From Rhodospirillaceae bacterium SYSU D60007 (GTDB lineage Bacteria; Pseudomonadota; Alphaproteobacteria; Reyranellales; Reyranellaceae), in contig QOCQ01000034.1 in NCBI GenBank assembly GCA_003574685.1, forward strand, positions 1 to 38,755: 38,755 nucleotides of DNA, read 5' to 3'. Numbering within the stretch: the stretch's first letter is position 1; the number at the start of each line of letters is the position of its first letter. A program made the translations under genes and the position numbers. The notes beneath the pieces are model-generated. The model was not told the DNA's origin. It was given only the letters and a program-made list of their open reading frames with translations, and did no database searches. Positions 1 to 38,755 of the stretch are shown in pieces.

Positions 1-1
1 G

Positions 2-769
2 TGGCGGCAGCGAGACCCCGACTTCGCGCGGCAATGGGACGACGCAACGACAGCCGCCACCGAGGCGATGGAGGACGAGGCGCTGCGCCGGGCGCTCGAG
101 GGCGTCGAAAAGCCGGTATTCTATCGCGGCAAGCAGGTCGGCTCGTTCAGGAGCTACAACGACCGTCTGCTGATGCTGCTGTTGCAGCGTCGCCGGCCGT
201 CTCCGGACCAGCAGGAAGCCCTGCGCGTCGCCGAGGCGCAGCTCGGCGCGCGCCTGAAGGCGGTGGAGCAGCGCGAGGCCGCGGTGCGGGAACGCGAGGA
301 AGTCTTGCGCAAAATGTCTCCCACTGTCTCCCAAAGCTGTCTTCCCCCGGAGGGGGAAGGTGGCGCGCAGCGCCGGAAGGGGGATGCCGCCACAAGCACG
401 GGCGCCGCACGTGTTGCACCATCCCCCTTCCGCCCCTTCGGGGCACCTTCCCCCTGCGGGGGAAGGCCGATGATTCTGTCTCCCGCTGTCTCCGTTCCCG
501 CCAGGCCACCCGTTCTGTCTCCGACTGTCTCCGTTCCATCGCATGCGCAGCAAGGCACAGCTTTAAAAGCGGCTGCTGGGAGCGCGGGCATCTTGCCTGG
601 CATCTTGCCCGCATCGGCGGGCGGGACGCCCGCGCTCCCGGCAAACGCCCTGTTTCTGTCTCCGACTGTCTCCGTTCCGCCCCGGACCCCGGTCCTGGCG
701 ATCGTTGACCACGTATACGGACGCCAATATGTGCGTAACCTGAAGCCGCTTTGGGTTAACGCCGCATGA
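2..769 (+). CDS. Terminase-small-subunit-like protein, 5'-truncated, with repeat-built C-terminus
   Basis: The frame is open from the left edge, so the true start lies outside the window. The first ~75 residues (WRQRDPDFARQWDDA..., then LRRALEGVEKPVFYRGKQVG and SYNDRLLMLLLQRR) resemble the middle and end of phage-terminase-small-subunit-like or HTH proteins common in alphaproteobacterial genomes; the DNA-binding N-terminus would be upstream. A charged, probably coiled-coil stretch follows (about 230-305). From 314 on the protein is made of repeats: four SPTVS-type units, a 126-bp palindromic element read through in frame, and a second inverted repeat. The last ~25 residues (from about 690) are non-repetitive and look unrelated to the family. 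Seen: open frame and repeats. Inferred: family and that the tail is acquired. The gene may be a phage remnant; no other phage gene is visible. Confidence 0.5.
   Translation, partial: WRQRDPDFARQWDDATTAATEAMEDEALRRALEGVEKPVFYRGKQVGSFRSYNDRLLMLLLQRRRPSPDQQEALRVAEAQLGARLKAVEQREAAVREREEVLRKMSPTVSQSCLPPEGEGGAQRRKGDAATSTGAARVAPSPFRPFGAPSPCGGRPMILSPAVSVPARPPVLSPTVSVPSHAQQGTALKAAAGSAGILPGILPASAGGTPALPANALFLSPTVSVPPRTPVLAIVDHVYGRQYVRNLKPLWVNAA
341..466. repeat. Palindromic intergenic-type repeat, copy 1 (inside a gene)
   Basis: Each end is a self-complementary block of the form CTTCCCCC...GGGGGAAG. Inside these lie GGAAGGGGGAT and its complement ATCCCCCTTCC, so the whole element can fold into a long cruciform. 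The left inner tip is GGCGCGCAGCGCC and the right inner tip is GCCCCTTCGGGGC; each is a hairpin by itself. The centre carries GCCACAAG and GTGTTGCAC. A second copy lies at 31502-31642. Here the element is translated as part of the partial gene without breaking the frame. No transposase is encoded, so it resembles a REP/MITE-like repeat. Confidence 0.8.
578..639. repeat. GC-rich inverted repeat, second repeat family
   Basis: A perfect 12-bp inverted repeat, GGGAGCGCGGGC at 578-589 and GCCCGCGCTCCC at 628-639, encloses nested GCCCGC/GCGGGC arms and a duplicated GCATCTTGCC word. Read in frame it encodes Ala-Gly-Ile-Leu-Pro and Gly-Gly-Thr-Pro-Ala-Leu-Pro stretches, a signature of a widespread bacterial palindromic repeat. 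It sits between the third and fourth LSPTVSVP units. Confidence 0.65.
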
Positions 770-794
770 GAAATCCGGGCCAGGCGGGGCAGGC

Positions 795-2234
795 ATGCAT
801 CTCGGAATCGATGTAGGGACCTCAAGCGTCAAGGCGGTGCTGGTCGATGAGGCGGACCGGATCATCGCCGAGGCCGCTCATGCTGTGCCGATCTCGCGGC
901 CGCGATCCCTGTGGTCGGAGCAGGACCCGCAGGACTGGTGGGACGCCACATGCGCAGCGCTCGACCGCCTGGCGGCAGATGCACCGCAGTCCATGGCGGC
1001 GGTGAAGGGCATCGGCCTCTCCGGGCAGATGCTGGGGGTGACGCTTCTCGACGCCGCCGACCGGCCTATCCGTCCCGCCTTGCTGTGGGACGACGGACGT
1101 GCGGGTGACGAATGTAAACTGCTGCATGAGCGGTTCGCCGACTTTCCGGACATCGTGGGCTGTCGCGCGATGCCCGGTTTCAGCGCGCCCAAGCTGCTGT
1201 GGCTGGCGCGCCACGAGCCCGAAGCGCTGCGGCGTACCCGGCGCATCCTCCTGCCCAAGGATTATGTGCGCCTGCAGCTCACGGGCGACGCCGCGAGCGA
1301 CCGTGCCGATTCGTCTGCGACGCTGCTCATGGACACGCGCGAGGGTGATTGGCATGACGGCATCGTCGGCTTCTGCGGCATCGAGCGCGCCTGGTTGCCA
1401 CGTCTGGCAGAGAGCACGGACATCACCGGGGTTGTGCGGCCGGATCTGGCCACACGCTGGCAGCTCGACCGTCAAACGCCCGTGGTCGGCGGCGGTGGCG
1501 ACAACATGTGCGCGGGTGTCGGGGTCGGCGCGGTCCGCGCGGGCGAGGGTTACATCAGTCTCGGGACTTCGGGGGTCTATTTCATTGCCAACGACGCCTT
1601 CGTGCCGGCGCGCGGCGGCGGCATGCATACCCACCGGCACGCGGTGTCGGGGCTGTTCGCGCAGCACGCCGTGGTTCTCAGCGCGGCCGGCAGCCTCGCA
1701 TGGGTCGCGAGGCTGCTGGGCGCGCAGGATGTTGGTGCGCTCATCGCGCGCGTGGAAGCCGCCGGTCTCTCGCCCGCGGAGACGCCGGTCTTTACGCCGT
1801 ATCTGGCGGGCGAACGCACGCCGCACGACGATCCGCATCTGACGGCGACGTTCTCCTGCCTGACCTATGCCACCGGTCCGCTGCATCTGGTGCAGGCGGT
1901 TCTGGAAGGTGTCGCATTGGCGCTGGCCGACGGTCACGAGGCGCTGCGCGCCAGCGGCGCCAGCGCCCGCCGGCTCGTCCTTACCGGAGGCGGTAGCCGC
2001 AGCCGCCGCTGGGCAGAGCTGATCGCGAGCGCCCTTGGCGTGCCGCTCGTGATCCATGCCACGTCGCGGGAAGGTCCGGCTCTGGGCGCCGCACGGCTGG
2101 CGCGGCAGGGCACCGGCGGACCCCTCATCGCGCGCATGTCACCCGATGCAAGGTTTATTGAACCTGACCCGGGACTGCGCGCGGCGCTGCTCGCCAAACG
2201 CGACGCCTTCCGGGCGCACCTTCAGCCTGGTTAG
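795..2234 (+). CDS. xylB: Xylulokinase (FGGY family)
   Basis: This cytoplasmic kinase should phosphorylate D-xylulose to xylulose 5-phosphate with ATP, feeding the pentose phosphate pathway. The 479 residues match the usual XylB length. The N-terminal actin-like phosphate motif GIDVGTSSVKAVLVD is at 4-18. A substrate-side segment GIGLSGQMLG is at 72-81 and LLWDDGRAGDE near 96-106. GGGGDN at 232-237 carries the probable catalytic Asp236, and LGTSG at 256-260 and LTGGGSRSRRWAEL near 395-408 form the C-terminal ATP lobe. The start directly precedes the glycine-rich FGGY opening; the ribosome site is weak (GGGGCAGGC). The next gene starts 3 nt after the stop, so the two are probably co-transcribed. 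No xylose isomerase or sugar permease is nearby, so the exact ketose (xylulose, ribulose or another) is inferred from family resemblance only. Confidence 0.9.
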   Translation: MHLGIDVGTSSVKAVLVDEADRIIAEAAHAVPISRPRSLWSEQDPQDWWDATCAALDRLAADAPQSMAAVKGIGLSGQMLGVTLLDAADRPIRPALLWDDGRAGDECKLLHERFADFPDIVGCRAMPGFSAPKLLWLARHEPEALRRTRRILLPKDYVRLQLTGDAASDRADSSATLLMDTREGDWHDGIVGFCGIERAWLPRLAESTDITGVVRPDLATRWQLDRQTPVVGGGGDNMCAGVGVGAVRAGEGYISLGTSGVYFIANDAFVPARGGGMHTHRHAVSGLFAQHAVVLSAAGSLAWVARLLGAQDVGALIARVEAAGLSPAETPVFTPYLAGERTPHDDPHLTATFSCLTYATGPLHLVQAVLEGVALALADGHEALRASGASARRLVLTGGGSRSRRWAELIASALGVPLVIHATSREGPALGAARLARQGTGGPLIARMSPDARFIEPDPGLRAALLAKRDAFRAHLQPG

Positions 2235-2237
2235 CAC

Positions 2238-3446
2238 ATGCGCAGGCGAACCGTCCTGAGGCGCGGTGCGTCGCTGCTGGCGGCGGGCAGCCTTCCATCG
2301 GTGGCGCGCGCGCAGGCACCGAAGGTCATCCGCATCGGCTATGTGCTCTCCCTCTCCGGGCCGAACGCGCCCGGCGCGCAGTTCGCGGCGTGGTCGCAGT
2401 ACAGGCTGTGGACCAGGGACGTGAATGACTCGGGCGGCATCATGCTGAAGAAGTACGGCATGAAGGTCCCGGTCGAGCTGGTCGACTACGACGACCGCAG
2501 CCAGATCGAGGAGGTGCCTCGCCTCGTTGAGCGCCTGATCCTGGACGACAAGGTCGATCTCGTCCTGCCGCCCTGGGGCACCGCGGCCAACCTCGCGGCG
2601 GCGCCCGTGCTGAACGGCTATGGCTACCCGGCGATCCACCATGCGGCGTCGGCGGCGCGCATCGCGCAACGCGCACCGCGCTGGCCGTGGTCATTCTGGG
2701 CGCTGGTGCAGCCCGGTCCGGCGACAGCGCCGTTGTCAGCGATGGTGAGCACGCTTGCCGGGGAAGGCAGGATCAGGGGGCGCGTCGCGATCATGCATGT
2801 GGCCGACCAGACCGGCGTCGATCTGGCGGCAGCGATGCAGGACGCCTGCCGGCGGGACGGCGTGGAGGTGGTCTACGTCCAGAGCTATCCCTTGGGGGTT
2901 TCGGACCTCTCCCCGCACATCCGCGAGGCGGCGGCGCTCGGCCCGGATGCATTCCTTGCGTTCAGCTATCCCGCCGACACCTTGCTGGTAACCGGACAGT
3001 CGCACGAACTCGGCTTCAGCCCGCCGATCTACTATACCGGCATCGGCACCTCGTCGCCGGTTTACGCCGCAAAATTCGGCACCAGGAAGAACGGCGTCCT
3101 GATGCTCGGCGCGGTCGATCCCGCCGCGCGCGGGCAGAAGGCGTACAGGGAACGCTATCAGGCCATGTTCAGTCGTGGCCTCGATATCTGCGCCATCGGC
3201 GCCTATGCCACGCTGCAGATCCTGCAAAAGGCCATCGAGCAGGCTGGCGAGATCGACCGCAAGAAGATCCGGGAGACCATTGCCCGCGGAACATTCGAGA
3301 CGGTCGCCGATGTCTACAACTTCAAGGACCAGATGCACCAGAACGCGTGGGCGGTCGGCCAGTGGCAGGATGACGAGGTGGTTGGCGTCTATCCGGCGGA
3401 CAAGCGCGGAGCCAGGCCGCTGCTGTTTCCCAAGCCCAAATGGTAG
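2238..3446 (+). CDS. Orphan ABC-type (LivK-like) periplasmic substrate-binding protein
   Basis: This is a 402-residue receptor of the branched-chain amino acid/amide family (type-1 periplasmic binding fold). The N-terminus MRRRTVLRRGASLLAAG...VARAQA is a signal peptide with paired arginines, so Tat export is possible and cleavage probably falls after ARAQA (about residue 26). The mature part begins IRIGYVLSLSGPNAPGAQFA, the usual opening of the family, followed by DDRSQIEEVPRLVERLI (the region binding the first lobe) and a hinge and second lobe around IMHVADQTGVDLAAAMQDAC. No permease or ATPase gene is adjacent; the closest complete liv set begins near 27 kb. It is 3 nt downstream of xylB and probably in the same transcript. 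It may serve a distant transporter or act as a sensor partner. The ligand cannot be named. Confidence 0.85.
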   Translation: MRRRTVLRRGASLLAAGSLPSVARAQAPKVIRIGYVLSLSGPNAPGAQFAAWSQYRLWTRDVNDSGGIMLKKYGMKVPVELVDYDDRSQIEEVPRLVERLILDDKVDLVLPPWGTAANLAAAPVLNGYGYPAIHHAASAARIAQRAPRWPWSFWALVQPGPATAPLSAMVSTLAGEGRIRGRVAIMHVADQTGVDLAAAMQDACRRDGVEVVYVQSYPLGVSDLSPHIREAAALGPDAFLAFSYPADTLLVTGQSHELGFSPPIYYTGIGTSSPVYAAKFGTRKNGVLMLGAVDPAARGQKAYRERYQAMFSRGLDICAIGAYATLQILQKAIEQAGEIDRKKIRETIARGTFETVADVYNFKDQMHQNAWAVGQWQDDEVVGVYPADKRGARPLLFPKPKW

Positions 3447-3513
3447 TCATGGCACCCGGACCGCACGCGGGTTGGCATGGGCCGGGTGCGGGTGATAGAA
3501 GGCCGGCGATTGC

Positions 3514-3536
3514 CGGGACCGGACGTCCCGCTGTTT
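3514..3536 (+). terminator. Possible weak terminator after the binding-protein gene
   Basis: CGGGAC (3514-3519) and GTCCCG (3525-3530) form a 6-bp stem with a 5-nt loop, followed by CTGTTT. It lies about 70 nt after the binding-protein stop and just before the oxygenase gene. A longer GCACCCGG/CCGGGTGC pairing lies upstream at 3453-3489. The U-tract is short, so termination is uncertain. Confidence 0.3.
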
Positions 3537-3547
3537 CGAGGCCGCGA

Positions 3548-4606
3548 ATGAACCACACGCCGATCGTTGGGCCGTGCGCCTGGCATGGTCGCGAGATGAC
3601 CACCTCACGGCGCTGGCTGCGCGACTTTCCCGCCGAAGCCGTGCCCGAGATCGATGCCGCGCTGGAGGGCGTGCGCAAGCGCGGTCTTGCGTGGCAGGAG
3701 ATCCGTCGCGAGGATTTCCCGTTGCCGACCTTGCAGCCTCTGCTCGACGACATCGCCGATGAGCTCGAGAATGGCTGCGGCATGGTCAAGCTGCGCGGCT
3801 TTCCCGTAGCACGCTATGACGAGGAAGCCCTGCGGCAGATCTATTTCGGACTTGGCACGCGGCTGGGCACGCCTGTGTTCCAGAACCGGCGCGGCGAGCT
3901 GATGCGCGCCATCCGCGACGAGGGTGGTGACGTCGGCCAGCGCTACGGCCAGATCGAAGGCAAGGGCGATGGACGGCCGTTCCTGTCCTCGTATGCGCGC
4001 ACCCTCACCAACGGCGCGCTCCGCTTTCACACCGACCGTACCGACGTCGTGGCGCTGCTGTGCGTGCGCCAGGCCCGGTCCGGCGGCATCAGCAAGATCT
4101 GCAGCTCGGCGGCGGTGCACAACGCCTTTCTGGAACGGCGTCCCGATCTGCTGGAGGTAATGTACCGGGACGTCTGGCGCAGCCGGCTGGGAGAGGAATC
4201 GGACAAGGCGGAAACCGTCTATCCGCTGCCGATCTTCGGCGTGCGCGATGGCCGCCTCACCAGCCACTATTCGCTCACCTACATCGAGGCCGCCGAGCTG
4301 GTCCCCGGCGTACCGAAGCTGACGGCGGCACAACGCGAGGCCATCGACATGCTGATGGCGCTGGCGGAAGAGCTTTGCTTCGAGATGACGCTGGAGCCCG
4401 GCGACATCCAGTTCCTCAACAGCCACGTCACCTATCATGGCCGCACGCCGTTCGAAGACGACCGGGCCTCCGGCCACGACCGCCTGCTTCTCAGGCTGTG
4501 GCTGACCATGCCCAACAACCGGGCGCTGCCTGCGGGTCACGAGGTGCTGTGGGGCAGCATCGATGCCGGCGCGCGCCGCGGCGGTATCGGTCAGGTCACG
4601 ATCTGA
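3548..4606 (+). CDS. TauD/TfdA-family Fe(II)/2-oxoglutarate-dependent oxygenase
   Basis: This 352-residue cytoplasmic oxygenase would couple oxidation of an organic substrate to decarboxylation of 2-oxoglutarate. The metal facial triad is visible: HTD at 161-163 (FHTDRTD) and the distal His297 in SHVTYHGRT; an arginine in DRLLLRLW (312 or 316) probably binds the co-substrate carboxylate. The opening GPCAWHGREM, the EIDAALEGVRKRG helix and REDFPLPTL typify a subgroup of large TauD-like proteins of unknown substrate. The frame is open upstream to 3440, but the Met at 3548 was chosen because it immediately precedes this conserved opening. The gene follows a binding protein and precedes an MFS transporter on the same strand, a context that suggests catabolism of an imported compound. 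It is only distantly similar to the second TauD-type protein at 34639. Confidence 0.88.
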   Translation: MNHTPIVGPCAWHGREMTTSRRWLRDFPAEAVPEIDAALEGVRKRGLAWQEIRREDFPLPTLQPLLDDIADELENGCGMVKLRGFPVARYDEEALRQIYFGLGTRLGTPVFQNRRGELMRAIRDEGGDVGQRYGQIEGKGDGRPFLSSYARTLTNGALRFHTDRTDVVALLCVRQARSGGISKICSSAAVHNAFLERRPDLLEVMYRDVWRSRLGEESDKAETVYPLPIFGVRDGRLTSHYSLTYIEAAELVPGVPKLTAAQREAIDMLMALAEELCFEMTLEPGDIQFLNSHVTYHGRTPFEDDRASGHDRLLLRLWLTMPNNRALPAGHEVLWGSIDAGARRGGIGQVTI

Positions 4607-4720
4607 CGCACTTTCAGCCGTTCATGCCGCCACCTCACGGCAGACGTGCCGCCGCGAGGGTTGCGGCATCCGGGTCGCTCCGCCATTTTCGGTCTGCGCA
4701 ATAGCAGGACGGTGCGACGG

Positions 4721-5956
4721 GTGGCAGAATCCGGGTCGGCATGGCGGCGTGATGGACGTGTGATCGGCCTGATCAGCGCCGCGCATTTCGTCAGCCACTT
4801 TTACATCTTGCTGCTGCCGCCGGTGTTCGCGCTGGTGAGGACGGAATACGCCGTCAGCTACACGGCGATCGGTGTGGCGCTGACGGCCTTTAACGTCGTT
4901 TCTGCTGCCTTGCAGACTCCTGCGGGTTTTCTGGTCGATCGGCTCGGCCCGCGTGCCATCCTGACGGCAGGCTTGCTGCTGGGCGCTGCTGCCATCGCGC
5001 TGGCTGCGCTGGTGCCCGGCTACTGGATGCTGGTCCTTGCCTTCGCGCTGCTCGGGCTGGCCAACACCGTCTATCACCCGGCCGACTACGCGATCCTGTC
5101 GGCCACCATCGACGGCAAGCGCATCGGCAAGGCGTTCTCGATCCACACCTTCGCCGGCTACCTCGGCAGCGGCGTGGCGCCGCCCATCGTCCTGCTGTGT
5201 GCTGCCGCCTGGGGCTGGCGCGGCGCCTTTCTGGCGGCAGCGGGGCTGGGGCTGGCGGTTGCGGTATTGCTGATGGTGCAGGGCGGCGTGCTCAGCCATC
5301 GGAAAGCGCCTGCCGCGCCCCGGCCGCGCGACGAAGCGCCATCGGCTGGCGATGGCTGGCGGCTGCTTCTGTCCGGGCCGATCCTGCGCAATCTCATGTT
5401 CTTCTGCCTGCTGGCGCTGGCCAATGGCGGCTTGCAGAATTTCTCGGTGGTGGCGCTGGGCGCCCTGCACGGCACGCCGGCTTCGGCGGCGAACTTTGCG
5501 CTGTCCGGGTTCCTGTTGCTGAGCGCTGTCGGCGTGCTCGTCGGTGGCATCATCGCCGACAGGACTGCGCGCCACGAGCGGGTCGCGGCGTTGTGCTTTG
5601 CGGCCACCTCGACCATGGTCGCGCTGGTGGGCTGGGTCGATCTGGGCGCCGTGCTGCTGATCTGCACCATGTCGCTCGGCGGCTTGCTTAACGGCATCAT
5701 CCAGCCGTCGCGGGACATGATGGTGCGCGCCGTCACGCCACCGGGCGCTTTCGGCAAGGTGTTCGGTTTTGTCTCCACCGGGTTCAACATCGGCGGCATG
5801 GTTTCGCCGCTGCTCTACGGCTGGCTGATGGATCGCGGCGAACCGCAGCTGATCTTCGCGCTGATCTGCGGCTTTATCCTGTTATCGCTGCTGACCGTCA
5901 TCACCCGGCCAAGGCCGGCGCCAGCAGCCGCGCCGCGCCCCATGGCGGCGGAATAG
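4721..5956 (+). CDS. MFS transporter, 12 membrane segments
   Basis: This is a major-facilitator secondary transporter of the inner membrane. Hydrophobic segments run through the whole protein in two six-helix halves separated by a hydrophilic loop (around SHRKAPAAPRPRDEAPSAGDG). The loop between helices 2 and 3 has an MFS-type GFLVDRLGPRAIL motif, and the second half an equivalent GGIIADRTARHER. NTVYHPADYAILS and a GGLLNGIIQPSRDMMVRAV segment are typical of proteins related to the fosmidomycin-resistance/oxalate-formate-like groups. I chose the GTG at 4721, preceded by AGGACGG, because the residues before it (open to 4646) are Arg/Pro-rich and non-hydrophobic; an upstream ATG at 4646 remains possible. 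It lies about 115 nt after the oxygenase gene on the same strand and may move its substrate or product. Substrate unknown. Confidence 0.85.
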   Translation: MAESGSAWRRDGRVIGLISAAHFVSHFYILLLPPVFALVRTEYAVSYTAIGVALTAFNVVSAALQTPAGFLVDRLGPRAILTAGLLLGAAAIALAALVPGYWMLVLAFALLGLANTVYHPADYAILSATIDGKRIGKAFSIHTFAGYLGSGVAPPIVLLCAAAWGWRGAFLAAAGLGLAVAVLLMVQGGVLSHRKAPAAPRPRDEAPSAGDGWRLLLSGPILRNLMFFCLLALANGGLQNFSVVALGALHGTPASAANFALSGFLLLSAVGVLVGGIIADRTARHERVAALCFAATSTMVALVGWVDLGAVLLICTMSLGGLLNGIIQPSRDMMVRAVTPPGAFGKVFGFVSTGFNIGGMVSPLLYGWLMDRGEPQLIFALICGFILLSLLTVITRPRPAPAAAPRPMAAE

Positions 5957-5983
5957 CACCGGATTCTCGGCGCAAGATCGCGG

Positions 5984-6010
5984 CCGGCCGGCGTGCCTAT
6001 GCCCGGCCGG
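5984..6010. other. GC-rich hairpin downstream of MFS gene
   Basis: CCGGCCGG at 5984-5991 pairs with an identical palindromic copy at 6003-6010 across an 11-nt loop. It lies 28 nt after the MFS stop and has no T-run, so it may be a Rho-assisted or processing structure rather than an intrinsic terminator. Confidence 0.35.
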
Positions 6011-6117
6011 GCGCGGCGCAGCGGTTGCGTTGTGCAGAGGGTCCCGGCAAGCTAGGACATTGCCATGGCTTGGGGTGGGCCGGCCGGGCGCCGTCCTCGG
6101 GCGCCAAGAGCGGAGAC

Positions 6118-6342
6118 ATGAGCCAGGACACGTGGAAGGTGGAGGTCAGGGGGATTGTCAGCCGCTGGGTGGAGGGCGGGCGCTATCCCGTGACCGAAGC
6201 GGTATGGAAGATGGAACGGCTCGAGGGCGACAAATTCCGGTTCAGCCGCTTTGGCGAGGACACGTTCGAGCTCAGCGGCAAGGAAGTCCGCACCTATGTC
6301 TACGCCAAGACGCTGGTGATCCTCGAAGGCACCTGGCCATAG
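6118..6342 (+). CDS. Small hypothetical protein, 74 residues
   Basis: I do not recognise this protein. It starts MSQDTWKVEVRGIVSRWVEG and ends KTLVILEGTWP. It has no signal peptide and no membrane segment. Alternation of charged and hydrophobic residues (KFRFSRFGEDTFELSGKEVRTYVYAKTLVIL) suggests a small beta-rich cytoplasmic protein. The Met at 6118 has an upstream GGAG (GAGCGGAGAC) at good spacing; the frame extends further up (6025), but those residues look like translated leader. Its stop is one nucleotide from the stop of the convergent CPBP protease gene. Coding is supported by the ribosome site and composition, but not by family recognition. Confidence 0.6.
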   Translation: MSQDTWKVEVRGIVSRWVEGGRYPVTEAVWKMERLEGDKFRFSRFGEDTFELSGKEVRTYVYAKTLVILEGTWP

Positions 6343-6343
6343 C

Positions 6344-7336
6344 CTATCGCCGGTGCGGTGCGCGATAAGCCGACAGCCGCGCATCGTGGGACACAGCCGG
6401 GGTTGCGGTTGCCGGCCGCGTGCCCAGGCCGGCCCACAGGGCCGCCCAGACAGTGCCGCCGGTCAGCACGGCGGTGGCAAATAACCCGCCTTCCGGACCC
6501 CAGGCTCCGCCGGTGAGAACGGCCGGTCCGGTGAGCGTCCAAGTCATGACCGAGCCGCCTTCCGGTGGAATGCCGCTGAGCGGCACGCCCCAGACGTTGG
6601 ACAGCGACCAGTTCCACATCGCATGCCAGGCGCAGCTCGCCCAGATGCTGCCGGTGCGTAGTGCCAGCAGCGACAGGAAAACCGCGAAGAGGACGAGGTT
6701 GATGCCCGGCAGCAAACCGAAGCCGTCGTTGCGCGAATGCGCCCAGGTGAAGGCGATGGTGACGATCGCAATCGCGATGGGCGGGCCGATGCGGACGGCA
6801 ATGACGTTTTGCAGCCAGCCGCGATAGATCATCTCTTCTGTCGAGGCCTGGACGGCATACATCAGGGCCGCTATCCCAACGCCTTGCATCGCCGCGGCAC
6901 CAAGGGGCACCGTGCCGTCCGGTGCTGCGGGTACCATCATGCCGGTCGCCGACAGTCCGCCCATCACCAGCGCGGTAAACATCAGCGCCAGTCCAATGCC
7001 CAGCGGAATGCCGATCAGCGCGCCGCGGGCATGAAATCCGATGGTATGGAACGGCCGGCGTTCGACCAGCCGCACCCAGAGGAACAGGAGAAGGGCCGCG
7101 AAGGCGAAGGCCAGGATGGTGATGATCGAGGAGAAGTAGGTCTTGAGCGCCGGTTCGGTGAGCAGTGCCGACAGCACCCCATAGATCGGGACTGCGGCCA
7201 GCGGCGCCAGCACGGCGGCCACGACGGGCAGCAAGGCCGCGCCGAACGGGATCGAAAGCCACCAGGGCGTGATGAATTTCGCCCGGCGGACCTCTGCCAC
7301 CAGGCTGTTGTCGCGCGACATGTCAGTGCGCAGCAT
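6344..7336 (-). CDS. CPBP-family intramembrane glutamic protease (CAAX-protease-like)
   Basis: This is a multi-pass inner-membrane protein of the CPBP (Abi/Rce1-related) family, whose members cleave within or near the membrane and act in protein processing or bacteriocin immunity. Numbered from the Met at 7321, the motif EExxYRG is present as TEEMIYRG (Glu162, Glu163, Arg167), followed by the second-motif His195 (FTWAHSRN) and the third-motif His233 (CAWHAMWNW). These are the expected catalytic and metal-like positions, so the protease is probably active. About eight hydrophobic segments flank and contain them. The start at 7336 has GAGG 5 nt upstream; MSRDN at 7321 is the alternative. The C-terminal ~90 residues are Gly/Ala-rich and hydrophobic. 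It lies downstream of acs on the same strand but 137 nt away. Substrate unknown. Confidence 0.85.
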   Translation of the reverse strand: MLRTDMSRDNSLVAEVRRAKFITPWWLSIPFGAALLPVVAAVLAPLAAVPIYGVLSALLTEPALKTYFSSIITILAFAFAALLLFLWVRLVERRPFHTIGFHARGALIGIPLGIGLALMFTALVMGGLSATGMMVPAAPDGTVPLGAAAMQGVGIAALMYAVQASTEEMIYRGWLQNVIAVRIGPPIAIAIVTIAFTWAHSRNDGFGLLPGINLVLFAVFLSLLALRTGSIWASCAWHAMWNWSLSNVWGVPLSGIPPEGGSVMTWTLTGPAVLTGGAWGPEGGLFATAVLTGGTVWAALWAGLGTRPATATPAVSHDARLSAYRAPHRR

Positions 7337-7472
7337 CTCCCCCTCGTCCGCGGCGACCGGCAGTGCCGATTCCCGCGCCTCGCCCCGACGCGATCATATA
7401 CCAAATGAGGGGTTGCGCGACTCCGCGGAAGTCCTCCGATCAGGTCCGCGGTGGGTTAAATCCGGGCGCCGT

Positions 7473-9413
7473 TCAGGCGCCGCGGTTCATCCGGTTGCCG
7501 ACGAGATCCTCGACCACGGCGGGGTCGGCCAGCGTCGAGGTGTCACCGAGATTGCCGAACTCGTTCTCGGCGATCTTGCGCAGGATGCGGCGCATGATCT
7601 TGCCCGAACGCGTCTTGGGCAAGCCCGGCGCCCACTGGATCAAATCAGGCGCCGCGATCGGACCGATCTCCTTGCGGACATGCGCCACCAGCTCCTTGCG
7701 CAGTTCCTCCGACGGTTCGACGCCCACCTTCAGGGTGACGTAGGCGTAGATGCCCTGGCCCTTGATGTCGTGCGGATAGCCGACCACGGCTGATTCCGCG
7801 ACCTTGGGATGCGCGACCAGCGCCGACTCGACTTCTGCCGTCCCCAGGCGATGGCCGGAGACGTTGATCACGTCGTCGACCCGGCCCGTGATCCAGTAAT
7901 AGCCGTCGGTATCGCGCCGGCAGCCGTCGCCCGTGAAATAGCGGCCCTTGTAGGTCGAGAAATAGGTGTCGACGAAACGCTGGTGGTCGCCATAGACCGT
8001 GCGCATCTGGCCCGGCCAGGAATCGGTCAGCACCAGATTGCCGGTGCAGGCGCCTTCCAGCAGGTTGCCCTCGGCATCGACCACTGCTGGCGTGATGCCG
8101 AAGAACGGACGCGTTGCGGAACCCGGCTTCAGCGGCGTCGCGCCCGGAAGCGGCGAAATCAGAATGCCGCCGGTTTCGGTCTGCCACCACGTATCGACCA
8201 CAGGGCAGCGACCATCGCCCACCGTGCGGTGATACCACAGCCAGACTTCCGGGTTGATGGGTTCACCTACTGTGCCCAACAACTTGAGGCTCTTGCGGCT
8301 GGCCTTCTTCACCGGCCCTTCGCCCTCGCGCATCAGCGCGCGGATTGCCGTGGGCGCCGTGTAGAAGATGTTGACCTTGTGCTTGTCGATGACCTGCCAG
8401 AAGCGCGAGCTGTCGGGCCAGTTCGGGATGCCCTCGAACATCACCGTGGTGGCGCCGTTGGCCAGCGGTCCATAGACGATATAGGTGTGGCCGGTAACCC
8501 AGCCCACATCCGCGGTGCACCAGTAGATGTCGCCGTCGTGGTAGTCGAAGACGTACTGGTGCGTCATCGCGGCGAAGACGAGATAGCCGCCCGATGTGTG
8601 GAGCACGCCCTTGGGTTTGCCGGTCGAACCCGAGGTATAAAGGATGAACAACGGATCCTCGGCATTCATCGGCTCGGGCGGACAATCGGCCGACGCCCTG
8701 GCACATTCCTCGTGGTACCAGACGTCGCGGCCCTTGACCCAGTCGATCTTGCCGCCGGTGCGGCGCACCACGATCACCTTCTTCACGCCGGGACATTTGG
8801 CCAGCGCGGTGTCGGTGTTGGCCTTGAGCGGTACCGTGCGGCTGCCGCGCAGGCCTTCATCGGCCGTGATGACGAGGGCTGAAGCGCAATCCTCGATGCG
8901 GTTGACCAGCGAATCCGGCGAGAAGCCGCCGAACACGACCGAGTGGATGGCGCCAATGCGCGCGCAGGCCAGCATGGCGTAGGCGGCTTCGGGAATCATC
9001 GGCAGGTAGATCGTGACCCGATCGCCCTTCCTGACCCCGTGCGCCTTCAGCACGTTGGCCAGCCGGCAGACCTGCTCGTGCATCTCGCGGTACGTGATGC
9101 GCTTGCTCTCCTTGGGATCATCCCCTTCCCAGAGGATTGCCGTCTGATCGCCGCGTGTCGCCAGATGCCGATCAATGCAGTTGGCCGCGACGTTGAGCAC
9201 GCCATCGTAGTACCACCGGATGCGGACATCACCCGTGTAGTCGACGTCCTTCACTTGCGTGTAGGGCTTGATCCAGTCGATCCGCTTGCCGTGCTCGCCC
9301 CAGAACTTCACGGGGTCGTCGATCGACGACTTGTACATCTGCCGGTACCGGGCTTCATCGACATAGGCCCTGGAAGCCACTTCCGGGGGCACAGGCAATA
9401 CTTGGTCCGTCAT
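7473..9413 (-). CDS. acs: Acetyl-CoA synthetase (AMP-forming)
   Basis: Acs activates acetate with ATP and CoA to acetyl-CoA in the cytosol, through an acetyl-AMP intermediate. The 646 residues match the family's usual ~650. The adenylation P-loop [11 protein letters not shown] is at about 259-269, the substrate-pocket motif [10 protein letters not shown] near 410, and the C-terminal [10 protein letters not shown] near 604 contains the catalytic lysine that is acetylated by Pat-type enzymes in characterised homologues. The hinge region [25 protein letters not shown] is intact. The start at 9413 fits the conserved N-terminus ([14 protein letters not shown]), and GGAGGGAG precedes it; the frame is open further upstream to 9557. 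The gene stands alone, with a 195-nt gap to the divergent small secreted gene that should hold its promoter. No actP or pta/ackA gene is nearby. Confidence 0.96.
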
Positions 9414-9608
9414 GTTCTGCTCCCTCCGCGTGGTGCCTGTTGTAGCCAGCGTAGCGGGTCGCTGCCAAGCCGTGTTGCATCGCGGAATGAAAATGTCGCA
9501 GCCGCGCCAAAGCCGCCACGGATGCCATCTTCCCGCCCGGAAGCCGCCACCCCGCAACTCCGACTTGCCCGTGACGTTGGCCTCTCCCCGAGACGATGGA
9601 GAATGACG

Positions 9609-9923
9609 ATGCTTGTGCGAGTCACTGCGGCAGCGGCGATAGCAGCGCTGGCCATGATCGCGGCGGCTTCACCGGCAGCCGCCCAGTATCCGAGCCGCGG
9701 CGCCTGCGACTACTACGAGTTTCCGCCGGGCACGCCGGAATACAGGGTTTGCGTCGAGCGCGAACTGGAGATGCGCCGACACGGACGGGTGCCGCGCGAC
9801 TATAGTCCGCAGCGCCTTGTGGCCGACTCGGAGCGTGCGTGCACCTACTACGGGGTGCCGCCGGGTACGCCGAGATTCGAACGCTGCGTGCGCCGTGAGG
9901 TGGAGCTGCGCACGCCACAGTAG
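9609..9923 (+). CDS. Small secreted protein with two tandem Cys-containing repeats
   Basis: This is a 104-residue protein with a clear signal peptide ([20 protein letters not shown]...AAAQ). The mature part holds two copies of one unit: [20 protein letters not shown] followed by ELEMRR, and [20 protein letters not shown] followed by EVELRT. Each has the pattern Ala-Cys-x-Tyr-Tyr-x3-Pro-Pro-Gly-Thr-Pro-x3-x-Cys-Val, so each carries two cysteines, probably as a disulfide in the periplasm. Similar C-x-G-x-PGT-x-C-V units occur singly in many small secreted proteins of unknown role. I chose the ATG at 9609 over 9603 because GGAG lies 7 nt upstream of it. The 3' end is 6 nt from the convergent hmuV gene. 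Function unknown. Confidence 0.72.
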
Positions 9924-9929
9924 CGTTCG

Positions 9930-10736
9930 TCAGACATGGAGCGACAACGACGGCGGGCGCACGAAATAATGCCGGGCGCCCGCGCCGTCATCCACGGCCG
10001 CCAGAGAGATCCCATAAACACCGGCCAGCGTGTCGATCGTGAGCGTGTCGCGTGTCGGGCCGCAGGCGATCAGGTGGCCCCGGTCGAGCAGGGCCACGCG
10101 ATCGCAATAAGCCGCGGCAAGGTTGATATCGTGCAGCACCACGATCGCACCGACGCCTGCCGCGACAAAGCGGCGTACAGACTCAAGCAGCGTGTGCTGG
10201 TGGCGCAGATCGAGGCTCGCCGTCGGCTCGTCCAGCATCAGGAAACGTGAAGGTGCGTCGTCCGTGGCGGTCCAGACCTGGGCGAGCGCGCGCGCGGCTT
10301 GCACGCGCTGGCGCTCGCCGCCGGAGAGGCTGGGATAGAGCCGGTCCGCCAGATGCGCGGCATCGGTCAGTTCAAGCGCGGCCGCGATGATGCGGCGATC
10401 TTCGGCCGCGTCGGTATGCCCGGCGTGGGGCAATCGTGCCAGCTCGACAATCTCGCGTGCGGTGAAATCGAAGGCAACGGCGGTGCTCTGGGTCATCACG
10501 GCACGCACGCGTGCCAGCGACTCAGGGGACCACAGGCGCGGTTCACGGCCATGCAGACGCACCGTGCCGGCATTGGGCTTGCGGTCGCCGGCCAGCAGGG
10601 AGAGCAGCGTCGATTTGCCTGCGCCATTGGGGCCAAGCAGGCCCAGCACCTCGCCCGGCCGGGCCGCCAGCGACACGTCTTCGAGCAGGACTGCGCTGCC
10701 GATGCGGACTGATACAGATTGCGCGTCCAGGCTCAT
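9930..10736 (-). CDS. hmuV: Haemin ABC transporter, ATP-binding protein
   Basis: This is the cytoplasmic ATPase that powers haem import through HmuU. In its 268 residues the Walker A GPNGAGKST is at 35-43, the Q-loop at MTQS (81-84), the ABC signature LSGGERQ at 137-143, Walker B FLMLDEP at 165-171, and the H-loop His further on in IVVLHDINLAA. The segment MTQSTAVAFDFTAREIVELARLPH is characteristic of the HmuV/BtuD-FecE branch. Its ATG overlaps the TGA of hmuU in an ATGA tetramer, indicating translational coupling. It is the last gene of the hmu operon and ends 6 nt from a convergent gene, with no clear intrinsic terminator in between. Confidence 0.93.
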   Translation of the reverse strand: MSLDAQSVSVRIGSAVLLEDVSLAARPGEVLGLLGPNGAGKSTLLSLLAGDRKPNAGTVRLHGREPRLWSPESLARVRAVMTQSTAVAFDFTAREIVELARLPHAGHTDAAEDRRIIAAALELTDAAHLADRLYPSLSGGERQRVQAARALAQVWTATDDAPSRFLMLDEPTASLDLRHQHTLLESVRRFVAAGVGAIVVLHDINLAAAYCDRVALLDRGHLIACGPTRDTLTIDTLAGVYGISLAAVDDGAGARHYFVRPPSLSLHV

Positions 10737-11821
10737 GAGTCCGTCAACCGCAAGCGGCGCACGAGCAGCCACAGGAAGAACGGCCCGCCGACAAGCGCGG
10801 TGACTACGCCGATCGGCAGTTCGGCCGGCGCCACGGTCAGACGGGCCGCAAGATCGGCCGCCGTCAGCAGCGCGCCGCCCAGCAGCGCGGCACCGGGCAG
10901 GACCAGGCGATGGCCCGGGCCACAGGCCAGCCGCAGGAGGTGCGGCACAACCAGCCCTACGAAACCGATGATGCCGCAGACGGATACGGCAGCGCCGGTA
11001 GCCAGCGCCACCAGCACGAACAGGCGCCGCTTCAGCCGTTCGACATCGACGCCGAGATGCCCCGCCTCGCGTTCGCCCAGCGCGAAGGCGTCCAGTGCGC
11101 GCGTCGAGCGCAGCAGGAGGATCGTCGGCAGGATGATCAGCGGCAGCGCCAAGGGCAGCGTCGACCAGGTTGCCGAGCCCAGGCTGCCCATGGTCCAGAA
11201 CACCAGAGTGCGTAGCTGCTGCTCATCCGCAAGGAAGGTCAGCAGCCCAATACCCGCGCCGCTCAGCGCATTGATGGCGACCCCGGCGAGGAGGATCGTG
11301 GCGATGGAGGCGTGGCCGTCGCGCAGGCCCAGCCGCCGCACCAGGTCGGTCGCTGCGAGACCGCCAGCGAATGCCGCCACCGGCAGCGCCCACGGCCGCA
11401 TACCGGCGTCGAGCAGGTGAAACACCTTGTCGCCCAGCACGATGGCTGCCACAGCTGCCAGCGCGGCGCCGCCGGAAACGCCGATCAGGCCGGGATCGGC
11501 CAGCGGATTGCGGAACAGGCCCTGCATGGCGGCGCCTGCGGTGGCAAGTGCGGCACCCACGGCCAGCGACAGCAGGACGCGCGGCAGACGGATGGCGAAC
11601 AAGACCGCCTCCTGCTGTTCCGCGATGCCGGCGGCGGCGAAGCCCAGCCGATGTGCCAGCGCCTGCAGGGCGTCCAGCGGTGCGATCCGCATCGGCCCGG
11701 CCCCGAGGCCGACGAGGCCCGCCAGCCCCGTGATGGCGGCCAGCGCCAACAGGACTGGAACCGCAGCCGGTCGCCGCGATGCACACACCTTCAGCGTTGA
11801 CGCGGTCACTGCCTGTCCCAT
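10733..11821 (-). CDS. hmuU: Haemin ABC transporter, permease (FecCD family)
   Basis: This is the inner-membrane permease for haem, 362 residues with about ten transmembrane helices, as usual for BtuC/FecCD proteins. Family signatures are RLPRVLLSLAVGAALATAG near 79-97, GLFRNPLADPGLIGVSGGA near 101-119, and the ATPase-coupling loop and final helices GIIGFVGLVVPHLLRL near 290-305. It starts 16 nt inside the end of hmuT and its TGA overlaps the hmuV ATG, so translation of the three transporter genes is tightly coupled. The N-terminal ~20 residues (MGQAVTASTLKVCASRRPA) are hydrophilic and variable; a slightly later start cannot be excluded. Confidence 0.93.
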   Translation of the reverse strand: MGQAVTASTLKVCASRRPAAVPVLLALAAITGLAGLVGLGAGPMRIAPLDALQALAHRLGFAAAGIAEQQEAVLFAIRLPRVLLSLAVGAALATAGAAMQGLFRNPLADPGLIGVSGGAALAAVAAIVLGDKVFHLLDAGMRPWALPVAAFAGGLAATDLVRRLGLRDGHASIATILLAGVAINALSGAGIGLLTFLADEQQLRTLVFWTMGSLGSATWSTLPLALPLIILPTILLLRSTRALDAFALGEREAGHLGVDVERLKRRLFVLVALATGAAVSVCGIIGFVGLVVPHLLRLACGPGHRLVLPGAALLGGALLTAADLAARLTVAPAELPIGVVTALVGGPFFLWLLVRRLRLTDS

Positions 11822-12714
11822 GCCAGCTCGGGATGCAGGAAGGCCGCCAGCCGCCGCGCCGCTTCCGCCGTACGCGGACCGAACCCCAGCAGCAGGAGTG
11901 CATCCAGCGCAAAGACGCGGCGCGAGCGGCCAGCCGGCGTCAGCCCCAGCGACGCGGCCTTGAGAATCCCATCGATACCGCCCATGGCATTCAGCGTAGC
12001 GGTGGTGACCATGATGGCCTCGGGCGCCAGCGTCAGAACGCCCTCGGTTGTGACAGGGCGGTAGCCCTCATAACTGATGATGGCGTTGCTGCCGCCAGCC
12101 AGGCGGATGATGCCGTCGGCCCCGGTAGCACTGCCGGCGGCCAGGGGTGAGCCCTGTGCGATGGATAGTAGCGACAGCACCCTGGGACGGCTCGTGGTGC
12201 TGCTCAGCATGCGGGCCAGCGCCGACATTTCGCCACGGCAGGCTTCGATCAGCGCCGTTGCCGCCGGCTCCCGTCCCAGGGCGTGGCCGATGTTCTCGAT
12301 CTTGTGCAACACGCCCGTGAATTCGTAGTCCTCGGGCAGGACGAGCGTGGCCACGCCCGCGCTGCGCAACTGGTCGAACGCCGCCGCCGGCCCGGCTGCT
12401 GTCGTGGACAGCACGAGGCTTGGCCGCAGCGAGAGCACGCCCTCGGCGGAAATCTGCCGCATGTAGCCGATCTGGGGCAGGCGTGTTGCAGCTTCCGGGT
12501 ACCGGCTGGTGGTATCGACACCGACCAGCTGGCCGCCGGCGCCCAACGCATAGACGATCTCGGTGACCGAACCGCCGATAGAGACAACGCGCGACGTGTC
12601 GGCGATGTCGATGGTGCGGCCGGCGTGATCGGTTACCGTGATCCGCCCACAGGCTGGCCGCACCATGAGTGCAGCGCCAACCAGCCCGAGCAGCGGTCGA
12701 CGGCTGAGGCTCAT
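11806..12714 (-). CDS. hmuT: Haemin ABC transporter, periplasmic binding protein
   Basis: This 302-residue receptor of the cluster with HmuT/BtuF folds captures haem in the periplasm and hands it to HmuUV. It has an N-terminal export signal with paired arginines (MSLSRRPLLGLVGAALMVRPACG). The mature domain shows RVVSIGGSVTEIVYALGAGG, the two-lobe scaffold, PQIGYMRQISAEGVLSLRPSLVL, and a C-terminal DALLLLGFGPRTAEAARRLA helix as in known HmuT proteins. Its ATG overlaps the TGA of hmuS (ATGA), and its last 16 nt overlap hmuU. The frame is open upstream to 12933, but that part is antisense-like and inside hmuS. Haem ligands cannot be assigned with certainty from sequence alone. Confidence 0.92.
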   Translation of the reverse strand: MSLSRRPLLGLVGAALMVRPACGRITVTDHAGRTIDIADTSRVVSIGGSVTEIVYALGAGGQLVGVDTTSRYPEAATRLPQIGYMRQISAEGVLSLRPSLVLSTTAAGPAAAFDQLRSAGVATLVLPEDYEFTGVLHKIENIGHALGREPAATALIEACRGEMSALARMLSSTTSRPRVLSLLSIAQGSPLAAGSATGADGIIRLAGGSNAIISYEGYRPVTTEGVLTLAPEAIMVTTATLNAMGGIDGILKAASLGLTPAGRSRRVFALDALLLLGFGPRTAEAARRLAAFLHPELAWDRQ

Positions 12715-13748
12715 GCCGCCACGCGCGCCTCGGCGATGTCGCGCCAGGCGCTGCGTTCCGGCTGGCCAGGCTTTCGCGCACCGAAGAAGAGCGCAATCGT
12801 GCGGCCGGCATCGTCGAAGGCCTCGACGGAGGTAACGATTCCGTCGTCGGTCGGCTTCCGCACGATGAACGTGCGGGCGATGCGATCTTCCCGCAGATGC
12901 AGGTTGAATGTCGGATCGAGCACGTTGAACCACGGGCCGGTCGGCACCAGCTTTTGCACCGGCCCGGTATGGATCTGGATGCAGCCGGGGCTGCCGACGA
13001 ACACCATGATCGGCGCTTCGCTGGCGGCTGCGTCGATCAGGATGGCGCGTGCACTGCCTGCCGGCAATTCCTGCGCCAGGTCCTTGCCGGCAAGGCGCAG
13101 CGCCTGCACCCGGCCAACCTTGTGCTTGCGCAGGATGCCGGCGAAGTCGTGCGTATCGCGCATGCCCTTCCAGGCGTTGCGCAGCGACTGGTGATCGATC
13201 TCGGAGTCCGGCCGGTCAGGCGCCGGCGCAGGGCGCGGCGTCACCTTGAGCTCCGCCGTCTGGTTCCGGGCACGGAAGCGTTCGATCCAGGTGCCGAAGG
13301 CCGCCATGTCGGTTGCGGCGGTGGCGTAGATCTTGTGAACGGCAGTGCCGTGCGCATCAAAGAACTGCAGGCTTCGGCGTTCACCGCTGCGCGTCTGCTC
13401 TATCACCGCAAAGCCCGAATGCCACTGCCCGAAGAAAATGCGCAGATCGATGTCCGGCCCGAGGACAAGCCCGTGCGGCCCGCTGGCGCTGATTTGCTCG
13501 AAGCGGCCATGGCGCTCATGCACGCAGTGCTCGTTGCGTGTCAGGCACATCACCCGGCCAAGGCCCGGCATGGCCGCCAGCATGTCGCGCCACGCCGATG
13601 TCAGCCGCGTCGCCGCCTGCTCGACGCCGCTGGCCACCAGCTCCGCCTCGCTTACGCCCAGTGCCTGCGCGGCGTCGCGGGCCCGCAGGTTGGGCCGCAC
13701 GGCACGCAGCTCGGCCAGCCGCTGCTGCAGCCCGGAAGCGTCAGTCAT
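12711..13748 (-). CDS. hmuS: Haemin-degrading/haem-trafficking factor HmuS
   Basis: This is a cytoplasmic haem-binding protein of the HemS/ChuS/HmuS family that accepts imported haem and in characterised members degrades it or buffers it. Its 345 residues match the family, which consists of two tandem similar domains. The N-terminal half carries VMCLTRNEHCVHERHGRFE and GLVLGPDIDLRIFFGQW, and the C-terminal half the related IMVFVGSPGCIQIHTGPVQKL with GPWFNVLDPTFNLHLRED. These paired segments show the internal duplication. The start at 13748 is preceded by AGGAGAT at 6-nt spacing; codons upstream to 13859 are not typical. The TGA overlaps hmuT's ATG. A 153-nt gap separates it from hemP upstream. 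Whether it is a true haem oxygenase or a transfer protein is not decided by the sequence. Confidence 0.92.
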   Translation of the reverse strand: MTDASGLQQRLAELRAVRPNLRARDAAQALGVSEAELVASGVEQAATRLTSAWRDMLAAMPGLGRVMCLTRNEHCVHERHGRFEQISASGPHGLVLGPDIDLRIFFGQWHSGFAVIEQTRSGERRSLQFFDAHGTAVHKIYATAATDMAAFGTWIERFRARNQTAELKVTPRPAPAPDRPDSEIDHQSLRNAWKGMRDTHDFAGILRKHKVGRVQALRLAGKDLAQELPAGSARAILIDAAASEAPIMVFVGSPGCIQIHTGPVQKLVPTGPWFNVLDPTFNLHLREDRIARTFIVRKPTDDGIVTSVEAFDDAGRTIALFFGARKPGQPERSAWRDIAEARVAA

Positions 13749-13901
13749 TGGTGATCTCCTGATAGCGTCACGGCTTGCATCCTGCGAAAGATTCGTGGCG
13801 GGCTGGCTGGGTTGCCGCGAGAGGAAGCACTTGAAAGCGGCACCTGGCTGGCTGACCACGCGACCGGCAAGGGAGTGTCGGCCGCTTGCGGACTTCGGAA
13901 A

Positions 13902-14096
13902 CTACTTGGTGAGGATCAGCTTGCCCTTGCTGGTAACGCGCAGATGATAGTCGTCGCCGCCATGGCGAATGATGATCTGTCCGGTGGGGCCCATCAGCTC
14001 GCGGCTGCCGATGCGACGCACCGATGGACCGCGCGGCGGGCGGCCGCGAAAGGCACCGCGCGCGGTCGGCGGTGGTGACTGGTCAGGCTGGTGCAT
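13902..14096 (-). CDS. hemP: Haemin uptake protein HemP/HmuP
   Basis: This 64-residue cytoplasmic protein lies between the receptor gene and hmuS, the classical hmuP position. The N-terminal third is Pro/Arg-rich and variable. The C-terminal domain from residue 26 has VRRIGSRELMG, then QIIIRHGGDDYHLRVTSKGK and the ending LILTK, the conserved signature of the family. In Bradyrhizobium and Sinorhizobium relatives HmuP takes part in activating or post-transcriptionally boosting haem-receptor expression; that role is family knowledge, not visible here. The start at 14096 has a strong GGAGGAGG ribosome site about 6 nt upstream, which decides it over the longer frame to 14207. Confidence 0.93.
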   Translation of the reverse strand: MHQPDQSPPPTARGAFRGRPPRGPSVRRIGSRELMGPTGQIIIRHGGDDYHLRVTSKGKLILTK

Positions 14097-14213
14097 GGCG
14101 TCCTCCTCCCGAAATCCATTGTCCGTCGGACCTGCCGTGCGTCCTCTGAGAGAAAGCTCTGTTTGCCGGTCGCCGGCGGGCATGGTCGTTCTCCTTGCTT
14201 TCTGCACGGAACC

Positions 14214-16217
14214 TCAAAACTGGAAACTTGTGGCCACCTTGAGGTTCAGGCCGGGATACAGGTTGGGGGTGAGATGGTCGCGGTATCGCTGGTCCGTGAG
14301 ATTGTCGATCCCGATATCAACGCGTGCGCCGTAGAGCGGACCCGCCGAGGGCAGCCAGCTCGCGAAGATGTCGAACAGGGCATACCCGCCGGTCTTGCTG
14401 ACGCCCGCCGGCACCCGGTGCTGATGCGCCACCAGCCGGGTACGGCCACCGATCACCAGATCCCAGTCCGGGATCTGGTAGCCCACTGTCAGCGCGATCT
14501 TGTCGGCGGGAATTGACGCCAGCGGCTCGCCGGTCGTCCGGTTCTTGCCGCGGATCAGCGACGCCGCCAGCGTGCCGAACCAGTTGCCGCTCGTGTACCC
14601 GCCTTCAAACTCCACACCATAGATGCGGGCGCGCGTGACGTTGACCGGCGTGGTCGTGGTGGGGGTGACGACCAGGTCGATGAAGTCGCGATAGTTCGTA
14701 TGGAAACCCGAAACGCGAAACCGCAACCTGTCGCCGGCCTGGAACGCGTCGTCGAATTTGAAGGCGACGCCGATCTCCTTGTTCTTGCCGATCTCGGGCT
14801 TCAGGTTCGGGTTCGGGATGAAAAAATTGCCGGGAAAGTGCGTGCCCGACACGTAAAGCTCGGACAGCGAAGGGGCACGGAAAGCCTCGGCATAGAGCGC
14901 GTAGACCGACAGCCACTTCGTGGCATCCCACTGCGCGCCAATGCGCGGCGAGACGCGGCTTTCGGACAGCGATGGTCCGACGGCAGGGGAGTCGGGCGTG
15001 CGATAGTAGTAGTCGAGCCGCAAACCGGGAGTCAGGCTGACGGCGTCCCAGAGCCTGATCTCCGGTTGCACGAAAGCGCCTGCGACCTGGCCCCAGCCAT
15101 CCGGATACTCCGGCCGGGAAATGCTGTCGCGATTCCCGTCAGTTGATTCGATTCGGCCGTCAACGCCATAGGTGATGGCCAGGCCGACGGCGTCGGATAC
15201 CTTGAACCGGCTGGTGTTCTGAATGTCGATGCCGGTGGTGCGCAGCGCCGTTTCGTCCAGCCGCGGACCGGGCTGCAGGCGGTCTTCCCGTACGTAGACC
15301 CGGTTGTGATAGGCGACGGCCTTAAGGTCGAGCCACGGATTCGAGGGATTCTTCAGCTCGTAGTTCAGCGCGCCGGTGAATTGCTGCGTCTTGCGGTCGG
15401 CGGGCGAGGAGGTGCTGGCGGTGTTCGGCGCGGTCGTCGAGATGTCGTGGTCGTTGAAGGCGATCAGGGACATTCCCAGCCGGTGTCCTGGATCGAAGGT
15501 GTATCTGCCCTTAACCAGCCCGCTTACGACCTCCGCGCCGGAATTGGCGAGGTGGCCCGGGCCGCCGAACTTGTAGTCGTCGCTGTTGCGGTATGTCAGC
15601 GCACCCAGCAGATCGAATCCGGCGACGTTGGCGAAGCCCACGAACTGGGCCATCACCATGTCGTTGACCGACTGATAGCCGGTCTTGAGCCGATAACCGG
15701 CCCTTTCGCCGGGCCGCAGGAAGTCCGATGCATCGCGCATGGTGATGTCGATCACGCCGCCCACCGCGCCCGAGCCGTAGAGGACCGAGTTGGGGCCGCG
15801 CACCACATCGACCTGCTTGATCAGGTCCGGGTCGAGAAAGATGCGGCCCTTGTGGCCGGACTGGAAATCCTGGCGGGCGCCGTCAAGCCGGATCAGTACG
15901 CGCTCGCCCTCCAGCCCGCGCACGTTGGGTTCTCCTGCGCCCGGCCGGGGGCCGCCGCTGATATCGACGCCCGGCAGATCGCGCAGCAGGTCGTCCAGCC
16001 GCTGCGGCTGGCGCATGTCGATGGTTTCCTTGGTCACGGTCGAGACCGAGCCCGGCACGTCGTACTGCGGCCGTTCGGTGCGCGTTCCCGTCACGGTGAC
16101 GGGGTCCAGCGGGGCCACCGGCACCTGGGCCTGGTCTATGGGCGTGACTTGCGCCACCGCCTCGGTTGCCGACAATGCCACCATTACCATCACCAGAGCC
16201 GAGCCTGATCGCCTCAT
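14214..16217 (-). CDS. hmuR: TonB-dependent outer-membrane haem/haemoglobin receptor
   Basis: This is a 667-residue outer-membrane gated channel that binds haem or haem proteins and admits haem to the periplasm with TonB energy. It has a signal peptide (about 1-22, ending AVAQ), a TonB-box-like region around DPVTVTGTR (38-46), and a plug domain with LLRDLPGVDISGGPRPGAGEP (from 77) and VDVVRGPNSVLYGSGAVGGVIDI (from 136). The rest is a beta-barrel ending in a C-terminal Phe (SFQF). In the barrel, AFRAPSLSELY (445-455) and IPNPNL (467-472) are the FRAP and NPNL motifs of haem receptors. The start at 16217 follows GGGGGAAAC and begins the signal peptide; the open frame to 16265 is leader. It is the first gene of the hmu operon, under the Fur-type box at 16335. 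Confidence 0.95.
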   Translation of the reverse strand: MRRSGSALVMVMVALSATEAVAQVTPIDQAQVPVAPLDPVTVTGTRTERPQYDVPGSVSTVTKETIDMRQPQRLDDLLRDLPGVDISGGPRPGAGEPNVRGLEGERVLIRLDGARQDFQSGHKGRIFLDPDLIKQVDVVRGPNSVLYGSGAVGGVIDITMRDASDFLRPGERAGYRLKTGYQSVNDMVMAQFVGFANVAGFDLLGALTYRNSDDYKFGGPGHLANSGAEVVSGLVKGRYTFDPGHRLGMSLIAFNDHDISTTAPNTASTSSPADRKTQQFTGALNYELKNPSNPWLDLKAVAYHNRVYVREDRLQPGPRLDETALRTTGIDIQNTSRFKVSDAVGLAITYGVDGRIESTDGNRDSISRPEYPDGWGQVAGAFVQPEIRLWDAVSLTPGLRLDYYYRTPDSPAVGPSLSESRVSPRIGAQWDATKWLSVYALYAEAFRAPSLSELYVSGTHFPGNFFIPNPNLKPEIGKNKEIGVAFKFDDAFQAGDRLRFRVSGFHTNYRDFIDLVVTPTTTTPVNVTRARIYGVEFEGGYTSGNWFGTLAASLIRGKNRTTGEPLASIPADKIALTVGYQIPDWDLVIGGRTRLVAHQHRVPAGVSKTGGYALFDIFASWLPSAGPLYGARVDIGIDNLTDQRYRDHLTPNLYPGLNLKVATSFQF

Positions 16218-16334
16218 GTTTCCCCCGCCCCCAACAAGGTGCGCCAACGGATTCGGCGCGCACATGGCTGGCGGGGCAGGAGGCCCAGGCTGGCTATCGA
16301 TTCGCCTCTACCAGACGTGATCTGAGAATGCAAT

Positions 16335-16349
16335 TGAGAATCATTTTCA
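16335..16349. promoter_or_regulatory. Fur-type iron box between hmuR and GFA-family gene
   Basis: TGAGAATCATTTTCA fits the 7-1-7 inverted-repeat Fur pattern, with only one mismatch between arms (TGAGAAT against TGAAAAT). A second TGAGAAT lies exactly 12 bp earlier (16323), as in extended or overlapping boxes. It lies 118 bp upstream of the hmuR start and 22 bp upstream of the divergent GFA gene. It stands out as AT-rich in GC-rich surroundings. An Irr-type ICE motif (TTTAGAA...TTCTAAA) does not fit as well. Confidence 0.75.
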
Positions 16350-16371
16350 CTTAGAACCCAAGGCGGCTCCG

Positions 16372-16773
16372 ATGAAGATTGATGGCCAGTGCCATTGTGG
16401 CGGCATCCGCTATGAAGCGGAGGTGGACCCCGGACAGGTGTCGATCTGCCACTGCACCGATTGCCAGATGCTGACCGGCTCGCCGTACCGTGTCACGGTG
16501 CTGGCTGCGCGTGAGAACATTCGCCTGAGGGGCGATCCAAAGCTCTACGTCAAGACAGGCGACAACGGCCGCAAGCGCCTTCAGTACTTCTGCGCGGATT
16601 GCGGTTCGCCGCTGTTTACGGCCGGCGATGGCGAGGAAGGGACCGTTTGGGGCATTCGCTGGGGCAGCATTCGCCAGCGTCACGACCTCGCGCCGCGGCG
16701 GCAGATCTGGTGCCGCTCCGCCATCCCGTGGATCCACGACATCCGGGAACTGCCAGCACGCCAGACGGACTGA
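16372..16773 (+). CDS. GFA/CENP-V family zinc protein
   Basis: This is a 133-residue cytoplasmic protein of the glutathione-dependent formaldehyde-activating enzyme (Gfa)/CENP-V fold. Zinc-binding cysteines are visible: Cys7 and Cys9 (GQCHCGGI), Cys26, Cys28 and Cys31 (SICHCTDCQ), and Cys74 and Cys77 (FCADCGSPLF). The CGSPLF motif is a hallmark. True Gfa activity on S-hydroxymethylglutathione has been questioned for many members, so the biochemical role is uncertain. The start is the first Met after the Fur-type box, with AAGGCGG upstream. It is divergent from hmuR, and its promoter must overlap or abut the iron box. Its stop is 15 nt from the convergent hydrolase gene. Confidence 0.88.
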   Translation: MKIDGQCHCGGIRYEAEVDPGQVSICHCTDCQMLTGSPYRVTVLAARENIRLRGDPKLYVKTGDNGRKRLQYFCADCGSPLFTAGDGEEGTVWGIRWGSIRQRHDLAPRRQIWCRSAIPWIHDIRELPARQTD

Positions 16774-16788
16774 GCGGCAGGTCCGGTG

Positions 16789-18174
16789 CTAGTTATGAAA
16801 CTCGGCGATCACCAGGCGGTTTTCCTTTACGGGCCAGGTACGGACCGGGATGGCTTCGAGATTGAAGACGGCGAGCACCGTGCGGACCGGACCGTCCGGC
16901 AGCAGCAGCCTAGCGCTCGACGTGCCGGGCACGCCCTCGTTGACGCCGGGCGGCACCTTGCCGTCGAGCGTGAACTTGTCGCGGCCATGGCCGAAATAGC
17001 CGCGGGGCCGGCTCATGATCACCACCGCGCCGGCCTTCTGGTCGTCCTTTCCGAACCGGCCGGGGCGCAGATGGATCACGTCACTGGAGCGCAGGAAGGG
17101 TGAGCGATAGATGTGGGTGACCGGACTGCCCGGTATCGCGATGACGAACTCGTAGAAGGCGTCCTGACGCCCCTTGAAGGGGCCCCAAACGCCATCAGCG
17201 GCGGTCGTGCGCCGGTGTGCCGGCGTCAGTGTCTTGCGCTCGCCGGTGCGGCCATCGACTTCCCAGATTTCGACGCTCACATCCTGCACCGGCAGGTTGG
17301 TGTAGATCCCGCCCTCGGCGATGCCCGTCACCTTGCCGTTCAGCACCGGCTCGCGTTCGGGCGCGATGAACAGGGTCGCGGCCGGCCGCCCCGCGATGAA
17401 CTCGTACATTCGCTGGAACGCGAGCTTGTCGAACGCCACCTCCCGGTGATCCAGGCCGGGAAGCACCACGTTGATTGCACCCTTCAGTTCTGGCGCGTCG
17501 TAGGAGATGCCGGTCGGCTTGCCGGGCATGCCGATGAACTGTCCGTCCGGCTGGGCATACTTGTCGAGCTTGTCGCTGCGCAGCGTCAGGAACGCCACGC
17601 CGGGCACGGTTTCGAGCGGGCCATTGTTGAGCTGGCGCAGGAAGGGGGCTGCGCCGTTGAACTCGCTGCCCTTCATCTCGGTGTCGGAGACGATCACGCC
17701 GTGATTGGTGGCGCCGCACAGCACGGCATGCGAGGTGAACTCGGCGCCGCCGCCGTTGCTGAGATAGTTGCGGATGGCATTGCCGCCACGCGAGCTGCCG
17801 ACCAGCGCCACCTTCTGGCGCCGGGTGACCGCCAGCACCTTTTTTACGAAGGCGGCCAGCTCTTCGCGCTGGTCGGTGGTCGACGAGCGAAATGGCTGCG
17901 GCCGCGAATCGTCGCTGCGCGCGATGGGATAGGTGAAGTCGATGGCGTGCAGCATGTTGCGCGGCCAGGCGTTCGATTCGAAGCGCCAGATCGTGGTGTG
18001 CCACACGGCCGCCGTGTCGCCGTTGCCGTGCACGAAGACGACAGGCGGCAGCGGCGAGCGTCGTTGATTGCGGCCCGGCGTCTGCTGCGCGTATACCGGC
18101 AGCGACGCGGCGGCGGCCAGACCGCCGGCCAAAACGCCGCGCCGGCCGATGCGGACGGGCAGGTTGCCGGACAT
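16789..18174 (-). CDS. Tat-exported alpha/beta hydrolase (lipase/esterase-like)
   Basis: This is a 461-residue predicted periplasmic or secreted hydrolase. The N-terminus MSGNLPVRIGRRGVLAGGLAAAASLPVYAQ is a Tat-type signal peptide with a twin-arginine and cleavage after YAQ (about 30). The alpha/beta-hydrolase core follows: oxyanion segment VVFVHGNGD (45-53), nucleophile elbow GSSRG (127-131, probable Ser129), and a likely catalytic His near 243 (PGLDHREVAFD). From about residue 260 a beta-rich region follows (KVTGIAEGGIYTNLPVQDVSVEIWEVDG, then HIYRSPFLRSSDVIHLRP), probably an accessory or binding domain. It lies convergent to GFA and divergent from the alkyltransferase gene. Substrate is not evident; a lipase, an esterase or a polyester depolymerase are all conceivable. 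Confidence 0.8.
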   Translation of the reverse strand: MSGNLPVRIGRRGVLAGGLAAAASLPVYAQQTPGRNQRRSPLPPVVFVHGNGDTAAVWHTTIWRFESNAWPRNMLHAIDFTYPIARSDDSRPQPFRSSTTDQREELAAFVKKVLAVTRRQKVALVGSSRGGNAIRNYLSNGGGAEFTSHAVLCGATNHGVIVSDTEMKGSEFNGAAPFLRQLNNGPLETVPGVAFLTLRSDKLDKYAQPDGQFIGMPGKPTGISYDAPELKGAINVVLPGLDHREVAFDKLAFQRMYEFIAGRPAATLFIAPEREPVLNGKVTGIAEGGIYTNLPVQDVSVEIWEVDGRTGERKTLTPAHRRTTAADGVWGPFKGRQDAFYEFVIAIPGSPVTHIYRSPFLRSSDVIHLRPGRFGKDDQKAGAVVIMSRPRGYFGHGRDKFTLDGKVPPGVNEGVPGTSSARLLLPDGPVRTVLAVFNLEAIPVRTWPVKENRLVIAEFHN

Positions 18175-18331
18175 GAAGCCTCGCTTCTTCTTTCATCCAT
18201 GTTGGCAAATCGGCGCACGCGGAACCAGTCTGCGTCCTGTTCACATTCGCGATGGGTGCATGGCGGGGGCAAGGACGGCAGGGATGGCAGAAACGGTTCC
18301 CTTCGCGGCGGCCGTCCATTAGCGTTCCGGC

Positions 18332-18868
18332 ATGGCCCCGTCAAACACCCCGCGCGCCGCACCCACGGTTTTGCTTCCTGCCGCACCGGCCGGCACAGGG
18401 GTTGCGACCGCGCGCGTGCGGCTGGACAGCCCTGTCGGCGGCCTGGAGATCGAAGCGACGGACGAGGCAATCGTTGCCGTGTACTGGGTCGATGACCCGA
18501 GAGGACCACCGGATGTGACAGATCCGCTTCTGACAGAAGCGCGCGATCAGCTCGCAGCCTATTTTGCGTACCGGCTGGCGGCATTCGATCTGCCGCTGGC
18601 GCCGGCGGGCTCGCCTTTCGAACGCGATGTCTGGCGGCAGATGTGCGACATTCCTTTCGGTGAGACGATGACCTATGGCGAAATGGCTACGGCCGTGGGC
18701 GGCATGGCGCGCGCGGTCGGCTCTGCCTGCGGCGCCAACCCCATTCCCGTCATCATTCCCTGCCACCGCGTGCTGGGCGCGGGCAATCGCATGGTGGGCT
18801 ACAGCGGCCGCGGCCGCATTGAAACCAAGCGCTGGCTGCTCGTCCACGAGGGTGCACTGCTGGTCTAG
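18332..18868 (+). CDS. ogt: Methylated-DNA--protein-cysteine methyltransferase
   Basis: This is a DNA repair protein that takes the alkyl group from O6-alkylguanine onto its own cysteine. Its 178 residues comprise an N-terminal domain with SPVGGLEIEATDEAIVAVYW (33-52) and the C-terminal DNA-binding/active-site domain: SPFERDVWRQMCDIPFGETMTYGE from 94, helix-turn-helix region, Asn136, and IIPCHRV with acceptor Cys144 at 141-147, then GYSGRGRIETKRWLL (156-170). All key residues are present. It lacks an AraC-type Ada domain, so it is an Ogt-type enzyme. The start Met has a weak ribosome site; a GTG at about residue 24 is an alternative. Its TAG and that of the convergent hydrolase-like gene share the tetramer CTAG. 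Confidence 0.9.
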   Translation: MAPSNTPRAAPTVLLPAAPAGTGVATARVRLDSPVGGLEIEATDEAIVAVYWVDDPRGPPDVTDPLLTEARDQLAAYFAYRLAAFDLPLAPAGSPFERDVWRQMCDIPFGETMTYGEMATAVGGMARAVGSACGANPIPVIIPCHRVLGAGNRMVGYSGRGRIETKRWLLVHEGALLV

Positions 18869-19770
18869 GTCTCCCCGCTGCGTCGGGTGAGGACAGGAAC
18901 GCGTCGCAGCAGGCGGCGCACCGGCTGGTCGAAGCGGGGCCATCCGGCAGCAACAAGGTCAAGGTGTAGAGACGGATCGCCCACCGGGACGAACGAAGCG
19001 ACGCCCGGCACGAGCCGTCGCGACAACGACTCCCGCACGCGAACCCCGGGCAGCCGCATGGCAGAAAGAGTGCGCATCAGCGCCTGCGTCGGTCCAGCGG
19101 AGGCGTGCTCGTGTTGCCGTCCGCCCGTATAAACGGCCGCTAGGAAGGCATGCCGGTGTTGTGCCGAGAACCACGCAGCGAACGCGTCGGTTTCGCCATA
19201 GATCGTATCGAGGCCAATGAAGCCGATCAGCCGGTCGCCGACGCCACCCAGCGTCAGCGCGCTGGCCGCCGCACGATATCCGCCGCTGAACGACATCAGG
19301 AGAACGGGCGCCTGGTGCAAGACCCGTGCATCCGTTCCGAGTCGCGCGGCGATCCTCGCGCCGGCCTCGTGGAGCCATCGCGCAAAGCCGCCGGGCTGCG
19401 CCAGGTTGCCGGGATGCCCCGGCATACCGACCAGATCGGTATCCGCATCGCGCGCAAATTGCGGTGCGATCACCACCGCGTTGATGCAGGCGGCGTCGAC
19501 TTGTTCGATGAGGCGGTAGGTTTCGACGACATGATAGCGGCTGCCTCCGATACGTTGGCTCAGCGTCGCACACCAGCCATGGAAGAAGGCGATCACGGCG
19601 AAAGGACGCGCTGGATCGAAGCCTGGCGTGACATGCAGCAGCGTCCGCGGGTCATCAAACACGCCATCAGTTCCCGATACGTCCGGGCAGGGAAAGGGAC
19701 CGTGATCCAGGGACTCCACCCGCGGCCAGACGCAGCCATCGAACAGCGGCCCGACGAATCCGCGGTTCAC
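18865..19770 (-). CDS. Alpha/beta-hydrolase-like protein, second of a tandem pair
   Basis: The 301-residue protein is a paralogue of the gene immediately upstream. Shared landmarks are LLHVTPGFDPARPFAVIAFF then HGW (63-66 region), INAVVIAPQFARDAD, the serine motif SFSGGY (160-165, Ser162) and IGLDTIYGE (185-193, Asp188). The serine motif is Phe-Ser-Gly-Gly instead of the usual Gly-x-Ser-x-Gly, so catalysis is plausible but not certain. I chose GTG at 19770 because it forms a GTGA overlap with the stop of the upstream paralogue, and the longer frame to 19944 runs antisense-like through that gene's tail. With this start there is no signal peptide, unlike its neighbour. The region from residue 11 has several cysteines. 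The exact family is not recognised. Confidence 0.72.
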   Translation of the reverse strand: MNRGFVGPLFDGCVWPRVESLDHGPFPCPDVSGTDGVFDDPRTLLHVTPGFDPARPFAVIAFFHGWCATLSQRIGGSRYHVVETYRLIEQVDAACINAVVIAPQFARDADTDLVGMPGHPGNLAQPGGFARWLHEAGARIAARLGTDARVLHQAPVLLMSFSGGYRAAASALTLGGVGDRLIGFIGLDTIYGETDAFAAWFSAQHRHAFLAAVYTGGRQHEHASAGPTQALMRTLSAMRLPGVRVRESLSRRLVPGVASFVPVGDPSLHLDLVAAGWPRFDQPVRRLLRRVPVLTRRSGET

Positions 19771-20864
19771 TTGCGTGTACCCTTGCCCCGGGCAGGTGGA
19801 CGCGCCTTCTTGCTGGCAACCACAGGCCGGCGCGGAACCTGCCGCTGGGGAGGCGGCGGGCGCGTGGCCGCCAGCACAACGCGCACAGGGTCTCGGGGCG
19901 GGCCTTCCAGGACGAATCGTCCATGGCGTTCGATGGGACCGCACGCGACAAAAGCAGCCGTGCCGGGCCTTATCGCGGCAGGCAACGCTGTCGCGCTCGT
20001 GATGCGCCGCGCCCGTAGCCTCTCGATCAGGATGGCCTGCTGGGCCGCCGTGGAATCCGTATAGAGGCTTGTCAGGAAGGCACGCCGGCGGGCGCCGGCA
20101 AACCAGCGCGCATAGCGCTCCTCCTCGCCATAGAGCGCGTCGAGCAGGAGCACGCCCGCGATTCGCGATCCTGCGCCGCCGCGTTCCAGCACGAAGGCCG
20201 CGGGCTTGTATCCGCCGCTGAAGGCCACAAGGATCACCGGGGCGCGGCGCAGGGCGGCGGTGACCGCCGGGCGTTCGGCGCGCGAAGCGGCGATGGCATC
20301 GGTAAGCCGCAGCGCCGCCTCGTCAAGAAACCGGGCAAAGACGCCGGGCTGCCAGAACTTGCCGGGGCTGGAGTCGGCTGCCTCTCGCGCGAATTGCGGC
20401 GCCACCAGCACGGCGTTGATGTCGGCCTGTGCGAGTTGCCGGGTCAGCTCCATGTCCGACACCACCCGGTCGACGGAGCTGCCGTGACCATGGAAGAAGA
20501 CGACCAGATGCGGTGGCCGTCGGGGGTCGAACGTCGCGGGCACGTGCAGCAGGACGCCCGAATCGCTGTAGACGGCATCCTCCCACAACACCTGGCCGTT
20601 CGCGCCAATGCGGCCACGGCGCCGGCCGTTTCGTTCGACAACGTTGAGAAAGGGCGTTTTGCCGTCGTCAGCCGGACCACGATAGGGGAAGGGCGCCCAG
20701 CGGAACGGCAGCACGCGCGTGATGGCCTGACGCGAGGGTGCAGCGGCGCGGGCGGCGCGCTTTACCGGTTTCCTGGCCAGGGCAGCGCCCGGCAGCAGGC
20801 AGAGCGCACCGAGCATCAAGGCAAGTCCGCGCCGCCCCAGCGTCTGACGCGGACCGTCGCCCAT
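19767..20864 (-). CDS. Exported alpha/beta-hydrolase-like protein, first of a tandem pair
   Basis: This is a 365-residue protein with a signal peptide (GRRGLALMLGALCLLPGAALA, cleavage about residue 30; the paired Arg allows Tat export). Core features: LLHVPATFDPRRPPHLVVFF then HGHGSS (125-130), INAVLVAPQFARE, a serine motif AFSGGY (214-219, Ser216) and LLLDALYGE with Asp242. The C-terminal ~40 residues are Pro/Arg/Lys-rich (PPPPQRQVPRRPVV, then KKARPPARGKGTRK), a basic tail that could bind a polyanion, cell wall or membrane surface. It begins 4 nt after the stop of the large membrane gene and overlaps the next paralogue by GTGA, so the three probably form one operon. Hydrolase fold is inferred from the FHG and FSGG landmarks; no substrate can be named. 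Confidence 0.75.
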   Translation of the reverse strand: MGDGPRQTLGRRGLALMLGALCLLPGAALARKPVKRAARAAAPSRQAITRVLPFRWAPFPYRGPADDGKTPFLNVVERNGRRRGRIGANGQVLWEDAVYSDSGVLLHVPATFDPRRPPHLVVFFHGHGSSVDRVVSDMELTRQLAQADINAVLVAPQFAREAADSSPGKFWQPGVFARFLDEAALRLTDAIAASRAERPAVTAALRRAPVILVAFSGGYKPAAFVLERGGAGSRIAGVLLLDALYGEEERYARWFAGARRRAFLTSLYTDSTAAQQAILIERLRARRITSATALPAAIRPGTAAFVACGPIERHGRFVLEGPPRDPVRVVLAATRPPPPQRQVPRRPVVASKKARPPARGKGTRK

Positions 20865-20868
20865 CGTT

Positions 20869-23544
20869 CTAGGCGGCGATGGCCGGCTTTCCCGGGAGCG
20901 GCAGCAGTACCCGGTAAAAGGCGGGGATGGCCACGAGATAGGCGATGCCGCCGACCAGCAACGCGGCCGGCAGCCCGAACGAGGTCGAAATGATCGGCAC
21001 CAGCGCTGCGCCCAGCACCGAGAACGAGCCGTTGATGCCCCAGGCCCACAGGAACATGTGGTCCTTGCCCAGCCGGCCCAGCATGGTCATGCCGGTGGGC
21101 ATGGGAAACCCCATCAGGAAGGCGGGCGGGAAGATGATCGCGAGGCAGGCGATGATGCGCAGCGCGTAGGGCAGGGTGCCGACGGCGTCCAGCACCGGGT
21201 CGAGCAGGAAGCCATAGGCGATCAGCAGTGCGCCGATGGCGACGAACACCTTGGGCATGAAGGTGCGGGCGCGGCCGAGGAAGCGCTCCGAGACGAAGCT
21301 GCCCAGGCCCGAGAACACCAGCATGCCGGTGATCAGCACCGAGGCCGAGACGGTGGCGTTGCTGAGCGCCAGCATGAAATGGCTGATCAGGCCGACCTCG
21401 ACCACGATGTAGCCCAGCCCCAGGCAGAGGAAATAGACCATGGTGCCGAACTTGCCGGGGTAGCGGCTGAAGATGGTGCGCCAGCCGAAGACGACCGGGA
21501 ACAGCACCAGTGTCAGCGCGGCTACGCCCGCAATCGCCAGCGTCGCCCACAGCAGAAGGAAGCCCCACTCATCCTGCACCAGCTCCAGCCGGTCGGTGAA
21601 CTTCAGCAGGTCCTTCACCTTGATGTAGGCGGCGAAGTAGGGCTGATGGTTGGTGAGGATGCGCGTGTCGAAGACATAGCGGTTGGCAACCTGCTCGATG
21701 CCGCCATGGATCAGATGATGCCACCACAGGCGGCCGATATCCGTGGCGGGGACCTTGGGCACCGTGACGGTTTGCGGCTGCCCTTCCTTGTCGCCGCCCT
21801 CGGGACCGGCGGGCGCAGCATCGGTGGGCGCGCGCTCGAGTGCCGGGTCGGATCCCAGGGGATCCTGCGGCGCGCCATCATAGAAGAACTGGTCGTGGTA
21901 GCCTTTCAGTGTCGGTTCGAGCAGCGACAGATCCGCCTTGAAGCCAGGCGAGTAGATCTCGTCGAACGACATCGCGGCCGTGTGCTTGCGCAGCGTCTCG
22001 ACCTCGGCGGGCGTGAAGCCGCCGCGCTTGAAGAGCACCGTAGCCGTCGAGAGATAGCTGGCGCCGACGAAGAAGCGGTCGGCGACATCCTGGCCTTCGA
22101 CGTCGCGGGCGGCGGCGACCATGGTCGAATACAGCTTCAAGACCGACTTGGGCGGCTCCTCCTTGTTCCACAATGTTACCGCCAGCACGCCGCCCGGCTT
22201 CAGCGCCTGCATGTAGTTGCGCATCGCCTCGCGCGTGTAGCTGAACTTCTCGACGATGGCGAAGCCGCCGGGCTGCGACAGCCCCGCCGAATCCGCAAGT
22301 GCGAGGTCAATCACGTCGAACTTGCGTTTGGTGCGGGCGGCATAGAGTCGGCCTTCGTAATCGATAACCTCGATGCGCTCGTCGCCCAGGATGTCGCCGG
22401 TAAATCTCTTCAGCTCGTCATCGTGCAGGAAGGCGTTGAGCACCATGGGGTTGCCCTCGGCCACCGTGACGCTCTTCGAGCCCGCCCGCAGTGCCATTGC
22501 CGTCGACAATCCGCCGCCGAATTGCACCACGAATGTCTCGGGGTTCTTCTTCACGACGTAGGGGTAGTACATCATGAGGAAGCGGAAATACGCCGTCTGG
22601 GAGTCGGGCAGCTGCTTGATGATGCCGCTGGGCCCTTCGCTGTCGATGTACATGCCGCGATAGGCCCGGCTCGGCATTTCCGGCAGGTTGAAGGCGGCGT
22701 TGTCGGACTGGCCCGGCGCGAAGTGCAGATAGGAGCTGTCGTAGATCTCCATGTAGCCGAACGGCGTGCTGCGTTCGTAGACACGCTCTGCGTCCGGGAA
22801 CTTGCGGGCGTAGGCGACGCCCTTGTAGTCGCTGACCGCGATCTTCGGGATGTCAAGCAATGGCGGCAGGGCAAGATGGCCGCCGACAGCCAGCACTGCC
22901 GCGACCGTCGTCTGAATGAGTCCGCGGCGATCCGACACGGCCACGAACCACAGCAGGCTGCCCAGGAACCACAGCACCAGGGGGGCGATGACCAGGTTCT
23001 GCGGCCTGAACAGATACATCGCCAGCAGGAAGAGCAGGCCGCAGGCGCCCGATCCGGCGAGGTCGGCAAAGTAGACCCGGTTGAAGGTCTTCTGCGCCTT
23101 CAGGAACACAACCCCCAGGTAGAGGGCACCGCACAGGAAGGGCAGGAAATAGAGGACGAAGTTGGCGAACAGCCGCCATTTCTGGACCGGATCGGATACC
23201 AGGAAGATGGCGTTAAACGGCACCTGCTGCGCGATCAGGTTCGAGGCGACCATCATGGGCCCGAACAGCAGCAGGGCACCCTTCACGGCGCCGCGCCAAT
23301 GCTTCTCGAACCACGGCTTGCCCACGCACATCACGGCGCTGGTCAGCCCGAAGCCGAACATGGCGAGGCTCACCACCAGCGAGCCGAAATGCGCCCAGCT
23401 TCCGACCGAGAAGATGCGCATGATGCCGATCTGCAGGGCGATCACGCATCCGGCGATCAGCGCGACCGACAGATAGAAAGCCAGCGACGGCCTGTTGTCG
23501 AAGTCGACATCCGGCAGGATGCCGGCGGACGCCTTGAGAGCCAT
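20869..23544 (-). CDS. Large membrane protein with embedded spermidine-synthase-like (SAM-binding fold) domain
   Basis: This 891-residue protein has three parts. Residues ~20-225 contain about six or seven membrane helices (LAFYLSVALIAGCVIALQIG, SLVVSLAMFGFGLTSAVMCV and others). Residues ~240-520 form a Rossmann domain like spermidine synthases: FVVQFGGGLSTAMAL (338-352) matches the nucleotide-binding GGG loop, VTVAEGNP (359-366) the acidic strand end, KFDVIDLALADS (408-419) the catalytic-loop region, and LKPGGVLAVTLWN (448-460) a late strand. Residues ~560-600 are a Pro/Gly linker, and ~660-885 hold about seven more helices. The GGGDGG and DSTDP signatures of true spermidine synthase are altered, so polyamine synthesis should not be assumed. 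This membrane-plus-aminopropyltransferase-fold architecture is known but poorly characterised. It heads a probable three-gene operon with the two hydrolase-like genes. Confidence 0.85.
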   Translation of the reverse strand: MALKASAGILPDVDFDNRPSLAFYLSVALIAGCVIALQIGIMRIFSVGSWAHFGSLVVSLAMFGFGLTSAVMCVGKPWFEKHWRGAVKGALLLFGPMMVASNLIAQQVPFNAIFLVSDPVQKWRLFANFVLYFLPFLCGALYLGVVFLKAQKTFNRVYFADLAGSGACGLLFLLAMYLFRPQNLVIAPLVLWFLGSLLWFVAVSDRRGLIQTTVAAVLAVGGHLALPPLLDIPKIAVSDYKGVAYARKFPDAERVYERSTPFGYMEIYDSSYLHFAPGQSDNAAFNLPEMPSRAYRGMYIDSEGPSGIIKQLPDSQTAYFRFLMMYYPYVVKKNPETFVVQFGGGLSTAMALRAGSKSVTVAEGNPMVLNAFLHDDELKRFTGDILGDERIEVIDYEGRLYAARTKRKFDVIDLALADSAGLSQPGGFAIVEKFSYTREAMRNYMQALKPGGVLAVTLWNKEEPPKSVLKLYSTMVAAARDVEGQDVADRFFVGASYLSTATVLFKRGGFTPAEVETLRKHTAAMSFDEIYSPGFKADLSLLEPTLKGYHDQFFYDGAPQDPLGSDPALERAPTDAAPAGPEGGDKEGQPQTVTVPKVPATDIGRLWWHHLIHGGIEQVANRYVFDTRILTNHQPYFAAYIKVKDLLKFTDRLELVQDEWGFLLLWATLAIAGVAALTLVLFPVVFGWRTIFSRYPGKFGTMVYFLCLGLGYIVVEVGLISHFMLALSNATVSASVLITGMLVFSGLGSFVSERFLGRARTFMPKVFVAIGALLIAYGFLLDPVLDAVGTLPYALRIIACLAIIFPPAFLMGFPMPTGMTMLGRLGKDHMFLWAWGINGSFSVLGAALVPIISTSFGLPAALLVGGIAYLVAIPAFYRVLLPLPGKPAIAA

Positions 23545-23614
23545 GCGAGGGGGTCCGTTCGTTCAGTGGCGGCCAAGCCGCAGAAAGCACTCTATGTCAG
23601 CAATGTGAAAACAC

Positions 23615-23652
23615 GAGGGCCCCCGCACCGGATCGACGGGTGCGGAGGCCTC
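23615..23652 (-). terminator. Intrinsic terminator of the exported methyltransferase gene
   Basis: The segments 23615-23629 and 23639-23652 pair in a long GC-rich stem (CCGCACC with GGTGCGG, extended by GAGG/CCTC and one bulged base) around a 9-nt loop. Read on the minus strand, it is followed by GTGTTTTC. It begins 17 nt after the stop of the methyltransferase gene and separates it from the next gene on the same strand. Confidence 0.75.
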
Positions 23653-23668
23653 GCGAAAGTGCCGGTAC

Positions 23669-24535
23669 TCAGCGATTGTGGGTACCCTTGACCTCGCCGT
23701 CGACCAGCTTGGTGAAGGGCACGAAGGGCACGATCCTGCCGCCGTAGATGTCCTCGCGGGTGACGGTGATGTTGCCGTCGGCGGCGACCTGCTTGACGAC
23801 CTTCAGCACGCGCTGGGCGCCCGGCGGGCCGACGGGGATGACCATCACCCCGCCGGGCTTGAGCTGCTGCAGCAGCGGCGGCGGGATGTGGTCGATGCCG
23901 CAGGTGACGATGATCTTGTCGAAGGGACCCGCTTCCGGCCATCCGTAGTAGCCGTCCGCCTGCTTGGTCTTGATGACCTTGAGTTCCTCGTAGCCGGCGG
24001 CGATCGCCTTGTCATAGACGCCGCGCGTGCGTTCGGCCAGCGGCGCGATGATCTCGATCGTGTAGACCTGGTCCGTGAGCTGCGCGAGATAGGCCGACTG
24101 CGTGCCCGAGCCGGTACCGATCTCCAGCACCCGGTCGCCGCGCTTGACATCAAGCACGTCGGTCATGCGGCTCTGCAGATGCGGACCGGACATGGTGACG
24201 CCGTATCCCATGTCGAGGAAGGCGTGCTCGTAGCCGCGCTCCTTGACCGGCGGATTGCCGGCGGCGAAGACCTCGCGCGGAGTCAGCAGGAAAGCGCGCT
24301 TCATCTTGTCGGTCTTGATGTCGCCCACGCGGACGGCGGCGACATAGCGGTTCCAGCGCTGGGTGAGCCACTTTTCGCTCTCGCCGCGATTGGCCTTCAT
24401 CCAGTCGACATAGTTTTCCTTCGAGTCCATCGGCGGCGTCTGGTCGACCCGGATGGGCTTGAATTGCGCCGTTGCCGGCAATGCCAGGAGTGTCACGAAG
24501 AGGGCCGTAACCCCGGCTGTGATAGCACGCCGCAT
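23669..24535 (-). CDS. Exported protein-L-isoaspartate O-methyltransferase homologue
   Basis: This 288-residue protein is of the PCMT family, which methylates isoaspartyl residues of damaged proteins using S-adenosylmethionine (SAM). Unusually it begins with a clear signal peptide (MRRAITAGVTALFVTLLALP, then ATAQ, cleavage about residue 24), so it is predicted to be periplasmic. The family core is preserved: a MSGPHLQSRMTDVL segment (115-128, equivalent to the substrate loop), SAM motif VLEIGTGSGTQSAYLAQL (136-153), acidic Glu161 after the second strand, DGYYGWPEAGPFDKIIVTCG (194-213) and LKPGGVMVIPVG (225-236). An N-terminal extension (25-110) is longer than in E. coli Pcm. The gene is monocistronic by the look of its terminator. 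Sec export of a SAM-dependent enzyme is puzzling because SAM is cytoplasmic; membrane anchoring by an uncleaved signal is an alternative. Confidence 0.85.
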   Translation of the reverse strand: MRRAITAGVTALFVTLLALPATAQFKPIRVDQTPPMDSKENYVDWMKANRGESEKWLTQRWNRYVAAVRVGDIKTDKMKRAFLLTPREVFAAGNPPVKERGYEHAFLDMGYGVTMSGPHLQSRMTDVLDVKRGDRVLEIGTGSGTQSAYLAQLTDQVYTIEIIAPLAERTRGVYDKAIAAGYEELKVIKTKQADGYYGWPEAGPFDKIIVTCGIDHIPPPLLQQLKPGGVMVIPVGPPGAQRVLKVVKQVAADGNITVTREDIYGGRIVPFVPFTKLVDGEVKGTHNR

Positions 24536-24670
24536 GGGCGAGCCTCCGTCTCAACGGGTTGCGATATCCGGCCACAATTCCGCACGAATTCTTGTGATTG
24601 GCCTGCGGCCGGTGCCCGCCTTTTACGGGACACGGCGGCGGCGCGCCAGCCCCTTCGCGCCGGGTGCGGC

Positions 24671-25909
24671 CTATGTGTATTTGCGGATGTCGTCCACCAC
24701 CTTGCCGTCGTTTGGCAGGCTGCCGGCGGGCACGAATTCGACCTTGCCCCGCACCTTGCAGACGTTCTGCACGGTTCCCTCGACCGCTTTCGTCAGGTCC
24801 GCGGCAGCATTGCCGGCCAGCTCGGCTTTCAGGGTCATGACGTCCTGCTGGTCCACCCAGTTGACCACCATCCGCAGGCGGCCCAGTTCCGGATGACGCC
24901 GGGCGATCAGCGCGATCTGCTCGGGATCGACGAACATTCCCTTGACCTTGGTGCGCTGGTCGGCGCGGCCCATCCAACCCTTGATGCGCATGTTGGTGCG
25001 ACCGCAGGGGCTCACCCCCGGCAGGACAGCGGAAAGGTCGCCGGTGCCAAAGCGCACCAAGGGATAGGCCTTGCTGAAGGTGGTGACCACGACCTCGCCA
25101 ACCTCGCCCTCGGGGACCGGATCGCCGGTTCCCGGCCGCACGATCTCCACCACGACGCCCTCGTCGACGATCATGCCCTCCAGGGCCTCCGATTCGTAGG
25201 CGATGGTGCCCAGATCGGCCGTCCCGTAGCTCTGGAGGGTCGCAATCCCCCGGTCGCGGAACATCTGGCGCAACGAGGGCGGCAGTGCCTCGGCGCCAAC
25301 GAACGCCTTCTTCAGCGAGGAAACGTCCTTGCCCAGCTCCGCGCCCTTCTCGAGCAGGATCTTGAGGAAGGACGGCGTGCCGACATAGCCCACCGGCCGG
25401 ATCGCCTCGATGGCGTCGAGCTGCAGTTCGGTCTGGCCCACGCCGCCGGGCACCACGACGCAGCCCAACGCCCGGGCGGCTGTCTCCATCATGAGGCCGG
25501 CCGGCGTCAGGTGATACGAATAGGTATTGTGCACGACATCGCCGGCGCGGAAGCCCGCCGCGTACATCGCCCGCGCACCCCGGAAATAGTCCTTTTCGGC
25601 GGTGTCGACCTCGAAGATCGGGCCGGGGGACATGAAGATATGCAGCGCCTGCGAGAGGGGGACAGCCAGCAATCCGCCCATGGGCGGATTCTTCTTCTGC
25701 ACGGCGCCGAGATTGGTTTTGCGCAGCACCGGCAGCTTCGCCAGCGCGGCCCGGCTGGTCACTGCCGCGGGATCCACATCCTTGAGCCAGTCGGCGAAGA
25801 ACGGCGCGTTGGCCCTGGCGTGCGCGATCTGGGCGGGCAGGGCGGCGGCCAGCGCCTGCTCGCGTTCGTCGGCCGAACGGGTCTCCAGCGAATCGTAGTG
25901 CCTGGACAT
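24671..25909 (-). CDS. PaaK-like AMP-dependent acyl-CoA ligase with altered P-loop
   Basis: This is a 412-residue protein of the phenylacetate-CoA ligase family, expected to activate a carboxylic acid to its CoA thioester. Recognisable: ELQLDAIEAIRPVGYVGTPSFL, GAEALPPSLRQMF, the adenine/substrate motif SYGTADLGTIAYES, the hinge PLVRFGTGDLSAVLPG, CGRTNMRIKGWMGRADQRTK, and KVKGMFVDPEQI. The N-terminal phosphate loop SSGTTGKP of PaaK is absent; at its place is FMSPGPIFEVD. This change occurs in a known alphaproteobacterial subgroup whose activity I cannot state. Start at 25909 has GGAGG upstream and matches the conserved opening; an in-frame ATG at 25927 is possible. It lies on the liv strand but is separated from livF by three plus-strand genes. 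Confidence 0.82.
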   Translation of the reverse strand: MSRHYDSLETRSADEREQALAAALPAQIAHARANAPFFADWLKDVDPAAVTSRAALAKLPVLRKTNLGAVQKKNPPMGGLLAVPLSQALHIFMSPGPIFEVDTAEKDYFRGARAMYAAGFRAGDVVHNTYSYHLTPAGLMMETAARALGCVVVPGGVGQTELQLDAIEAIRPVGYVGTPSFLKILLEKGAELGKDVSSLKKAFVGAEALPPSLRQMFRDRGIATLQSYGTADLGTIAYESEALEGMIVDEGVVVEIVRPGTGDPVPEGEVGEVVVTTFSKAYPLVRFGTGDLSAVLPGVSPCGRTNMRIKGWMGRADQRTKVKGMFVDPEQIALIARRHPELGRLRMVVNWVDQQDVMTLKAELAGNAAADLTKAVEGTVQNVCKVRGKVEFVPAGSLPNDGKVVDDIRKYT

Positions 25910-26082
25910 CGCTCGCGCGCCTCCCATGCGCTGGCCTGAGGATCGGTTGGCGCACAGGATTTCAGCAACACCGGCGGCGCGCAAGCCGGGCAACGGCCAT
26001 GTTTGCGTGTCGCTGCCGGAACTTCCCCGGCGCCCCATCGTTGCCACATGCGGACGTTCTTCCCAGGATTGAGGAGCGCGAT

Positions 26083-26454
26083 ATGGCCTTTCGACGGACG
26101 GCCCGTGCCTCGGATGAAATCTCGGCCGAGGTGGCGCGGCTGAAGGAGCAGCTTGCCCAGCTCACGGCCTCCATCGAGGCCTCGGCAAAGTCGGGGGGCG
26201 GCGAGGCCGCGCGGACCGTCGGCGACCGGGCGCGGGAGTTCCTGCGGCACGCCACCGACTTCGTTGACAGCTTCAGCCGGGACGTTCGTGACGTGGCCGC
26301 AGACTCGGCATCGATCGCCGCGGGCCGCATCCGCGATACCGCCTACGAGAGCACAGAGCGGCTGGAGGAGGCGATTCGCCAGCGGCCGCTGACCTCGATG
26401 GCGATCGCCGTCGGCATCGGCTGTCTGTTGTCCATGCTGGTTCACCGCCGCTGA
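26083..26454 (+). CDS. DUF883 (YqjD/ElaB-like) membrane-anchored protein
   Basis: This 123-residue protein is predicted to form long amphipathic helices (EISAEVARLKEQLAQLTASI and VGDRAREFLRHATDFVDSFS), with a single C-terminal membrane anchor SMAIAVGIGCLLSMLVHRR. This layout matches ElaB/YqjD/DUF883 proteins, which in E. coli tether inactive ribosomes to the inner membrane in stationary phase. That role is carried over from the family. The start at 26083 has GAGGAG 6 nt upstream; the open frame to 25999 is leader. It is the first of three closely spaced small membrane-protein genes and is divergent from the PaaK-like gene. Confidence 0.85.
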   Translation: MAFRRTARASDEISAEVARLKEQLAQLTASIEASAKSGGGEAARTVGDRAREFLRHATDFVDSFSRDVRDVAADSASIAAGRIRDTAYESTERLEEAIRQRPLTSMAIAVGIGCLLSMLVHRR

Positions 26455-26467
26455 CGGGCGGCGCGTC

Positions 26468-26731
26468 ATGTTGCCGACGCTGTTGCGCACCGCGGGCCTG
26501 TTCGGCTTTGCGACGGCCGTGGTCGCGGTGCGCCGTACGGTGACGCGTCTGTGCCTTTATGGCGTGGTTGCGGTTCTGGGCGTGGCGGGACTGAGTTTCC
26601 TGACGGCCGCCGCCTATCTCGCCCTGGCGCAGTCGCTGGGAGACATCTACGCCTCGCTGCTGGTCGGCTGCGCCTACCTGTTCGCCGCGCTGGTCGCGCT
26701 GCTGGCGGCGCAGGCGCGGCGCCACTGGTAG
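26468..26731 (+). CDS. Small two-helix membrane protein (YqjE/DUF1469-like)
   Basis: This 87-residue protein has two long hydrophobic segments (about 28-53, LCLYGVVAVLGVAGLSFLTAA, and 60-82, YASLLVGCAYLFAALVALLA) and a basic C-terminus ARRHW. It resembles the YqjE/phage-holin-superfamily-III (DUF1469) proteins that commonly follow a YqjD-type gene. It begins 13 nt after the DUF883 stop, indicating an operon. Its assignment is by layout and gene order, not by strong sequence motifs. Confidence 0.7.
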   Translation: MLPTLLRTAGLFGFATAVVAVRRTVTRLCLYGVVAVLGVAGLSFLTAAAYLALAQSLGDIYASLLVGCAYLFAALVALLAAQARRHW

Positions 26732-26755
26732 CGCCAGGCCTGAAGGAGGCGAATG

Positions 26756-26920
26756 ATGCTGAAATGGGCCCTTATCTTTCTGGTCGTCGCCTTGATCGCG
26801 GCGGTCTTCGGGTTCGGTGGCATTGCGGCGGCAGCCACCGACATCGCCCGAATCCTGTTCATCATCTTCCTGGTGCTGTTCCTGGTCAGCCTGGTGATGG
26901 GCCTTATGCGCCGCGGCTGA
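26756..26920 (+). CDS. DUF1328 family small membrane protein (YtjA-like)
   Basis: This is a 54-residue protein, [20 protein letters not shown] followed by [20 protein letters not shown] and [14 protein letters not shown]. It is a close match to the DUF1328 pattern of two short hydrophobic helices around a GGIAAAA centre. Two tandem ATG codons occur (26753, 26756); the second is better placed 6 nt after AAGGAGG. It lies 24 nt after the YqjE-like gene and ends 16 nt from the convergent livF stop. Function is unknown; the family is often expressed under stress. Confidence 0.85.
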
Positions 26921-26936
26921 CGCCGCGTGTCCTGCG

Positions 26937-27776
26937 CTAGAGCCAGCGTTTGCGGCGGCGGTAGTGCTTGACGTCCCTGAAGCTTCGCCGGCCTTCACCG
27001 GCCATGCCGAGGTAGAACTCCTTGACGTCCTCGTTCTCGCGCAGGGCGGCGGCATCGCCGTCGAGCACCACCCGGCCATTCTCCAGTATGTAGCCATAGT
27101 GCGCGAAGCGCAGGGCCACGTTGGTATTCTGCTCTGCCAGCAGGATCGATACGCCCTGCTCGGCGTTGAGCCGCTGCACGATCTCGAAGATCTCCTCCAC
27201 GAGCTGCGGCGCCAGACCCATCGAGGGCTCGTCCAGCAGGATGGTGCGCGGCCGGCTCATCAGGGCACGGCCGATCGCGGTCATCTGCTGCTCGCCGCCT
27301 GACGTGTAGCCGGCCTGGCTGCCGCGGCGCAGCTTCAACCGCGGAAAATAGTGATAGACCTTCTCGAGGTCTTCGGCGATCTGGCGGCGGTTGTTGCCGT
27401 GAATGAAGGCGCCTGTCAGCAGGTTCTCCTCGACCGAGAGATGACCGAAGCAGTGGCGCCCTTCCATGACCTGGATCACGCCACGCCGCACCAGCTCGTT
27501 GGGCGTGAGCTGGTCTACCCGCTCGCCGCGGTAGACGACGCTGCCCTTGGTCACGTCACCACGTTCGGCGCGCAGCAGGCAGGAGATCGTCTTCAGGGTC
27601 GTTGATTTGCCTGCGCCGTTGGCGCCCAACAGCGCCACGATGCCACGCTCCGGCACCTGCAACGACACGCCCTTCAGCACCAGGATGACGTGGTTGTAGA
27701 TCACCTCGACGTTGTTCACCGACAGGATCGGCGGCGCGGCTTCGAGCGCGGCTGACGTCTGAACTGCAGATGACAT
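26937..27776 (-). CDS. livF: Branched-chain-type ABC transporter ATP-binding protein (LivF)
   Basis: This is the second ATPase of a LivFGHMK-type importer, at the cytoplasmic membrane face. In its 279 residues Walker A GANGAGKST is at 51-59, the Q-loop/regulatory segment QVMEGRHCFGHLSVEENLL at 102-120, the signature TSGGEQQM at 158-165 (Thr replaces the usual Leu), Walker B TILLDEP at 178-184 and the family-typical LLAEQN at 212-217. The DVTKGSVVYRGERVDQLTPN insertion after Walker A is longer than in E. coli LivF and seems typical of a subgroup linked to acyl-CoA ligases. The basic C-terminus (HYRRRKRWL) extends past the usual end. It is downstream of livK, separated by a repeat hairpin. Confidence 0.93.
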   Translation of the reverse strand: MSSAVQTSAALEAAPPILSVNNVEVIYNHVILVLKGVSLQVPERGIVALLGANGAGKSTTLKTISCLLRAERGDVTKGSVVYRGERVDQLTPNELVRRGVIQVMEGRHCFGHLSVEENLLTGAFIHGNNRRQIAEDLEKVYHYFPRLKLRRGSQAGYTSGGEQQMTAIGRALMSRPRTILLDEPSMGLAPQLVEEIFEIVQRLNAEQGVSILLAEQNTNVALRFAHYGYILENGRVVLDGDAAALRENEDVKEFYLGMAGEGRRSFRDVKHYRRRKRWL

Positions 27777-27796
27777 GTGGTGCCCGTCCGTTCACT

Positions 27797-27862
27797 CGTC
27801 ATCCCGAGCATCAGCGAGGGATCTCCCGCGAGGGACGTCCCTCGCTGCGCTCGGGAATGACG
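27797..27862. repeat. Palindromic repeat hairpin between livK and livF
   Basis: Arms at 27797-27821 (CGTCATCCCGAGC...GCGAGGGA) and 27838-27862 (TCCCTCGCTGCGCTCGGGAA...) are inverted, nearly perfect complements, with a loop containing CTCCCGCGAGGGACG. The sequence belongs to the widespread TCATCCCGAGC-type bacterial repeat. Its position, just after livK and before livF, would put a very stable hairpin in the mRNA. Confidence 0.8.
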
Positions 27863-27872
27863 TTCCCTTTAG

Positions 27873-29198
27873 TCAGCTCTCCTTGGAGCAGTCGCGCGGG
27901 GTGATCTTCTTCTCCTCGGCGTACTTCTTCGCCGCGGCCTCGACCATCGGCTTGAGCACCTTGTCGTCCGCCTCGTACCAGTCGGACACCACCTTCCACT
28001 GCTTGCCGTCCCACTGCTGGATGCGGCCGGCGCGGCTGCCCTCATGGTCGCTGCAGGTCACCTTGATGGGACGGATCATGCCATCGAAGCCCAGCCGCTT
28101 GATGTCCTCGGCCGAGAGCGCGAGATGCTCCAGCCCCCAGCGTGTCTGCTCGCCGGTCATGGGCTTGTTGCCGAACTTCTTCTGCGCGGTGCGTATCGCC
28201 TCGACGCCGAGCATGGCGTTGATCATGCCGCGGTTGTAGAGCACCTCGCCGACCTCGTCCCACTTGGTTGCGCCCTTGCCCTTGTCGTAGACAAACTTCT
28301 TGATGTCGTTATGGACGGCGAACTGGCCGGCGCCATGCTGCAGCATGACGGCGTTGTAGCCCTTGGCGCCATCCTCGGCGGGCCTGACATCGGGTTCAGC
28401 GCCCGACCACCAGACGCCATACATCTTCTCGCGCGGGAAGCCGACAGCCGCGGCTTCCTTGATCGAGGTCGAGTTCATCACGCCCCAGCCCCACAGCAGC
28501 ACGTAGTTCGGCCGGCTCTGGCGGATCTGCAGCCATGTCGCCTTCTGCTCGACGCCGGGATGCGTCACGGGCAGCGGCGTGAACTCGAAGCCGTGCATCT
28601 CGGCCCGCTTGGTCAGCAGGGCGATCGGCTCCTTGCCATAGGGCGAGTCGTGATAGACCAGCACGATCTTCTTGCCCTTCAGCTTGTCCCAGCCGCCTTC
28701 CTGCTTGGCGATGTGCTGCATGATGATGTCGGCCGCCGACCAGTAGGTGCCCAGCAGCGGAAAGTTCCAGGTGAAGACGCTGCCGTCGCGCGATTCGGAG
28801 CGGCCGTAGCCCATCGAGATCACCGGGATCTTGTCGATCGGCGCCTTCTCCGTCAGCGCAAAGGTGATGCCGGTCGACAGCGGGTTCACGAACGGCGCGC
28901 CGGTCGACCCCTTGCCCTTCAGGCGTTCGTAACATTCGACGCCGCGGTCGGTGGCGTAGGCGGTATCGCACTCCTCGTAGGCGATCTTCACGCCGTTGAT
29001 GCCGCCATCGCGTTCGTTGACCAGGTTGTAGTAGTCGGCCACGCCGTTGGCCCATGGAATGCCGTTCGGCGCGTAGGCGCCGGTGCGGTACACCAGGCCG
29101 GGGATGAACTGCTCGTTTTGCGCGCTGGCGGGTCCAGCGGCGGCGAGTCCGCCGGCCGCCAGCGCCGCGCCGATGATCGCTACGTTACCCCATCTCAT
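27873..29198 (-). CDS. livK: LivK-type periplasmic substrate-binding protein
   Basis: This 441-residue receptor belongs to the liv importer. The signal peptide is MRWGNVAIIGAALAAGGLAA...ASAQ (about 1-27). The mature protein begins LVYRTGAYAPNGIPWANGVA; YEECDTAYATDRGVECYERL and PFVNPLSTGITFALTEKAPI form the first-lobe ligand region, and KKIVLVYHDSPYGKEPI starts the second lobe. It is longer than LivK of E. coli (about 345 mature residues), and the conserved alpha-amino-acid contacts of true LivK are not obvious. This branch often accompanies acyl-CoA ligases, so the ligand may be a carboxylate rather than leucine. A strong AAAGGAGGG ribosome site decides the start at 29198. Neighbours: livM upstream (76-nt gap), repeat hairpin and livF downstream. 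Confidence 0.9.
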   Translation of the reverse strand: MRWGNVAIIGAALAAGGLAAAGPASAQNEQFIPGLVYRTGAYAPNGIPWANGVADYYNLVNERDGGINGVKIAYEECDTAYATDRGVECYERLKGKGSTGAPFVNPLSTGITFALTEKAPIDKIPVISMGYGRSESRDGSVFTWNFPLLGTYWSAADIIMQHIAKQEGGWDKLKGKKIVLVYHDSPYGKEPIALLTKRAEMHGFEFTPLPVTHPGVEQKATWLQIRQSRPNYVLLWGWGVMNSTSIKEAAAVGFPREKMYGVWWSGAEPDVRPAEDGAKGYNAVMLQHGAGQFAVHNDIKKFVYDKGKGATKWDEVGEVLYNRGMINAMLGVEAIRTAQKKFGNKPMTGEQTRWGLEHLALSAEDIKRLGFDGMIRPIKVTCSDHEGSRAGRIQQWDGKQWKVVSDWYEADDKVLKPMVEAAAKKYAEEKKITPRDCSKES

Positions 29199-29274
29199 GT
29201 GTCCCTCCTTTGTACGACGGCGGGGCCGTCCTTGCCGCACGGTAATGCGCTCCGCTGATGCCCGCCAGTCACGA

Positions 29275-30345
29275 TCAGTGCGGGAAAGGCCATAGCCGCA
29301 GCTTCTCCTTGGCAATCGCCCACAGGCGCGCGAGGCCATGCGGTTCGACGATCAGGAAGAACACGATCATGGCGCCGAAGATCACGAACTCCAGGTGGCT
29401 GATCAGAGCAGTCGACATGGAGATGCCCAGCCAGCCGGGGAGCTGGTTGAGGATGATCGGCGTCAGCACGATGAAGGCGGCGCCCAGGAAGCTGCCCAGG
29501 ATCGAGCCCAGACCGCCGATGATCACCATGAACAGGATGGCGAACGAGCGGTTGATATCGAAGGCCAGCGGCTCCCAGGCACCCAGCCGCAGGAAGCCGT
29601 ACATGGCGCCGGCGATGCCGACATAGAAGGAGCTGACGGCGAAGGCCAGCAGCTTGGTGCGCAGCGGCCGGAAGCCGATGATCTCGGCGGCGATATCCAT
29701 GTCGCGGATGGCCATCCACGACCGGCCGATATGGCCGCGCACCAGGTTCTTGGCCACCAGCGTCAGGACTGCGACGATGGCGAGGATCAGCACGTAGCGC
29801 GCCACCGGCGTATCGATGTCGATGCCGAAGGCGCTCAGGTTGCCAACGGCGACCGAACCCGATGGCGTGTAGTTGGTGAGCCACTTCACGCGCGCGAACA
29901 CCCAGTCGAGGAAGAACTGGGCGGCCAGCGTCGCGACCGCGAGATAGAACCCCTTGATGCGCAGCGAGGGCAGGCCGAACAGGATGCCGACGCCCGCCGC
30001 CATCAGCCCGCCGAACAGGAAGACGATGACGAGATCGTTCACCGCCGGCACCCGCAGCCAGAGATTGTAGGCAGCGTAGGCGCCCACCGCCATGAAACCG
30101 CCGGTGCCCAGCGATACCTGGCCGCAATAGCCCACCAGGATGTTGAGCCCGACGGCGGCCAGCGAGAAGATGAGGAAGGGGATCAGGATCTCGGTGTAGA
30201 GATACTCGCTCATCCCGAGGGCCGGCGGCGCCAGGAAGGCGATGGCGATCAGCGCCAGCACGAAGATCCGGTCCTGGAGAATCGGGAAGATCGCCTGGTC
30301 GGCGTCGTAGCTGGTCTTGAACTGGCCGGCCTCGCGGTACAGCAC
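29275..30345 (-). CDS. livM: Branched-chain-type ABC transporter permease (LivM)
   Basis: This 356-residue inner-membrane permease has about ten hydrophobic segments. The LivM core YCGQVSLGTGGFMAVGAYAAY is followed by GLPSLRIKGFYLAVATLAAQ, VRGHIGRSWMAIRDMDIAAE (the loop that contacts the ATPase) and FMVIIGGLGSILGSFLGAA. I chose the GTG at 30345 because it has GGGGAG 8 nt upstream and begins (V)LYREAGQFKTSYDADQAIF, the usual start of this LivM subgroup. The frame stays open to 30693, but that portion lies antiparallel in livH reading frames and is not LivM-like. It begins 17 nt after the livH stop. Confidence 0.92.
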   Translation of the reverse strand: MLYREAGQFKTSYDADQAIFPILQDRIFVLALIAIAFLAPPALGMSEYLYTEILIPFLIFSLAAVGLNILVGYCGQVSLGTGGFMAVGAYAAYNLWLRVPAVNDLVIVFLFGGLMAAGVGILFGLPSLRIKGFYLAVATLAAQFFLDWVFARVKWLTNYTPSGSVAVGNLSAFGIDIDTPVARYVLILAIVAVLTLVAKNLVRGHIGRSWMAIRDMDIAAEIIGFRPLRTKLLAFAVSSFYVGIAGAMYGFLRLGAWEPLAFDINRSFAILFMVIIGGLGSILGSFLGAAFIVLTPIILNQLPGWLGISMSTALISHLEFVIFGAMIVFFLIVEPHGLARLWAIAKEKLRLWPFPH

Positions 30346-30362
30346 GATGTATTCTCCCCGGC

Positions 30363-31481
30363 TCAGACGCGCTCGATGATGCGTTCGCCGAACAGGCCCT
30401 GCGGCCGGAACAGTAGGAACAGCAGCGCCAGCATGTAAGCGAACCAGTTCTCGATGCCGCCGCCGGCCAGATCGAAGGCTCGCACCAGGATCGGGGCGAG
30501 GAACACTTCGGACAGCTTCTCGCCGGCGCCGATGATCAGGCCACCGATGATCGCGCCGGGGACCGAGGTGAAGCCGCCGAGGATCAGCACCGGCAGGGCC
30601 TTGAGCGCGATCAGCGAGATGGAGAACTGCACACCAAGCTTGGCGCCCCAGATCATGCCGGCGACCAGCGCCACCAGGCCCGACACCGTCCACACCACCA
30701 GCCAGATCTGGTTAAGCGGAATGCCTACCGACTGGGCGGCGGCGTGGTCGTCGGCGACGGCGCGCAGGGCGCGGCCGGTCCGTGTCTTCTGGAAGAAGAT
30801 CGCGAGCCCGATCACCAGCGCGCCGGCGATGCCGGCGGCCACCAGATCCGCCGGCTCGACCAGCAGGCCGCCCTGGAAGACGCTCTCCAGCAGGAAGATC
30901 GGATTCTTCGGCAGGCCGAGATCGACCTTGTAGATATCGCTGCCCCAGATCGTCTGGCCGGCGCCGTCGATGAAATAGGCGATGCCCAGCGTCGCCATGA
31001 ACAGGATGATGCCTTCCTGGTTCACCAGGTGGCGCAGCACCAGCCGCTCGATGCCGTAGGCCAGCGCCACCATGATCAGGCCGGTCGCGGGCAGCGCCAG
31101 CCACATCGGCCAGCCCTTCGTACCCGCAACGGCCGCCAGCACGCCGCCCAGCACGGCGCAGGACAGGCCGACCGCCACCTGCAGGCGGCCAGCGGGCGGC
31201 TTGGCCTCACGCGCGGCCCGCGCGCGGTGCCAGCCGTACAGGGCCAGCAGCCCCACCGTGCCGGCGACGACCGCGCCGGCGCCGATCATCGAGACGGCAG
31301 GCACGTCCTTGGCCTGCGTAAGCTGCGCCAGCGTCAGCGCCGCGAACAGCACCATCGCACCCTGGGCGAAGTTGAACACGCCCGAGGCCTTGAAGATCAG
31401 CACGAAGCCCAGCGCCACCAGCGAATAAAGCACGCCCGTCAGCAGCCCGCCGATGGTGACTTCAAGGATGGGACCCAGCAT
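30363..31481 (-). CDS. livH: Branched-chain-type ABC transporter permease (LivH)
   Basis: This 372-residue inner-membrane permease is the partner of LivM. Family landmarks are GVLYSLVALGFVLIFKASGVFNFAQGAMV near 15-43, RLVLRHLVNQEGIILFMATLG in the middle, RALRAVADDHAAAQSVGIPLN (ATPase-contact loop), and ALPVLILGGFTSVPGAIIGGLIIG near the end. A cytoplasmic insertion around HRARAAREAKPPAGRLQ makes it longer than E. coli LivH (308). The start at 31481 (MLGPILEVTIGG) is chosen because the upstream open frame to 31661 merely translates the palindromic repeat at 31502-31642. Confidence 0.92.
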   Translation of the reverse strand: MLGPILEVTIGGLLTGVLYSLVALGFVLIFKASGVFNFAQGAMVLFAALTLAQLTQAKDVPAVSMIGAGAVVAGTVGLLALYGWHRARAAREAKPPAGRLQVAVGLSCAVLGGVLAAVAGTKGWPMWLALPATGLIMVALAYGIERLVLRHLVNQEGIILFMATLGIAYFIDGAGQTIWGSDIYKVDLGLPKNPIFLLESVFQGGLLVEPADLVAAGIAGALVIGLAIFFQKTRTGRALRAVADDHAAAQSVGIPLNQIWLVVWTVSGLVALVAGMIWGAKLGVQFSISLIALKALPVLILGGFTSVPGAIIGGLIIGAGEKLSEVFLAPILVRAFDLAGGGIENWFAYMLALLFLLFRPQGLFGERIIERV

Positions 31482-31501
31482 CGTTACCGCGCCCGGAAGA
31501 T

Positions 31502-31642
31502 TCCTTCCCCCGGAGGGGGAAGGTGCGCCGAAGGGGCGGAAGGGGGATGGCGCCACAAGGAAAGGGTCAAAGGCGAGACACCGGAGGTGTTGCACGATCC
31601 CCCTTCCGGCGCTGCGCGCCACCTTCCCCCTCCGGGGGAAGG
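31502..31642. repeat. Palindromic repeat, copy 2 (between livG and livH)
   Basis: Same element as at 341-466: outer self-complementary blocks with CTTCCCCC and GGGGGAAG, inner GGAAGGGGGAT/ATCCCCCTTCC arms, and a core with GCCACAAG and GTGTTGCAC in the same orientation. The inner tips are exchanged, however: here the GCCGAAGGGGC tip is on the left and the GGCGCTGCGCGCC tip on the right. It fills nearly the whole livG-livH gap and would form a large hairpin in the liv transcript. The 15-bp-longer size comes from the core. Confidence 0.85.
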
Positions 31643-31671
31643 TCGTCTGGCGGAGGTGCAACTAACGAACA

Positions 31672-32463
31672 TCAGTGGCTGGTCCCGAGATAGGCGGCGA
31701 TGACGTCGGGGTTGGCCTTCACCACGTCCGGCGTGCCGTCGCCGATCTTCTTGCCGTAGTCGAGCACCACGACGCGGTCGGAGATGTCCATCACGACGCC
31801 CATGTCATGCTCGATCAGGCAGATCGTGGTGCCGAACTGCTCATTCACGTCGAGCACGAAGCGGCACATGTCCTGCTTCTCCTCGAGGTTCATGCCGGCC
31901 ATCGGCTCGTCCAGCAGCAGCAGGTCGGGTTCGGCGGCCAGCGCCCTGCCCAGTTCGACCCGCTTCTGCAGGCCATAGGGCAGCCGGCCGACCGGCACCT
32001 TGCGGATGTGCTGGATCTCGAGGAAGTCGATGATGCGCTCGACGAAGGCGCGATGCTCGACCTCCTCGCGCCGCGCAGGACCCCAGTGCAGGGCCTGCGC
32101 CAGGAGACCGGTCTTCATGCGCAGGTTGCGCCCGGTCATGATGTTGTCGAGCGTCGACATGCCCTTGAACAGGGCGATGTTCTGGAAGGTGCGGGCAATG
32201 CCCTGCTCGGCCGCTTCGTGCGGGCGCATCTGCCGGCGGGTGACGCCCTTGTAGGTGATACGTCCCTCCTGCGGGTGATAGAAGCCGTTGATGCAGTTCA
32301 GCATCGACGACTTGCCCGCGCCGTTGGGGCCGATGATGGCGCGGATCTCGCCCTTGCGGATATCGAAGCTGATGTCGGTGAGCGCCTTCACGCCGCCGAA
32401 GCTCAGCGAGATGTTCTCGACCGACAGCAGGACGTCCGTACCGGCGTGCGAGGCGCGGGCCAT
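31672..32463 (-). CDS. livG: Branched-chain-type ABC transporter ATP-binding protein (LivG)
   Basis: This 263-residue ATPase is the partner of LivF. Walker A GPNGAGKSS is at 45-53, the Q-loop RTFQNIALFKGMS at 91-103, a signature LPYGLQKR at 161-168 (LivG-type, not LSGGQ), Walker B LLLLDEP at 181-187, and the H-loop in LIEHDMGVVMDISDRVVVLDYG. The last ~20 residues form the usual LivG C-terminal tail (DVVKANPDVIAAYLG). The start at 32463 is 4 nt after the stop of the acyl-CoA synthetase gene, so transport and activation genes share a transcript. The reading frame is open a little further upstream (32493), inside the synthetase gene. Confidence 0.93.
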   Translation of the reverse strand: MARASHAGTDVLLSVENISLSFGGVKALTDISFDIRKGEIRAIIGPNGAGKSSMLNCINGFYHPQEGRITYKGVTRRQMRPHEAAEQGIARTFQNIALFKGMSTLDNIMTGRNLRMKTGLLAQALHWGPARREEVEHRAFVERIIDFLEIQHIRKVPVGRLPYGLQKRVELGRALAAEPDLLLLDEPMAGMNLEEKQDMCRFVLDVNEQFGTTICLIEHDMGVVMDISDRVVVLDYGKKIGDGTPDVVKANPDVIAAYLGTSH

Positions 32464-32467
32464 CGCC

Positions 32468-34432
32468 TCAGGCCGCCTTGCGCGCCGCCGCAACGGGCGT
32501 CGTGTCCATGTCTCGGATCGTCACCTCACCCTCGACCATGCCCTTGCGGCCGTCCTCGAACGTGACCTCCGTCCGGATATGGACGCTCGTCTGACCGCCA
32601 TACAGAGCCGCAATGAGCGGTGCATATCGCTCGGCGATGAAGCTGCGCCGCACCTTGCGGGTGCGCGTCAACTCGCCGTCGTCGGCATCGAGCATTTTCG
32701 GCAGGATCAGGAAGCGGCGGATCTGCGCGCCGGCCATCTGCGGGTCGCGGGCCAGGTCGCGGTTGACCTGGGCAACCTGCTCCGTAATCAGGTCGTAGAT
32801 CTCGGGCCGCGCGGCCAGCTCCTGATAGCTGCCGTAGGCGATGTTGTGGCGCTCGGCCCAGTCGCCGGCGGCGACCGGATCGACGTTGATCAACGCCGTC
32901 ACGAAATCGCGCCGGTCGCCAAACGCCACCGCCTCGTTGATGTGCGGGAAGAACTTCAGCTTGTTCTCGATGTACTTGGGCGCGAACAGCGTGCCATCCG
33001 TCAGCCGGCCGACATCCTTCGCGCGATCAATAATGTGCAGATGGCCGTCAGCGTCGATGAAGCCGGCATCGCCCGAATGCACCCAGCCATCGGGAGTCTT
33101 GGTCTCCGCCGTCGCTTCCGGGTTCTTGTAGTACTCGTGGAACACGCCCGGCCCGCGGAACAGCACCTCGCCATTGTCGGCAATGCGCAGTTCGACTTCC
33201 GGCGCCACCTTGCCCACGGTTTCCAGGCGCACGTCGCGGTTGGGATGGATGGTCACGAAGACGCTCGATTCGGTCTGGCCGTAGAGCTGCTTCATGTTGA
33301 TGCCGAGCGAGCGGTAGAAATTGAAGATGTCCGGCCCGACCGCCTCGCCGGCGGTGTAGGCCACGCGCACCCGCGACAGGCCCAGCGTGTTCTTCAGTGG
33401 CCCGTACACCAGTATGTCGCCCAGCCGGTAAAGCAGCCGGTCCGCCAGCGAGACGGGCCGGCCGTCGAGGAGGTCGGCGCCCACGCGCCGCGCCAGCCCC
33501 ATGAAATAGGCGAACATGCGCCGCTTCAGCGCGCCGGCATCCTCCATGCGGATCATCACGCTGGTGATGAGGTTCTCCAGGATCCGCGGCGGGGCAAAGT
33601 AATAGGTGGGCCCGATCTCGCGCAGGTCGGTCTGCACCGTGGCGGCGGATTCCGGACAGTTGACCGTGAAGCCGGCGACCAGGCTTTGCGCATAGGAAAA
33701 AATGTGGTCGCCCGCCCAGGCCATCGGCAGATAGCACAGCAGCTCGTCGTGTTCGTTCAGCCCTTCGAAGCGTGCGGCATTCTCGGCGCTGCGGCGCAGA
33801 TTGTCGTAGGTCAGCACCACGCCCTTGGGCCGGCCCGTGGTCCCTGACGTGTAGAGAATCACCGACGGGTCCTGGCTCTTGCCCTTGCCGATCTCCGCGT
33901 CGAGGAACGTCGGGTCGTTTGCCAGACGGCCGCGACCGTTCTTCTGCACCTGCTCCCACGACAGCAGGCCCTCATAGTCGCGCAGGCCACGAGGGTCGTC
34001 ATAGATCAGGGTGTGCAGCGCGGGAACCTGACCACGGATTTCGAGCAGCTTGTCGATCTGCTCCTGGTCTTCGGCGAGGGCGAAACGCGCTTCGGCGTGT
34101 CCGACGACATAGGCCATCTCGGGCGCTGCCGCGTCCTGGTAGACCGGCACGGGAATGCCACCCAGCATTTGCGCCGCATTCATCGCCCAGTAGAGGCGGG
34201 GCCGGTTGTCGCCCACGATCACCAGCTTGTCGCCCCGCGCGAAGCCCAGGGACGAGAGCCCGGCCGCAAAAGCGCGGGTTTCATCCAGCACCTGTCGCCA
34301 TGTGTAGGTGCGCCAGATGCCATATTCCTTTTCCCGGAAGGCAGGCCGGTCAGCGAACGCAGCAGCATTGCGAATCAAAAGCCTGGGGAACGTGTCGGCC
34401 GGCGTGGTGCCGCTCGTCGACGGAAGCGTCAT
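32468..34432 (-). CDS. Long-chain acyl-CoA synthetase-type AMP-dependent ligase
   Basis: This 654-residue cytoplasmic or membrane-associated ligase forms acyl-AMP and then acyl-CoA. The P-loop YTSGTTGRPKG is at 194-204, followed by YLPMAWAGDHIFSYAQSL, RVAYTAGEAVGPDIF, the motif LYGQTESS, and WVHSGDAGFIDADGHLHIIDRAKD with the hinge aspartates. The length and the DGTLFAPKYIENKLKFFPHI segment fit the FAA1/FadD15-type long-chain group rather than short-chain Acs. It is the first gene of the liv run: livG begins 4 nt after its stop. Its partner position suggests activation of a compound imported by the ABC system, possibly a fatty or aromatic acid. It diverges from the TauD-type gene across 206 nt that should contain its promoter. 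Confidence 0.93.
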   Translation of the reverse strand: MTLPSTSGTTPADTFPRLLIRNAAAFADRPAFREKEYGIWRTYTWRQVLDETRAFAAGLSSLGFARGDKLVIVGDNRPRLYWAMNAAQMLGGIPVPVYQDAAAPEMAYVVGHAEARFALAEDQEQIDKLLEIRGQVPALHTLIYDDPRGLRDYEGLLSWEQVQKNGRGRLANDPTFLDAEIGKGKSQDPSVILYTSGTTGRPKGVVLTYDNLRRSAENAARFEGLNEHDELLCYLPMAWAGDHIFSYAQSLVAGFTVNCPESAATVQTDLREIGPTYYFAPPRILENLITSVMIRMEDAGALKRRMFAYFMGLARRVGADLLDGRPVSLADRLLYRLGDILVYGPLKNTLGLSRVRVAYTAGEAVGPDIFNFYRSLGINMKQLYGQTESSVFVTIHPNRDVRLETVGKVAPEVELRIADNGEVLFRGPGVFHEYYKNPEATAETKTPDGWVHSGDAGFIDADGHLHIIDRAKDVGRLTDGTLFAPKYIENKLKFFPHINEAVAFGDRRDFVTALINVDPVAAGDWAERHNIAYGSYQELAARPEIYDLITEQVAQVNRDLARDPQMAGAQIRRFLILPKMLDADDGELTRTRKVRRSFIAERYAPLIAALYGGQTSVHIRTEVTFEDGRKGMVEGEVTIRDMDTTPVAAARKAA

Positions 34433-34638
34433 CCCCTGCGTCCCTCTGCCTGTTGCGCCGCATCATTTGTTTTTGCAACGCGGCTTTGCGTTCCCTGCGT
34501 GGTAACCGAGCCCCCGGATTGGGTCAAGTGGCCCATGGGCAGGCGCGGCTGCGACAAAAAGGAGTGCGTCGACCGGCAGTGGACGATCGGGCGGCCAGCG
34601 GCCATCCTTGCCGACAATCGGCGAGCAAGAGGCGCGAC

Positions 34639-35526
34639 ATGACGAGCAGCAGTCTGCGCGGCAATCAGGGGCCGCGCTACCGGCATCGCCCCGGCGATAT
34701 GCGACCCTATGAGAGCATTGCGGTGCGCAAGCTCACACCCATCATCGGCGCCGAAATCGACGGGGTCGATCTGGCACGGCCGCTGTCGAACCGTGTGCAA
34801 GACGAGCTGCATCGTGCGCTGGCCGAGAACCTGGTGATCTTCTTCCGCGACCAGACGCTGACGCCGGATCAGCACCTGGCCTTCGGCCGCCTGTTTGGTG
34901 ACCTGCATGTGCATCCCGCCGCACCACACGAACCCGGCCGGCCGGAGCTGATGATCGTGGCCGCCGACGAGAAGTCGGAGCGCGCCAACGGCGAGGGCTG
35001 GCACACCGACGTCTCGTGCGATCCCGACCCGCCGATGGGCAGCATCCTCTATATCAAGGAGTGTCCGCCGGAGGGCGGCGATACGCTGTTCGCCAGCATG
35101 TACGCAGCCTATGAGGCGCTGTCGGACCGCATGAAGGCCTATCTCGATGGACTAAAGGCGCTGCACGACGGCGAGCACGTCTACCGCGGCACTTACGCGA
35201 ATCTCGGCGTGGCCGACAAGCCGGTCTACCCGCGCGCCGAGCATCCCGTGGTACGCACCCATCCGGTGACGGGCCGCAAGTGCTTGTATGTGAACCGTGG
35301 CTTCACCGTGCGCATCCTCGGCATCCCGCGCGACGAGAGCGAGGGCATCCTGCGCTATCTCTACGAGCACATGGAGAACCCGCTCTTCCAGTGCCGCTTC
35401 CGCTGGCAGCCCAATTCGGTGGCGTTCTGGGACAACCGCTGCGCCCAGCACCGCGCGATGTGGGATTACTGGCCCCACCGCCGCTACGGCAACCGCGTCA
35501 CGGTCAAGGGCGACCGGCCCCGTTAG
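34639..35526 (+). CDS. TauD-type 2-oxoglutarate-dependent dioxygenase
   Basis: This 295-residue Fe(II)/2-oxoglutarate dioxygenase is of the taurine dioxygenase type. Its conserved landmarks: LTPIIGAEIDGVDLARPLS (32-50), NLVIFFRDQTLTPDQHLAFG (64-83), the metal motif WHTDVS (121-126, His122 and Asp124), the distal His271 in DNRCAQHRAMWDYWPHRR, and Arg281/282 for the 2-oxoglutarate carboxylate. GDTLFASMYAAYEALSD is also typical. The length is close to TauD (283). Taurine itself is not certain, because no tauABC genes are adjacent and many homologues use other sulfonates, phenoxyacids or alkyl sulfates. The start at 34639 has AAGAGG upstream; a later ATG at 34699 is nearer to the conserved region but lacks a ribosome site. 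It is separated from the liv block by the divergent intergenic region. Confidence 0.9.
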   Translation: MTSSSLRGNQGPRYRHRPGDMRPYESIAVRKLTPIIGAEIDGVDLARPLSNRVQDELHRALAENLVIFFRDQTLTPDQHLAFGRLFGDLHVHPAAPHEPGRPELMIVAADEKSERANGEGWHTDVSCDPDPPMGSILYIKECPPEGGDTLFASMYAAYEALSDRMKAYLDGLKALHDGEHVYRGTYANLGVADKPVYPRAEHPVVRTHPVTGRKCLYVNRGFTVRILGIPRDESEGILRYLYEHMENPLFQCRFRWQPNSVAFWDNRCAQHRAMWDYWPHRRYGNRVTVKGDRPR

Positions 35527-35586
35527 CGTCGTGCCGGCAGACGCCCTCTGCGCCAGCGCACGATCGGGCGGACTCACGCCGGGAGC

Positions 35587-35699
35587 GCGCCACTCCAGTG
35601 GCGCCCTGCCCGGAGCGGTAGCGCAGGGCGGCCCATGGCTCGTGGCAGTACCACCGCAGGACTTGGCTTCGCTGCGCTTCGCCAATGCGCCACTGGAGT
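35587..35699. repeat. Inverted repeats in the gene-free gap 35527-35803
   Basis: The 277-bp gap between two convergent genes has no supported gene. It contains a perfect palindrome GCGCCACTCCAGTGGCGC (35587-35604). The half ACTCCAGTGGCGC (35592-35604) recurs inverted as GCGCCACTGGAGT at 35687-35699, so a larger stem with an ~82-nt loop can also form. It could be a bidirectional terminator or the remnant of another repeat family. There is no T-run next to the palindrome. Confidence 0.6.
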
Positions 35700-35803
35700 T
35701 TGCCACCGGCGAGGCCGACCCTCGGGTATGAAACGATCGGCCGGCAGTGACCGCCTGGTCAGCATTCGGTGCGTTGATGGGCGCGCCGATGCGCCTGTTC
35801 CGT

Positions 35804-36853
35804 TCAGCCGAGCGTGGCCAGCAGGCCAAGCCCGCCAAGGAAGAGCAGCATGACCGCGATGGAGTCATAGCCCATCCGCATGACGGCGGTGTCGCGCCGC
35901 TCCAGCAGGCCCACAAGCAGGATGCCGATCAGCACGGCGCCCAGCAGTGCCGACACTGTCTCGAACGTGCCCAGCTCGTTCACAACCGGGCCGCCGGCGA
36001 ACACGGCATCGGCCACGATGAACAGGGAGAAATTGACGAAGTTCGTTCCCAGCCCTTGGCCAAAGGCCATCTCGTAGCGGCGCAGCCGGATGGATTGCAC
36101 GATGGTGCTGAGCTCCGGCATCGAGGTGGCAATGCCGATCAGGGCGAAGCCGACCAGCCCGGATCCGAGGCCGGTCTGTTCGGCGAGCGCATCGCCGGTT
36201 TGCGAGAGGGCGTAGCCGGCGGCGAAGATCACCGTTCCGGCAATGGCTGCCTTCAGGAGCGAACGGGGCAGCGAGTCGTGTCGCGCGCGGGTTCTGCGAT
36301 CCGTGCTTGCCACGTCGTTCGCACCATCATCCTTCACCAGCCAGGGGCTGCGCGCGCCGTAGCCGGAGGCCAGCCAGAAAGAACCGATGCTGATGGCGGT
36401 GATGGCCATGCCCCAGGCGCCCATGCCGAACACCGGTACATCGCCTGCGGTGATCGCCACGGCCACGATGATCAGCACCAGCATGCACAGCACGCTCATC
36501 ATCAGGGTGGCCGGGCCCGCCACCACCGAGGTGAGGGCTTCGCGATGCAGGAACGCATCGCCGATGGCGAGGAGGACCGCGTTGATGGCGGCGCTGCCCA
36601 GAAGGTTGTTCGCAGCCAGCGCCGGATTGCCGATCGAGGATGCCGTGATCGTGTTCGCCAGCTCCGGCAGTGACGTGATGCAGCCCAGCAGCAGCATGCC
36701 GGCGAAGGCCTGGCCCATCCCGGTCAGCGCGCTGATGCGATCGACATAGTTGGCAAGCCGTGTGCCGCCGACCCAGACCACGACGGCGGAAACCAGGAAG
36801 ATCGTGGCGTTGAGCCAGAGGGGATAGTCATGGGCGCCCGACAGCGGCATCAA
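35804..36853 (-). CDS. CaCA-family sodium/calcium-type cation antiporter
   Basis: This 349-residue inner-membrane antiporter has about ten helices in two homologous halves. The alpha-1 repeat is GCITSLPELANTITASSIGN (57-76) followed by NLLGSAAIN, and the alpha-2 repeat GIATSMPELSTIVQSIRLRR then GLGTNFVNF. Both hold the conserved S/T-x-PE metal-binding motif. The hydrophilic loop in the middle (KDDGANDVASTDRRTRARHD) joins the halves. In this family Ca2+ (or K+/Na+) is exchanged for Na+ or H+; the ions for this protein cannot be read from sequence. It is convergent with the TauD-type gene and is followed upstream by a small gene on the same strand. Confidence 0.9.
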   Translation of the reverse strand: MMPLSGAHDYPLWLNATIFLVSAVVVWVGGTRLANYVDRISALTGMGQAFAGMLLLGCITSLPELANTITASSIGNPALAANNLLGSAAINAVLLAIGDAFLHREALTSVVAGPATLMMSVLCMLVLIIVAVAITAGDVPVFGMGAWGMAITAISIGSFWLASGYGARSPWLVKDDGANDVASTDRRTRARHDSLPRSLLKAAIAGTVIFAAGYALSQTGDALAEQTGLGSGLVGFALIGIATSMPELSTIVQSIRLRRYEMAFGQGLGTNFVNFSLFIVADAVFAGGPVVNELGTFETVSALLGAVLIGILLVGLLERRDTAVMRMGYDSIAVMLLFLGGLGLLATLG

Positions 36854-36921
36854 GGGTTCTCCTTCGCTGTCGGCTTGCGCCCGCTATCGGGCAACGAGAA
36901 TGCGGTAGCGCAGGTTGCGCG

Positions 36922-37179
36922 CTAGGCGCGGCCGCCTTCCGGCACGCCGGCACGCTGGGCCAGCATTTCGGTCATCAGGCGATGTGCGGCGCCGACACAG
37001 GCGTCGGCGAGAATGGCCGCATCGCCTTCCGCCGAGCCCTGCGCCCTGGCGGCTTCGATCAGCTCGCGGCGGCGCTCGGCCAGAAATGCATCGCGTGCCT
37101 GCCGGCTCGGCAGCCGCACCGCCTCGGCGGCGACGCCGGTCGCCCAGGCCACGATCTTTTGCGTCAATGCGTCGGACAT
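36922..37179 (-). CDS. Small hypothetical helical protein, 85 residues
   Basis: I do not recognise this protein. It reads MSDALTQKIVAWATGVAAEA through RQARDAFLAERRRELIEAAR to a C-terminal AHRLMTEMLAQRAGVPEGGRA. It is predicted all-helical, charged and soluble, without signal or membrane segment. The Met at 37179 is the first one after the promoter region shared with the divergent LLM gene; the frame extends to 37329 but overlaps that gene's 5' end. The ribosome site is weak. The antiporter gene begins 68 nt further on in the same direction, so they may be co-transcribed. Coding is probable from composition and placement only. Confidence 0.6.
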   Translation of the reverse strand: MSDALTQKIVAWATGVAAEAVRLPSRQARDAFLAERRRELIEAARAQGSAEGDAAILADACVGAAHRLMTEMLAQRAGVPEGGRA

Positions 37180-37273
37180 GGTCAACTGCGTGCGCCGGCA
37201 GGGTCCTCGACCGCAACATGGCGACGGGCCGTGCCGCGGTTCAAGGGACAGACGGCACAGGGGACTATTTGCG

Positions 37274-38257
37274 ATGCTGCCGCTCGATAACCAGCTCAGG
37301 ATCGGAGTCCAGACGATCCACCGCCGCACCGAACCGGCCGTCGGCCCCTGGCTGCCGCGTATCGACGAGCTGGTGGCGCTGGTCGAGCGTGTGGATCAGT
37401 GCGGGTTCGATTCGCTGTGGGTGGGCGACCATATCGCCTTCGCCATTCCGATTCTCGATCCCCTGCTGCAACTTGCACAGGCCGCCGTTGTGAGCCGCCG
37501 GCTGCAACTGGGCACCAACGTCTATCTCCTGCCGCTGCGCCATGCCGGACCGGTGGCCAAACAGGTATCGACACTCGATCACCTGTGCGAGGGCCGCCTG
37601 ATCTTCGGCGTCGGGGTCGGCGGCGAATTCCCGCAGGAATACGCGCTGGCCGGTGTGCCGATCAACGAACGCGGCGCGCGGCTGAGCGAGGCCATCCAGG
37701 TGCTGCGCAAGCTGTGGAGCGGCGAGAAGGTATCAAGCGAAGGGCGGTTCTATCCCTTCCCGGAGCTGCGCATGCAGCCGCCGGCGCGGCAGCCCGTCGG
37801 TCCGCCGATCTGGTGCGGCGGCCGCTCGGAGGGGGCCCTGAAGCGCACCGGGCGTCTGGCCGATGGCTGGATGTCCTATGTCGTAACGCCCGACATGTAC
37901 CGTGCCAGCCTTGAAGCCATCGCCGCGGCGGCCAACGCCGCCGGCCGGCGGCCCGAAAGCTTTGGCACGGGTCACCTGCTCTTTACGCGGCTCGACGACA
38001 CCTACGAGGCGGCCCTGGAAGCCGCCACGGAGAGCCTCAGCGTCCGCTATGCCATGGACTTCCGCAAGGCGGCGCAGCGCTATGGCGCGCTGGGGCCGCC
38101 GGCACAGATCGCCGAGCGCATACGCGAGTTCCATGCGGCCGGTGTGCGCCACCTCGTGCTGGATCTGGTTGGTCCCTACGAGGAACGGGATGCGCAGATC
38201 GAGCGGGTTGCCGCCGACGTATTGCCGCTGCTGAAGGATCTGCGCGCCACGGCCTGA
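37274..38257 (+). CDS. LLM-class flavin-dependent oxidoreductase
   Basis: This 327-residue cytoplasmic enzyme has the bacterial luciferase-like TIM-barrel fold and probably uses reduced F420 or FMN supplied by another protein. Landmarks are FDSLWVGDHIAFAIP (strand and loop near the flavin), LQLGTNVYLLPLRHAGPVAKQVSTLD, GRLIFGVGVGGEFPQEYALAG (flavin-binding glycines), RGARLSEAIQVLRKLWSG, and PPIWCGGRSEGALKRTGRLADGW. These are typical of the family. The start at 37274 has AGGGGA upstream and fits the family opening (LRIGVQT), while the open frame upstream to 37013 is antisense to the small gene. Substrate not assignable. Confidence 0.9.
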   Translation: MLPLDNQLRIGVQTIHRRTEPAVGPWLPRIDELVALVERVDQCGFDSLWVGDHIAFAIPILDPLLQLAQAAVVSRRLQLGTNVYLLPLRHAGPVAKQVSTLDHLCEGRLIFGVGVGGEFPQEYALAGVPINERGARLSEAIQVLRKLWSGEKVSSEGRFYPFPELRMQPPARQPVGPPIWCGGRSEGALKRTGRLADGWMSYVVTPDMYRASLEAIAAAANAAGRRPESFGTGHLLFTRLDDTYEAALEAATESLSVRYAMDFRKAAQRYGALGPPAQIAERIREFHAAGVRHLVLDLVGPYEERDAQIERVAADVLPLLKDLRATA

Positions 38258-38269
38258 TCCGTGACGGCT

Positions 38270-38755
38270 TCAGCGGCTGCCACCGCCGCCACCGCCACCG
38301 CCGCCACCACCGCCGCCGCCACCGCCGCCACCACCGCCGCCACCGCCGCCACCGCCGCCGCCGCCACCGGAGCCGCCGCCACCGGAGCCACCACCGCCAC
38401 CACCGGAGCCGCCACCGCCAGAGCCACCGCCACCGGAGCCGCCGCCACCACCACCGGAGCCGCCGCCACCGCCACCGGAGCCGCCGCCACCACCACCGGA
38501 GCCACCGCCACCGCCGCCGGAGCCACCACCGCCACCACCGGAGCCGCCGCCGCCGGAGCCACCGCCGCCGGAGCCGCCGCCACCGGAGCCACCACCACCG
38601 GAGCCACCACCGCCACCACCGGAGCCGCCGCCGCCAGAGCCGCCGCCGGAGCCACCACCGCCGGAGCCACCGCCGCCGGAGCCGCCGCCGCCAGAGCCGC
38701 CGCCCCCGGAGCCACCGCCACCGCCGCCGGAGCCGCCGCCGCCCCCGGAGCCACC
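38270..38755 (-). CDS. C-terminus of a Gly/Ser-only repeat protein (5' end outside window)
   Basis: On the minus strand the frame that is open from the right edge to a TGA at 38270-38272 encodes 161 residues. Of these 136 are Gly, 24 Ser and one Arg. The Ser occur singly after three to six Gly, so the pattern is like Gly-Gly-Gly-Gly-Ser repeats. The last part is a run of 30 Gly, then Ser-Arg-stop. Every one of the 161 codons is GGC, GGT, GGG, TCC, TCT, AGC or CGC; no nucleotide change breaks the rule, and base differences lie mostly at third positions. This favours coding over a simple satellite. The N-terminal part, outside the window, should tell the function; a disordered linker or surface tail is the obvious guess. 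The stop is 12 nt past the convergent LLM stop. Confidence 0.6.
   Translation of the reverse strand, partial: GGSGGGGGSGGGGGGSGGGGSGGGGSGGGGSGGGGSGGGSGGGGSGGGGGGSGGGGSGGGGSGGGGSGGGGSGGGGGGSGGGGGGSGGGGGGSGGGGGGSGGGGGGSGGGGSGGGGSGGGGGGSGGGGSGGGGGGGGGGGGGGGGGGGGGGGGGGGGGGSR
38273..38755. repeat. Low-complexity (GCC/ACC)n satellite with GGA/AGA interruptions
   Basis: The whole stretch is built of GCC and ACC trinucleotides broken at intervals of about 4-7 codons by GGA or AGA (or CCC). It is the DNA side of the Gly/Ser-coding tail. Triplet phase is kept through all 480 bp and runs to the window edge, so its full length is unknown. Slippage-prone DNA is also prone to assembly collapse. Confidence 0.9.

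Follow-up and report, generated by a model that had tools for sequence, protein, structure and literature searches.

A conserved gene unit encoding a predicted exported PCMT-family protein, a membrane protein with a spermidine-synthase-like domain and a putative hydrolase: a possible extracytoplasmic methylation system

The genes encoding a PCMT-family protein with a predicted export signal, a large membrane protein and a putative alpha/beta-hydrolase form a unit that is conserved across many distant species. In the window (the whole analysed stretch of DNA, 38,755 nt, from Rhodospirillaceae bacterium SYSU D60007) this unit is followed by a second hydrolase gene. Searches of open-access full texts found no description of a unit of PCMT, membrane protein and hydrolase. 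It is possible, with a likelihood that we place somewhat below even, that these genes serve SAM-dependent methylation outside the cytoplasm: the membrane protein would supply SAM or present it, the PCMT would use it to methylate carboxyl groups on envelope proteins, and the resulting ester would be processed by the hydrolase.

Gene layout and conservation

Four genes are located in a row on the minus strand, where the original prediction had placed them, namely those for the PCMT-family methyltransferase P0001 (288 aa; 23669–24535), the membrane protein P0002 (891 aa; 20869–23544), the alpha/beta-hydrolase P0003 (365 aa; 19767–20864) and its paralogue P0004 (301 aa, GTG start; 18865–19770). 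The tight coupling claimed for the last three genes was found in the sequence: a 4-nt gap (20865–20868, minus strand) separates the membrane gene from the first hydrolase gene, and a GTGA overlap (19767–19770, minus strand) joins the two hydrolase genes, the GTG start of P0004 overlapping the TGA stop of P0003.

RNA folding showed a terminator- or attenuator-like hairpin between the PCMT and membrane genes (23607–23655, minus strand), with an energy of −33.4 kcal/mol and a z-score of −4.67; none of 200 shuffled sequences was as good. Its UUUUC tail is short and a simple terminator scan had no entry for it, so that the terminator proposed at 23615 stands as a strong hairpin and as a possible terminator. 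The separate regulation of the PCMT gene that had been derived from it could be local at most: in 10 of 74 loci the PCMT and membrane genes may share an overlap of the 4-nt type, and a second locus of the source genome contains a divergent membrane gene and then two PCMT genes, the first of them in an ATGA overlap. Both of these PCMTs have predicted export-type N-termini, as read by eye.

To evaluate the conservation of the unit, the best 80 of at least 569 named loci were scanned. Among these, 74 of the 76 loci with enough DNA had the PCMT gene immediately upstream of the membrane gene; a hydrolase gene was downstream in 63 of 75 testable loci and missing in the other 12. At the level of the order, 25 of the 30 best loci had full flanks, and all 25 carried both the PCMT and the hydrolase. 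The same 10 of 337 alphaproteobacterial genomes contained a close orthologue of the membrane protein and a high-scoring exported PCMT; in one of them (G259) the PCMT and membrane genes are not adjacent. The hydrolase was found in 6 of these 10 genomes and was unlinked in two (G222 and G399); another genome, G380, matched the hydrolase in part (E 2.2e-39) and was absent from both the PCMT and the membrane-protein lists. The conserved order and co-occurrence exclude a chance adjacency of the genes, and the absences and unlinked cases indicate that the hydrolase is dispensable to the PCMT/membrane pair. Thus, the homologues are neighbours elsewhere and co-occur reciprocally, and of the four-gene envelope system originally predicted, three genes are supported.

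The fourth, P0004, is a local duplicate of P0003 (39% identity over 262 columns, E 7e-44). It retains the triad Ser, Asp and His in the motifs SGGY, LDT and LHLD, and no hydrophobic N-terminus was seen in it. In the order (76 genomes), a second hydrolase gene adjoins the first only in the source genome and its 3 congeners, and 7 further genomes have a weaker match on another contig. An adjoining second hydrolase was also present in one locus of the named-locus scan (L174). This locus belongs to a MAG very close to the source genome and may be one of those same genomes.

The 25 largest neighbour clusters listed were read by eye. Most were confined to Reyranella-like or Mesorhizobium-like loci, the wider ones looked like transport genes or shadow ORFs, and no recurring biosynthetic gene beside the trio was seen among them.

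Predicted properties of the encoded proteins

P0001 matched the PF01135 profile with an E-value of 1.6e-40 (139.6 bits, cut-off 20.3), and its closest PDB match was 4l7v (E 7.1e-30). Profile alignment to the PDB enzymes revealed SAM motif I, which is VLEIGTGSG in P0001, and the core substrate-binding motifs. The same motifs, including T-[IM]-S-x-P and V-x-F-V-x-[FL], were retained in 22 partner PCMTs aligned with 5 cytosolic-type PCMTs. The best NCBIfam match, NF001453 (164.8 bits), was below the equivalog cut-off of 188; P0001 was therefore attributed to the PCMT fold family, and its identity as a repair enzyme is putative. The FxLD and ATP-grasp methyltransferases of NCBIfam were weaker matches. 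The N-terminus MRRAITAGVTALFVTLLALPATAQ is hydrophobic at residues 4–22 and, read by eye, is predicted to be a Sec-like signal sequence. According to a rule made for this analysis, 69 of 74 partner PCMTs had signal-like N-termini, versus none of 6 cytosolic-type PCMTs, and the claim of an exported methyltransferase holds as a prediction. A loose twin-arginine pattern, the chance level of which was not estimated, was present in 54 of the 74.

The AF2 model of P0002 (pLDDT 86.7, pTM 0.86) consists of seven helices, a soluble domain of ~430 residues and seven further helices. VIA-align attributed the soluble domain to the spermidine-synthase fold, with Z-scores up to 19.4 (3anx, 258 residues, rmsd 3.4); the Pfam family Spermine_synth barely touches the protein (E 0.037, below the cut-off). 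In the model, the membrane part resembles a major-facilitator (MFS) transporter, the match to SV2A (9okg) having a Z-score of 26.2 over 356 residues (rmsd 3.4, model range 12–891), a resemblance that concerns a single AF2 model and a single high-ranking entry. The Pfam and NCBIfam matches of 42 P0002 homologues included no MFS profile, and hhalign found no similarity between the two membrane halves. In all 42 homologues, the short loops on the side of the N-terminus carried more Lys and Arg than those on the other side (14 versus 3 in P0002), and the SAM-fold domain is predicted to be periplasmic on the basis of this positive-inside bias. The two SAM-fold proteins named originally can thus be described as one with a signal-like N-terminus and one predicted to be embedded in the membrane by 14 helices. 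The predicted periplasmic side of the domain and the transporter-like membrane part are points that the original prediction did not contain.

Residue 346, which corresponds to the acidic position of the GxG(D/E)G motif of spermidine synthases, is Leu or Ile in all 42 homologues; the SAM-fold glycines 344–345 are likewise present in 42 of 42 and Glu363 in 40. In the spermidine synthase of T. maritima, the Asp of the D-S-x-D loop is catalytic, and the column aligned with it, in a weak alignment (24.3 bits), contains Ser in 40 homologues and Ala in 2. The domain has many further invariant columns.

P0003 had no Pfam match. Its AF2 model (pLDDT 89.3) has a feruloyl-esterase-like fold (Z ~16), nearest to feruloyl esterases and similar enzymes and not to methylesterases specifically. 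P0003 has a putative triad, S216-D242-H314, and an oxyanion HG at 125–126, and all five residues are invariant in 34 aligned sequences. These characteristics (fold, triad, oxyanion HG) allow us to describe P0003 as a putative alpha/beta-hydrolase esterase. Its N-terminus is signal-like, in agreement with the signal peptide proposed for one of the two hydrolases.

Possible role of the unit and alternative explanations

SAM is synthesized in the cytoplasm, and SAM-dependent enzymes are expected there; SAM is not known to occur in the periplasm. A predicted exported PCMT, often with twin-arginine-like signals, together with a SAM-fold domain predicted to face the periplasm raises the question of whether SAM occurs beyond the inner membrane and by which route it gets there. 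We suggest that P0002 might carry SAM through the inner membrane, probably swapping it for SAH, the spent product; alternatively, it might bind SAM and present it on the periplasmic side. With that SAM, the exported PCMT would form methyl esters on proteins of the periplasm or outer membrane, at isoaspartyl or other carboxyl groups, and P0003 would cleave these esters or related ones, giving a writer-eraser pair or a completed repair cycle. The SAM supply, the PCMT substrate and the role of the esterase are what we infer for such a unit. Against a SAM-supply role, Tat export of the folded PCMT could carry bound SAM without a transporter, for one turnover only. A wider form of this proposal is more doubtful: an MFS-type SAM/SAH exchanger, dedicated to this task and with a SAM-binding domain on its periplasmic face, would maintain a periplasmic SAM pool in many alphaproteobacteria and, it appears, in some members of the beta- and gammaproteobacteria (MAGs). 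With this pool, an exported PCMT and an exported esterase would methylate carboxyl groups of envelope proteins reversibly or repair their isoaspartyl residues. If the methylation unit exists, proteins or other envelope components are methylated in a compartment not known to contain the methyl donor, and envelope proteins beyond the reach of repair from inside have a repair or signalling chemistry. With Mesorhizobium loti and Reyranella massiliensis among the named carriers, culture tests should be feasible.

Four other explanations were weighed against the methylation unit. P0002 could itself be a methyltransferase like NHMT (AN4663), the seven-transmembrane enzyme that methylates the N-terminal histidine of fungal LPMOs; the extracytoplasmic domain of P0002 would methylate an envelope protein or lipid, the exported PCMT would be a second enzyme or repair partner for the same substrate, and SAM would arrive by an unrelated route or through the protein's own helices. 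The available part of the source describes NHMT as having seven transmembrane helices and, after them, a spermidine-synthase-like methyltransferase domain with Ile for the Asp/Glu of GxG(D/E)G (PMC10349129), which agrees with the Leu/Ile column of the P0002 homologues. The Ser/Ala column at the catalytic Asp of spermidine synthase also speaks for this explanation, and the many invariant columns are expected of an active site. We nevertheless consider this explanation rather unlikely. As far as that source goes, NHMT ends at the methyltransferase domain, whereas P0002 has seven more helices; moreover, an exported-type PCMT accompanies the close P0002 orthologue in 10 of 10 class genomes, which suggests dependence rather than a free-standing P0002 enzyme, and three second-locus relatives have an incomplete active-site region (alignment A2) yet keep a PCMT partner.

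An improbable explanation is that the unit makes and exports a methylated small molecule or peptide, P0002 being an MFS-like exporter and the PCMT-fold enzyme and esterase finishing the product outside the cytoplasm. The membrane fold, the predicted secretion of the esterase-like hydrolase, the PCMT homologues in peptide-maturation systems (the FxLD and ATP-grasp matches) and the peptide-type ABC cassette-like genes between the PCMT and membrane genes of G198 (ORFs read by eye) are consistent with it. However, the PCMT would still require external SAM, and the 25 neighbour clusters listed gave no recurring biosynthetic gene. A role without methyl transfer, in nucleoside binding or in the scavenging of external SAM, MTA or similar compounds, with P0002 as the importer and a bound ester as the substrate of the hydrolase, would fit a periplasm in which SAM is not known, and an importer with a periplasmic binding domain has the same anatomy; it is quite improbable, since a binding-only enzyme is expected to lose motif I, T-[IM]-S-x-P and V-x-F-V-x-[FL], which the aligned partner PCMTs retain. 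It is hardly credible that ordinary polyamine-synthesis and cytosolic repair genes are adjacent by chance. Polyamine aminopropyltransferase profiles do match up to 39 of the 42 homologues at E ≤ 1 (best 1.8e-8), but P0002 scores 16.9 bits against a curated cut-off of 472, its homologues lack the dcSAM-binding acid and the catalytic Asp, the genes are conserved as neighbours and occur reciprocally, and elsewhere in the source genome Spermine_synth has one clear match (C8, 190.9 bits).

Comparison with known systems

P0001 and Pcm/PIMT (PF01135) share the PCMT profile, motif I, the T-[IM]-S-x-P region and the C-terminal V-x-F-V-x-[FL]. They differ in the export signal, the membrane partner and the equivalog score of P0001, in the 135 residues preceding its motif I (82–87 in the shortest cytosolic-type frames) and in V-T-[IM]-S-G-P-H, which replaces Q-T-I-S-Q-P in the partner PCMTs. 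The soluble domain of P0002 has the same fold as SpeE and the membrane-fused spermidine synthases (NCBIfam PRK03612, which we take to be 'fused MFS/spermidine synthase'); unlike these, the P0002 homologues have neither the acidic dcSAM residue nor the catalytic Asp, and the domain is predicted to be extracytoplasmic and inserted between two seven-helix blocks. SV2A, the structural match of the membrane part, has a large extracytoplasmic inserted domain, as P0002 is predicted to have; P0002 differs in the lack of an MFS profile match, in having 14 helices instead of 12 and in the SAM fold of the insert.

In CheR/CheB, LCMT-1/PME-1 and BioC/BioH, a SAM-dependent carboxyl methyltransferase is coupled with an ester-removing hydrolase. 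The present unit has the same pairing, with a putative methylesterase role; those pairs are cytoplasmic, whereas this unit is predicted to be extracytoplasmic.

As described in the available part of its source, NHMT resembles P0002 in having seven helices at the N-terminus and then a spermidine-synthase-like SAM domain that lacks Asp/Glu in GxG(D/E)G, and in the position of this domain on the trans side, as in the predicted topology. It belongs to the fungal ER, the second seven-helix block is found only in P0002, and that part of the source mentions no PCMT or hydrolase partner (PMC10349129). The same part shows its authors raising the question of SAM supply for an enzyme that acts in the secretory pathway (PMC10349129), and the P0002 unit poses the same question. 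A bacterial answer on extracytoplasmic SAM would bear on the ER question posed by NHMT.

Organization of the locus and its flanks

The minus strand of the window carries four genes in a head-to-tail arrangement. The first encodes a PCMT-family protein of 288 residues with a signal-like N-terminus (P0001, 23669-24535), and the second a spermidine synthase (SpdSyn)-like membrane protein of 891 residues (P0002, 20869-23544). They are followed by the genes of hydrolase 1 (P0003, 19767-20864) and hydrolase 2 (P0004, 18865-19770), which are paralogues with an identity of 39% over 262 columns. The spacing between the membrane protein gene and the hydrolase 1 gene is 4 nt, the two hydrolase genes are joined by a GTGA overlap, and the interval between the PCMT and membrane protein genes holds a strong hairpin (23607-23655). 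The original prediction had described the four genes correctly. Its reading of them as one envelope modification or repair system was supported for the PCMT, the membrane protein and hydrolase 1, and is not extended to the fourth gene.

Upstream of the PCMT gene lies an AMP-binding enzyme gene (24671-26047, minus strand; PF00501, E 9.5e-15); genes resembling it formed a cluster of 13 loci, all Reyranella-like. On the other side, an O6-methylguanine-DNA methyltransferase gene (18332-18868, plus strand; PF01035, E 9.6e-30) is convergent to the hydrolase 2 gene; it is a methyl-repair gene, but no sign of a link to the four genes was seen. Further along are an alpha/beta-hydrolase with a lipase C-terminal domain (16789-18174, minus strand; PF18067, E 3.6e-26), whose start is twin-arginine-like (GRRGVLAGG, read by eye), and next after it a TonB-dependent receptor (14214-16265; PF00593, E 2.9e-58). 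A GFA-domain protein of the glutathione-dependent formaldehyde-activating family is encoded at 16372-16773 on the plus strand (E 9.9e-31).

Conservation of the gene order

In the order search, matches (E <= 0.001) were found in 76/76 genomes for the PCMT, cytosolic paralogues counted in, in 74/76 for the membrane protein, a few of these having paralogues only (e.g., G006), and in 70/76 for hydrolase 1. Among the 30 best order-level membrane protein loci, both the PCMT and the hydrolase were present at all 25 loci with full flanks. A second, weaker hydrolase homologue, 28-35% identical to P0003, was seen in the order genomes at G045:C160, G049:C100 and G035:C35 (L096-L098) and in four more, in each case on another contig and off the operon. 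In G001, the sole order member that belongs to another family, an extra weakly PCMT-like gene (L099:1459-2406, contig C130; 29.7% identity to P0001 over 185 residues) lies directly upstream of the PCMT gene.

Related loci in the scan of named genomes numbered at least 569, of which the 80 best were kept, so this sample leans to close relatives. The PCMT gene was directly upstream at 74 of the 80, with four loci cut and two lacking it; the latter (L184 and L202; 2/76 testable loci) count against the reading. So does the absence of the hydrolase from 12 of 75 testable loci; it was downstream at 63 (including L153, L170 and L187, scored positive although the contig end cuts the gene), and five loci were cut. 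Within these best 80, the close relatives of the window were Reyranella and Reyranella-like MAGs. By record title, the carriers included Reyranella, Mesorhizobium loti, other Mesorhizobium, Prosthecomicrobium hirschii, Lichenibacterium ramalinae, Methylocapsa and Roseiarcus fermentans, along with MAGs labelled Burkholderiales, Gammaproteobacteria, Riflebacteria and Acidobacteria, labels that may be in error. Of the 25 largest neighbour clusters, most were confined to one lineage, and no fourth conserved neighbour that could be a candidate substrate was seen among the 25 clusters listed. An HD-domain-like gene, its family read from sequence (L192:3776-4327 and similar), formed a cluster of 22 Reyranella-like loci and lay a few nucleotides from the hydrolase match end in the six distances shown.

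The class search, in which the best few candidates per genome were scored, gave a membrane protein match in 46/337 alphaproteobacterial genomes: four of the window's own family, 18 others (E 2e-19 or better) and 24 with weak, domain-only matches. A PCMT gene adjoined the membrane protein gene in 14 of the 18 genomes outside the family, and in 9/12 of their more divergent members. In G198 the PCMT gene was about 5 kb away, and in G364 and G388 it was not found within the stretch fetched around the membrane protein gene. In G259 an exported-type PCMT was encoded on a different contig, which counts against the reading. In G198 (L141 and L260, contig C369), the PCMT gene, of the exported type, is separated from the membrane SpdSyn-like gene by genes resembling a peptide-type ABC transporter cassette, which could hint at a peptide substrate.

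Close membrane protein orthologues occurred in 10/337 class genomes, and high-scoring exported-type PCMTs in exactly the same 10. Both sets came from searches that scored the best few candidates per genome, and both were delimited by score gaps picked after the scores were seen: for the PCMT, 389.8 bits and a second copy at 322.8, the next being 180.2; for the membrane protein, E 1.9e-236, the next being 8.1e-78. With cut-offs set afterwards in this way, the coincidence has a probability of about 2e-19 under random placement of 10 carriers, and the true value is less extreme because the carriers are related (four family labels among ten). The hydrolase was found in seven class genomes (E 1e-5 or better), namely six of the 10 and, as a partial match, G380; in G222 and G399 it is away from the PCMT/membrane protein pair. 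Therefore, the core consists of the PCMT and the membrane protein, which the hydrolase often accompanies as a third partner. Chance adjacency was ruled out by the gene order at the named and order-level loci together with the co-occurrence in the class.

The genome of the window carries a related locus on contig C20 (L092:5005-9272). Here, a divergent membrane SpdSyn-like gene (826 aa, 25% identical in alignment A2) is followed by two PCMT genes (PF01135) with N-termini readable as export signals, the first of which overlaps the membrane protein gene by ATGA. The two PCMTs may be specialized for different substrates. Comparable pairs were found at L093, L094 and L095, as well as at 9/12 of the more divergent class-level loci.

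Predicted location and structure of the proteins

Signal peptides were assigned by our hydropathy and charge rule rather than by SignalP. By this rule, a signal-like start was present in 69/74 partner PCMTs vs. 0/6 PCMTs of the cytosolic type. Five had no signal call: L187 is cut ahead of the start, L152 starts at a contig edge and has a hydrophobic stretch, the motif pattern missed L151, and L154 and L167 have a hydrophobic stretch that does not pass the rule. The signal of P0001 is Sec-like in appearance. A loose twin-arginine pattern, counted in the partner PCMTs alone, was present in 54/74, e.g., MKRRDFLALSAGAAAFSILPA. A PCMT of R. palustris, RPA2580, is reported to matter for survival in growth arrest and to lack substrate-binding residues (PMC5705917).

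The AlphaFold 2 model of P0002 (42 sequences; pLDDT 86.7, pTM 0.86) places a soluble domain between two sets of seven helices. With helix limits taken from this model, short loops on the N-terminal side carried an excess of Lys and Arg in 42/42 homologues (14 vs. 3 in P0002), and from this bias the soluble domain is predicted to lie outside the cytoplasm. The same alternation appeared in the loop averages of a 26-sequence alignment with divergent relatives. The top VIA-align match was the major-facilitator (MFS) protein SV2A (Z 26.2, 356 residues, rmsd 3.4, model range 12-891); other transporter folds were hardly tested, because the list after SV2A consisted of spermidine synthases (Z up to 19.4). 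The 50 matches listed by plain Foldseek were spermidine synthases and related aminopropyltransferases. Sequence similarity between the seven-helix halves, possible in MFS proteins, was not found.

In the soluble domain, loop glycines 344-345 are kept in 42/42 homologues and Glu363 in 40/42; Leu or Ile replaces the acid that binds decarboxylated SAM (dcSAM) in 42/42, and Ser or Ala stands at the position aligned with the catalytic Asp. The missing acidic and catalytic residues and P0002 scores far below the cut-off ruled out ordinary polyamine synthesis.

P0003 had no sequence match in Pfam or PDB, and the hydrolase profile had none in PDB. Its AlphaFold 2 model (pLDDT 89.3) has a fold like that of feruloyl esterases (Z about 16). 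Ser216, Asp242, His314 and His125-Gly126 are invariant in 34 sequences, and conservation and fold suggest the first three as a putative triad.

Possible function and relation to known systems

Taken together, these pieces would amount to extracytoplasmic SAM chemistry, in which the supply of SAM is the step that calls for explanation. The MFS-like membrane protein could move SAM outward and SAH back, its SAM-fold domain serving as a periplasmic SAM binding site or as a hand-over site for the PCMT; the esterase might take off methyl esters or work on the site after its repair. The movement of SAM and SAH by the membrane protein appears to be the simplest proposal that uses all of the anatomy. 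The main alternative to it is that the membrane protein acts as a methyltransferase in its own right, like NHMT, the fungal ER N-terminal histidine methyltransferase with seven transmembrane helices and a spermidine-synthase-like domain, and that the PCMT is a second enzyme.

Among the papers listed in searches of open-access full texts, which do not cover subscription papers and preprints, none was found to describe an exported PCMT that has a membrane SpdSyn-like protein as its partner. The parts belong to known families; it is their arrangement and cellular place that are without description in the literature searched. A point of comparison is NHMT, which is reported to have lost the dcSAM-binding acid (PMC10349129), a loss common to it and the soluble domain of the P0002 homologues.
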